From positions 230,843-294,842 of the forward strand of contig NW_006767434.1 of NCBI RefSeq assembly GCF_000264995.1: a stretch of DNA of 64,000 bases, given 5' to 3'. Positions within the stretch are counted from its first letter, which is position 1. Each line of letters starts with the position of its first letter. This document shows positions 1 through 64,000 of this stretch, one piece after another. Both the position numbers and the translations under genes were made by a program. Source of the DNA: Punctularia strigosozonata HHB-11173 SS5. Its lineage: Eukaryota; Basidiomycota; Agaricomycetes; Corticiales; Punctulariaceae. The notes beneath the pieces were generated by a model. It made no database searches, had not been told where the DNA came from, and saw only the letters and a list, made by a program, of their open reading frames with translations.

Positions 1-2
1 AA

Positions 3-1124
3 ATCAAGTGGAAAGCTGGGGACGTCACCTGGCTCCCGCTTGACAAGATTGACGGTCTCGAGCATTTGAAATTATACCTGGATGAACAAGGGGTCAGCAG
101 TGTCGCGGAACTCCCGGAAGGTAGTGGAATAATCGAAGGAGACGACCCGCAGATCTTCGCTGGTGGGATCACCCTGTGTGTCGACGATGCCGGTGGTCGG
201 TGTGGACACCGACTATATAATGACCTTCGGATAGGTGATATAGGCACCGTTAGCTACTCTGCAACCTTAAGCCGATCTCCACTCAACCGCCACTCACCAT
301 CGTATATGCCCCCTTCATCTGACTCGACCGCGGATCCGCCTGCGAAGAGGCGGGGTGCCACCAAGCGTAAAGAGCCGCCAACCGCAGTCGACCCCGACCC
401 GGCCGTTAATGCACCGCCGCCTAAGGATGCTGCGTCAACCACCGCCGATGTCGACCTAATGCCGCTCCCGGGTACGACACCGGAAGGCGAGGACGTGGTG
501 ATCATTACCTGTTGCAAGGGCGTCGAATTCAACGCCACCCATAAGGAGTTCATCGTGGATCACGTACCTGCCCCGATGATAGGATGCCCGTTCGATGTGT
601 ACCATTGGAAGGACGTCGAGCGTTACCTTCGCTATGACGAGCGCATCCGTGGCGGTCTTGCCTCTGTCGACGAGCCGGTGCCGATTGGGTACTACTCCCT
701 CCGCTCGACGCTCAGGAAGCTTGTCGATCCCAGCGTCGCTTCACTATCAGGGTTCGACGATAAGGGAACGGCTGAGGTGGAGGGCGAGCCGATGCGACCG
801 ATCTTCTTCCGGCCGGAAGTTCAGGAGGTCTTAGGCGGACACGCCGCCAAGCGCGCTGCTAGATCGAAGTCGGCGAAGGAGGGACAGGAGAAGGCCGAGG
901 GGACCCAGGCGAAGAAGATCAAGAAGCAGTCGGTCGACGATCACGCGGGGTCAAACCAAGGATCACACAAGGTTCCCGGATCGTCGGGCTCGTCACTCGG
1001 CGCATTAGGGGTCGACGAAGATATCATTCAATTTGCTATCGCGCAAGCTCTTCGTGGACAGATGCGCGCTCAACAGCGCCGACGGGAGCGGGAATTGGAG
1101 AAGGGTTCGCGCAGGGGCGCGTAG
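3..1124 (+). CDS. C-terminal part of a retroelement polyprotein (partial)
   Basis: The frame is open from the window edge to the stop at 1122-1124 (about 373 codons visible). The start lies outside the window. After the KWKAGDVTWLPL opening come a proline/lysine-rich low-complexity stretch, a globular-looking middle (around FIVDHVPAPMIGCPFDVYHW and YYSLRSTLRKLVDP) and a basic tail rich in K, R, E and Q. I recognise no catalytic motif in the middle part. The ORF ends about 50 bp before a purine-rich tract and LTR, which fits the last part of a pol-type polyprotein. A separate late ORF of the element is the alternative. Confidence 0.55.
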   Translation: MKWKAGDVTWLPLDKIDGLEHLKLYLDEQGVSSVAELPEGSGIIEGDDPQIFAGGITLCVDDAGGRCGHRLYNDLRIGDIGTVSYSATLSRSPLNRHSPSYMPPSSDSTADPPAKRRGATKRKEPPTAVDPDPAVNAPPPKDAASTTADVDLMPLPGTTPEGEDVVIITCCKGVEFNATHKEFIVDHVPAPMIGCPFDVYHWKDVERYLRYDERIRGGLASVDEPVPIGYYSLRSTLRKLVDPSVASLSGFDDKGTAEVEGEPMRPIFFRPEVQEVLGGHAAKRAARSKSAKEGQEKAEGTQAKKIKKQSVDDHAGSNQGSHKVPGSSGSSLGALGVDEDIIQFAIAQALRGQMRAQQRRRERELEKGSRRGA

Positions 1125-1318
1125 GCGTGGGATCGAGGCGGAGGATTACCATATTGGGCGAAGCGGTTTCCACTTCGGGAGGGCGGATGTTACGTGCCGG
1201 TCCTGCCGGAAGCCGAGACCGAGAACTTCTTTCCTTTTCTAGCATCCGGCGCTGATGCGCCTTTTGACTGTTTGATCCTTTTGCTCCACTTCCATGTGCT
1301 CAAGGGCCCGCGACGAGG

Positions 1319-1326
1319 TATAAAAG
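1319..1326 (+). promoter_or_regulatory. TATA box inside the LTR
   Basis: TATAAAAG at 1319-1326 lies in the middle of the LTR, where the element's own promoter is expected. It is about 710 bp upstream of the TRP4 start codon on the same strand, so read-through into TRP4 is possible in principle. Confidence 0.55.
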
Positions 1327-1489
1327 ACAAGCAGCCTCGTCGCGAGGACCTTTACCTTTTGGTTTCGTATCTTACCTCGAGTTGCTCAATCGAGACTTGA
1401 ACTCTCTATCGTTGTGCCGCTCGAGAACCTTATCGTGTGAACGCACCTTAGCCGTATTCGGCTTTGCCCGCGTCACAGCGGGGCACCCG

Positions 1490-1496
1490 TGACTCA
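1490..1496 (+). promoter_or_regulatory. Gcn4/CPC1-type site (TGACTCA)
   Basis: GTGACTCATT matches the consensus of the fungal general-amino-acid-control activator (Gcn4/CPC1). It lies inside the LTR, about 540 bp upstream of TRP4, an amino-acid biosynthesis gene. The 7-mer is short and occurs elsewhere in the window by chance (for example near 10916 and 12342), so this is suggestive only. Confidence 0.25.
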
Positions 1497-1593
1497 TTGA
1501 ATACGGGCTTGCTTTCGGCGCAGACTGCTGCGGAAAGCTGGTTGACCAACTTGGTTGCAAGCATTTTACGCATCCCTCGCACGCCGAATAACA

Positions 1594-2033
1594 TGCGAAT
1601 GTCAATGGAGGCATCGTACAAGGTCAACGCGTAGTGCGCAGATGCACAAGAACAAATGCGGTTGTTCTGAATTGAACACGAGGACTCGATCGACGTGCAC
1701 CAAGCACTCTTGTGCTATGTATCACCTCAGGAGATGGCCACTTGTGCTGAGTAAAATTCGCCCATGATATTGCGTGTACGTACGCCGTTTCCTACAGCCA
1801 ATCAATGACGCTTGTACTGTTCTCGCTGCGCCGTTGCTGGAGCTCAGTGACAGTATAGCCGGCACCGTCTGATCTTATCTAGTGGCTGAGGTAGACGTAG
1901 ATCTTCATGCTCGTTCTCGACCCGTTTTGACCCGGACGCACCACCCAAGGTAAGCTCGTGAACCCGCGTCTAACCTCGCCGAATCAAGACGACAAAATTG
2001 TTTTATGGAGTTGTAAGGCGTCGATCACGAAGC
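1594..2033. other. Intergenic, LTR to TRP4
   Basis: No coding signal seen. This holds the presumed TRP4 promoter and 5' UTR. No strong TATA box was found close to the start codon. Confidence 0.5.
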
Positions 2034-3182
2034 ATGGCGAGCTCGCAATACACATCCGACACCTTCAAACCGCTTTTGCTGAAAGTCGTCAAGACTCCGG
2101 AGTACTTCACCCCGGACGACCTCAAAGCAGGCCTCGAACACATCCTGACGCCGGATGCCGCGCTCCCCGCTCAAATCGGCGCATTCTTGACCGCGCTGCA
2201 CCTCGAACGTATCGAGCGCCGACCCGACTCGCTCGCTGCCGCTGCCGACGTCCTTCGTGCTAGAGCGATCAAGGCAGAGGTTATCGGAGCGGACGAAGAT
2301 TTCGTGGTGGATATCGTTGGGACAGGCGGCGATGGGCACAACACGTTCAACGTCAGTACGACCGCCGCGATAGTCGCTGCTGGAGCAGGCGCGCGAGTCA
2401 TCAAAGTGAGATCCAGTCGAAAGTCCCTTCGTCTGTGCGTACTGATCTACGCTGGGCCTTAGCACGGCAGCAGGGCGTCGACCTCCTCATCCGGTTCCGC
2501 CGACCTCCTCCAAGCCCTCGACTGTCTTTTCACCGCGCCCTCCCCCTCGACACCCAACCCGATCCCGCGCCTCCCCTTCGCCTTCATTCTCGCACCGCAC
2601 TACCACCCCTCGCTGGCCTACCTCGCGCCCTTCCGCAAGTCGCTCCCCTTCCGCACCATGTTCAACGTCCTCGGGCCGCTCATCAACCCCGCCCGGCCGA
2701 AAGGCATGGTCCTCGGCGTCGCCGAGAAAGAGCTCGGCCGCACGTTCGCGGAGAGCCTCCGTACGGGCGGCGTCCAGCGCGCCCTCGTCGTATGCGGCGC
2801 CGAGAGCCTGGACGAGATCAGCTGCGCGGGCAACACGTACGCGTGGGAGCTCAAGGACGGGCAGATCACCGAGTCGACGATCCACCCGGTCGACTTCGGG
2901 CTCGGGACGCACAAGCTCGAGAGCGTCGCGGGCGCGAGCCCGGCGGAGAACGCGGCGGCGTTCAAGGCGCTGCTCTGCTCTGGGAGCGACGTGCCGGAAA
3001 AGCTGACGCCGATCCTCGACTTTGTGCTCCTCAACGCGAGCGCGCTGATCGTCGTCGCCGGGCTGGCGGACAATTTCAAGGACGGGGTGCGGCTGGCGAG
3101 GGAGAGTATCACGTCCGGGAAAGCGTGGAAGGCACTAGAGGCGTTCCGCGAGGCAGGCAAAGAAGCCGCCGCATTGGCCTAA
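2034..3182 (+). CDS. TRP4: Anthranilate phosphoribosyltransferase
   Basis: Second step of tryptophan synthesis: transfers phosphoribose from PRPP to anthranilate in the cytosol. Exons 2034-2405 and 2463-3182, with a 57-bp phase-0 intron; protein 363 aa, close to the usual fungal length. The PRPP/Mg-binding glycine loop GTGGDGHNTFNVSTT is at about residues 96-110. The HGSRASTSSSGSAD motif opens exon 2, followed by RTMFNVLGPLINPARP and the GGVQRALVVCG strand, all diagnostic of the family. The start is the first in-frame ATG, just before the N-terminal helical segment. It lies on the same strand as the upstream LTR and converges with a dead hydrolase 132 bp downstream. Identification is confident. 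Confidence 0.95.
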
Positions 3183-3314
3183 CGGAAAATGCGATCTCTA
3201 GATGAAGTTAGGGTCATCGTAGGTTTTTTATTGTTATTTGAGCGGGTGCGGTTTGTAAAGAACAACAGAATGTACTATGTATCCTGAACCCCGCGCGCAA
3301 TGAACCACAGAGCC

Positions 3315-4336
3315 CTACAAACACCCCTTCAAAAACTCCGTTGCCTGCGCATAAGCCTCAGGAATGCCCGGTGCCTCCATTTTATGGTCAGACGTAGAAT
3401 GCAGCCCGTGCTCTGCCCGCTCGACGACAACCAACTCGGCCTTCACCCCGGCCTCATGCAGTGTGCGGAGCGTGGCCTCGCTTTCGTACAGAAGCACGAG
3501 CGTGTCCTCGTCCCCGTGTACGAAGAACGTCGGCAGGAGCTCCTCCGCCCTCAACTCCGGGAACACCGCGCGCTCCGCTGCAGGCAAGGCCGCCGCGCGC
3601 TCCTCTTCCGTCGAATACGTTGCCAGCTCGGCCGAGAGCCCTTTCTTCCCCGTGAGGTAGTCGAGGTACAACCCCTCTTGGATGACCCAGGTGGCGAGCG
3701 AGGCGCGCCCGTCTTCGCTGTAGGGCACCTTCGGCCCGAGTTCCACCGCCGCCCCAGAATGGGATCCCGCGCGGCTGTGGGAGGACCCAGTGGTCCGTCA
3801 GGAGGGCGTCGCCTATGCCGAAGAGGGAGAGGACGGCTTTGGGCTTGGAAGAGGCGTGGAGGGCGTAGACGCGCGACATGTAGCCGCCTGCGCCGGAGTC
3901 GCCGGAGACGAAGAGACGCGATGGGTCCGGAGAGGCTCCTGAGGGGAGGTGAAGGGCCAGCTGGCCCGATGAGATCTATGCCGAGAGGGCATGAACGTCT
4001 TCTAGGATTTGGTGCGCGGTCGAAGGGACTAGTAGTCGGTGGTCCGCCGAGAAGAAGAACTAGCCACGTTTCAGAGTGGCCTCTTGAAAGAAGGTTGGTA
4101 AACGCGACCAGCTAGCGAGATGCGAGATAAAATGGGATGGAGTTCACCCTTAACATAAGCCATGTCGGAAACCAGTCATCTCTCCGAGAATCCGTTGCCA
4201 GACCACCGCCGTAGAAGAAGAGGACCACCGGCGCTGACCCAGTGGCCCCTTGAGGAACATAGACGTCCAAACTGATGTCAAGTCCGTCTGCTTGAGCGTA
4301 CGTCGTTGTGATCGGCTCGTCGCTTATCTTCTCCAC
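3315..4336 (-). pseudogene. Alpha/beta-hydrolase (fold-3 type), pseudogene
   Basis: Reads from ATG at 4336 (MEKISDEPITTTYAQADGLD) to the stop at 3315. Visible parts: the oxyanion-type block VVLFFYGGGL, the SADHRLL strand, the nucleophile elbow FVSGDSGAGGY, and a C-terminal VHGDEDTLV...VEGAEHGL-like Asp/His end (here VERAEHGL). One intron fits (about 4074-4127, donor after LMLR, acceptor before ATLKRG). Three lesions break the frame: TAG before FFFSADHRLL, TAG after DVHALSA (3976-3978), and a frame change in a G-rich stretch near 3745-3760. In my reading both TAGs sit where Trp is expected. The rest is well conserved, so inactivation looks recent. Sequencing error could explain the frame change but hardly all three lesions. 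Confidence 0.8.
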
Positions 4337-4370
4337 GACTGCTACTGCCAGATCTCGAACCAGACGGATG

Positions 4371-5157
4371 TATCAGCCCCGACCTATCGCACAACCAAAC
4401 GAACAATTTGCGCCCGCAGAGGAGCAATCCAAGGACGAAGCGGCGGTTGAGCTGTTCGCCGAGAATCAGACGCGTGTATCGGCATAGCTGTCAAATGCCG
4501 CCTGAAATGGTACGTTAGTCCTCCTTAGTTCTGACCTCGACCACCAGAGCTTTTCGTCCTGCTCGATCGCCGTCAACACCACACCAGCAACCAGACGAAC
4601 GGAAACAAAGGGCGTACCTTTTCATCGGGCACCTTGCGCTTTTTGTCGTTTGTCTCCTTACCCTCACCCTCCGTCTCCTCCGCCTGACTATCCCTGGGAG
4701 CCTCTCCGAGGATCGACACGATATCAGGGCGGATGTTGGCAGCGTAGGGGTTGAGAGAAACTAGCCCCCGGTCTGGGACCTCGAGCCATACGATGTGCGT
4801 TCGCGGCTCGTGCCCCAGGTCCTTGAGAACGCGGCCGCTGTGCGCTGCTGTGCGGATGAACGGAAGGTAGAATTCCTTCTCATTTGCTCTTCGCTCGTCT
4901 GGAAACTTGCTCCATCGACGCCTGTCCTTGGTATCATCATAGAAACCGTCCTTCGCGAGTTTCTCGAGCACAGACTTTGCGACGCTCTCATCGGTACCGG
5001 GATCTGGCGAGACGGAAAAGAGCTTCTCGACGAACTTTTCGGTAGGGACGACGAAAGCGTTTCTGCGGACTTCTTTCGCTACATGAATGTCCATCGTCTC
5101 AGCGGTGTCAACGTACTGAGTGTATTCGCAGTGGTGGCGGCCCTTCGGAGGCGTGGT
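4371..5157 (-). pseudogene. Truncated FunK1-type kinase copy
   Basis: Degenerate partial duplicate of the kinase at 5845-8984. The exon-1 part is open from about 5154 down to about 4620 (FTTPPKGRHH..., then RRNAFVVPTEKF, then RPDIVSILGEAP), matching FTTPTKTSELL, ADNAFVVATNRF and RPDIVAVIGEGP of the intact gene. The exon-2 part matches as QLCRYTRLILGEQLNRRF followed by GLLLCGRKLFVWLCDRSGLI. Similarity stops abruptly after GLI at about 4371, and the ATG of the broken hydrolase lies only some 35 bp further on. A TAA lies two codons before the FTTPP segment, and the exon-2 part carries further stops. The kinase core (HRD, DLE) is absent, so it cannot encode a kinase. Confidence 0.78.
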
Positions 5158-5844
5158 GAATGATTAATGATCTCGAGAACTCCGACAAGCATCCCTTTCA
5201 TCACCTGAGCTAACTTTGCGTGATGACACGGCCTGCCGGTGAGTATACTGTACAACGCGTACCCGTATTGACTTATTATCTTTCTCACGCCTCTCGTCTC
5301 TTTTATCGCTCGAATCCATGGACGTATATCTGTGCAACATCTCATACTCGTTTGCCTCGTGCACCTTATATGGGACGAAGACAAGTTAACCAGGATACTC
5401 ATCCTGTTCGTATTTAAAAACAGAGTTTTTGCTTGACAATCCGAGCATGCCGCATAAGGGACGCAATGACAGCTCAAACAAAGATCGTAGAATTGGACGT
5501 TAACATTGAGTTTGATCTGATAAGCGTAAGCGACAAAGCAGGGATAGCATTCCGACAAGGAGTTACGAGACAACATCCAGCAGCAAGAGAGGGAGGGAGG
5601 AATGAATCATGAATATAACATGGCGTAAGTACGCCAGTCCGCAGCTCGGACATTGGGTCTGCGTCCCCGGGACCGAAACACGAGAGATATGGACAGATTG
5701 TGAAGGCAGGATGAGGCAACCAACAGGGAGCGGTGCGTTGACGATGAGTTGAGACTGGAGGTCGTCAGAACGGCGAGCCGGGGTTGTCTTCGCTGTGCTT
5801 CGCGTTACAGATCTCGTCACCACGCCGTCGCTGTAGGTCTTGCC
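5158..5844. other. Intergenic between the two FunK1 copies
   Basis: Open frames here (for example 5079-5576 minus) have no domain signature and overlap the kinase fragment out of frame. No RNA gene or mobile-element end recognised. Confidence 0.4.
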
Positions 5845-8800
5845 CTAGTCACCGCCCTTCTCGTCGCTGTCGCTGTCGCTGTTGTGGTCGTCATCGTCGT
5901 CGTCGTCGTCATCGTTGTCGTCATCATCGTCGTTGTCCTCGTCCTCACCATCGCCCTCGTCCTCACCCTCGTCACCCATGTTCTCGTCCTCGTCCCCCTC
6001 TTCGTCCTCGTCCATGTCGTCTCCCCCAATCTTGGTCTTCATCCTCTTCGGCATAGGGCTCGGGGACTCTGGACGTGAAATTTTGGAGGCGGATTTCTGT
6101 TGCTTAGGCCTGCTCGGGCTGTTCTCCCATATCTGGGTTGCGGCTGGGACTCCAGGGTCTTCATTTCCCCCAGGCGACGCAGCGATTTCGGCAATAGCCT
6201 CGTCAAGGAGAGCGAGAACTTGATCGTGTATGACCCCAGGAGTATAGCGATCGTAGAGCGCATAAGAGAGGACGAGGAGTTGCCACCATTGCTGAATGAG
6301 CTTCTTCAAGCTGCCCAGCGCCGGGGTAACTTTAGGGACGACATATTGGGTCAAATGCTTCGGATTCTGGAACAGTTTCAGCTTGTTGGTGTAGAGCATG
6401 AGTTGGTCGGATGAATCAAAAAGAACGTAAGCTATGTTCTGGAGCTTCAGCACTTCCGGAGAGCGGTCGTCGCGAAGCAACTCAGGGCGGCGGTGTCCGC
6501 CAGAACCCCGTCGAGTGATGGCGAGGTAAACGAGGACCCAGAAAAAGGATTCGATGTCGTGGATGACGTCGTGAGGAGCGTTTTTCAAAACCGCCCTGAG
6601 GCGTGGATACCGAATGCTCTCCAACATTTCGCCACTCATGAACGCCCTCGTGCCCTACTCAGAATATTGAGAAGGAATCAATTCACGAACATTATGCATA
6701 CCGTCCGCGTCGCGCTCGCTGCTTGCTCGCTATAGATATCTGGCCATCGGTACTAGCGGGGTCGTTAGTCCGTGGATTACGTGGGCGTACAAGATGCACT
6801 GACTCTGGGTGTGAATATCCTTGTACGGACCTATCGGCAGTATATCAGCGAATGTGACATTTACTGAAGCTCCACCTTACCGCGCGCTGATCTTTAAATT
6901 TGTGGCGGGCTCCTTGTTCGGAATATATCACCTCCTTGACGCTCCCATATCGACCCAACAGATCGGCAGCCTGTTCGTACGTGATTTGTCTATCCGCGCC
7001 ATCCTCGTCATCCTCGTCATCCTCGAACTCCTCAATCAGTCTTTGGCATCTTCGCGCATTATTGCACGGGGTTGGAAGCGGCAAGAACTCTGTCTCAAAG
7101 ATCTTGCCGTGTTCGAGGTCGATGAGGCAACCTACTTGGTCCTCGTCTTCCTCATTCTCTACAATCAAGATGTTGCCCGGGCTAATGTCCCGGTGCAGAA
7201 CCCCCGCGAACCAGAGATCTTGATGACCTAAAGCGGCAGTAGCGTCTGTCAATCACACCCGGAATCCGATACGAAAGAGTTGGGCGGACCTGAAACAGCA
7301 TCACGCAGGGCACGCAGAAGCTGCAAGACGTTATCGAAGAACTTGATAGGCTTCCCGAAGGTTTCCATTAGGGTGTAGCTGCGAACGCGAGGGTCGGGTT
7401 TGTGCTTGCCGGCGATGACAACCCGATCCTCCGAGGCGAGATGGATATATTGCTCAGGGCTCTCCGCATCGTCGCCCTGCCCGTCGTCCCGGGCCCTCTT
7501 TCGCGAAGACTTACCCACTTTGGCCAGGTCACCTTTCTCGGGCTCTAGACCCCGTCGGATGCATGATATCGTGTGGTCGAGGAGACCGTCGACGAAAGCG
7601 TCCCTGGTGTATGCGATCTTGCACACTCGCGATGGCTTTTTCAGACGCGATCGAACTTTTTCTTCTGTGGGCGCGGACGCTAGGCGCCAGATGCGCTTGA
7701 GCACATATTTCTGCAATAAAGGTCATATGTTAACGGTGAGGAGATGCAACTGCACTAAAAACCACCTTATCAGGATTTTCCTTCTCGTGCACTCTCCAAA
7801 CCACAGTGCCGCTTCCCGAAAGTGAGGCTGCGCGTATGAGGCTGAGGGCTTTCTCGGTGACGAGGACGTGTTCGGATCCCTCAGAGCGCACGGTAATTTG
7901 CCACTTCGTCTCGTACAAGGACGATCCAAAGTCCGTATACTTGACGGAAGGGTCGGTGGACGGCACCGCACGGCCTTCTGGGGTGACGAGCAGCATATCG
8001 GGGTCCCAACCTAGTCTTGACGGTGGGAGCCGAGAGAGGGCCATGATGACTCGAATGAACTTCTTCGGTTGCTGTACACATGACAAGTCAGTAGCTGTAT
8101 TGAACAGCCAGCGCGCGAAATCCGAAAAGAGAGCGAAACGGACTGTATGTATGTCGATCAATTCACGCGTCCCTATCAACCCGGACTTGTCGCATATCCA
8201 GACAGATAGTTTGGAACCACACAGAAGCAACCCGAGGGCGAAGCGGCGGTCCAGTTGTTCACCGAGGACCATTCGCATATATCTGCACAATTGCGCAACC
8301 CCTTCTGCCACGGCAGAGGAGTCGGCTGCGCGCTTGACCTCGACTGGTGTGTGCACTCGTACCCAATATGTTCCGTCATCGTTCTGACCGTCACAGTCGA
8401 ATCAGCTTCGGCGGCTAACGGCGAGTGGGATCAGACCACACCTGATTATCTTGGTCAGTCGCGACTTGCTCCGGCCCCTCGCCAATGACAGCCACGATGT
8501 CGGGTCGGAGCGAAGTGATACCTTTCCGAAGAGTTTTCAGAACCTGATCCGGTTGCGGTAGCCATACGGCGTGCGTCCTCGGCGCCGGCTCGCCCTCCAA
8601 GTCCTTGAGCGCACGTCCAATCTCTGTCGCTGCTTGGATGAATGGTCTATACAGCTGGGCCTCTGTTGCGCTGGCATCGAGTGGAAAGTCCGCCCAGCGG
8701 CCCGCAACGTATATCTCATCCTCCTCGAGCTTCTTCAATATCTCGGCTGCGGCGCGCCTGTCGCGTGTCGGATCGTCATCGGACAAGATGGAACGAACGA

Positions 8801-8984
8801 AGCGGTTGGTGGCGACGACAAAAGCGTTGTCCGCGAGTTCTGTAGTCACTACTTCCCGCATCTTCGCAACGTCGAGCAAGCCTCCAGTGTGTTCATGAAG
8901 AAGCTCTGATGTCTTCGTGGGTGTGGTGAAGTGAAAGACGCTCGACGGCTCCGCCGACGGGTCCAGCTCGTAATCCCGAACCAT
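5845..8984 (-). CDS. FunK1-type fungal protein kinase
   Basis: Member of the large basidiomycete FunK1 kinase family; its substrate is unknown. Exons: 8442-8984, 7766-8383, 7290-7710, 6881-7227, a mini-exon ending at 6702 (start 6752 or 6729 uncertain), 5845-6654; about 929 aa. The N-terminal part carries the family blocks SLRPDIVAVIGEG and PVEVKR. The catalytic loop is GVLHRDISPGNILI, followed by GCLIDLEHGK in place of DFG, the RTGTRAFMSGEML segment formed across the 47-bp intron 6655-6701, and HDIESFFWVLVYLAI. The C-terminus has a basic PMPKRMKTK stretch, possibly a nuclear signal, and a long Asp/Glu tail. An acidic insert (EEFEDDEDDEDG) follows the DLE motif. A truncated second copy lies 0.7 kb downstream. 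Confidence 0.88.
5879..6020 (-). repeat. Asp/Glu codon repeat (GAC/GAT/GAG) in the kinase tail
   Basis: Low-complexity GTC/CTC/CAT triplets on the plus strand encode the poly-acidic C-terminus of the FunK1 kinase on the minus strand. The tract keeps all three minus-strand reading frames largely open, which produces spurious ORFs. Confidence 0.85.
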
Positions 8985-9613
8985 AGCCTAGGGGTCTGCC
9001 GTGAAACACGGGATCCAGATTCAACGCCGGGATGGGACTTTTAACCAGGTGCTCGACGCGGTCACGTGCCTGACGCCACACAAAGAGACACCACAATCTG
9101 TCGAGGGAAACACCACGACGAGTAATGATGCTTGACTGTGATCGCCTCGTTTTATGCCTATCATGGCAGGATTCGTGCACCTTATCATACCAGCACGCTG
9201 AAGACGGCTGCACCGACCATGTCCTGTCCTTGTTTCTCGAACGGATCGCTATCGTACAAGGACATCACCTTCAGGAGGAAAGCATGCACCGACATCCCGG
9301 GATATGATGCATCTCCATCTCCACAAAAACCGGTCTCAGCATCGATTTTATGATGAGAAGGCCGATTACGGATCGCCAGTACGTTCTTGGAGCCTGCGTC
9401 TCTTCTTCGTATCGGTCCGCCATTGTTCTGGCGTCGATACATGACCCGCGCGATTGCGCCTCGCGGAAAAAGCTTTCCACAGCTTTCCTTATTGGGCCTC
9501 TCCTGTATTCTTTCTCGGAACAGCATGTTGCAAATGGATTCCTCCGTCGTCAATATCTCCCTCGCAGCAGTCCTTCATTGATCTCGTCTGGTACAGCAAG
9601 AGGTCACATCTAG
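8985..9613. other. Intergenic upstream of the FunK1 kinase
   Basis: Contains a 122-codon minus-strand frame (9185-9553) without recognisable motifs. It could be a stray ORF. The kinase promoter must lie here; no clear TATA box seen. Confidence 0.35.
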
Positions 9614-10437
9614 TTAATCATAGCGGCTATATTGATTGACGTCCCTGTGCGCCTGAGGAGGATCCTCCTCTTCAAAGCCGTCGCGAGGGTCGTACAGATG
9701 CGCGGATCGCGGTCCATGATCCCGGGAACGTGGCAACTCGGAAATCGCGGGCAGGGCATCCGCTTGATGTGTCCTAGCCAGTCTCTGCTTCGAATGACTA
9801 GAGCTCGACCAGCCGGGAACCGTATTCTCATCCCGCGAAGGGGCTTGTGATCGATGACGTGGCGGGGTGCGCATGCGTGCGTCGATACGAGGGTCCGAAG
9901 GCAATGAGTAATCGTCATAACCGGAGGGAGGAGCGGGGGCCGGAGGATCGAACTCTTCACGCATCCATCTATCGACATGGGATGCTGCCTGTGACGGGTC
10001 TTCGGGGTGAGCAAAACGACGGGCGCGACCGTGAATTTCAACGAATTCAACATCAGATCGAGCAGGGCGAGCTTGGAGTCCGAACTCTCCGTGGACGTCT
10101 GCTGAATGCTATGTACGACATTAGCACATTGCTCCAACGAGGGACGTGAACACATACATAGCCTCGGGGTGACATCGTCGTCTCATGTTCTGCAGGCAAT
10201 AGTGAAGGATGAATGCGCAAGGTTGACAGAAGGAAGCTTACCCTCACGAGCAGGACGTCTGTAACTTTCGTTGGGCATCTCTACGTCTCGACCAGACCTA
10301 ACGGGTGCGAGAGGTATGGGCGGTCGCGGAAGCGGCACCTGGCGATCCTGATCGGGCTGATGGACCGAAGAGTAGTCGTCGTCGACGCCACCGGTGCGGG
10401 CGTAGTCTTGGCGATACGAAGTGCACTGGCGACGCAT
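9614..10437 (-). CDS. Uncharacterised low-complexity protein
   Basis: I do not recognise this protein. A coherent three-exon model exists: 10242-10437, 10158-10189 (32 nt) and 9614-10108, with introns of 52 and 49 bp starting GTAAGC and GTATGT and ending TGCAG and CATAG. All phases join (phase 1, then phase 0), giving 240 aa. The protein is rich in Arg, Ser, Pro, Asp and Tyr (for example RSYRQ-like repeats, PPAPAPPSGYDDYSLPSD) and looks mostly disordered. A compact middle segment reads DVEFVEIHGRARRFAHPEDP then ASHVDRWMREEFDPP. The good splice sites and uninterrupted frame across all three exons argue for a real gene; no database support could be checked. Confidence 0.6.
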
Positions 10438-13400
10438 AGGGACGCACCGACCTCGGTCTAGCGCATATAGCGATTTTCAGGGAACACGATGATGATCGTC
10501 CTGAACAAAGAAATCGGGCAGTAATACTTCTCGCACACGTGATTGCTCATCTAGTCCTCGGCCCACAATCATACATATTCCATCTCACCTGCCTCACCGG
10601 CCCGCTATCATTCGCATATATGGGTATGACTCGCATCGACCGGCCCATCCCCTCGCGAAAGCGCTCCGTGAGGCTGCCTTCACCTTAACGGGTAATCGGG
10701 TCTGCAATAGTGAGCTATCGCGGTTGATGAAGACCTACCCTATGCTATGCGGAACACGTGTTAGCTCCGACTGCTTTAATTACTTCGCTATTTCGACACA
10801 AATAATCACGTCTTCGTTACTGCGCTGCATTTGATTGGGCTGTGGACCCCGCAGGTGTGATATATAGGGCGTATACGTTCGCAAGATGAGGCGGGGATTC
10901 GGTCCTGCAGATGAGTGAGTCATACGGAGCAAGCGGCGTGCGTGCGCTACCGCTCAGCGGGAATGAAAAGGGTACTGTATAACTTACGAAGAAAGTGCGG
11001 GCGGCCATACGTGCAGCACGAACCGGAACGGCCGTTCCTAATTCACTGAGTCGCCAGTAATCCCGGTCGACAGGTTTTTAACGTTCCCAAGCTCTGTTCG
11101 AGCGCCTGGGCGAGTTCCTGGGTTCGCGCTCCGTACGGCGTACGCCGTCGTCAGCGCGCGAGGCAATGCCCAGTCACGTGCGGCGACGCGTCTCGACATG
11201 CCGGCACGTGCAACGTGCGACGCGTCGGGCTTTGCCCGCAGCGACGTTATGCTCCTGCTGTCCTCGTTAGCCACATTTTCTCAAATCCTATCAGGTCATT
11301 GATATCAACGTGCCTAAGGTAAAAACTGGATCAGTATCTCTGGCGATCGTTTCCGGTTATTGTGTTCTGTCTGTATCCTGTGATTATCAAAATGTGTTCC
11401 CGATTGCGCACCCTCCGAATGGGCTGAGAATCCTCAAAATTTTTACACCGTGACTCGGGGTCTGGGTGTGTGCTCCGATACAGTCGCTTCACTTGAATAA
11501 AGCCGGGGGAAACATATACATTTATCCCGACTTCTTGCAGTCCAAGTATCACTGTACGATATTTTTCTTAGTAGATGCCGCCTGGTGCAGAAGAGAAGTA
11601 ACACCATTGTATTGCGATCGAGGTCCACGAACTGAATGCGTACGGTCATATCCATCCTAGCGTCCTTGTGTCCTCGGACTTCGTCGTCCATGTATGGAGA
11701 ACTGCCCTTTACCCCGCTGCCCCGACAAAGGTCCGGAATTCGAGAACGGACGATGCGCCATCGGGCGCTCCAGCCCCCCGACCAACATAGATCATTGGGG
11801 GAGCGCACGATACCGCTCCTATATGAGGCATATGGCACGGATATGTACGCATTCGCCCAACTTGACTGCATGCGAAAATTTACAATTTCGGGACGCGAAG
11901 AGAGGACAGGACTTCTCACCTGTCTCGCGCCTGGACCTCTGGACTCTCTCAGAGATGACATCGATGAGACGCCGGGGGTCTCGGTAGTTGATATGCAGGC
12001 TGAGAGAGGTGGTATCTGAGAGAGAACGCAATGGGATACGCCGCTCAGAGGGTACACAGAGTGCGCCTTGGTGACAAACAGGACGCGCCGACTTCCAGAA
12101 ATATATCTCTGCCGACCATCTGGTTTCTGAGACGCGTGCACGCTAGAGTCTAGCGAGAGCCGTATGCATCGCAGAAATGTAAATCTGCTGCATGACGGAA
12201 GAGCGCGAGAAGAGCGCGACCACCCTCAGAACAGAGCGCGATCCACGAGTCGCGGTTGGGTTCGCATTCTGAATTAAGCGAGAGCGAACGAATCGAGATC
12301 GACCCTCTGCAGTCATGTGGCCCACGCGCCCTGCACGTACTGTGAGTCACTAGTCATGGCCCAGGCGGCCAATCTCCGTGAGCGAAAGAAGCCATTGGCT
12401 ATGCGCCGCCCAACCGTCGACCGTTCAAAAGGCCTCAGGCCTTCGTCACGTCTAGGCCTCTAAGACAAGCTACCGACCGACCTGCGAAAAACGGCTCCGG
12501 TGATCAACTTCAAACTGGAAAGTGAAGAAGGCGTGCGACGCGCGAGAGGGACAAGACGCCCTCGCTGAGAACAGAGCGAACTCGAACACACGCTATCTGG
12601 TGGCGTTCGTTGCGATACCGCATAGGATCGGGAATATCTGGATGAAGCTCGCATCAGTCGCGGAGGAGAGGGCGCATCACGCGTCCCCCCGACGCTCCTC
12701 ACGCTCCACCGAACGCGAGCAAATAATACCCCACGCACGGTATCGCGCCACCACGCCACCACGCCCGACGCGTCAAATCCCATTCAACGTCGTAGTCGAG
12801 TGACATATGATATTCAGGGGGAAGCGAGCAGAAGGCCGACCACGGCAGAGGAGGTGGATTAATGAACGATTTCGGGAGAACGCGCGCGGTTCGTGCCCGT
12901 TCCGACCGCGTCCTGATTCTCCATTTGACTAGGCGCGCTCACGGGCTGACCAGGATGTGTACAGGGCCTGGCGTTGTATGATGGGACGTATATGGTCAGA
13001 CGCCTCAGGAAGGCGCGGGATGGGTTTCATCTGCTGACCGCCGGTTGACAAGTCGAGAGGCACGATGGCGATGCCGAGAATGTGTGAGCGTATGAACGAT
13101 CTTCGGTCAAGAAGCGCGGTGTTGGCGGGTGCTTGTCCTGGTGACCTGTAGGTGAGACCGCGGGTGTCTTTTGTGATCGCACGCTTCGTGGCGTCGCTTG
13201 AGCTCTTCCATGTGTTGATTTGCGTGACCAACATACCGGCGACGCGGGATCGCCAAGGAAGTCAAGATCATCATCTCAACCAGTCCGCATCCTGAGAAAA
13301 CACGTAGCAGTTCTCGTAGCTTTGTAGCACCGCCTGGCCAAAAACCGCGAGCGTCAGGAATCCTGGAGGCGTTGGCCGGGACAGTGGTACCGCTCAGTCA

Positions 13401-15370
13401 TCCCGTACATTATCCTCCAAAAATACGGCTGCGGTCGCGACTGCGGGTTAAGATGGAAGGGATACGCGCGCGGCATGCCTGCCGTCGTACGTTCTCCCGG
13501 GGTGAGAGGCGGGCAGACGGAACAGGCAGGCGGGCGTCCGCAGCGGGAGTGAAACGCGAGCATGATACTATTCTGGGCGGAGGGCGTTGAATAGCGCGGG
13601 TAGCGTTGAAGCCTCGTAGGCGTGGTACAGATCCATACTTGGACCGGAAGGCGGGATGAATTCCTCGTTACGATGGGATCGGGAAATTGATCCCGCTGGG
13701 CGACGCAAAGACGTGAGCGAAACCTTCGTGTGCCTGGAGGCGCTTCGCGGTGTGGGAGACCATGAGAGAATGCGGTAGCCTCGAGGAGGAGGCGTCGCGG
13801 GTTGATTTTAGGAGCGGGATGGTATGGCGTGCCACGCTCTGAGGAAGCGTATCTTGGATCTATATGAACGCCGGAGGAGACGTGTTGGGATTGAAAGGCG
13901 GTGGAGTCGGCAATAGCTGCTTCTGGTGTTGCCGATGTGAGGGTGATGACCGCACGACGACGGAGCGAAAACGATGGCGGGCCGGCGAACCCGAGTGCGA
14001 CGCGACAGCGCGATTTGCTCCACTTGTAAGGAGCGGATTGTCAGATAAAGGGCGGGACGAAACTGACTGCGGAGAAGGACGAAAGATATGATTATCGTCG
14101 TTCTTTCATCGTTCGCTCCATCGCTGAGGCGAGGGCGAGAACCACCCTTGACGCAAGAGAAGGAAGATGTTGAAGATAGGTCAATTGCGAACGCTGTATG
14201 ACGGCAGGCTGTGCCTTGGCGACACCATATGTTGGAGAGCAGCGCAAAGATAACGGGGGACTCGGCTCCGGGTACTAGACGGGATTTGAGGGTTAGTACT
14301 TGGTAGATATGCATCCACTGCCCGCAGCTCAACTGCGCATCGAGCGTCGTATAGCCCACGCGTTCGTGCGCTCGGTCTCAGGCTCCATCGTACGTGGCAT
14401 AGACACTCCGAGACCGCGTGTGCTTGTCCTGCATCGATGCGCGTACGGCGGGCGTTCGATAACGGAAAACGGGCGCGCTGGCGGATCTGCTTGCTCATTG
14501 CGCCGACGATGCGCCGTCCAGCCGTAAGGACAGATAGCGGTGACCCCGGACTCCGTCGCGACGCTGGATCATCGTGTTATTGTGAGGTGAGCGGTCCATC
14601 TCCATTTCCGGGGAATACGGGACGGGTCGCAAAGGGCTCACCGAGATTATTCCGGGTGTGCTTCGGATTGGCCCGACTCCAAGGAGAGAGGCGGAGCGCT
14701 CAGCGCTCGGCCGTTCAGAATATGCATCTGACCCGACGTCGACGGAGGAGAATTCATAACCTGGTGGAGTTCGCGAAGAGGACCGTCCAGCTATTTCGCC
14801 GTTCAAGGCAACTCAGCAGGGATGTCGTATACAACGCCAGAGGACGACAGCAGTGGCGCATGGATATGCCCAACGATGATACGGAACCATGAACGAGTTG
14901 CCAGCATCCTCGTGCACGTCCCGATGGCCGGGGTCCCTAATTGTCGAAGCGGGCTGTCGTACACACGATATCGAGCGTTCCGTCGAGTGTACGAGAGCAT
15001 TGAGCCTTCGGAATCCCACCGATCTGGAAGTGGTTGGGCACGGCCTGGAGATACCCGCCCGCTCTCGCGCAGGATGCTGAGAATAACGCTGCCCGGAGCA
15101 GGCGAGGCCCCGAGCAGATACTCACGAAACGAACGAGCGCCAGGACGGGGCGGAGGCTCGTCGGCGAAAGCCATCGGGAGATGAAAGGGAACCGCGAAGC
15201 CACCCCTCCACTAGAAATCAGCAACTGAAGTATTTTCGGACTCCGACTATATACGCGTCACCCCCAGCTAGTCACCCCATCCCGCGCCCTCCGCACCTTC
15301 TCCTCCTCCTACTTGCCCTTCCTGCTTACTCGGCAGCCCGCTCCCGACGATCAAGCTGGCTACGACGACG
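10438..15370. other. Five-kilobase stretch without a defensible gene
   Basis: GC-rich sequence with many scattered stop-free frames on both strands (largest 11443-12141 minus, 13808-14359 minus, 14803-15174 minus), none with a recognised domain, membrane pattern or clean splice chain. A minus segment near 13135-13234 (MLVTQINTWKSSSDATKRAI) has a faint resemblance to the end of fungal seven-helix DUF6533-type proteins, but I could not extend it. The stretch 11090-11250 is very CpG-rich. No LTR ends, terminal inverted repeats or RNA genes recognised. Confidence 0.35.
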
Positions 15371-16468
15371 ATGCTCATGACCATGCCCAACACAAACGAC
15401 ATGGAACACCCCCAGCAGCGTCAATTCAACCCGTACAGCGATAATGGCGGGACCATTCTCGCGATCGCTGGTGCGGATTTCACCGTCATCGCGGGAGATA
15501 CGCGTCAGAGCGAAGGGTACAACATCCAGACGCGATACGCGCCCAAAGTGTTCAAATTGTACGTGTCTTGTGCCCTAGAAGATCTGCGGATGCAAACTGA
15601 CCAGGCGCTTAGGACCGATCGCGCCGTACTCGCCGTTAACGGCTTTGCGGCCGACGGAAACATGTTCGTGAAGAAGGTGAAGCAACGGTTGGAGGTGGGT
15701 AGTGGCCCTGTGTGCTACATAGGCATGATTGCTCACGTGCGATCGCAGTGGTATCGCCATGCGCATGCGAAAGACATGCCGCTGCATGCCATCGCGCGCC
15801 TGATCCAAACCATGCTCTACGCCCGCCGATTCTTCCCATACTATGTCTACAACATCCTCGGCGGCATCGAGGAAGACGGTACGTCCGCTCATTCCGCACG
15901 ACCTGCCTTCTCCTCACACTTCCCGACCCGGACAGGATCCGGTGCCGTGTACTCCTTCGACCCCGTGGGGTCCTATGAGCGTGAAACTTGTCGCGCGGCT
16001 GGTGCGGCCCAGAACCTCGTACAACCCTTCTTGGACAATCAGGTAAGCTCACGCCCCTCCCTCATCATTGCAAAATCGCGAGCACGGATCGCTGACCTCC
16101 CCCCGACCCTTCCCCGAACTCGTCCCGGCGTAGATATACTTCAAGAACCAACAGCCCGCGCCCGGCACGTCGCATCCGAAACATCTCCCGCTGCCGGACG
16201 TCATCAAGCTCGTGATCGACTCGTTCACGGGCGCGACCGAGCGGCACATCGAGGTGAGGTCACTTTCCCTACCCGCGTGGGACGCCTGGACGATCGCTCA
16301 TCACCACCGGCTTCTTTCCAGGTCGGCGATGGCCTCGAGATGTACATCGTCCTCGCCAAGGGCCGGACATTGCAGGGTCTCGAGGGTATCCGGGGGCTCC
16401 AGGAGCTCTCGACCACACCAGAGGGCGAGCGGTTGTTCGTCGTGCGGAGAGAGCTCAAGAAGGACTGA
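15371..16468 (+). CDS. PRE7: 20S proteasome subunit beta type-6 (human PSMB1, yeast Pre7)
   Basis: Non-catalytic beta subunit of the 20S proteasome core. Six exons: 15371-15558, 15613-15694, 15749-15878, 15936-16042, 16134-16253, 16322-16468; 257 aa. Family signatures in order: the N-terminal FNPYSDNGGTILAIAGADF region, VIAGDTRQSEGYNI, DRAVLAVNGFAADGN, YARRFFPYYVYNILGGIEEDG with SGAVYSFDPVGSYERE, and the C-terminal DGLEMYIVLAKG strand. No catalytic N-terminal Thr is expected for this subunit. The ATG at 15371 is followed by two more in-frame ATGs within 11 codons, so the exact start is uncertain by a few residues. A TATATA-like sequence lies at about 15247. Confidence 0.96.
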   Translation: MLMTMPNTNDMEHPQQRQFNPYSDNGGTILAIAGADFTVIAGDTRQSEGYNIQTRYAPKVFKLYVSCALEDLRMQTDQALRTDRAVLAVNGFAADGNMFVKKVKQRLEVGSGPVCYIGMIAHVRSQWYRHAHAKDMPLHAIARLIQTMLYARRFFPYYVYNILGGIEEDGTSAHSARPAFSSHFPTRTGSGAVYSFDPVGSYERETCRAAGAAQNLVQPFLDNQVSSRPSLIIAKSRARIADLPPTLPRTRPGVDILQEPTARARHVASETSPAAGRHQARDRLVHGRDRAAHRGEVTFPTRVGRLDDRSSPPASFQVGDGLEMYIVLAKGRTLQGLEGIRGLQELSTTPEGERLFVVRRELKKD

Positions 16469-17783
16469 TATCGCTCCCCACCGTGTAATCTGTACCGTGT
16501 CCTGCGCGCAATGGACGTGTTTTTTGTCCTATCTTTCCTCGGTGCCGTTCTCTTGCAGTCGTTGTACGTTAATAGACTCTGCCCATCCTTCTGATAGATG
16601 TACTCCACCAACAATCAAATATTAATGCCTTCGATACACGACGTTACTCCCGCATTCGTCGCGGTGAAGGCGGCCGCATGGTTGACGGGCGCCCATTCAG
16701 TACACGGGCGGTGTTGGCGTCGCCGGAAGAATGTCAGGAGAAATTCAGCATGGGCTGATCACGCCCTCAGCGAAACGCAATCGATTATTTCCCCGCCGGT
16801 CCAATCGCTGGCGCTCGGTTCCGCATGCGGAATGCGGTGGCAAGCGAGGTTACGGACGCGAGGCTAGGGGTCCATGGGTCCAACTCATGTGGTTTCGCGT
16901 CAGAAATCAAAAAGAGGCCAATGTAGGAATTAAAGATGTCTCGATTGGCGATGGTATACTTCCCGTACGTGGACTTGCCCCTTCGAGTCGTTTTACGACG
17001 TTCAACTCATGTGCTACACATCCTGCAGTGACGAGGGCAATGAATGTACGCATCACGACGAAATTTCGGGCGTAAGGCGGGGCATCGTGTCCTGGTCGCC
17101 TGATGCTGCTCCCTGCACCTTTGTACGCCTTTTCACCACAGTGGCGTTTCGAATTCAGATGCGAGACCCAGACTTCAACCCGAACCTACCGCCGCACCAG
17201 ATTAGCGTCGGTGTTTTCCCCCGCGGGCCCCGGGGGCACGCCCAATCGCTGCCTGGAAGACGTCCCTGCGTGTGGATGGCGGGGAGGCCCGGCCCGCCAG
17301 AGCGCCCTTCGTATTCGCAAGCACGTCTGCCTCGGATGATCCAGCGGCGAGTTGAGGTCGCTATTTGATTTCGTCTCCTCTTCTTCATACAGTCGTGTTT
17401 GAATGCTTTTTTACCCCGCTGGGACTGATATAGACGAGCGGGACGGGTCTCTTCTGCTTCTGCTTATCGTCTACGCTCTAGGCGAGGTGAAGGGCATGTT
17501 CGCGCCGGATATCCGAGTCGGCGTTCTTTCATGAAGACGTTTATATTCGATCGCACGTTATCGGGGCATACATGTGAAAACGGTCTGCGACGTGACGGGG
17601 GAGATGGGATGCAGAGGCGACGAAGGAGGCTGCATACCTTCTGAGAAGGGGGCGATCAGCCATCGATCGAGGTATACGAGGAGATGAATTTCCACCTACT
17701 TAAGTATGTCGCTCCTCTCCTTGCATGAAAGGCTAGGACGACCATCAGCATCGCGCCGGGCTCGGCGAGAGGACCCTTACCTC
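16469..17783. other. Intergenic, PRE7 to F-box gene
   Basis: No supported gene. A GC palindrome-like block (CCCCGCGGGCCCCGGGG, about 17218-17235) could fold into a strong hairpin. Otherwise only short stray frames. Confidence 0.4.
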
Positions 17784-19296
17784 TCACTGCACTTCGAAGA
17801 TGAGAGCAAGCAACTCAAAGAAGAGTTCTCCCGAGCGCAAGTGCAAGTAAGTCTCGAGACTGACTCGAACCGACCGGCCCGGGGCAGAAGGAATTGGTTC
17901 GTCCAAGCACGACCCGTCCAACGCCCATTCGTCAATGCGAACAAGGGCCATCTCTCCGTGCTCGTGGCGGATCACAAATGCCCTTTTGACCCCGTTCCTC
18001 GGCACCACATCTTCCAACCTAAGCTTCTTTACCGACCCCAAGCTACCGTGAGCCCGTTCAATCCGAACAGTGTAATGGTGTGTGGTATTTGCGTAGAGCT
18101 TGATGAGGTGAGTGCAGACGTATGATATGTCGCTTTCCACAAGGGTGAAATTCATGTAGTCCGGCTCCCAGCCAAGTACCAAGGTGCGAAGAGGGATCTC
18201 CGTGCGCGCGATCGACTGTAAGACAGGGATGACGTCCTGTATATTGAGGAGAAAACATCCCGGGAGTAGATGAAGGTTTCGCAATGTGCCATATTGCGGA
18301 TTTAGATGGTCTACAAACATGTCAGATCGTTCTGATTAGCGACGTTAACGCAGATGTAGGCTGTTTCTCACCTAGAACTCGTTCGATCTCCTTGGCAGTC
18401 TCCGCGCTATGACTGCTGAATACAACACGAGGCGGCATCTTGTACCAGAATTCGCGCAAGGTGTTGGGCCGACAAAGCGAGCAAACCCAGGAAACGAGTT
18501 TGTCACTGTACCCTTGTCGCGGATACCCTTCGAACACCCATGCAAGCTTCACCTTCTTCAGTGTTAATTGCGAGCTCAAGGTGGGTAATTCGTCCTGCTC
18601 CTTATCATCGTCGTTAGAGCCTACAATCCGGGTATCAACTAGCTCTAAGGACTGGAGCTGTGGCGAATGAGCAATGAACGCAATGAGGGAGGAGAACGTC
18701 CCGTGGAAGCGATGCACGGTCAAGCTCGAGATGAGTGCCATCCGCTCAAGCAAGGTATCCTTCGCATGCGTGTGGAGAGTAGTGAAGCGGTCTCCGTCTG
18801 CGACAATCCCCACGCGAACCACGCGTTCCAGCGAAGTAAGGACATCCTTTATGTCCGTGAAGCTTCCCCAGTGGTCCTCGACCCGTCTTGTTCGTCCCTC
18901 CATGATCATTAGGGAAGGGATGGTTCGGTATAGATTTGGCGCGGCAGACAAAAAGCGATGCGCATGGGTGGCAGAGTCTACGCTGGATAAAGAGATGTAG
19001 GGGACGATGCGATCGCGAGCAAAGGGTAGGAGCGCTGAACAAACGTGAGAACACGACTTCAGGCAGGCGATCAACTCCTCCGAACGAGCCCATTCGTTGA
19101 TCCCAAGTTGTAACTCTAGCTCCTCAAAGATGCGATTGAGCAGCTCCGGAGGAAGTCGGATCAGAGGGCTATTGGCGATGTTGCGGGCAGCCAATGATAT
19201 ATCATATCCTGAGAGATGGTGTGTGACGTCGTCTGAGCCTCCTTCCTGGTCTTTGGAATTGAGGTCATCGGCACTGGTGCTGTTGGTCTCTGACAT
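17784..19296 (-). CDS. F-box-like protein (paralogue A)
   Basis: Probable SCF ubiquitin-ligase substrate adaptor; its target is unknown. Exons 18372-19296 and 17784-18310 with a 61-bp phase-1 intron; 483 aa. The N-terminal F-box-like segment is SPLIRLPPELLNRIFEELEL followed by the CSHVCSALLPFARDR helix. The rest has the leucine-spaced pattern of fungal F-box/LRR-type proteins (SSLTVHRFHGTF, SPQLQSLELVDTRI, NTLREFWYKMPP). It is clearly paralogous to the next gene upstream on the minus strand (19619-21082): the F-box, the RFHGTF block and the intron position are all shared. The broken copy at 36390-37940 is a third member. The start is the first ATG of the open frame. Confidence 0.82.
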
Positions 19297-19618
19297 TGGT
19301 GCGTCGACGCACTGCTTTACAGCCCGTCAGATATCTCGATGGAAAGGGTAGGTAGAGTCAACTCACCCACCCCGGGTGGCTATATGTAGTCTGCTGAAAG
19401 CCTGAGCAGCGAGCTGGCTAAACTCGATATGGACATGCTCAAGCAGCACGTGGCTCATTGAAAGAAGTCATACATCGACGTCAGCGTCAAAACTATATGC
19501 TCTATCGTTGTATAGCTCAGCAGACCGGTCTACTAGGGTGCATACACGCAATAAATGTCAACACCTGTTATTCAGCCTCAGTATTGCTTCGACTACGTAT
19601 GAACAAACAACACGTACT

Positions 19619-21082
19619 TCACCGAAGTTGAAAGCTGAGAGCAACGAATTCCGAAAGAAAGTCACCTCTTCCGATAGGGTGTGCTATAGTCTCGAGACGC
19701 ACAACGACGCATCGTGCATCATCCGAAAACAAGTCTACCCCTCTTATTTTCCATTCATCAACGCGAACGACGATGATTTCTCCGTCCTCCAAGTAGCGCC
19801 GCTGATAGACCGTTGTTGTACCTTCTTCAGGAGTTAGATGATGGAGCTCGACTGTCAGCATTCTTCGAGGACCGGGCCACGACAACTCGATTCCAAAGGT
19901 CCGAGTAACAAGTGTGTCGGCTGGAGAACATAGGAGGTAGTGGCAGATCTGTGCAATATCGTCTGACGCGATATGGAACCTGGCCCACCATGGAATGATG
20001 CTGAGCACAAGATTCGAAAAGTGGGACGAATGCGCAAAATCTTGGAGTGTAGGAAGAACGTCTTCTAAGCTCTCCAGAGGCATGTTCGGAAACAGTTTCA
20101 GGTCTCGCAAGGATCCTGCTTGTGTGCCGAGGCAGCCTATGAGGAGACCAGTGAGCGATGCATCGGAAATCAGGGGGCTCGCGGATAGCTCACCTAGTAC
20201 ATGTTCCATGTATTCCATCGTCGTCTCTAAGTTTTTCGCTCGACTCGACAAGTCATCGATATGAAATGGCAGTTGGTACCAGAACTTTTCCAACGCATTG
20301 GGTGAGCACAACCTGCATAGCCATGAAACGAGCTCATCATTGAAGTCATGCCGCGGAAATATCCGATCGTCTTCCCATAGGGCGGCCAAGCTTTTGAGCG
20401 ATAGATGTGGCTTCGGAAGGTTGTCCACGTCGATCTTGCCTTTGATCTTGAACCTGCACTCGATGAGCTTTAAGGATTGTAGCTGAGGGGAATGACATAT
20501 GAAGGAAGCGAGAGCGGCGAATGTCCCGTGGAAACGATGCAAAGCCAGGTCCGTTATATGAGCCATTTTTTCTAGCATTGCATGGCGTATGGGTGTTTGT
20601 AGGGTGATGAAAGTGTTTCCATCGGCATGAATCGCTATCCTCTGCACGCGATCTAAAGAAACCAGGATGTCGTTTGCACCGGGGAAGGTACCCCAGTGAC
20701 TGCCTATACCCGTCCGAATCTCTATAAGGGTGAGACATCGGGCTGTTCGAAAGAGTTCCGGGGCTGCGGACGCAAAATTTGAGGCATGGATAGCGGATTT
20801 ACGACCAGAGAGGGCGATGTCAAAGACGAGACGGCTCCGAGCGAAGGGCCGGAGGGAGGAGCATACCGACGAACAGGATTGCATGCATGCAAGAAGACCC
20901 TTGGTACCGGTCCATTCATCCCTTCTCAATTGAACCTCTAGTTCATCAAAGATGAGGTCAAGGAGCTCCGGAGGAAGATGAAGGAGTGGACTGGCGACGA
21001 GATTGCGAAGGGTCAAGGTCTGCATATCATGCTGCGCCGTGTTGTCTGTTCCTGCATCAAAATTGACAGTCACAGCATCCAT
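19619..21082 (-). CDS. F-box-like protein (paralogue B)
   Basis: Tandem paralogue of 17784-19296, same strand, 322 bp apart. F-box-like segment SPLLHLPPELLDLIFDELEV with CSSVCSSLRPFARSR; then ALHRFHGTFAALASF, ICHSPQLQSLKLIECRF, NALEKFWYQLPF, and a C-terminal DGEIIVVRVDEW that matches GEMALVRIDEW of paralogue A. The frame is open throughout, but a 57-bp in-frame intron (20137-20193, GTGAGC...CATAG, phase 1) lies exactly where paralogue A is spliced. I therefore model exons 20194-21082 and 19619-20136 (468 aa). I chose ATG 21082 because the frame upstream of it has no other ATG and this matches the short N-terminus of paralogue A. Confidence 0.82.
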   Translation of the reverse strand: MDAVTVNFDAGTDNTAQHDMQTLTLRNLVASPLLHLPPELLDLIFDELEVQLRRDEWTGTKGLLACMQSCSSVCSSLRPFARSRLVFDIALSGRKSAIHASNFASAAPELFRTARCLTLIEIRTGIGSHWGTFPGANDILVSLDRVQRIAIHADGNTFITLQTPIRHAMLEKMAHITDLALHRFHGTFAALASFICHSPQLQSLKLIECRFKIKGKIDVDNLPKPHLSLKSLAALWEDDRIFPRHDFNDELVSWLCRLCSPNALEKFWYQLPFHIDDLSSRAKNLETTMEYMEHVLGELSASPLISDASLTGLLIGCLGTQAGSLRDLKLFPNMPLESLEDVLPTLQDFAHSSHFSNLVLSIIPWWARFHIASDDIAQICHYLLCSPADTLVTRTFGIELSWPGPRRMLTVELHHLTPEEGTTTVYQRRYLEDGEIIVVRVDEWKIRGVDLFSDDARCVVVRLETIAHPIGRGDFLSEFVALSFQLR

Positions 21083-21635
21083 CAAGGTGCGAGGATCGTG
21101 CTTGCGCTGGATGGCGAATATGTACGATGGCAAAGCTTCACCACAATGCTTGCGCGCGCCATGGCAGCGACATGACCAACCGTGGGAGAAGCGCAATAAT
21201 GCTGACTGACGGCAACCACGTAATGAGATCTGGCGAATCTCAATAACCGGATCTCAATAATTATTGGAAAACAGAACGTCTCTAATCATGGGCATCTTTG
21301 GCCTTCTCGCTGAGCCGTGCCCTTCAACTTTGTCATGGCGGAATGGCACTCTAAAGGCCGGCACGTCATTTGATGACCCAGTCGTCCATATCATCTCTGC
21401 GAGCTTCGACCGCACCAACTACCGAAGCACAGTGCTGGCTGCAGCCACGTAACGACGGGCAGTATTCCAATAGTATGCACAATTAAGGTTCGAATATAAA
21501 TGATCTATATATTCACACCATATCGGCCACCCCATATGCGACTCATAGCGTCGACTCAAACAGCCTTGGCCGTCCGCTCCGAACCGAAGCTGCGGTCGTC
21601 GCCGATGGTGTTCTATGCAAGGCATCAGAACTGCT
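21083..21635. other. Intergenic, F-box B to DUF6534 gene
   Basis: AT-richer spacer holding the F-box B promoter and the DUF6534 3' end. No further gene seen. Confidence 0.4.
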
Positions 21636-23216
21636 TCATCGCGAGTGTAGGACGAGCTCATGACACTGTACCTGGTCAGGATAATAGGTAGGACCATTTT
21701 TGCTCGGACGGCCGTAATCGGAGACAACCTGAGTGTCTACACCTACAAACAACGTCAGACACGGGCGTAAGCCGAGTACATATAAGCGCTCACGGATGTT
21801 GCTCAGATCGATCGCGGCGTTGCCGTTTGTGACGTTCTGCCCACTCGTCCCGCCGCTCCTGCTGGCACCGGCGCGGCGGATGGAGTCGCGCGTGTTGAGG
21901 TTGTACATCATGGTGAGGGCGTAGATACGACCGAAGCACGAGTTGAAGGCCACAGCGACTACGATCAAGGCGTTAGCCACTCGGAAGCACAGAAGAAACA
22001 ACGAAAGCGGAGAACATACTACTGCCGGCCGGGTCTTGGGCGTAAAGCGCGAGGATCAGCAGCGCAAAGAAGCTAGTCACACATCCCGTGCGTATCGCCA
22101 TGTTCGTGAGACGCGAGATCAACCTGAGACGGCAGACTTTCGTGTGAGATACCCGTCGACTACTAAGATTGATGGATCGACTAACGTTTGCGTGGATGCG
22201 AACGGCGTCTTGACCTTCCGCAGCTGCCAGACGAGGCTAAGAGTGATAGCCAGATCGCAAGCCGTGGAGCATCCTAATTGTGGATAAATCAACTGAGAGA
22301 CAACCCCGATCCGGAATCGATTCGACTCACCGAACCACACGCTATCAGTAAGGCGACAGTCCAGTTAGGGAATATCAGGGCGACGAGGAAGCTCGAACAC
22401 TCACGCCACAGGTGTAACAAATTTGTCCCGCTGAGTGAGGAACGGAAATTTTACAAGAAGCGCAGACGTGTAGATGCCCGCGACCCACTGAATAGAAGCC
22501 CAGTTAAATAAGCGATGAAATCGGACGAAAGTGTGGGAGGTCGCCTTACAGCAGCCCAGCTGATACACCAAATGAGAGCGGTCAGAATGTGATTCTTAGA
22601 GCTGGATGAATGCACCCATAAGCTTTATCCTCTTCGAGCAGAAACCGGACGGAGCTTACAGGTTCCAGAATCGGAATATAAGGAACGACTGGACGATGAG
22701 CGCCGAGAACGCAGTGGCGACGCAGTACAGAGGGTATGACCAGTATTCTTTCGATATGCCCACCAGGTCGCCTGTGGACAAGGATAGAACATATAAGCGT
22801 TTGTTACTCCGAACGAAGTATATCACCCACCCCAATGCGTGACAACGTACTGTATAGTCATATTCATAAGCGAGCGAACATGCGGAGTTGACGGTACAGA
22901 CCAAATACGCGGTCGCGTTGGTGGCCGCCACTCCGACCGTATCCACGGCGAGCAACGCCCAGATCGTCGCCTTCAGTAGTATGTGGTCGTTTGGGAATCG
23001 ACTGAAGCAGGTCCATATCTGACGACGACATAAGAAGACCTCCTCGTAATGAGGATACGACACACACCATGGTTATCTCCCACATATACAACATGCAGTC
23101 AACCCATGTCCCAACAAGAATAGAACTACGAGACGCGCGATGAGATGCGAAGTGACAGGACAGCTTCGAAATACGGAGCCGGAGACATACCCAAGCGACG
23201 CATCGAACGCACCCAT
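21636..23216 (-). CDS. DUF6534 multi-pass membrane protein
   Basis: Fungal integral membrane protein of unknown role. Eleven exons rebuilt: 23191-23216, 23068-23125, 22880-23018, 22660-22771, 22550-22601, 22405-22487, 22331-22341 (11 nt), 22186-22273, 22023-22123, 21794-21958, 21636-21742; 313 aa, a usual family length. Hydrophobic segments in order: SILVGTWVDCMLYMWEITM, LLKATIWALLAVDTVGVAAT, WSYPLYCVATAFSALIVQSF, HILTALIWCISWAAVWVAG, WFGCSTACDLAITLSLVWQL, CVTSFFALLILALYAQDPAG, and the conserved end IAVAFNSCFGRIYALTMMYN. The start MGAFDASLG is typical for the family. The intron 22772-22879 has a weak donor (GTTCGC), so the CTVNSAC/DLVG junction is the least sure point. The last intron is 51 bp and in frame. 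Confidence 0.85.
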
Positions 23217-24562
23217 GCCTCAACTGTACACAATGGAATGTCACGTCGAGGGGCGGTCGGGAAAGAGAAGAGCGGAGCGGGGAGGGCGCAAACGCAGAGC
23301 ATGTCGGGCCCGGTATATGAGGCGTAAAAGATAGTTGAAAGAAGCAGTGGCAAACTGGTTCGAAATTGCTCGGATTACATAGGCGAGGTGTGAGTGAAAT
23401 GCGTTGCGGCGAGCTTTACGTCGTCGTGCTTGGACCTACACAAAACGGGCCTTCGCCGTCCAATAAAAGCGGGCCTCGCCTCTACGGGGCCTGAGAGAAG
23501 CATCAATTGGCCATGCCAATCGGAGGTGACCAGCAGTCCGTCCGGAACGCTGGTTGAATCATTCGCACTTCAAGTCGAAGAACGCTGCAGCTGTGTTGAA
23601 GTTAAGCCTATATAAGGGCCACATTCTCCATAGTGTCCTGATAGCCTTCTCCATGGCGTCCTGGTAGCGGCCCTGGTTACAGGCGAGCATTATTTTCATC
23701 ATCCATGAAACATACGCGAAACTGCTTACAAGCTAGCGCTGTCTTCGCGAAAGGAGAAGCCGTTGGCGATTTGGATTTATGTCACGTGATGCTCTGCCGC
23801 CTGCCTGCCGTGTGCCCTCAACCTGCCGTCGTCCAAGCCGTCGACGACGAACTCGGATCTTCTCTCTGCTAAGTCAACGTGTTCCTCAGACAATCCAACG
23901 AACACGGACGATTACAGTACCTTGACTCTTGCTGCTCAGGGCTTCCAGATAGGCTCAGGCTACGGCAGCTCAGAGTCAGAGCCAGAGACCCGACCTTGTA
24001 TACCCCCCCGGTGCCGTCCGTGGTCGCCATCAATTCCGAGGAGTCGAAAATGTGCCCTGGCGCGCGCCTGAGTAGTGTTTATGTCTCGACCGACAAGCGA
24101 CATATTGGAACCGGATTAACCGCGGTAAAACATCAGACGCAGGCCCCAGTCTTCGGCTAACCGCACTACTGGCCAAAGGTTTGAGCGCTGGGTCATGAGT
24201 ATGTTCAACACCCTAGGCCTGAATGTTTGCGATTGATGAACACGTTCTCTAGTTATCCTGGTCGAAGAAGTCGCGTCGCAAGCCTGCCTTCAGACCTTCG
24301 TCGTCGTTATTCGGACGGCCGGCGGGCACGAGGGTCCCATGTGACCAATACCTCCATCGCCGCGCCGAACATGACGCCAGGTGCGCGCGCACTCAACGCG
24401 CCATCCCGCTTCGTTCACCTTGATATCGCATCGCAATTGATCGCACTGAGTGAGTCGGATTGCGATGCAGGGTCATGCGCGGGACTATCCATGCAGCCGG
24501 CCCGCCATCTCTCTAACTGCCTGCTATATAGCAAAACCTTGTCATGTATGTGATCCAGTCCA
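23217..24562. other. Divergent intergenic region, DUF6534 and beta-galactosidase
   Basis: Holds both promoters. TATATAAG at about 23610 on the plus strand has no gene I can attach to it. An imperfect direct repeat of about 22 bp (TTCTCCAT..GTCCTG.TAGC) lies at about 23626-23670. The small frame 23879-24160 has no recognisable motif. Confidence 0.4.
24524..24531 (+). promoter_or_regulatory. Putative TATA box of the beta-galactosidase gene
   Basis: CTATATAG lies about 35 bp before ATG 24563. The short distance would imply a very short 5' UTR, so the assignment is tentative. Confidence 0.35.
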
Positions 24563-27500
24563 ATGCAAATGTTGCGACCTTTCTGCATCCTCTACGGGCT
24601 CCTCGCACTCGCTTGCGCCGTACCAGCGCGGCTTACGCCGCCCTCGAGATTTAATCACCCACGGGACTTCATCAACACGACCGGTCTGACGAACGAGGTC
24701 GGATGGGACAAGTACAGCTTTTTTGTCAACGGCTCGCGGGTGTTCATCCAGTCTGGCGAGTTCCACCAATGGAGGCTGCCCGTGCCGGGTCTGTGGACGG
24801 ACGTCCTGCAGAAGTACAAGGCCGCGGGACTGAACACGATTAGCATCTATACACACTGGGCGATGATCAACCCGAAGCAGGGCGAGATCGACCTGAAGGG
24901 GATCAACGACTTACAGGCGTTGTTGGACGCTGCGAGAGAGGCAGGTTTATTCGTTATTGCCAGACCGGGGCCATACATCAAGTGCGTGCTGTCTTATTGC
25001 AAATGGTTTCTGACTAACCCCTGTCAACACAGCGCTGAGACTACTGGTGGCGGCGTTCCAGGTCATGTCTTGACCCTGCCAAATCACAATACCTGGTTCA
25101 CCTATAACGGAGAAATGCGAAGCAATGACACCCTCTATCATAATGCATGGAAGGACTACGTGCGTAATCACTCCTCTCCCGAGCGTCAACGACTTTGACG
25201 CGGAGTATAGGTGAATGCTCTGGGTAGGATCATCGCCGACAACCAGGTCACCAATGGCGGCCCGGTGATCATGGTACAGATCGAGAACGAATACTACAAC
25301 GGGCGTGAGTAGGCATTTGTGCCTACTTTCTCGATATCTGATACCACCTGTTGTCCAGCTGGTATCAACGAGTACTTCGATCAATTGGCGGATACTTTCC
25401 GCGGCTTGGGGGTCGTGCGTCGCGTCTCATATCTCGGACAAACGTGATATTTACGTGACATACAGGTCGTCCCGACCATGGACAACGATCCCGGAATGTA
25501 TCGTAATCTGGTCGACAGTACGAACATATATGGTACTTTAGGTGTTTATCTGGCAGTTGTAGATTTGGAAGCTCATCTCGTTTGGAAGGCTTTGACGCGT
25601 ACCCGCTGAGTGATCCATGTTCGGTCTGTGGATCAGAAGAGCGTCTAATCCTTGATGGTATTAGGTTTTGACTGTTCAAATCCGACGCGATGGCGAGACA
25701 TCCCGACCACTTGGAGAAGCTACCACGAAAGTGTCACTCCCGATGAGCCTTTCATGATCCCCGAGTCTGTTTTTTGCACGGATAGGGAATTCCTCCTTCT
25801 GACGAAAAGTTTCCGTTCGCTATGCGCATTAGGTTCCAGGGCGGCTCGTTTCTCAAATGGGCGTCTAATCAGACCTACGCCGGTTGCCATCAGCTAACGA
25901 ATCCCAAGTGAGCGCTAGATGCCGACAGATATTGATGATTGTAGTGAGGGGCTCCACCCGGTTAACGCATCATTAGCTTCCAGCGCGTGTTCTATCATCA
26001 ACTCTGGGCGAGCGGTGTTACGGCCGTAAGCGGTATCAACTTTCGTCTGCGTGATGCGCTAACCCGATCCAGGAAAACTTCTACATGGTCTACGTATGTT
26101 GGACCCTGCCTTTCCGCACACATGGCCTGATGGAATACCTTGCTAGGGAGGCACCAATTGGGGACAACTACCCTATCCCGGTCAGCGAACTTCTGTAGTT
26201 CGCGAGGCGTAATGCTGATCTCTCGTGCTACGTGCCAGCCGCGATCACGTCCTATGTCCGTTTGGGTCAAATAGTCTTCGTGACTGTCATTAATTGTTTC
26301 ACAGGACTACTCTGCTGCGATATCCGAGACACGCGAGCTCAACGACAAGTATGGCGAACTGAAGCTGCAGAGCATGTTCCTGCGCAGTTTTCCTGATTTC
26401 AGAAAGACGAACCTCGTTGGTAAGAGCATTTCCTGCTGTCCGGAGGGTCGACTTCATGTTTCGCCTGTCATCCAGTCGAGGACAACACTACGCATACCGG
26501 AATCGACGTTACCCACCTCCAGAATCCGGATACAGGTGCTGCATGGTTCATCTCGAGGCATGTTAATGTGAGCGATTGGTGCGCAAACCTCATACTCTAG
26601 GATACGGCTAGCTCTGACATTCTTTGTAGGGACGACAAAAGCATCTCGCTTGATGTCGGCAATGTCACCGTCCCGCAGCTGGGGGGCCAAGTGGCGATTC
26701 CAGGCAGGGATTCCGTCATCACGTCGTGGGTACTAATATCGATCCCATTAGAACACTGACCCTGACCTTCGTTACAGCACGAACCTATCATTTGGGAAGC
26801 ATTCTCTGTTGGCGTACTCGACTGCATCCCTATTCACTCAGCTCGTCTTAGACAACACCGACGTATTGGTCGCCTACGGTTCAGTCGGGCGCACATACGA
26901 GGTAGCTCTGGCATGGGATAGCAAACCCAGCGCCAGCATCCATGGGACAACCACCCCGAAGACTGCGTATCGCCAGGTATGTCCTGTACTGCGTCGAATA
27001 GGCGATCTGAATTGACGTATTGCTCGCGGAAAGGGTACCTTCATCCTGAACTACGTACAGAAACAAGGCATCACGTCCATCCAGCTCACGCAAGGAGGGC
27101 AAAGCACTCTTCTGCTCCTTGTAGACTACGCAGCCGCGACTCAGCTGTGGTTGCCCACGGTCGCCTCGTCCACAGGACCGCTCAAGAACTACGCCGACCT
27201 CGGCGCCTCCACCCCCGTCTTGATCAGCGGGCCCTATCTAGTCCGCAATGCGACCATAGAGCATGGAACGATATCTCTTTGGGGTGATCTGAACGCGACG
27301 ACGACCTTAACGGTACTGGCCCCCAGCTCCGTTAACGCAGTTGTGTGGAATGGGGAAACCGTACGCGGGGTGCAGAAGAATTATTGGGGTGCTTTGCAGG
27401 CTCGGCTCCACGGCCCAAAACAGACGTGGTCCATCCCCGACCTGGCCAAGGTGACCTGGCGCTATGCGGACTCCCTCCCAGAGATCCAGACCGATTTCGA

Positions 27501-28921
27501 CGACTCTACGCTCGTCGGTGCCGACCACACAAGCACGACAAACCCGTTCCCCCCTTATTACGGTGGTCCGTGGATTCTATACGGTTCGGATTATGGTTTC
27601 CATGTGAGCATTCGGCTTTATGAGAGTCCCCGATGATGACGATGATGACGATCTCTCATTTTAGGCGGGCAATCTTCTGTGGAGGGGAACGTTCGAACAT
27701 TCGGACGACCTGCCTGTACCGACCGCAGTGAACGTCTCGATATCTGGTGGGATCAACTTCGCCGCCTCGATTTGGCTCAACGACGTCTATCTCGGGCCTT
27801 CGGATAACCTGACCATGACGAACAACGAATCCTTCCCGGTCACGCGCGATATGCTGCGAAATGGTAGCAACTACGTCACCGTGTTACAAGAGTCAGCAAA
27901 CGTCGACCTGTGATTCGTGCATTACTTATTTGCCGTCCGATAGTCATATGGGTTACAACCTGGCAGGGATGGTCGTCTGCTGTACGGTAAGCCTCGGTAG
28001 TCCTGCGCTCCGTTTTTCCCTATTTAACAACCAACCTAGCCCGGTGGACGGCAATTTGACATCCAGATGCCTCGCGGCATCCAGGTACGGCGACAACGTC
28101 ATCCCGAAGGCACTTGTCTAACCGCTGAGTAGGGTTACTATCTGGAGGGTAGGGACGAGGGCAACCAATTCACCGGTTGGAAGGTGGCCGGAAACCTAGG
28201 TGGAGAGGATTATCCCGATAAGACGCGCAAAATCCTCAATGAAGGTGCGTTATTCGCCGCTGATGTATTCACGAGAAATGTGACACGGTTTATCATCTAG
28301 GTGGACTGTATGGCGAGGTGAGGTGTCTAATCGATCATGTTTTGAACCTGGGTGCTAAATTTGGCGTCAGCGTATGGGTTGGCACTTGCCCGGATTTGAT
28401 GACTCACACTGGACCAAACGTACACCGTGGCAGGGAATCTCCAAGCCTGGTGTATGTCATCACTGGCGTCTTCACTGAATGTGCCTCGGAAATGACACGT
28501 TTGTAGGTTGGCTGGTTCCGGGCGACGTTCACGCTGTCAATTCCGGCCGGACATGATGTTCCCCTCGCATTTGTTTTCTCGTCGAATGTCGGGCATTACC
28601 GAGGTGCGTAACGGTTGCCCAGAGTCTGTGCAGGTCTCCTTGACGTAACTCATTGTGGACCATGATCCAGCTCAACTCTACGTCAATGGCTGGCAGCTCG
28701 GCAAACGCGTTGCAAACCTCGGTCCACAGACGTTTTTCCCTGTACACGAAGGCATCCTGAATTACGATGGCGAGAACACAGTCGCCGTCAGCTTGTGGGC
28801 GCTGGGCGATCAGACGCAGGATCTGAAGATCCCTTCTCTCGAGCTCGTGCAAAACGGCGTATACTCGGGAGGTCCTGGGAGGGTCGCAACGGAAAACACG
28901 GGTTGGAGCGAGCTTCGCTAA
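24563..28921 (+). CDS. Secreted beta-galactosidase, GH35
   Basis: Hydrolyses terminal beta-galactosides, probably extracellularly in plant-polysaccharide breakdown. 25 exons join without a break to 1010 aa, the size of fungal LacA-type enzymes. Exon starts: 24563, 25033, 25211, 25359, 25466, 25589, 25665, 25833, 25977, 26073, 26147, 26239, 26305, 26476, 26630, 26778, 27034, 27665, 27944, 28040, 28133, 28301, 28371, 28507, 28671. Signal peptide: [19 protein letters not shown]. Acid/base Glu about 209 in QIENEYYNG; nucleophile Glu about 294 in MIPEFQGGSF, its codon split by an intron. Other family blocks: [50 protein letters not shown] and the C-terminal jelly-roll domains ([25 protein letters not shown]). 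Donors at 25412 and 26726 are less typical (GTCGTG, GTGGGT). Confidence 0.93.
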
Positions 28922-29066
28922 ACTAAGCGAGACAGAAGCATGATTCGAGGAAATGATGTACCTAAGATACATTGCTACGCAATACAACTACATTGTCAAT
29001 TGTTACAGTTTACGATTTGCCAATCGCGACTTCGACGCTCTGTAGTTTCCTACCACACTTTGGTGT

Positions 29067-30238
29067 TCAACACATCTTCCAGAACGTCTCCTGCAACGGA
29101 TTACGGTGCTGCAGATGCTCGTCCAGCCAGATTTCAGGCTCTCCTGGCACATCCTCCTCCAATGACCACCAAAAGCGGTGGTGCTCCAGCCAGAACACGA
29201 CGTTCCGCAGGGTCGGGCAGAAAGTGCGCAGTTCCATCGCCAACGCTCGCTGGTAGGGCCCGTTTGGCGGAGGCTTCCAATAGGTGATATCTACTTCCAG
29301 CTGCTGAAGGGAGCCAAGCCGTGTCAGGCGCCGATGGAAGGCGTTGCGCTGATGAAACGTCCCGCCAAGCGCGTCAGCTCCATCGGATGCTTAACACGCG
29401 CGAAAGCACTGACCGAATCGACGGGCAGACTGATCATGCCAAGGTGCACGAGCTGCGGGCAATGCGTGACCGCGAGCTCCATGACCCGCTCTGCAGCCGC
29501 GTGCGACAGGCCCAAGATGCTGAGCGATCGCAGCGTCTTCGACAAGCCGCCGAGTTTAGGCATCCACCGCACCAGCGGCTCCTCCAGCCCAGGGGCGCCG
29601 CACAGCACCTGGAGGTGCGTGAGAGGCGACGGGCCAGGGACGAGCTCGGTCGCGACGCGCAGCGGGCCGTCGAACATCTGCAGCGCAGGGAGCGCATCGC
29701 GCGAAAGCGCCGCGGGCTGAGCGTCCTGCAAGATCTGCTGCGGGTTGACGGGCAGCGAGAGGCTGCGGAGCGTCGGGTGCGCGGCGAGGAAGGCGACGGT
29801 CTCGGCGCTCCAGCCGAGGCGGAGACGCGCGTCTCGGAGCGCGGGCAGGCGCACGCGCGCGGGGTCGAGCACCCACGAGTTCGCCTGGCGCGGGTCGACG
29901 AGGACGAGGGTCGTGACGCCGTGCACGGCCGCGAGCGCGTCGCGCAGCGCGGTCCACCAGTCCGTGGGGAGCGCGGGCGGGTATGGCTGGTGCGGCGCGC
30001 GCTCGAGCGAGAGCCAGAAGGTGCGTACGAGCGCGGCAACGCGCGGGGTGCTGGCCAGCGTGCGGAAGGCGCCGAGCGCAGGCAAGGGCGACGTGAGGTG
30101 CACGGTTTGGTAGATGCGCGGTTCGGACGCGCGCTGGAAAGCGCGCGAAGTCGCGCTCAGCGCAACGAGGGAAGGCCAGGTCGGCGCGAAGTGCGCGATG
30201 CGGTCGCAGACTTCGGGAGGGAGCTCGTCGATGGGCAT
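29067..30238 (-). CDS. F-box-like protein
   Basis: Probable SCF substrate adaptor. Exons 29396-30238 and 29067-29348 with a 47-bp phase-0 intron (GTTAAG...ATCAG); 374 aa. F-box-like N-terminus MPIDELPPEVCDRIAHFAPT with ALSATSRAFQRASEPRIYQT. The C-terminal exon (LTRLGSLQQLEVDITYW, ELRTFCPTLRNVVFWLEHHR) is typical of basidiomycete F-box proteins and confirms the intron, since the unspliced frame would stop early and lose it. Same architecture as the gene at 43204-44489. The frame is open 64 codons further upstream, but the F-box starts at this ATG. It converges with the beta-galactosidase, 145 bp away. Very GC-rich, so antisense frames are open over most of its length. Confidence 0.85.
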
Positions 30239-32112
30239 TATCGTGACGCGGATTTGAGGAGGGCGGCTTTGTGAGTCTGGAGCGGCGGTACTGGCGCGTT
30301 GGCTTCCGCTGGTCCTGTCCTGCGCTAGATAAGGGGTCAGCACGCTGTAAAATATAGACCCCGGGAGCGGAAGCATAAACGATGCGGGTACATGAAGCTC
30401 TCGCGTGGCAGCAGATGGAGCCGTTATCACGGGCCGTAACCTCCCGCGCGGGCTGCGTGACAGGAAGGCGTTTGCATGGTCGCGACAGGAGGTGAGGAGC
30501 TCACCGTCTCAGAGCGCGGCTCGCTGAAGGCCGGGCCGTCCGTCCCTGGGAAAGGTAAATTACAGGTTAGCGGGCGCGACGAAGGGCGACGTGTGCCAAG
30601 CATAACCGCCGGGTAGCGTCTTTTGGAGATCGACGCGTCAGATGACGGGTGCAGCGCGCGAAGCGAGCGACACGGCTCTCGATGGTCGCGCGAACCACGC
30701 AGACGCGGTCGCAACCAATTATGGACGCGTGGAAGGTAACGAGGAGCTGAGAACGCGGCGAGGCGTCATCGTCTCTGCAGCGTCGAGCGATATCCCTGAG
30801 GACGATGAATTCAGGAAGCGACGCGCCCAGGCCCAAGAACCCAAAGATCCGAGCGGAGCAATGTGATACCAAAGGGCGAACGCACGAGCGCCTTCGCGCG
30901 GTCCGCATTGTATGGTGTCCGTCAGACACCCATCTCAGACCATCCGATCTGTATGCGCACAGACGCGCTCGAGACAGAGTCACGCGGGACCACAGCGACC
31001 TCGGCTACAATGCCGAGGGCAGCTTCAAGCCCAGAGAGAGCCGTATCTGTGGCAGATCGTGCCCGGGAGCCGTATTGGCCCCGTCGCCGGTCGCATCCCG
31101 ACGGTGCGGTGACGAGATGGTGGAACTCACCACTAGGCTCTGAACGCGCTCGCGTGGGCTTGCCCGTTGGTCGATGAGATAAAGATAAGGCCAGCTGACG
31201 CGTCGAGAGGACGAGCAATGGCTCTAGAAGGTGGCCTAAGAGCAGATGAATAGGTCAGCGACGTGAAAGGACGTATGCACGCGATATCATCTAGGGAACC
31301 ACACTCGCTGTCGTGCTCTGGAGTTACGTCCGAGCATCGGAGAGACGTCAGGGTAGATGGCCGCAATGCGATATACGCCCGCGAAACGACCAGCGTTTCA
31401 CCGACGAAACATTAAGTGGCGGGGGTCGACTCACTTGTGGCGATCCTCCCGCCTTCGGCTCTGAGGCCTGCAAGTCGATCGTACGCGTTCGCAGATGTGT
31501 CCCTGCGCACAACGAGGCAGAAGCGAGATGAATCCGTCCGGGGTGAATGAGGCGAGTCCTTATAAGATTAACAGCGAGCTAACAGATCCCGGAGGACGAG
31601 GCCAGTTGTGGCGCGAGGCAAAAGCTACCTCGGGCGCTTCGGTCTTCTCGGGACGTAAACTCCTTATCTTCATCGCGTCGACGAGCTCAGAGGACATATC
31701 GCAGTGAACGATCGTCGAGTCGGTCGTCCTGGTGGGCAGAAGTGACTTGGTTGCCCCCGGTCGCCCATGTTGCCACGCTGGCATGGAGGGCCTGAAAACT
31801 CTCACTCATCTGGCGTGATTCATGGGAGGGCTACTTCGGAGCTTCGTTGAATTTCATTCAACTATAGCAACCTTTACCACGCGATCTATGGCCGAGGTAC
31901 TTATCGGATGCGCTTCAGGAACTCGGTTTGGACGTCCATGCGATGGTGTGCTCGGGCAGATCGCACTGGACCTCTCGGAATAACACAAGACATGTCCCAG
32001 AACACGTTCGAACCTTCGACAAGCCCGAGGCTCTGCACTAACATATCCCGGCTCGCCACTAGTGCGAGGCCCTGGGGCCCGGCTGTTCCGGTATTGGGAC
32101 CGCGCCGGTTAA

Positions 32113-32140
32113 TACTACCTACTACCTACTACCTACCTAC
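32113..32140. repeat. Short tandem repeat, unit TACTACC
   Basis: Three and a half copies of a 7-bp unit with one shortened unit at the end. Confidence 0.85.
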
Positions 32141-32708
32141 GCGGTCAACGGCGGCGACTGCGAAAGAAACTGGCTCCATATGTCATACGCGGGCATGTGC
32201 AGCCACGATTACGAGCTAACACTGGTCCTGCCCAAGTCCTGCTGTCGGAATAACGGGTGGGGTTATTTACGCGCAAGCGCAGACGCGCTGGGCGTGATCG
32301 CATCGCCCCCGACGAACGCGGAGGCTCTGCGGCACAGCCCGATAATGCCAATATCCAGTCAACCTGCACAGGCTGCACAAGTCCCAACATTCGCATTTCA
32401 CCATCATATGTCGCGTCGGAGCCCGTCCATCCCATAGCTGGACGTGATCCAAGAATTATCGATGCGATCCATCCCCACTCGTCCGCGTCACCCGCGCTGA
32501 ATGGCTTCAAGTTCCGGCGAGCGCGCAGAAGCCGATCCTCGCCTCTGTGATACGTGATCCTATTTCATCAAGCTGCTCGCGCATCTCACCCCGTCGCTCG
32601 AGCTATCGAACTACGAAATGGAAGGAAGGAGGCGTGCGCGCCCACGAGTCACGTCCCGACCGGGCTCCGCCTCTCGTCCGTGCACACCGCTGTGCGGGTC
32701 GAGATAGG

Positions 32709-32716
32709 TATAAAGG
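32709..32716 (+). promoter_or_regulatory. TATA box of the MFS transporter
   Basis: TATAAAGG lies 50 bp before the transporter start codon and on the same strand. Confidence 0.55.
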
Positions 32717-32758
32717 GTGCGCGCGACCGGGTGGAGTCGTCCACGTTCCGCGGTGGAC

Positions 32759-34504
32759 ATGGACCGCCCGTCGCTCTCGCCTCCGCCGTACACAGCGCAT
32801 GCGCACGATCTCAAGATGAACGCGCCTGCCGCCGCGCCTATGATGGAAGAAAAACCCGTACCACCTGCTCCCGATGCGACTGCGGGTGGATCTGCAACAC
32901 CGTCTCAGGTGGAATCTCAAGTGACCGGGCCTTGCGATGGTGGACTGCGCGCCTGGTTATGTGTCTTTGGAGCTTTCGTCGGTCTGTTTGCCACCTTTGG
33001 GCAGATCACGTCCTTCGGAACGTACCAAGCGTACTACTCCTCGCACCCACACCTTTCGCGCTATTCGCCGTCGACTATCGCATGGATAGGATCGGCGCAG
33101 CTATGGATGTGGTTCTTCTCGGTAAGTATCCTCAGCACTGACTCCTACCTCGTTACTAACCACTTCGCGCGTAGGGAGCGTTCGTCGGCCGAGTGTCAGA
33201 CAAGCACGGGCCATTCATTGTCATGGTCGGCGGCACGTCAATATGCTTCTTCAGCCTCGTCGCGACAAGCCTCTCCACGCAATACTACCAGCTCATCCTC
33301 GGACAAGGCTTTCTTTTCGGCCTCGGCACTGGCATGATGTGAGTATTCCATTCAATCCCTACATGCTTCCTTCCATCTCCGAGACGCTGTCTATCACGTC
33401 GAGACTATCGCTGACAGAATCAACCTTCGCTTTGTCTCCGCAGATTCTATCCCTCTCTGGCTGCCGTATCCACGCATTTCTCCAGAAGACGCGCCACCGC
33501 CCTCGGGATCGCCATCTCAGGGTCGAGCGCGGGCGGCGTCGTGTTCCCGCTGATCAACTCGCACCTGCTCCACGCCACGAACGCGCGCACTACGGCGCTC
33601 GTCAGCGCCGGTATTACGACCGCCTGCTGCATCGTCGTCCTCCTCACTGTCCGCAAATGCGAAACCTCAACCGTCACCCCGACCGCCGCCGCCGTCATCC
33701 CTTCACCGGCTTCCTCAGATGACGCCGAGAAGAAGGAGGAAGGAGGAGGAGAAGCGCCCCATCGGAGATGGGCGCCGTGCGATGTCAGCTTGCGCAGAGC
33801 CACGCCGTTCTTCTGGCTCACGGTTGGCTCCGTCTTCACTTGCTTCGGTACGTCTCGCTTTTCCGACCAAACACGCATCCCGTGGCCCATCATCTCACCC
33901 CGAACCTCTTCCTTATGCAGGCATATTCATTCCGAACATCTACATCGTCGACTATGCCAACGCGCTCTCGTTCTCTCCCTCCCTCGTCTCCGCGGTCCTG
34001 CCCGCCCTCAACGCGGGCTCCGTCTTGGGCCGGATTCTGCCCGCGCTCCTCGCGGACTCCCTCGGGCGCTACACCCTCCTTGCGCCCTCCGCGCTTCTCT
34101 CGGGGCTCGCCTGCCTCGTGCTCTGGCTGACGGCGCGTACGGTGGCGGGCGTGCTCGCCTTCGCGATCGCGTACGGCTTCTGCTCCGGCGCATTCACCGC
34201 GCTCGTCACGCCCTGCGTGGCGCAAATTTCCGAGCCAGGCCAGGTCGCCACCCGCCTCGGCATTCTGTACTCCATCCTCTCCATCCCGTAAGTGTGGTCC
34301 ATCCTTTTGTCTTTTCTCATGACTGAATGACGCTGGGTTTCCAGGGCGCTGACGGGCGGGCCGTTGGCAGGCGCGCTCATACGGGATCATCACATGGACT
34401 ACACCGCTCCGATCGCGTTCGCGGGGACGACGATGGTCCTCGGATCCGTTTTCCTCCTCGTAGCACGCGTAGCTGTCAGCAGAGACCTTCGAGCTAGAGT
34501 ATGA
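32759..34504 (+). CDS. MFS transporter, monocarboxylate-transporter-like
   Basis: Twelve-helix plasma-membrane transporter of the major facilitator superfamily, closest in feel to the fungal MCT (Mch/SLC16-like) group; substrate not predictable. Exons 32759-33121, 33175-33338, 33444-33847, 33921-34287, 34345-34504; 485 aa. The cytosolic N-terminus contains a Pro-rich stretch. Helix 1 is the MCT-type block GGLRAWLCVFGAFVGLFATF; the helix 2-3 loop reads GAFVGRVSDKHGPFIVMVGG (MFS signature G-R-V-S-D-K-x-G); then FYPSLAAVSTHFSRRRATALG and AISGSSAGGVVFPL. The central loop is acidic/Gly-rich (about residues 210-245). The second half has GRILPALLADSLGRYTLL. The start ATG is preceded by a TATA box at 50 bp. 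Confidence 0.92.
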
Positions 34505-34978
34505 CATCCCGACGAATTCGAATTACGATCTTGACACGACCCTCACAAATACGGTAAATTATTCTGTATGTACCCCGGTGCCCGATACTCGGCCGAATGT
34601 ATCCACTATTCAGTACTATCACGTCCTCCCATCGTGGCACTAGTAGGATCGCGCAATTCAATTGTTGTTGACATTATTCATTGCCGGCGCGTGAAGTCAC
34701 TGATTGATAGAGACGGAGGGGGGATGACGGAATCCAAGTGACTTCCTCAATTTAATCAAATGTTTCTAGGGTACGATAGCAACGATGGTGGATGTACTTA
34801 GTATGGAAAGGAGGGTGACTAAAGGATGAACCTATATGTTCCGCATGCTCCGATTAGCTGATAAGAGCAAACAACACTGCGACGACGGAGGAGATGAGAA
34901 ATGTACATGGGCGCAGAGCCCCGGACGGAGCGGGGGCTTGAGGGATTGGAATCGGCGCCGACGTTGTGAAATTCAGGT
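34505..34978. other. Convergent 3' region, MFS transporter and EB1
   Basis: AT-richer spacer between two converging genes; it contains their 3' UTRs only, as far as I can see. Confidence 0.45.
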
Positions 34979-36062
34979 TCAGAACGTTTCTTCTTCGTCT
35001 ACGGCGCCGCCTTCGGGTACCTCGAAGCCATCCTACGATGTGACGACGACCGTGAGCAACGAAATGGAGGTTGCGATGCCCGCTCAGACGTACTTCTGTT
35101 GAGTAAAGAATCTTCTGGATCTCCTTGAGCGTCTCATCGTCTTGACCCTGTCCCTCGAGCACCTCTAGCTGCTGCTGCACCAAGATCTCAATATCGCGAA
35201 GCTGCAACGCGACGAAAACACATCAGAAAGTCGCGCACATCGCGAAAAAAATGCCAATTTCGTGTGCCCACCTTCGCGAAGTAGAAGTCGCGCTCTTTCT
35301 CCAGCCCCTCCATGTGCGTGCCCATCTCCCGCAGCTGCGCTTGCAGCGCCAACACCGCCTCGCTCTGGTTCGGCTGCGTGCTCCCCGGCCGACGCCCGAG
35401 CGGCGTCTTGCCGCCCGTCCGCGCCGCCGCACCGGCCGTCAGCCCGCCGCCGGTTCGTGTGGTCGTGGCGAGTGGTGCAATCGTGGCTGGCGTGTCGGCC
35501 GGCGCGCCGCGGCGGCGGCCGACGGCGTCGTACGTCGAGGACGGGTTGTCGAGGTCGCCCGGATAGTTCTCGGACCAGAACCGCCGGATCCATTGCAGGA
35601 ACTCGAGGTTGTCCTGCATTTTGCATTTGACGAGCTTCTCGACGGGTATCGGCTGGAAGGGGGGCACGCGACCGGGAAAACGTCAGATATAGTATCTGTG
35701 GCAGTCCACGCACAACTTTGAGGGCGTGGAGGCGGGCTCGCTTACCTTTTCGATCTTCTTCGCCTTGAAGATGTTCTGGAGCACCTTGAAGTTGGCGATG
35801 TACTCGTATTCGTGTTTCGCGTTCATTTTGACGCGCGTCATTGGCACATCGCCTATATCGCACCAAGATCCACGCAGACAACGCGGTCACAAGAGGAGTA
35901 TCGGTGTGAGTCCCTCCGATCGTGATGGACGGAATCAGACGCACCGTATATCGAGTCGATGACCTGACAATACGCGCCCCCCGTGCCACATTGCTCGACT
36001 TTCGTGTAGTTGATTTGTAGTAGGTCATTTAGCCATCCGAGGAGTTCTGTTCGTGAGGCCAT
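34979..36062 (-). CDS. Microtubule plus-end tracking protein EB1 (Bim1/Mal3 type)
   Basis: Binds growing microtubule ends and recruits other +TIPs. Exons 35945-36062, 35746-35852, 35272-35652, 35094-35201, 34979-35032; 255 aa. The N-terminal calponin-homology domain is clear: MASRTELLGWLNDLLQINYT, EQCGTGGAYCQVIDSIYG, VPMTRVKMNAKHEYEYVANF, then QNIFKAKKIEK, PIPVEKLVKCKMQDNLEFLQ and WIRRFWSENYPG. A Gly/Thr/Arg-rich linker precedes the EB1 coiled-coil/homology region (LREMGTHMEGLEKERDFYFAK, LRDIEILVQQQLEVLEG, ILYSTE). The last exon gives the acidic tail DGFEVPEGGAVDEEETF, so the C-terminal residue is Phe, as in many fungal EB1 proteins, rather than Tyr. Confidence 0.95.
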
Positions 36063-36389
36063 GTTGGAGGACGCGTAGAGATCGTCGAGGCAGCGGAGAG
36101 AGGCTTACACCGGTGGCTGGTCGGTGCCACCGGCGGGCAAACAGCGCGTACAGCCCGGCCATGAACACTGATTCGCCCAGTCAGCCGAGGCGTCTACGCG
36201 CCATCGAATCGTTCAAAGGTGGCCGTTCGACTATTCTGAATCCTTCATATGGCGTTGATACAGATACAAACTCGGAGATAAATGAAGAGTCCAATGTTCA
36301 TGTTCTTATAGCGTTAGCAGCGATCCGGCTTGGATGAATCTATTCCATCTCAATCTGATATCTGTCGTCCTGGGTACAAAAGAAGAATT

Positions 36390-37940
36390 ATATTCTTGTC
36401 TGTAAGAAAGGAATGTCTGTACCTACCCCAACACTGAATACGAGAGCAGGTAGATTGGCCTTCTCGCGATAGGACTCGTCGTCGCGAAACTCGAGATTGA
36501 GCGTGATTGTCTGGGGTAGAACCATCTCGTCGTATCCTTGGTGTATGAATGCCGGTCGAACGTTGACGTGTACAGATGCGCACTTGCGCGACCGTATCAC
36601 GATCCGAGTACCGCGTCGCAACCGTAGACTTGCTATGCGGGTCCTCGGGAAGTTGGAGTTGGTTAATCACCATAGCTCCTGCTGCAAACCGGAGTGTGCG
36701 TGTTTCAACCCGTATCGCACATGTCAGATGGACGGAAGAATCAAGAAGGATGCCGACAAGGTCGTAGACGTGTGACATTTCGATGTATAATTGAAAATCT
36801 CCGCTGGGTAGGACTCGCAATGTCACCGTCGAAAGCCGCAGAGCTCTTACGGTTTCGATCATCGGGCCAATATCACCCATGAGAGTGAAGGGTCCAGCCA
36901 TATACAGCGTGAGAGCTTCGATGGGGTGTCTGTGACGGATGAGTGTGTCTGATATACGAACTGCTTAGCAATCTTCAGTAGCTCCCACAGTAAAACAAAA
37001 CACACCTATCGCTGCCTTCAGATGCGGAGATATAGTCGGAAGACACCCCGACGGATTCTCCCACTCTTTGTTAGGGGGCGCATAGACAAGTGAGCGTATA
37101 ACGCTTGGTTGTATGAGTTCACATAGCCAGGGTATGAGATTCTCTTCGTAGTGGCGGTCTGTGACAGCCAATCCCCGGAATTCTACGTGGAGCGAATCGA
37201 GAAATAATGGAAACAGATCATGATGGTGAACTTCGACTCCGTCGACGATCTGGCAGTTGATCATACCAAGTGAGCGAGATGGGGGCAGCTGGAAATGATA
37301 GCGTGTAGTGATAGCAGAGTTCCGTGAAAGCCCCGCAGTACCAGCTGTGATATTAGGAGTAAAACGCAAGATATCAAGCCGTTGTATGGTGGATGTAGCT
37401 CGAGAAATGTGCCTCCCAGGATTTCTAACCGTGTCACCGCCCGCATAATGACAACAGCCCTGGAGCTTCGCTCGCAGAGTACCATCGGTTATACGGGGAC
37501 GGTTCGGGAGCGGGGATTCACATAATAGAGAGATCGCGTGAAATCGACGAGCGTTTGTAGCATGCGTGAGCGTCAATAACATTGCGACGTCTGTGTAGTC
37601 GCAGGGAGGAGAACAAGCGGCGTCTGGAGTACGGTAAGAGCGCCGAGCATACGAGCGCGCAGGACTACATCGTTGCCTTTAGGTTGAGATGGTCAACCCA
37701 TGCGTGCTCGAGTTAGTATTCGAGCTCATCAAAGATGAGCTCGAACAGCTCTGGGGGTAGGCAGACTAGAAGATTGCGACGCGTCCGGAGAGTCTGAAGG
37801 CGAGCGGTGTAGGTGCTGATCAGCTCCAATTCGCGTTCGATATCCTCGGCCGCTGCGCTAATCGCCCAGGATGTATCCAACGTAACTCGAATGGAAGATG
37901 GAGCGGTTCCAATGACATGATTCCAAGTTGACGACCGCAT
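36390..37940 (-). pseudogene. F-box-like pseudogene (third paralogue)
   Basis: Starts like its relatives: ATG 37940, then a helical stretch and the F-box segment LLVCLPPELFELIFDELEY. The frame then meets TAA (after DELEY) and TAG (after KATM); between and after these, the homologous SCALVCSALLPYSRRR is still readable. Further on, pieces matching paralogues A and B appear in changing frames: SQLVLRGFHGTLLSLHAI, HHHDLFPLFLDSLHVEFRGL, EENLIPWLCELIQPSVIRSL, and near 36850-36760 TVTLRVLPSGDFQLYIEMSH. At least two stops and two frame changes are needed, so it is dead. Against paralogues A and B both stops look like C-to-T changes of CAA and CAG. Confidence 0.78.
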
Positions 37941-38266
37941 AAAGTTCGGCTGCAGATACGCCTGCACAGAATGCCTCGAGCATACACCACTAACGGCTGA
38001 CCTGAGGCGTGATAGGGAGAAAGGTTGGGGATGCGTCTGTTTAACACAGTAAGACTGTCGCATTTCACATGCCTCATGCCGCTGTTCACACGCCTTTGAA
38101 AGCGTCTACCTCCGGACGATAACTGTCTTTTAAACTCCGACTCTTTTTGGCTTTGACTCTCACCAGTTCGAACAACTACTCGGGACACCTGACCATTCTC
38201 CCAGCGATTGGATGCCCTATATACAATGGACGCAGCTGTTATCATGCTTGACTGGAGACCTGTGCA
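37941..38266. other. Divergent promoter region
   Basis: 326 bp between the F-box pseudogene and the ThDP enzyme. No other feature recognised. Confidence 0.45.
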
Positions 38267-40501
38267 ATGTACACAACAACATCCGTGTTCTTAGCGACTT
38301 TGACCCGTGCCGGCGTCACACATGCGTTCGTCAACTGGGGCTCGGATCACCCTGCTATGCTGGAGGAGCTGGCACGGCAACGACGAGAAAGTACGGATGG
38401 GAGGACAATACCTACGATCATTACTTGCCCGAACGAGATGGTCGCGCTCAGCGCAGCGCAGGGATATGCCCAGATTACGGGGAACCCCGCAGCAGTGATA
38501 GTACATGTTGATGTTGGTACTCAGGTACGTATAGTCGCACTGGCTTAAGGCGTATCTCATGTCTGATATGGGCCGTCCAATCAGTCGCTTGGCGGTGCCG
38601 TCCATAACGTCGACAAGGGTAGAATACCCGTCATAATCTTCGCTGGTGCCTCCGCACATAGCTCGGATGGTGAGCTTAAAGGGTCTAGGAATGAATGGAT
38701 CATGTGGCTACAAGGTAGGGATCGAATTATGGCTGTTCGCTTTCGTTCCGGTTTTTGTACCATTCGAGAACGCTCTCTCGTGTCTTCCCTTTGAGAATGT
38801 TGGACCAGACCCACTGATGTCACTTCCCCAGATATACCTGATCAGTCCGCTATCGTTCGGCAATATATGCGATGGACGTATGAGATTCATAGTGGTCGGA
38901 ACGTTGCGCAGGCTGTGATGCGCGGCCTGCAGATGTGAGCATCAACTCGCCTTTAACGCCGTTGCCTGCTCAAGCTTGCCTGGAAGTGCCACGAGCGAGC
39001 CCCGGGGGCCGATATATCTCTGGGCTCGGCGGGAAGCCATGGAAGAAGAGGTCAACGAGCAAGTCATGAATGCTCAACTGAGCAGGAAGGCATGGCCTTC
39101 TGTCTCCCCCGCGGGGCTGTCTCCAGAAGGTAATACGGCTTCCTCCTGGTCCTGCACATCCTTATCGATGTTCATGTCTTAATAGATGCGAAGACGATCG
39201 CCTCAGCGTTGATCCAAGCTAAAACACCGCTGATTATCACCTCGCGGATGCGCTCTAAGAGCGCTTCGTTTGCGCATCTCACGGCCCTGGTCGATATCTT
39301 AGCCATACCCATTTGCGTCTCGTGCCCATCTACCGTCTGCTTCCCCTTTTCCCATCCTTGCTACCAAGGCACATTCTTCGGCATCCTTTCAGTGGAGATG
39401 CAAGAAACGATCGCTTCGGCCGATACCATACTCATCCTGGACTGTGACGTGCCATGGATCCAGAGCCGCGGGACTAAACCGCGATCAAACGCGCGAGTCT
39501 TCCTCCTCGACTCGGGGGATCCTCTCAAGCTGGGAATGGGCTTTGCTCACGTTGACGCCGAGATCATCTGCAGCGCGGATGCAGAGACGGCTGTCGGCCA
39601 GATCTTGACTTTCGTCAACGATCAGAAAACCACTTCGGGAGATGTCAGCGAGATTGTAGCTCAACGATTCGACTGCTTGCGAGCGCGGCACGATGAATGG
39701 GTCGCTAACATCGACACGCTCGAAACAACACTTCCCGAGGATGGATCGTTCACCGTGCCGAATCTACTTCATGTCCTACGTCACGCGGTGCGCGAGCATA
39801 CTCCCAGCGAAGGACAGCGCATCATCATCCTCAACGAGGCGATCAGCAACTATGCATTCGTGTGGACGCACATGCGTCCCGAGCGAGCAGGCGAAATCAT
39901 ATCTTCGGGCGGGTCATCGTTGGGGTGGGCGCTAGGCGCTGCGGTTGGGGCAAATATGGGTGGCCAAGTGGCCGGAAAGGAATTTGACCTCATTGTAGCC
40001 ATCGTTGGCGATGGCAGTTACCTTTTCGGGGCTCCCAGCTCGGCGTACTGGATGGCAAGGAAGTACAACACAGTGAGTATCGGTTCATCCTAAACATGAT
40101 ATGCGTGCTCAGTGTACCTATTCATAGCCTTTCTTGACAATCGTCCTCAACAATGGTGGATGGAAGGTATCGCGTCCATCCTCTCCTCATGTCTGCTCCT
40201 TTGACTAACCCCACCGCCCATGCTTGCTTCTCTCACCAACCTCGTCGTCCAGTCTCCCAAGCTCTCGATGCTTGGTGTCTACCCGCACGGGCTCGGAAGC
40301 AAACTGGCCGGCGACAACCTAACCGTCGGCTTTGGGCCGGAGGCGCCGGACTACGCCGAGATAGCTGCTGCCGCCGGCGGCGCATGGGGGCGTCGCGTGG
40401 GCAGGTTCGAAGAGCTGCAGGAAACGTTCGCGGAAGCGATCGCCGCCGTCGTTGTCGAGAAGCGCTGCGCTGTCGTAGACTGTGTTCTCGAGTCGATCTG
40501 A
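38267..40501 (+). CDS. Thiamine-diphosphate-dependent enzyme, acetolactate-synthase-like
   Basis: Member of the ThDP decarboxylase/carboligase family (acetolactate synthase, benzoylformate decarboxylase, oxalyl-CoA decarboxylase group). The exact reaction cannot be assigned. Seven exons: 38267-38524, 38585-38714, 38832-38934, 38987-39129, 39186-40072, 40128-40166, 40253-40501; 602 aa. The cofactor-activating Glu lies in TCPNEMVALSAAQGYAQ (about residue 54). The PP domain has the ThDP/Mg motif GDGSYLFGAPSSAYWMARKY...TIVLNNGGWK (GDG...NN). The middle domain contains ADTILILDCDVPWIQ. No mitochondrial presequence is evident (MYTTTSVFLATLTRAGVTHA), which argues against the branched-chain-amino-acid Ilv2. 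It lies head-to-head with an F-box pseudogene. Confidence 0.88.
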
Positions 40502-43203
40502 TGGACGCCGAGGGTCCCGGCGATATCGGGCAATGCGTCCCAATCGTGGACGTAGTTGCGCGCAGGTCGCGCGTATGATATAATGTTACTTAGGTCCGTG
40601 GGCGCTCGGCACAGACGTTCGTGGCGCGCCGCTGTCTGCCGTGGCCAGGGGACGCGATGAACTGAACAAATGCTTCCGGTTGGCGTCGCTTTGACGACAT
40701 CACTTCCGTCTTAATTAACTGCTTTCCGCTTGTCGCCACAATCAGAACATCCTGAATCAGATTCACAACGCCTCCGTTGTGCAAATGCAGAACAACACAG
40801 AGCTATCATACATCGCAAACGCGCACGTATGAAGTAGAAGGAGATGGAAGGTCCTGACGTTGGTCGTTTGAGCGAAGCTCACGATGATCTGCTGCCTGAT
40901 CGACCAAAACAGCAACCTCAGGGATCGCGCTCGACGATAGGCTGGCTCCCTATGCCTTTACCATGCAGCATTCCATGCTGCATGTGTGAGCGGACCTCAT
41001 CGACGTTTTGACGTTCAGATCTCCGCAGTAGTCGCATTGCAATGTACCTATAACATATGGATGGAACATCGCAGGTAATCTTCGGTAGGATGATCACGGT
41101 ATCACCGGGGAAATGGATGCGAACAACGCCGTAACTTGTGAGCGTTTCGCAATGAACGTGGGTACACCCAGGGACTCGATATGCAACTCGCCTTGGCCTC
41201 GGCGGTGGAACGTAGGTACACTGAAGGGCTGCGTGGTAATGTCGGCACTAATACCGGACTAAACTTGCAATCCGCTTGGAACGACGAGGACTGCATACAC
41301 CTTCGGCCTTGTTGTTGATCTCTCGTGGGTGTGATTCATGACAGCAAGAGTGATACGTTCAGGAAAGCAACTGTTAGGCGATCAAAGAGAGCAATCTCTC
41401 GAATATACCAAAACGAAGACCACGCCTGCACTCGATGAGGTAGTCGAGTCCTCGAATCCGCTATGCTAAACCTTCTGCGCGGTGGCGTGCAGGCGATGCA
41501 CAAGTCTAACGGAGCCGCTGACGGTGTCGGTACTTCATCGGGTTGCTTGCACACGACGGAACACCACGGCCAATTTAAGAATTAAGGACGCTCCAGACCG
41601 CCCGCCCTGCGGTGTCCCCATGTTGCGCTTTGGTCCGCAAAAGCCCCCGATATCGGCACCAATTTGTCCGCAGTACCCACACGCGGCTCGGTGGAGGGAC
41701 GGGCGCTGATAACGACACGAAGTACCGCCAGCGGAACGGCTCGTGGCGTCAAAATGCGTGGAATATGCCATCAAAGGTGGATGGCAACCTCGATCTTTGA
41801 TGAAGGCTCATGCAGCTCATCAGCTGCAAATTACCTCGAGCAGGTGTGTTGCATGTGCTTCATCAGGTCGTTGAGAGCAGCAACAGGCGGAGCTGCGTCG
41901 AGCATTGTCGAGCCGGTGAGAAGATCCATCGGCGCGAAAGTCTTTCAATAACGCCGTGCTTCGGAGTCGATATAAAGCGCCGAGGTATAACCACCGAAGC
42001 AACATCCATGGTGGGAACCTATGAGCAACGGAGACGAGAGCTTGGTGTGTTTGGGACCCCCTGGCCTGAATCCATGGATCGCAGGTGGGGTGGCTCGGAT
42101 GATCCTCGTCAGGCCCAGACCTAACATTCAAACGCACAAGAAACTCCTCCGGGCACGCTGCTACCAAAACAACCAAAGCGACGTCAGTCATGCCACGGGC
42201 GCCGGTTCTGGGAACTGCTTCCAATGAATGGCGAAGGGGCGACTCCTGTAGTGCGGGTTGGGTGATGTGAAAATTGGAGCCATTCCATCATGCCTTTGTC
42301 AACGGAGGAGACAACAAGCGACAGGCAGACGGCGAATGAGCGCAGAACATTCTCGATATCGTCGTCAAGCAAGGAGCTCCAGTCGGCGAGACCGGGGAGG
42401 TAGCAATCACGTGGAGCGTGGGTGCTTTGGCCTCATCGCGCCTTCGCGACGTGGTTTATCTGCTTTCTCGAGTTTCTCAACGGCAACTCACGGACAACGG
42501 ACCTGAAATCGGCAGAGGAAGATGACCGCGAGATCCCCGATGCGGGAAACCGGAACGTAACAGGCACGGATGAGGTACGAGACTACAGTTCCATCCCGGT
42601 TCTCCAGAACCGATTCGTTGCCACTCTGGTCGCTGTAAATAATTAGCGAACTTTCATACGCAGAGCCCATCGTCTCGGATCGCCCTCGACCACTCGTTTG
42701 CTCCGCCCTTTCGTTTGACCGCTCACTCCTTTCTCGCTGCGCTCGTTGTTGATTAGTCTCTGTATCCGGTTCGGCAGCCTCGTCCCCCTGAACCGAGCCG
42801 TGAGTTCGGGGCAGCCACAGCCGGCTCCAACTCTATCCACTCTCCTTACGTCCTTATACCGCTGGCACGCCGTGCCTATATTGGCTAACATCCTGAACGA
42901 CATTCCTTTCTCCGATCTCGTTTTTCATGTCTTGTCGTGAGTGTGAGTACGAACTCGCAAATGGACCGCCTCCTGACAAACTCGAACATTGCTTCTCGCA
43001 CATTCAATAGCGCGTTACTCGCACGTATAAGATAGAGATTGGCATCATCCTAGTTGCTGTACACTTCCACTTCCGACGTTGTACCGAATTGGATCCACTC
43101 ATCTGGCTTCTGGTGGGGCAGGAGGTGAGTGTAAAACGTCTTCGGTTTGGAGGTAGAGTTTTAATGACGAAACCCGCCCACACAAGACGTGCCTCACTCG
43201 CGC
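40502..43203. other. Long intergenic region, ThDP enzyme to F-box gene
   Basis: 2.7 kb with only stray frames (up to 134 codons, 41820-42224 minus). No domain, LTR, inverted-repeat ends or RNA gene recognised. Confidence 0.4.
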
Positions 43204-44489
43204 ATGGAATTATCGCCGGAGGCATATCAGCTCATTGCCAAGCACGTCGGCAACCGTCAAGACTTACACACGTTATGCACCGTATCCCGAGGCTTTCAGC
43301 GCGCCGCGGAGCGCGCGTTGTACAACACCTTACATCTCAGCGAGCAGGGCGACACCATCGCCCTCTGCACTCTTCTATCTCGCCAGCCTCGTGTGGCAGG
43401 CTATGTCAGGGCGCTCACTATCGTCGCCTCGGACGAAGAAGGCAGCGAAGAAGACACGCAACCTCCTACCGAGGAATATTGGAACGCTGTCGCGACGGCG
43501 CTTCGCAACATACCCTACACGCGCTATCTGAACATACATCTAGAAAGCAGCGACGGCGAGTCCAAAACCTGGATCTTGACCGGCTGCACATTCCAGCTCG
43601 TCAGCTTTCACTGCGATCTCACCTGGGACGAGTCACTCGTCGCGTTTCTCCGGACCCAGACGCGTCTAGCAGATCTGTTCGTGGCCGACTTCAACAAGAA
43701 TATACCCGAAAATGTATCGCTATCAGTACTTCCGCCGGACCCTCCTTCTCCGTTCCCTCACCTGACCACCCTCGAATGCACCTTCACGGAGGCCGCGTCC
43801 TTGCTCGTCCCTGGCCGCCCTTTAACCCGCCTCAAAACCTGCTTCTCGGCTTCGCGAGTTGAGGACAAGCGTGCCGAATACACCGAGCTCATCTCACGAC
43901 TCAACCTCGGCTCCGCGCCACTGCTGGCGCTCGACATCGCCGACGCGAATTACACCGAGGCCTTCGTGATGGAGCTCCTGACACTCACCGTCGCCGCCTC
44001 GCCGTGCTTCAACGAACTGCGCTATTTCGGAACGTTGGTACTTCCCATCGGCGGTCGCGAGGTTCGTCGCATTCTAACTTGGGTCGTTGCCCCTCGACCT
44101 ATTATTATGGAAACACCGTTAATTGACTTCGTAAAATTCCCGCGCCATGTTTATCCTTATGCACGCATATATATCTATAGCGCCTTCGATTCTACGGGAT
44201 GCTTATGCACCTACCGCACCTCAAATGTGTCGAGTTCGAGGTGTCGGAGTGGCAGCCTGCGCCGACGTCCCGCGGTGCGCTGCGGGCGCTTGCAAGCGAG
44301 CTGAGGCTCTACTGCCCGTCGATCGTATGCGTCGTGTTCGTGTACGATTTCGAGCGATACGTGGTCAGGGCGCGGGACGGGATGTGTGTGGTGGATCAGG
44401 ATGCGTCCACGGAGAACTTGTGGAGGGAGATGTGGCCGGCACGGTATGCGATCGCGTTATCACCCTGGGTTATGAATGGACTCATCTGA
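43204..44489 (+). CDS. F-box-like protein
   Basis: Probable SCF adaptor, same architecture as 29067-30238. The F-box-like start is MELSPEAYQLIAKHVGNRQD with TVSRGFQRAAERALYNTLHL. Exon 1 is 43204-44037 (alternative donor at 44062) and exon 2 is 44181-44489, giving 380 or 388 aa. Exon 2 carries the family C-terminus: RLRFYGMLMHLPHLKCVEFE, TSRGALRALASELRLYCPSI, VVFVYDFERYVVR, ASTENLWREMW. ATG 43204 is the first ATG in frame; only a GTG precedes it. The acceptor CTATAG at 44180 is clear, while the donor is ambiguous because both candidates are phase 0. It converges with the AP-2 sigma gene. Confidence 0.82.
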
Positions 44490-45210
44490 ATGTGATGCAG
44501 ATAATTCCCATTGTAACATCATGATACCCAACGCCATATACCCTAGTTTCAGCGTACCCCAAAGATGGTAAGCACCCTCTCTGTCGTCCTCCACGAGTCA
44601 TCAGTTTACACCTGCTCTCAGTATTAGCATTTCCAGTTCATATATGTACTATCTAAATGAACAAAATATCTAGCAATCCAACTCCATAATCGCCCTTCTT
44701 CATCTGTTACTAAACAGAAGCCTGACTGACGGCTGAGGATGCACCTGCCCGGATTATCCTGGCGCTTTACTAAACATAAGGTCGTTATGCCTTGAGCAAT
44801 GGATCTGGGTTCTCAGAAACGTCGGGATAGCCGCCGCAAATAGCGAGTAAGCTGGAAGAGAAGCCTTCCGTCGGAATGGCACGGTCGTCACCTTCCTAAG
44901 ATCGTGGTCCCGGGAGCTTCGTTAAAGAGGGTCCGATGCTTCAAAACTCCCGACACGCATTCTTCCCGATCGATCTACCCGCATCGCATCCAGGTTTCTG
45001 GAAGTCGTATCGATCCTATGACGACCCCTAAAACGACGCTATGGCCGAAGCAAGCTTGGTTTCGATGTGAGAACGCGTCTTTAGATCATCGCTATGTGCG
45101 ATTCACGCGGGAGTCTGACAACGATGGAAATTGCGATAAGCAAGGAAGGGATATCGGATCTAGATGTACAGTGTCTGGGTTCGTCGTACAGGTCGAGGCG
45201 CAGATCGTCT
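44490..45210. other. Convergent 3' region, F-box and AP-2 sigma
   Basis: AT-richer first half, then stray frames antisense to AP-2 sigma. No gene seen. Confidence 0.45.
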
Positions 45211-46020
45211 CTACTCCAGTCTCTCGAGCTCCTCGAGCCGTTGAAGCACGACGTCCTTGCTCGTCTCCTCGACTTCTCCTGCGAGGAAGATCTCGTCCAA
45301 AATGGCATACACCTACGTTAGCGTCAGGACTGCAAAAGACGGTTGTGGGTAACACGTGCGAGGAATCACCTTATAGAAGTTGAATACGAGGTCGAGTTCG
45401 CATACGTTGTCGAAGAAGGAATCTGCGAGTTGGACGGCATTATATTTTCAGGGAGGAAAGAAGAGGATGCTCCGGAGAACTGACCGAGTATCTCGACAAA
45501 CAAGTGTATCGCCTCCAGATACGCCAACTCGTTGTCGTTCCCGTCCACGCAGACGCAGAAGAAGAGGCCAGCGTATCGGCGATAGACAATCTTGTAGTTT
45601 TGAAACTGTGATCACGAAGTCAGCACGGTGTATGGAGACCGCCGAGCAGAGAAGTCTGGTGCTCACCTCTACGAAGTTAGATTGGTATTTCTGATCTCGA
45701 GGGGCGACTAATCTGTGAACTTCTCCTCGTAATCGGACCTATAAGTTATGATGAGTATCTTGTATCTGTAGCAGAGACACTTGCGCAGAGCTTCATAATG
45801 CGCGATTGGGACGACTCATGTAGTGATATCCCGGGCAGACCATGCTCACCTTCTCGTTGTCATCATATGGAACATACCACTTCGATAGCCTGGTCTTCCC
45901 TTGCCGATTCTATTCACGCATGGTTCCAGCCAATAACGTTGGGCATATTCGTCAATTCCGGATGTACATGACAGGCACGACGACGAGAGGACTAGCCTGA
46001 ACCAGAATGAAGCGGATCAT
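45211..46020 (-). CDS. APS2: AP-2 clathrin adaptor complex, sigma subunit
   Basis: Small core subunit of the AP-2 endocytic adaptor; binds dileucine cargo signals at the plasma membrane. Six exons: 45997-46020 (only 8 codons), 45850-45909, 45667-45738, 45485-45605, 45370-45422, 45211-45312; 143 aa, the normal length. The whole chain is highly conserved: [139 protein letters not shown]. Preserving VQ/NRQ requires the first intron (45910-45996) to start with GC (CAG|GCTAGT) and end with AG; a GT alternative would delete two conserved residues. It shares a divergent promoter with the CXXCH protein. Confidence 0.95.
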
Positions 46021-46487
46021 GGTCGCACACAGCAGGTTGCCGTCGCGGACAGGTACCAAGCGCGAGCCCGTCACGTGCCGTCATATGTACGAGGAGAGGC
46101 TGGCGGAGTTGAGCCCTGGCGGGGTTGAGCCCTGGCGACGTTGAGCCCTGGCGGGGTTCACCTCCTGCGCCATTATCGTCCTGCGGTTTCAACCAGAATA
46201 CCTTCAGATATGCATAGCACGACTTCTTCAACACCTGAGATGTTGGGCTGAAATGGACGAACTCATCTATTCACGCCGCTTTTGGCATCGACTCGGCGAA
46301 TTGGAGTGTCCGAATTATCCAGGTACGCGCCCTGGCCGGGACATTAACCACAGCGATCTGACAGCTCTCCGTGACAGGCATACACACTCCTGACTTGAGT
46401 CGGTGGCAAAATGTCTCCGTAGTCTCCGGGCTCATAAGGCGACCACCATGACGGTAGTACACCCAACTTCCCTCACTAGACGTCGCA
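46021..46487. other. Divergent promoter, AP-2 sigma and CXXCH protein
   Basis: 467 bp. Contains a 16-bp tandem repeat near the AP-2 sigma side and no ORF of interest. Confidence 0.5.
46102..46159. repeat. 16-bp tandem repeat, 3.6 copies
   Basis: Units at 46102, 46118, 46134 and 46150, each of the form GGCG..GTTGAGCCCT with two variable bases. It lies 80-140 bp upstream of the AP-2 sigma start codon. Confidence 0.85.
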
Positions 46488-48367
46488 ATGTCCTCTCAGG
46501 CTGGCCGTCTTTTCATCTACGGCCGTAGAGCTCTGCTGGCCTCGGCTGCGGCAGGGGGCGCCTACGCTACGATTCTCACTCCTGTGCACGCGGACGCGAT
46601 CCCCACACGTACCTCTGCCGAAGAGCAGTTCGCTTGCTCGTCCAAGTACAAACCCCCGAGCGGCTTCGCCGGCCAAGAATGGCGCATCCGGAACGACTAT
46701 CCCGAAGTGATTTCTCTCTCTGACCTCGATGCGCCGTGGTCGACGATCGACTGGGAGAAAGAGCCGGAGAGGTTTATCGAATGTGTCAAGCAGTACTGCC
46801 TCGAGGGTATGGCAGAGGTGGACTTCGTCCCTCAATTCAACAAGGTACGCTACCGTCCTGGTCAATCTCGTCTTCAACAAGTTTCGACCTCCAATTTTGG
46901 ACAGAAACGTAACTGGTACCATGCGGCTTGGATGCACTACGGGCCCCACGGGCGCGAACCCTGCCACGGTCTGACTATGGAACGTGCGACCCCATCTGGA
47001 GAACTGTCGGAAGGTCAGAAGGACCACTGGCTCCAAGCGTGGGCCGTCGGCTTCTACAATGCCCCAGGCGCGACCCTTTTCGCCAAAGTCTGGAAAGACC
47101 CGAACAACCCGCAGTGGAACGACCACCTTAAGTTCCCGCATGGTACCATGGTCTATAAAATGCTTTTCACGAACGCAACGGAGGAGGAGGTCCCCCTTCT
47201 GAAAGGAGCGCCCACTTGGGATGCTGTCCGTGTTTGATAGTTCATTTGACATGATTGTGGATGCTGACTCCTGGCTTGCAGATGATCGTCGAGCAGCCTG
47301 ATCCCACTAAGAACCCCGAGCCTGGAAACGACCCTGCGAAGGATAAACGAAACCAATATACGACGCCAATGCGCCTGGTCCAGATGGATTTTGCGGTGCG
47401 AGATGATCGTGCGCCTGTTGGCTGGGTCTTCGGCACGTTCATGTTCGACGGTTCCCGTACGGATATCAATGTAGGGTCATTGCGGCTTCACCCGTCTCCG
47501 AGCTGATTACTGATCCTCAAACAGCCCTGGTACAGATTGACTCCGGTAGGCATCCAGTGGGGTACGTACACCCGCGTAAGCTCATCCAGACCGCTCACTG
47601 ATCTGACATCGCAGGCAACGATCCTGCCCTAACGCAAAAGAAGGTTGACGAGGAGCACCTACTCCCGCGAGAAAGCTGGGTTAACCCCGTCGCTACCAAG
47701 AAGCTGGAGGAAATGAAGGGTTTCAGGCCGTTCTGGGGCTGGAACAGGCGACTCAATGGTACGCACCGACTTCCTCGACTACAGCATTTGGTTAAACATT
47801 GAGCGATCGATTAGGTCCTGCGGACAACTTCATGTCCTCGTGCGTGTCGTGCCATGCAACGGCGGGGGCGATGCCCGACGGCTCGGCTGCGATGAGCATG
47901 GTCCCGCCGAACATTGCTCGTACAGGTGCGGGTATGCCGGGCAGGTGGGAACCTGTATATAATACCAAGGTACCGCCGGAATACAAGAACGATCCGGACG
48001 CCTACACCATGAAATGGTTTGAGAATGGTCAGCCTTTTTTCTGCGCTTTCTGCGGCTCATAGCATATCTGACGTTCCTGCTATCTTATCTAGTACCTGCG
48101 GGTTCCCTCCCTTCGTTAGCCAACAGGGACGCAGTTTCGGGCGATTACAGCCTACAACTTGCCGCCGGGTGGCAAAACTACAAGGACTGGCAGCGCAAGA
48201 TCCATCTCAAAAATCGAAGTACCCTCAGGGCGGCTGCGGACACCGTCCTAGCGACGGTCATGTTCCAGAAGAAGGTCAGCGTACAGGAGATGTACAACCG
48301 GTCCGGCCCAGACACGAAGGAGGCGTATGACGCCGGACCCTCCGAAGAGGACACGAAGAAGGACTAA
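46488..48367 (+). CDS. CXXCH heme-type protein, probably mitochondrial
   Basis: I cannot name this family. Seven exons: 46488-46844, 46905-47225, 47282-47470, 47525-47561, 47615-47758, 47815-48027, 48093-48367; 511 aa with an unbroken frame. The N-terminus MSSQAGRLFIYGRRALLASA followed by AAGGAYATIL is basic, then hydrophobic, like a mitochondrial presequence with a membrane stop. Near residue 359 it has SSCVSCHATAG, a canonical CXXCH covalent-heme motif, with Met in the following segment (AAMSMVPPN) as a possible axial ligand. The central region is Trp/Tyr-rich (RNWYHAAWMHYGPHG, HWLQAWAVGFYNAPG). If heme is attached, the intermembrane space is the likely site. The first intron is 60 bp and in frame. 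The donor at 47226 (GTCCGT) is weak. Confidence 0.85.
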
Positions 48368-49443
48368 AGCTGCGCGTTGTTCGATGTTGACACGCTCTCT
48401 TTTTAGTTGTTGTTTTCTTTCTTATCTATACCGCTGAGGATGGACTGCAACTTCTCAGCCCGATTTAGTCTGGACAAACTCGGCGGGTGCCCGCAATATA
48501 ACACACTCTTGGAGCTTATAACGATTGATCTGGTCGAGTCACGATCGCCTCGTGCATCACAGATAGCAGACCGTGAGACGGGGATGCCGTCCAGCGCTTA
48601 ATTACCCCCGTCTAGCACGGCCCTGTTACGCACTGAACACGTGAATTGGTGATCAGCTAGGTATCGTACATTTACGGGAGCATCTTCCGCCGTTGGTGGA
48701 AGAACCTCCAGAGGACGTTCGCGTTGTCGAGAAGGCAAAAGCTTGCTAATCCGGGCGTGCGTCAAGAACACGCTTTCGAGAACCGGACGTGGGAGACAGC
48801 TTCTGTTTTCCGCCTCGCAGCTTGTAACGTTCTCGAACGTCGCAAGATGACGAGAGGGATGTGGTCCCGGTGCCAACGTACACGTGGTTCGTGTCATCTA
48901 AGAGTGTCTCAGTAGTAATGCGGCCTACCGATACAGGCGCACCTTGCACGCGTGGTCACCAACGACGTAGCACATGTCGTCACGGATCGATGTTACCAGA
49001 AAAACCTACGACGATGACGGCGGCGCCGTCAGCCAAGGCAGGGCAAGGAGGGCCCTGAGCGGCGACATAATGTTCGGGGACGTGCCGTGTTCCAACGCTG
49101 CCGCGTGTTCGAAAGGAAGGCGTTACTGCGGCTCGGGAGATGCGCAGGCGTACGTGATGTTCGCGTCAGATCGTCAACTTTGGCCAGCATGGGCCTTAAA
49201 AGGTGCCAACACCGACCCTTGTTCGGTCCATGATACCGCATGGCGAACTGCGGATCGATAGCACCAAAGACCTGGCGAAAACTTACCGTGACGATGGCTC
49301 TCGTCGGAGCCGTCGAGGATTACGATCGTCAGATGCCGCGCGAAAGTGGCCAGGGTAAGCCGCATGTATTTTGTAGAGCGAATGTAACAAACAAGCCCGA
49401 TGATGAGGAAGGATTAGCGAGTCCAGGAAGAAACCATAAGCTG
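48368..49443. other. Convergent 3' region, CXXCH protein and ArfGAP
   Basis: About 1.1 kb with no supported gene; short frames only. Confidence 0.4.
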
Positions 49444-51145
49444 TTAACGCTCCGAAAGTTGAGCGAGGTAGTCCGATAGCTGTGACAAGGTATGTTAGTT
49501 GAGGGCATTGGACCAAACGTCGAACGCACCTTGAGAGCCCCGGCTCTGATACTCTCAGCCGCATTTTGCACGTCGGGATTGGCTAACACGCGCTGGATGG
49601 CATCACGCGCCGCAACCTCGAGGTTCGCCAGACTGCCGTCGTTGAGTGCACCACCGTCGCTGCCGCCGCCAAGGTCGTCTTCCTCGTCTTCACGTCCGAA
49701 GTATTGGTTTGAGGAGATGGACGTCGCTCCCTGGAAGGACTTCAGGCGATCTTGCGCTTCACTCACGGCGCTTGGATCATAGGCGTTGCGACCGAAGTAC
49801 ATATCAGACGAGATCGCCTTCTGCGTTCCGAACTTGTCCCGTGCGTAGGTAGACTCGTCTTCCGTACTGAATTGGGTGTCAGAAAGTTCGGACGATGTGG
49901 AGATAGGGCAAACATACGGCGCCTTGGAAGTAGATGATGCAGCGGGTGACTTCGGTACGGCGCCCAGGCCGATCCGCTTCATGCCCATGCCCAGTCTCGA
50001 TATATCGTGATCATTGCCACTACGAGCTTGGTTGGGAGAGGAAGCTGCTGCTGCCGGCTTTGCCGTGGTAGCGGTTGGAGTCGGGGCGGTGGATTTGGTT
50101 GCTGCGGCGGCTGCGGCAGCTTCTTGAGCTTGCCTCGCCTTCTCCTCAGCTTGACGTTCTTTCTCCTTCCCAAGCTGCTTTATACGCTCCGCCTCCTCCG
50201 CGGCTTTGCGCTCCGCTTCGTCGAAGTCCACAGGAGCAGCCGCCTTCTTCGCGCCGAGACCGCCCAACTTCGATTTCTTCGGTCCCGCCGCCGAGGCGGC
50301 GGAAGAGGCAGAGGACGTGGAGTTGATACGCGACGCGCCGAACTTGCCTGCACGCGCGGCGGCTCCGGAGCTGGAAGTAGCTCGCAAGCTCGATGACGTG
50401 ACGGTTCGAGGAGCAGATGGCCCAGACGAGGCTACACGGCCTAACACGGGAGGTGGTGTAGGCTGAGATGGGGCAGATGGTGTCTTCGGTGTTGACGGCT
50501 TGTCCCAGGACGAAAAGAAGTCGTCTTCGTCGACTTTCGCGGCAGCTGGTGCTGAGATCGGAGCTTCTGCAGCACCTTCAACATAGATCCCGGCAGGGAA
50601 CCTGACATGGCAGATGAGTTATGACAGACAAGCGCAGAGTTAGATCCACAAATACCTTTCGGCGTCCTCTTGGACTCGCTTTGCCAATTCCTCCTTGTAC
50701 AACTCCGCGACTCGACTCGAGTACTTCTTCTTAGAATCGGAGTCGTGCAAAAGCGACGCCCCGCCGTTCTTCGTGAAAAACTCGGCTGCCGAAGCATTTC
50801 CTCCCACTTTCATCGTGCGTAACTGGTTGAGCTGCCAGCTGTCGAGATTTGTGGATCTGACCGGTCGATCAGAACACATACATGGTGAATCCGTAGTTGA
50901 ATCCACTCACCGAACGAAGCTGATGTGCACGCCCATGTTGCGATGGTTGCTCGAGCACTCCAAGCATATGTAGATACCGTACGTAACGCTGGACCATGTC
51001 GGGTTACGGGCTTGGCAGTCGAAACATACCTATAGAGTGTAAGCTTGGCTTGAGGAGTGAATCAACTATGGATCACCTTGTTCGCCTTCTGGGCTTTCAA
51101 GACCTTGAAGACAGCTTCAGTTTCGGCTTTGGTTGGTTCAGCCAT
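49444..51145 (-). CDS. GLO3: ArfGAP, Glo3/ArfGAP2-3 type
   Basis: GTPase-activating protein for Arf1 in COPI retrograde transport from the Golgi. Exons 51077-51145, 50911-51029, 50656-50856, 49530-50601, 49444-49479; 498 aa. The ArfGAP zinc finger is intact: Cys25, Cys28, Cys45, Cys48 (CX2CX16CX2C) with the arginine finger Arg53 in [15 protein letters not shown]. Next come [20 protein letters not shown] and [19 protein letters not shown] long low-complexity linker includes an Ala/Glu/Lys-rich coiled-coil stretch ([20 protein letters not shown]). The Glo3-type C-terminal repeats are [24 protein letters not shown] and [11 protein letters not shown], followed by a terminal amphipathic helix. The last exon supplies [11 protein letters not shown]. 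It lies divergent from the GNAT gene, 245 bp apart. Confidence 0.95.
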
Positions 51146-51390
51146 GGTTTGGAGGTTTGACGACAACCGCGACAGAGGGCGAGACGGAAGCTGTGGTGGT
51201 CGCGCAAGTCACGCGGACAATCGTGGCAACGTCTCATTTGCCTCTTGCCGCCGCCGCCGTCAACGCAAATACTGTGGATCACTGGATAACACACCCGGGT
51301 GAATGACAAGGTATCCTGGCGGGTATTGTGCGAGTCCCAGCCACGGCTGCTCACTCAAGGTCCCCGTCATGTAGCATTCAAAGCTACTCG

Positions 51391-51960
51391 ATGGGAAGCG
51401 GTACCGTAGAGCCCAATTTCAGCGATCAACGAGGTGAGCTGGATTAGAATTGAACGGAATCAGATGTAGTCTTCAGATATCCTCAGACACTGATATACGC
51501 TGCTTGCTCAGATGTTCGTATCGTGCCCATTTCAGCAGAGCAGACCGTGAAGCTGCGCCATTGCGTACTATGGCCTGATCACCCGGTTTCGCATGTTCTT
51601 CTCCCCGAAGACGATACGGGAAAGCACTACGGCGCATTCATTGGTTCGCACGATGACCCGGTGGCGGTCATTTCACTATTCTATGAGCCGCTTCCGAAGA
51701 CTTCTCCGGACGATGGCATATTGCCCGCAATGCGGTTTCGCAAGTTCGCTTGCGCAGTCTCGGAGCAAGGGAAAGGCATCGGCACGGCCTTATTGTCTCA
51801 TGTCATCGCCATCGGCTCTTCAGATCCTACGGTGACCAGTATATGGTGCGATGCTCGACTAGCAAGTGCCGAATGGTATCAAAGACGAGGCATGGAACCC
51901 TTCGGCGAGACGTTCTTCAAGGGTCCTATAGAGTATGTTCGGATGAAAATCGATGTTTAA
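51391..51960 (+). CDS. GNAT family N-acetyltransferase
   Basis: Acetyl-CoA-dependent acetyltransferase of unknown substrate. Exons 51391-51433 and 51512-51960 with a 78-bp phase-1 intron; 163 aa, a typical single-domain size. The acetyl-CoA binding motif is SEQGKGIGTALLSHV (Q/R-x-x-G-x-G/A), preceded by the beta strand MRFRKFACAV. The end (CDARLASAEWYQRRGMEPFG) is the usual motif-B segment with Tyr. The first exon (MGSGTVEPNFSDQRD) joins in frame to VRIVPISAEQTVKLRHCVLW, which makes it more likely than starting at the ATG-less second exon. It resembles small bacterial-type GNATs, as many fungal ones do. Confidence 0.87.
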
Positions 51961-52101
51961 TATCAATGACGCTTGGGGTATCGGTCACAGGACGCTGTGG
52001 TATCCCCTTTCTTCCGAGCGAGAACTGACTCAAGCTTCTGCTACTAACGACGCACATCTCGACGAGATAACTTCTCCTTCTCGCCATCTCCTCCGCTACC
52101 T

Positions 52102-52456
52102 CTAGGTACCGTGCAAGCTGAAGAGATCTCTCTGAGAAATGCTGTCGTCGCGATGCAGTAAGGAGTCTCTTGTGACGGCCGGTGGATCTAAACCATTTCG
52201 GGAAAACGCCATATTAGCTGCTACTAGCTCGCCTGCTTTCTCATGCTTGACGAGATCAGAATACTTATCACCTTGTAGCCTCGAGGCCGCACGGTTCTCA
52301 AGCACATCTCTCTGCAGCTTCTCCCACGGGGCAGGATCAATTTCTCTGAGACTTTTCGCCCACTGGAAGGTTCTGGGCGTCGCCAGTCCTTGCTTGCTCC
52401 ACTGCATAGCGAGCTTTACATCTTCATGGGGAGCACTCGCCGCCGTTCACCGGACT
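52102..52456 (-). CDS. Uncharacterised C-terminal coding exon (partial)
   Basis: An open frame reads about TAASAPHEDVKLAMQWSKQG, then PRTFQWAKSLREIDPAPWEK, LQRDVLENRAASRLQGDKYS and LVKHEKAGELVAANMAFSRN, to a stop at 52102. The composition looks like a genuine helical protein, unlike the surrounding stray frames. The stop upstream of TAASAP means it needs an upstream exon that I could not place, or is a remnant. I do not recognise the family. It converges on the GNAT gene. Confidence 0.35.
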
Positions 52457-54259
52457 CCAGTTAGCTCTCAGGCTGCTGTACAACATGCCGATCTCAACAC
52501 ATACTTGAGAATAGTTATCCATGTAGGTTTACAATGAAATCCTACTCTTTCCCAGCCCATGCAGACGATGCTTCTCAACGTCGAGACAACGGGTACCCGG
52601 TGCGAGGTGCGTTCTGCTCCGCTTCTCCGAACCACGCTTGATTTCAACCTCGCACCTTGATTCACAGCGGCAGATCGCGCTGACTCGTATATAGTAGTTC
52701 CCCTCATGGAACCGCGGGAGCTTGTTGCAGCAACGTTGCTTGGTCAGGAAATCAGGAATAGACCCTTGTTGGTAACGTTGCCGTAATACCTCGTGTAAGC
52801 GCCTACATGACGGCAACCCGTGACAGTGCTTAGGATCTCTCTACAAACAAGATCAATTGCTGAACTTCGTCGAGATCTTTCTCGTGATCTCGCCCCTAAG
52901 AATTGAGCTCTATTACCAATTCTCTTGTCCGAATCGCCGTAAGCCGATGTGAGTCGTTCCTGTCCTTAGCGTCGCGAGCCGCTTCTGTGTGGTTCTTGAA
53001 CGAATATCATACAACCCCGTTGATTATTTCCGCGGTATTGAAGTTCAACGGCGAGCAAATACCGTCGCACTAGGGCCATCCGGACTCCAAGTCTCTCAAG
53101 CTCCGTGCGACCCATTTTGGAGGCCCTCGCCTTTACATGACGCGCGCCGCGAGGTTTACGCTGTATCTCCAGCGCCATCACACCTGGCTCGGCGGAACTC
53201 GCGTGACGATGATAAATAAAACCTGCACTTGCGGTGATAGGCCTAAGTTGCGGAGGGAGATAGGCCTTCCCAAGGACCGGGTGTTGAAAAGCACGCCGAT
53301 AACAAAGCGATACGACGATCCGGCGCGGTCACTAGCGCACATGCGTGGCATACCGTCCTCTGTCCGCAACGTCGCAATGTTAGGAGTGTACCTCGGTTCC
53401 TCCGACGGCCTTGCCTCGGTGCGCACCTCCGAGATCCCCTCAACGATCCGCTGCGTGAGCCATCGATTGCCCGAGTCCGTACCAGCTCGCTCCGATAACG
53501 GATATCACCCACCGTCCGTTTCATGATTCGGATCTCACGAGCAGGGGTAGCGTGATGCGCTAGTTCGGGAGCCCATCCGGAGACGTCGAATGCGATCTCG
53601 TCCCTAAGTCGCATCGCCCGATAATGGGAATTTAAGCGAACGCACGTATCCGCCTCGTGCCATGGGCCTCGGTCTAGTATAAAAGAGGCTTTTTCAGAGG
53701 ACTTTCAGCACCTTCAGCTGTAGCCCCACCTCCGGCGTACTTGCACAGTCTGTTCCTTTGGCGCGGTAAACAGTCGGCCCATCCGCCCTCCTGTCTGGCT
53801 ATGATTCCACGGCCCTCCGGAATCCGCATGAGCGTATGCAGGGGCCCGCGGTCATCATAGCCGAGATAGTTGGGCGGCTGGTTCGACTGCTTCTGATTCT
53901 GTTTACTCACGAGAACCTGTACTGATCTGTTTAGGCTCCTCAGACGCTACTCGCCCTTCCGGCGTAGGTTACGCTGTACTCCGGCGTATACTACAGGCTC
54001 AATGTCTGCCATGCAGGCCCAGTTCATCATATGTCCTTGTTTTCATGTCATATTAACAACATTCGTAGGTATACGGGACTCCAACATCCGTAACGGCTGA
54101 GACCGGAAGCGGGAGCTTATGTCGAACAATCAATGTCAAAGAAGCGGGGCAAATATAGAGCATGATGTTTAGTAACTAATTGAATTCGTGCACGCGCTAT
54201 CCTTGTTCCTGTCCCGACGCGTTGAGATAGAATACAATGCGAGGAGCCGTGAAGATGCC

Positions 54260-54399
54260 GTGAAGATGACACGCTTCACGAGATCTCCATTAGTTATGTA
54301 GTCGGCGCAATCGTCGTGTACAACCTGAATGTGAAGACGACCCGCTTCATGAGACCCTTACTGGCTAGGTAATCGACCCAATCGTCGGGGTTGACCTGA
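54260..54399 (-). repeat. Direct repeat of a 69-bp exon-like block
   Basis: Two copies, 54260-54328 and 54331-54399. On the minus strand each follows TCAG, a possible acceptor, and encodes about 23 residues: QVNPDDWVDYLASKGLMKRV and QVVHDDCADYITNGDLVKRV. About half the residues agree and all gaps are avoided, suggesting duplication of a coding exon followed by divergence or decay. Confidence 0.6.
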
Positions 54400-54593
54400 G
54401 TATTCGCTGTGACGGAAGGCTGAAACGACGGATCAGGTCCCGAGAGTCTGTGCTGTTTGTGCTGGTCACAAGTCTATCTGTGAAGAAGCAGTGGATCGTA
54501 CGAACATAGCGCGTGAGAGCCGCACATACCAACACATACTAATTGAAAGGAGCTCGGAGGGGAGGGCGGAAGGTCACGTAGCGCGGTTCGCCT

Positions 54594-55466
54594 TCAGTCC
54601 TGGAGTCGCCTCGCGGCGATGGCGAACAAGGTGAGCTCGACCAGGGTCCAACGATTTCTACAAATAGCGTGGAGCGTGGACTGGTGCCTGTAGACCCTGA
54701 ATGATGCGGTCATCGTCTCATCCCAAGTGGCGGCGCCGGACAAGTGCGGATGGGTCGCGATGAGCTTGGCGAGCCCGTCTTCCACCAGCCGGAGATCCAG
54801 GACCGATGCATACACATAGCAGGAATAGGCCTCCGCGTCCCACCGGGCTGGTAACACGTGTCGTGAAGGGGAGCGAACATTCGGAGTTCTCCAGGCGTGC
54901 AGCTGATATCGTCTCGTATCGGAGTTGAAACGATAATCATAGCGAACCAGGTTTTGCCGCGAACACCTCGGCGGCGCAGGAGAGGCCACGCGCTCGCTTG
55001 TGAATGGGGGTAACAAGTAGGTAGTAGTGTCGCCATCTTATTCGCGCCTCGTTGCGCTGGTATCTGGCGACGGCCGGCGTCCAAGCGAGAAGTTTGGCAC
55101 CAACTTTGCGGGATGTTTGTTTCCAGATGAGAATTTGCACCGACAAAATGGATAATCGGGGTGAAGCACATTTCGGAAATCTGTGAATGCCGGTGGCAGC
55201 GAGGAAGACCACCCAATCGCGCGATGATCGAGTGACATGTAGTTCTTCGCCGGTCGAGGAGCAAGGGATGTCAATGACGGTCACAACGCCACAGGTGACG
55301 AGCGACAAGGCCATCGACGTTTTTTTTTTGCGGGCGAAGGCGACGTCACCGAGTGCCATATGGAGACGCCGAGCAAATCATTGATTCGAAGTTGTTCGGA
55401 ACTCGCTGAAGACACGGCGCCGGCGTGGGCGACGGAGATGAAGAGTCGATAAGGATTCATACGCAC
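54594..55466 (-). other. Possible broken gene, unrecognised
   Basis: Consecutive minus-strand frames look protein-like but do not join: MNPYRLFISVAHAGAVSSAS with SEQLRINDLLGVSIWHSV (to about 55300); SSRDWVVFLAATGIHRFPKC (around 55200); and PARWDAEAYSCYVYASVLDL then RLVEDGLAKLIATHPHLSG to the stop at 54594. A homopolymer of ten T (55320-55329) lies at the first frame change. It may be an F-box-type or other lineage-specific gene that is decayed or has an undetected intron. The exon-like repeat at 54260-54399 on the same strand may belong to it. Confidence 0.3.
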
Positions 55467-56245
55467 GCCGTCCTGGCAGCCGAAACTGCCCTCTGAGACA
55501 GCAGCAACCTAACGAGTACACATCAAGCCTCCGTTGCACGGCGTAGATCGAGCGTATGAGTCATTTTCGTCATGTTGCATGTAGCCTCTTTCAGGGTAGC
55601 ATCTTCGGCTCGATGACCGACTCGGAGTTGTGTGCTGCCGACGGGTCCAGCCAGCAGATACGCGGCCTTGAGAACGGGGTTCCGCGATATAAGCACCGCG
55701 CTGTATCATCATACTTACCTACCGAGAGAGCCACCCCTAGGACATGAGCCACTTGGAGACGCGAGGGGGATCCGGTGCTGATCACACAACATGTGGTCTT
55801 CGAATCTCCCTATGATAAATTGCTGAGAACTCTGTTGAGAACTTTCAGAATATCACTACATACGCAAGTAGCGGGTCAGAAATGGCAAGTGCAGCAATTT
55901 CTAGCTGTGAACTTCCGTATGTCATTGATACCAGTTTATGTGCGACATTCGTGTTGTGGGACTGGTTGAACTTGATTAATGTTCGCGTCTTCGCGCGACA
56001 AATCGAAAGCAAATCAATGCATCGTTATAAATCAGTAGTTTGGCGGCAAAAAAAAAGCAGAGGATAGCGGCCCAACCGTGTATATATGTCACGTGTGCTC
56101 GTCTGACTTCGACGTAAATTACGTAAAGCAGTCAACATCACGTGCCAAATCAATGTGGGCGGAATGTTGGCTTCAGCCACCTCTGGGTGTCTGTTGTTCA
56201 GCTACCAGACGATTGTCATCAGGCTCTACCGCATATCTACAGAAC
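55467..56245. other. Intergenic upstream of UBC1
   Basis: AT-richer. A TATATATG sequence at about 56080 lies some 165 bp before the UBC1 start codon. No gene recognised. Confidence 0.45.
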
Positions 56246-57098
56246 ATGGACGCACGGCTTAGGAGAGTCAACAAGGAGATTGCAGGTCAGTTAATTTCTC
56301 TAGGACGTCAGTGCTCATTCGAATGAACACCTGCAGCGTAGACTGCAAAAATGACAAGACATCCAACATTCGGATCGAGTTGATCGACGACTCGCCGTAC
56401 CACCTCAAGGGATCCTTCAACGGGCCCGAAGGCACGCCATATGAAGGCGGCCACTTCGAAGTCGTAGGTGTCACCCACGCCCTCCGCCCTGCCCGAGCGA
56501 GTGCGTCTCACCTAGCGCCCGCGTGCGTGCCGTCTCTCAGGACATCGTGATCCCGGAGAGCTATCCGTTCCAGCCCGTGAAGATGAAGTTCATCACGAAG
56601 GTGTACCACCCGAACGTCTCGTCCGCATCGGGCGCGATCTGCCTCGATATCCTCAAGGACGCGTGGTCGCCCGTGCTGACGCTCAAGTCGACGCTCATCT
56701 CGCTGCAGTCGCTCCTGTGCTCGCCCGAGCCGAACGATCCGCAGGACGCGGAGGTCGCGAAGCATTACTCGACCAGCAGGAGCAGCTTTGACGATACGGC
56801 GCGGTACTGGACGCACATATACGCCGGCGGGCCAGATCCGAAGACGCGCGGCCAGCCGGGAGGAGGGCAGGCGGCGGGGAGGGACGAGATCGCGATAGCG
56901 GGCCTCGAGCGGGCGCATGTCGAGCAGTTCGAGGCGCTCGGGTTCGAGCGGAGTAAAGTCGTACGTCTGTGATCCTACCGCGTTCTCTTTCATCTAACGT
57001 AAAGTCCGTAGATTGACGTGCTTCGTCGATTGAACTACCGCGGGGCGAACGTCGCCAAGATCAACGACGATAGGGTGGTCGAGGAGTTGCTGAAGTGA
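56246..57098 (+). CDS. UBC1: Ubiquitin-conjugating enzyme E2 with C-terminal UBA domain (Ubc1/UBE2K)
   Basis: Transfers ubiquitin from E1 to substrates with E3 ligases; Ubc1-type E2s build K48-linked chains. Exons 56246-56285, 56342-56463, 56541-56960, 57012-57098; 222 aa. UBC fold: MDARLRRVNKEIADCKNDKT, LIDDSPYHLKGSFNGPEGTP, IPESYPFQPVKMKFITKVYH, then HPNVSSASGAICLDILKDAW with the catalytic Cys at residue 88 (the same number as in yeast Ubc1), and LISLQSLLCSPEPNDPQDAE. The C-terminal UBA domain spans the last intron: HVEQFEALGFERSKVIDVLR then RLNYRGANVAKINDDRVVEE. The 3' part of this gene (from 56836) is repeated after the N gap at 57985; that second copy is not a separate gene. Confidence 0.96.
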
Positions 57099-57669
57099 TT
57101 CCCCGCTCTCATCGTCGAACCCCTGCCCCTTGCATGAGCTGTATTTTTCAGCTTCCCCACCACTGTTGTATTCCTGCTAGTCCATTTTCACGACTGTAAG
57201 ATGGGTTGTTGTACGACAATCGACGATCAATGCATCCGATAGATATCGGTCGACCTTGGCTCTGACTTTGAGGCTTGAACCAGACACAGGTAGGGTACTC
57301 TATAAGTGTTGAATCACTCCTTGATGCACTACATATAGTACGTCAACTCGCTGGAGAGGAGGCGAGCGTATACCTCCGCTGTGTCACATGCCTGTCACTT
57401 GCTATCTAACCATATACTACTCATCACCCTTGTGCCTGATGGCCGCGTCTCATACACGCCTAGGTTGTCCTCAGCCTCTCCCGACGCCTCCGTCCGTCGA
57501 GCTTGTCGCAGTTTCATCGGGCTGAACAAGGCCGAACGGGACTTCCAGGATGCAGTACGGGGGCGGCTCCAGTCAGGGTGGTTATAGGCAGAGGCCTCAA
57601 GGATACGGCGGACCGAGTCAGCAGCCGCAAAGCCCGCATAGTCCACAAGGATACGACAATCCGCCGTAT
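56836..57669 (+). repeat. Left copy of an 834-bp exact duplication flanking the N gap
   Basis: Identical, as far as I can read, to 57985-58818 (offset 1149). It covers the last part of UBC1 exon 3, intron 3, exon 4, the UBC1 downstream region and the first 120 bp of the DUF7514-like coding region. The identity ends exactly at the first N. Confidence 0.95.
57550..57669 (+). other. Duplicated 5' fragment of the DUF7514-like gene (assembly copy)
   Basis: The first 40 codons of the gene at 58699, ending at the gap. Treated as an assembly duplicate and not a second gene. Confidence 0.9.
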
Positions 57670-57984
57670 NNNNNNNNNNNNNNNNNNNNNNNNNNNNNNN
57701 NNNNNNNNNNNNNNNNNNNNNNNNNNNNNNNNNNNNNNNNNNNNNNNNNNNNNNNNNNNNNNNNNNNNNNNNNNNNNNNNNNNNNNNNNNNNNNNNNNNN
57801 NNNNNNNNNNNNNNNNNNNNNNNNNNNNNNNNNNNNNNNNNNNNNNNNNNNNNNNNNNNNNNNNNNNNNNNNNNNNNNNNNNNNNNNNNNNNNNNNNNNN
57901 NNNNNNNNNNNNNNNNNNNNNNNNNNNNNNNNNNNNNNNNNNNNNNNNNNNNNNNNNNNNNNNNNNNNNNNNNNNNNNNNNNNN
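57670..57984. other. Assembly gap (315 N)
   Basis: Run of N. Since both flanks are the same sequence, the gap size and very probably the gap itself are artefacts of two overlapping contigs being laid end to end. Confidence 0.95.
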
Positions 57985-58818
57985 ATCCGAAGACGCGCGG
58001 CCAGCCGGGAGGAGGGCAGGCGGCGGGGAGGGACGAGATCGCGATAGCGGGCCTCGAGCGGGCGCATGTCGAGCAGTTCGAGGCGCTCGGGTTCGAGCGG
58101 AGTAAAGTCGTACGTCTGTGATCCTACCGCGTTCTCTTTCATCTAACGTAAAGTCCGTAGATTGACGTGCTTCGTCGATTGAACTACCGCGGGGCGAACG
58201 TCGCCAAGATCAACGACGATAGGGTGGTCGAGGAGTTGCTGAAGTGATTCCCCGCTCTCATCGTCGAACCCCTGCCCCTTGCATGAGCTGTATTTTTCAG
58301 CTTCCCCACCACTGTTGTATTCCTGCTAGTCCATTTTCACGACTGTAAGATGGGTTGTTGTACGACAATCGACGATCAATGCATCCGATAGATATCGGTC
58401 GACCTTGGCTCTGACTTTGAGGCTTGAACCAGACACAGGTAGGGTACTCTATAAGTGTTGAATCACTCCTTGATGCACTACATATAGTACGTCAACTCGC
58501 TGGAGAGGAGGCGAGCGTATACCTCCGCTGTGTCACATGCCTGTCACTTGCTATCTAACCATATACTACTCATCACCCTTGTGCCTGATGGCCGCGTCTC
58601 ATACACGCCTAGGTTGTCCTCAGCCTCTCCCGACGCCTCCGTCCGTCGAGCTTGTCGCAGTTTCATCGGGCTGAACAAGGCCGAACGGGACTTCCAGGAT
58701 GCAGTACGGGGGCGGCTCCAGTCAGGGTGGTTATAGGCAGAGGCCTCAAGGATACGGCGGACCGAGTCAGCAGCCGCAAAGCCCGCATAGTCCACAAGGA
58801 TACGACAATCCGCCGTAT
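57985..58818 (+). repeat. Right copy of the 834-bp exact duplication
   Basis: Starts exactly after the last N with the sequence found at 56836 and runs to the point matching the left edge of the gap. Beyond it the DUF7514-like gene continues normally. Confidence 0.95.
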
Positions 58819-59641
58819 CCGAATCAGCAACAGCCTCAGCAAGCGTACAGCACGGGCTACAGGCCGACGTCGTTCGACGATCCGTCTGGGGTCCCTGGAG
58901 GCGAGGCGTACTGGGGCCTGTGAGTCCAATCATCCAATGCGTATACCAAACCAAACCGGTATTGGCGTGGTGAAGGCGGGAACTGATTGCGGCTTGTATG
59001 CGCAGATTGATGGACAACGGGAGGCCGACCGAATTGATGATACGCCTGTGCGACTCGCTGTTCATGTTCATCGACCGAAACTGCTCCCAGGCCGAGCTGC
59101 GGGGGACACAACGCCTCGAGCCCGCGAAGTACATGTGGCTCATGACCGCCCTCGGCGCCCCGCCCGGCACCGTACGCCCCCTCCTCATATCGCTACCTGC
59201 CACTCCCCCCTCTAACGCATCCACTTATTCACATTCCTATAGGCGGAGGCGGTGTGCATCTCCCTCCAGTCCTTCTACGACATGGCCGCCGTCCCGTACC
59301 AGTTCGTGCCCGTGCCCGGGTCGTCCGGCTCCCCGGTGCCCGTGCTCGACGCGCGCGGGTTCCTGCATATGGCCGTCTTCGAGGCGCGCGCGGACCCGGA
59401 CGCGTCCCACCGGCACTTCCAGAAAGCGCTCAACGTGTTCGGCCTCGTCGACCCCGCCACGAACGCGCGGTTCCCCGCGCCGATACCGCGGAGCGCGTTC
59501 CCGTATATGCCCGAGTGGCAGCTGAAGAACGCGTATACGGCGTGGCAGACGCAGGCGATTATCGCGAGCAGTGGGGCGAGGAGCAATGCGATGGTGGCGG
59601 GTATGCTGGGTGGGGGTAGGTTTGGTGGCTTTGGGTCGGGT

Positions 59642-59673
<32 letters not shown>

Positions 59674-59903
59674 AGGTTCGGGCTTTGGGGCGTACGGGGC
59701 GGGTAACAGCCGTGAGTTGCAGCTGTTGTTATACCTTCGGATGACTGACGGATGGGACAGAGGTGATGCAGATGCTGCAGACGCAGCAGGCGGAGGCGAA
59801 GAAGCGCGCGAGCTACGCCAAGCTGGCGAGCGGCGTGGTGAGCCTTTTAGGAGGTGGAGGTGTGGGCGGCTTGGGAGGCGGGTTAGGAGGCTTTGGTAGT
59901 TGA
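58699..59903 (+). CDS. DUF7514-like protein with Gly/Met-rich tail
   Basis: Function unknown. Exons 58699-58919, 59006-59171, 59243-59711, 59761-59903; 332 aa. The N-terminus is Gln/Gly/Pro/Tyr-rich and disordered (SQGGYRQRPQGYGGPSQQPQ). A conserved domain follows, starting EAYWGLLMDNGRPTELMIRL with RLEPAKYMWLMTALGAP, ISLQSFYDMAAVPYQFVPVP, LDARGFLHMAVFEARADPDA, FPAPIPRSAFPYMPEWQL. The YWG..D..G.PT opening is what I associate with DUF7514; that match is from memory. The tail contains GMGMGMGMGMGIGSG, then a helical AEAKKRASYAKLASGVVSLL and a Gly-rich end. The start ATG follows a long leader. Confidence 0.8.
59640..59676 (+). repeat. GGCATG hexanucleotide repeat (Gly-Met repeat)
   Basis: About six units of GGCATG within exon 3 of the DUF7514-like gene, encoding alternating Met and Gly. 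Confidence 0.9.
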
Positions 59904-60544
59904 AAGAGGCGGGCGTTGCTGCATAGATGATCTTTCGGTTTGGCTCCAGGGTTTGGATGGTATCTACTCAATGCATTGATTGTGGAAAGTATGTAGTGTG
60001 TGTGTACTAGTATCCCGACTTTGTCTGCTTTCAGTGCTGGCTAGCCGATTGCGATCTCTATGCCCCTATCTCATGGTGGGCACTGACCGCCCGACCAGCT
60101 CCGTCCTCACCTCGTCCTGAGCCCGACCTATTTTTGTGCACTCGTATACGAGTATAGGATGACGCTTTCGTCCGCAAAGTCGCGAAACGCAGGGAAAAAT
60201 GACGAAAACACGAGATAGAAACGGGATAGAAGGCGATCAACACAAGGATCAACGCGCGACCATGATGACCATCTGCTTCGTCCATGGAAACCGCGCACTG
60301 CTCTCGCGCCGGCACCGCACCTTCGACCGTATCAGAACGACTCGTTCATATGCTCCGTCTTTGCAGCAGATGGCGGGGAAGCCGCCCCCGTTCTTGCCGT
60401 GTCAGATCACCGGGCCTACCGACCAGCCCTCATTGCCCCGAGATGTGAGGGACGGCCGAGCGTATCATTACTCCTTCTCCGCTGTTACCCTTCCTCCTCT
60501 CGCGGTAGGACTGCTACTCCTTCCGTGCTCACTGGACAACAACC
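59904..60544. other. Intergenic, DUF7514-like gene to pseudokinase
   Basis: Contains the 3' UTR of the upstream gene and the promoter of the pseudokinase. No other feature seen. Confidence 0.45.
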
Positions 60545-63500
60545 ATGGGCGATGGCTACGGCGACGAAGACGGACGCATCGCGCGCTTGCTGGCGGACGT
60601 GCTGGACGCCGCGCTGGCTATCCGCAAGTTGGCGTCCAGGCCGGGTGCGAAGCAGAGCGCGTATGAGTGTATGGGTCTCGCGGGGCACGTCGGGGAGATC
60701 GTCGCGTGGGCGGAGGAAAAGAGGGGCTGGCGCGCGCCCGCGGACGTCGTAGAGAGCTTGAGGCGACTGTGGAGGTTAGTTCAAACGCCGTTTCGCTCTC
60801 GCTCTCTCGCGTACAGGCTTGTCCGGCTGACGTTTTGTTGTCACTTTTCGTGTAGGTTGTATGCGGGTCTTGGGATGCTGATCAAGACGTTGGCGGACGG
60901 GACGATGCTGAAGCGCGTGTTGTGGAAGGAGACGGTCAGCCGACGGATAGCGGCCGCGAGCGGCGCTCTGGGCGAGTTCTCGGTGACGTTCGACGTGAGT
61001 TTGGCACGCGGAAGCAGTTTTCGGTTTTGACGCGTGTATGCTAAATGCCTCAAATCTCCTCCGCTAGTTGGCGTCGCAGCAAGATCTGCAACGGGTCGAC
61101 GCAGAGACGAAGAGGGCGAGGGAGATGGACACGCAGATGTTCGAGGCGATGCTCCGGTCGGTTTTGGAGAACGACAACGAGATATTGCGCGTGAGTTGTC
61201 TGTGATATGCAATCATCTGACTGGCCTCGCTGGCTTAACACGACTCTCCCCCGTTGACTTTACAGACTCTCGGCGTGGAACCCGTCATGTTTCACAGTGC
61301 GACGCTCAGCATTGAGAAGGTGCGGCGTGACTCCTCCCCTGTATACGCGTTTCTGGCTCATCTCTTGTTTTCATACTACCTGCAATAGCGATTATCGCAA
61401 TTGGCTAATGAAGACTCCGTCGAGCGACGGCTGCTGAGCCGTGCGCTCGAGCACATATACCGCGCGCAGTCTCGGACTCCGTCTCGGACCCCGCCCGACG
61501 GCTTCTTCCTGAGCGCGCTGGACGTCATCGTCGATTCCACCGCGAAGCTCGGCCCACACCTCTTCGGAGGGAGCTTTTACGATGCGGCGGTCTGCGTCCG
61601 CGCGCTCCCTCGTGGGATCCCGCGACCGGTACGTCCGAGATGGCATGTTCTTTCAATTTTCAGCGCTCACGCGGTTCGCGCAGGTTATCGAGGAATGCGT
61701 TGGACAATGGAGGTCGCTCGAGCACGATAACGTCGTGTCGTACATGGGCGCCTGTCTGTCGGACGATACACCGTGCGTGGTGTACGAGCGGTCGCCGACC
61801 TGGAACGCGTCGCGGTACCTGGAACAGCATCCGGAGGCGGATAGGGTCAAGCTCGTATGTTCCATCACCTCGTCCTTGCCCGCGCGGGACCCTGTCACTG
61901 ACCTGTCGCTAACTCAACCAGTTGCACGATATGTCGTTAGGCCTCGTATGCTTACACTCCAAAGACGTGGTCCATGGCGACCTCCGGGCGGTACGTCTTC
62001 CCTCTGCCATACTCAGTGTAATGTGCAAAGAGCTGATATGGTCGCGCAGGACAACGTGATCGTCTCTGCCGATCAGAAGGCCGCTTTGGTGGGATACGGA
62101 CTGAAACAGCTCGACGCGCCTACAGAGGGCGTACAGAGTGTCCCGGACAAATACAGCGACGTGTACGATTTCGGTCTGACCATTGTGGAGGTGAGATCCA
62201 TTCTATCATTTTCCATCCTTCTGATAGCGACCAACTGAGCTCCTGTTTTCCACCCTGGCAGGTCTTCAAGGGATCGCGCCCGTCGAAGGGAACGGAGCCC
62301 GCAGCGCTTATTCGGAACATCGGTGAACGCGATCCGACCGTGGCCGTGTCTGGTGTGGAAGACGCGCTCTGCGCGCTCGTCGCGGATTGCTGCGCGCCGG
62401 ATCCGGTGCATCGCCCGCTGGCGGCGAACGTCGCGGCGCGGCTCGGGTGGATGTGCCTCATGCGCAAGGGATCGTCACGGTCGGAGGAGGAGGGGGAGAA
62501 GGAGAAGGAGGCGCAGGCGGGCAGTCTGTCCGGGTCGATGTCGGCCGGGTCGAGGACGTCCCTGTCGTCGTCGTCATCCTCGAGCGTGTTGTTGGCGTAC
62601 GCGACTTCGTCGTCCTCGGACGATGGGGAACCCGTTCCGCCCCCGCCTCCCGAGGTTCGAGTTGCCCCCCAGCAAATGCTTCCGGAACCCCAACCCCAAC
62701 CGCAGCCGGACCAGCAACAGCGACCGGACCAGCAATTGCGACAGCCTGGGCGCGCCTCACAAGTGAGCGCCCTGTCGGACTTTACGGAAGTGATGACCCT
62801 GTCTCGCGCCCTACCCACCGCGCCGCACTACTATTACTACCCTCCCCAACTCCCACCCCCACCCGTGCGTCCCGCGATGTCATCAGCGCGGTCGATCGCG
62901 CCCTCCGTCGCGACGAGCAGGAGCGGGAGTCACGCCGCCGGTAGAGGAAAAACGCCGCGCGCGAAGACGTACGAGTCGACCGCGCCGCTCGCCATCGCGC
63001 TCATGGACTCGCTCTCGCCGGCGCCCCCGCCCCGCACGCGGCAGCGGAAGGACAGCGCGCCCGCCCGTGTTAACGCGCAGGAGGCCAGGGCCGCGCCGCC
63101 GCTGCAGATACAGATCCTCCAGCAGCACTACGCGTGGGCGGATCCCGGTTCTGTCCCCGGGTCGGCGAGCACGGTGCGCGCGCCTATGTCGACGGTCCGC
63201 CAGACGTTGGATCCGGAGCCGGGACCGAAGCGGCCGTCGCTGCCCGCGACGCCGTCGAGGGTGGTGTGGAAGGTCGCGTCGTCGTCGTCGGAGACGTCGT
63301 CGAGCCCGCTGGAGGAAAGCCCGCCTCCGCAGTCTGGGCTCGTCAACGCCGAGAGCGAAGCGTATGTGCCTCCTCCTCCTCCTCCGCCGCCTTCGCGTCC
63401 TGCGCGGCCTGAAAGGAGGTACACCACCGGTCGGGATCGGGAGGAGGACGAAATGCGGGCATGGGCCAAGGCGGCGTTGGTCAAGAGGCATTACCGCACG

Positions 63501-63590
63501 CTGCGCGAACCGGATCCGCTGCCTCCGGGCGGATGGGGCAGCGTGCCGAGGTTTGGGGAGGGCGTGCTGGTGTTTACGCAGAATCGGTGA
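60545..63590 (+). CDS. Kinase-like protein with degenerate active site (pseudokinase)
   Basis: Nine exons: 60545-60774, 60856-60994, 61068-61190, 61266-61319, 61389-61628, 61684-61854, 61922-61990, 62050-62190, 62262-63590; 831 aa. An N-terminal helical region (about 1-230) precedes a short kinase-like domain (about 235-430). SFYDAAVCVRALPRG stands in for the VAIK strand with Arg253 for Lys, then HDNVVSYMGACLSDDTPCVV, LHDMSLGLVCLHSKDVVHGD, LRADNVIVS, then LVGYG (357-359) in place of DFG, KYSDVYDFGLTIVEVFKG and DCCAPDPVHRPLAANV. The catalytic-loop Asp339 and Asn344 remain. A long Ser/Pro/Gln-rich disordered tail (about 440-831) includes poly-Ser and poly-Pro runs. The start has a good context (CAACCATGG). 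It is probably a scaffold or signalling regulator rather than an active kinase. Confidence 0.87.
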
Positions 63591-64000
63591 TTCGGATATA
63601 TGGATAAACACCTCCTTCGAGATTTCGTTACTTTCCCCGCGTTCCTGACTTGACCTTATCGTTGCACAATCTTACACTCATTTGCATCTGCTTTTGCACC
63701 CTGTATGGTCTCGTTTACTTATCCTCGTTATCACAACACTCCCTTGTATGCTCGTGTCGATGTTTTATATACCAGTAGTCCTTGATCTAGAATCTATAGC
63801 ATCCGCAGTGCCTTGCTCTCGCCGCGGCTCATCTGACCTGCGCAACAAGCTGTTCACATCGAATTCTATTGCGCTGTCCTTCCTCGTGCTCAGCGCGCAG
63901 TCCGGCGGTAACGCAGGCATCGCCCCCGAGTACGCGGTATAGCCCCGACCACCAGCTGGGGATGGAGATATAAATAGCCATGGTATAACTCGATCAAAGC
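63591..64000. other. Intergenic at the right edge
   Basis: 3' UTR of the pseudokinase and the start of the next promoter. A TATAAATA box lies near the right edge (about 63969) on the plus strand, so another plus-strand gene may begin just outside the window. Confidence 0.4.

Follow-up and report, generated by a model that had tools for sequence, protein, structure and literature searches.

Introduction

Duplications that arise during genome assembly have been described under several names. Duplicated overlapping contigs (DOCs) were described as an error class by Kelley and Salzberg in 2010 (PMC2864568): contigs near each other on the same scaffold have overlapping ends that should be merged and that otherwise appear as a recent duplication. 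That account ascribes DOCs to haplotype divergence and tests them with mate pairs; the four columns of one of its table rows on mis-assembled cases give 5,698, 13,159, 1,094 and 8. An account of false duplications (PMC9516828) names a gap between the copies among their main marks and false gene gains among their results, and defines the homotype kind by read depth and k-mers. Finally, the negative gaps of a third study (PMC3158087) are neighbouring contigs that overlap and were left unjoined. For one assembler, this source gives most gap estimates as within 4 bp of the true value and 95% of the negative gaps as closed.

Here, we analyse a duplication of 834 bp that fits the already known class of duplicated overlapping contigs. 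It lies in a window of 64,000 nt (the whole stretch of DNA analysed, C2:230843-294842 on scaffold C2) of an assembly of 33,569,446 bases in 32 contigs. Like the DOCs, it involves nearby contigs of one scaffold with ends to be merged and looks like a recent duplication; like homotype false duplications, it lacks haplotype differences, has a gap between the copies and would produce false partial gene copies; like negative gaps, it concerns neighbouring contigs that appear truly to overlap and were not joined. It differs from the DOCs in that its copies are identical, whereas divergence is the cause given for DOCs, and from both of the first two in that it was recognised in the sequence alone instead of by mate pairs, read depth or k-mers. 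It differs from the third in that the estimate is negative there, whereas +315 N were written at the gap of the window.

Results

Identical sequences on both sides of the gap

The window has a single run of N, and the features around it are the following.

56836..57669, + strand: left copy, at the end of the left contig; it contains the 3' part of UBC1, the sequence between the two genes and codons 1-40 of the DUF7514 gene
57670..57984, no strand: scaffold gap, a run of 315 N
57985..58818, + strand: right copy, at the start of the right contig; identical to the left copy

The sequence-only reading had claimed a base-for-base duplication ending exactly at both gap edges, and a position-by-position comparison of the 64,000-nt window confirmed it: the copies are 834 bp each, with 0 mismatches, the last base of the left one adjoins the N run and the first base of the right one directly follows it. 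The same exact suffix-prefix match of 834 bp was found when we compared 3 kb of flank on each side of the gap, i.e., the ends of two neighbouring contigs of one scaffold align at 100% up to both gap edges. When the 834-bp sequence was searched in the whole assembly, the two matches listed were these two copies (such repeat counts being lower bounds), and we rejected a dispersed multi-copy repeat on this basis. Within the window, the pair is the sole direct-repeat family of at least 60 bp reported by a repeat search (seed 20; a reference copy of 300 nt is listed). A megablast search of plasmid records gave no match, which is uninformative for fungal DNA.

If the source was dikaryotic or diploid, its two haplotypes, placed in succession, could leave such a pair (a heterotype false duplication). 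Many fungi with multi-intron genes are sequenced as dikaryons, and the genes found here have several introns. However, haplotypes that are kept apart by an assembler normally differ, and these copies show 0 differences in 834 bp. We rejected this reading, which we regard as scarcely credible.

The geometry is also that of a real tandem duplication. Any suffix-prefix match has an edge-to-edge form, and thus identity up to the gap edges cannot, by itself, separate an artefact from a tandem duplication that the assembler did not resolve. Such a duplication would be very recent, have a period of ~832-1149 bp, span the junction of UBC1 and the DUF7514 gene, and owe its perfect identity to its youth, with the assembly broken at the gap. 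It would have formed at a 7-bp microhomology: the unit begins with ATCCGAA (56836), and the same motif recurs from 58817, a pairing that could mark the duplication junction. Among 300,000 random breakpoint pairs, ~0.34% have at least seven identical bases in contact with both breakpoints when a shift of at most 3 is allowed (a post hoc count), but 7-bp identities lying up to 20 bp from both breakpoints occur in 5.6% of 20,000 random pairs. We consider this microhomology weak evidence of duplication. A junction with a spacer of 0-30 bp had 0 matches in the assembly, a weak argument against tandem duplication because the junction would fall within the N run. Among the 27 direct-repeat pairs of at least 200 bp found in two stretches, each compared with itself, no pair other than the 834-bp one is at 100%, which also argues against it. 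All in all, we find a real tandem duplication very improbable.

Two genes across the gap

The 834 bp begin within coding exon 3 of UBC1 and end within coding exon 1 of the DUF7514 gene. Each gene is present once in full and once as a fragment cut at the gap.

56246..57098, + strand: complete UBC1-type gene, 222 aa, with UQ_con and UBA_3 (from exons, translation and Pfam)
57550..57669, + strand: truncated 5' end of the DUF7514 gene, 40 codons in an open frame, cut at the gap (right-copy coordinates -1149)
57985..58247, + strand: truncated second 3' end of UBC1, parts of two exons, 57985-58109 and 58161-58247 (left-copy coordinates +1149)
58699..59903, + strand: complete DUF7514 gene (from exons and Pfam PF24355)

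UBC1 lies entirely to the left of the gap, with four exons (56246-56285, 56342-56463, 56541-56960 and 57012-57098). Its product matches UQ_con (1e-43) and UBA_3 (2.3e-19), both above the Pfam cut-offs, and by these predicted domains the gene of the left contig is a UBC1-type ubiquitin-conjugating enzyme. The DUF7514 gene lies entirely to the right of the gap (exons 58699-58919, 59006-59171, 59243-59711 and 59761-59903, the last acceptor being a tentative choice), and its domain is also above the Pfam cut-off (2.5e-21). One copy of the 834 bp is thus enough for both genes to be complete. A tandem duplication would likewise give each gene one full copy and one truncated fragment. If the duplication is an artefact, as we favour, the second 3' end of UBC1 and the 5' fragment of the DUF7514 gene are probably both spurious. 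The sequence-only reading had named the same two genes and the same two extra ends; both fragments are present at the gap, and the domains of the two genes pass the Pfam cut-offs.

Overlapping flanks at other gaps of the scaffold

We examined the window and a further 280 kb of the same scaffold, i.e., 344 kb of the 33.6 Mb, of which 313,245 bases are non-N. This sequence has 10 N runs. The one starting at C2:226580 was excluded because its right flank lies outside the sequence examined, which left nine gaps including that of the window. At each gap, the end of the left flank was compared with the start of the right flank, and we required an alignment of at least 50 bp, with at least 90% identity, at most 2 bases away from both edges. 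Such edge-to-edge overlaps were found at three of the nine gaps, i.e., at two of the eight besides the window gap.

C2:94591-94982: gap of 392 N; flanks overlap over 199 columns, 99.5%
C2:129660-130054: gap of 395 N; flanks overlap over 105 columns, 95.2%
C2:288512 (the window gap): gap of 315 N; flanks overlap over 834 bp, 100%

Two controls in practice exclude a chance origin of edge-to-edge overlaps: there were none among 72 pairings of left flanks with the right flanks of other gaps, and none among 1500 gaps of 300-810 bp simulated in gap-free sequence. The three overlap-positive gaps are all among the seven that are shorter than 1 kb.

The differences between the copies at the two other gaps resemble sequencing errors. 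At C2:94591 there is one T difference in a homopolymer, and at C2:129660 there are five one-base indels: one in a homopolymer of C, one in a homopolymer of A, and three clustered ones of a single C each. Of these six one-base indels, three are changes of homopolymer length, and neither pair of copies has a substitution. At C2:129660 a frame that is open in the left copy is broken in the right one. Differences made of indels only, together with a broken frame, are better explained by a single locus sequenced twice, with errors at a contig end, than by paralogues. A transposase-like element surrounds the gap at C2:94591, with Pfam matches that fall short of the cut-offs (HTH_Tnp_Tc3_2, 4e-06; DDE_3, 0.049), and thus a break caused by a repeat is also possible there. 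On the evidence of the indels and the broken frame, overlapping contigs of this assembly appear to have been left unmerged, with positive gaps of several hundred N written between them, which speaks against a real tandem duplication in the window.

The positive length written at the window gap nevertheless favours such a duplication, because in an artefact the +315 would be wrong by 1149 bp. Given the accuracy described in PMC3158087, an error of this size would be atypical of the assembler of that study, and such errors are thus not the rule everywhere. As the two other gaps with overlapping flanks also carry positive lengths (392 and 395 N), the 315 N weigh little in favour of a real spacer, and we set the gap length aside as proof of one. 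It also counts for a tandem duplication, and against an artefact, that an exact overlap of 834 bp should have been merged more easily than two overlaps containing errors. The lack of an edge-to-edge overlap at six of the nine gaps likewise counts against an artefact.

Sequence at the edges of the gaps

The six gaps without edge-to-edge overlap are of several kinds. Two are N runs of more than 10 kb, where a gap may have been captured or sequence withheld, since withheld stretches also read as N. The gap at C2:325245 lies in a diverged short repeat with ~80-86% similarity near the edges. At the gaps C2:77669, 180366 and 299409, an edge carries a poly-C tract, 9 to 31 long.

Overall, poly-C of at least 8 is found within 60 bp of an edge at four of the nine gaps (C2:77669, 129660, 180366 and 299409), as compared with 77 of 20,000 random windows of 120 bp. 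Poly-C tracts therefore seem to be places where the assembly breaks. The window gap is not among these cases: it has no poly-C or poly-G of at least 8 within 60 bp of its edges, and we discarded a homopolymer as its cause. The gap at C2:299409 splits a chitin synthase gene (Chitin_synth_1, 5.8e-33). Elsewhere on the scaffold, C2:98749-99022 and C2:107428-107699 form a direct repeat (98.9% over ~274 columns) with 8.7 kb between its copies, the second of which adjoins a 10-kb N run. A mobile element ending beside a captured gap may account for this repeat.

Discussion

The assembled bases lead us to conclude that the 834-bp duplication is very probably an assembly artefact, in which two overlapping contigs were left unmerged. 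It is supported by the edge-to-edge identity at 834 of 834 positions, by the complete gene on each side and by the two further edge-to-edge overlaps on the scaffold. The sequence-only reading had proposed the same explanation, and the overlaps at two of the eight other gaps now strengthen it. Two contigs would share 834 bp at their ends, and the scaffolder would have set them side by side without merging them, inserting a spacer of 315 N whose length is wrong and positive. The failure would lie at the contig-merging or gap-closing step. Most likely, the 834 bp occur once in the genome, and the DUF7514 gene comes directly after UBC1. The expected excess also holds arithmetically: if the duplication is an artefact, 834 + 315 = 1149 bp are spurious and everything to the right of 57669 is shifted.

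The significance of these results is one of quality control only. About 1149 bases at this locus are probably spurious, with a corresponding shift of the coordinates to their right, and each of the two genes, UBC1 and the DUF7514 gene, can appear in annotation with a false partial copy. Since the flanks overlap at three of the nine gaps, the other small gaps need checking before the duplicated or truncated genes adjacent to gaps are counted.
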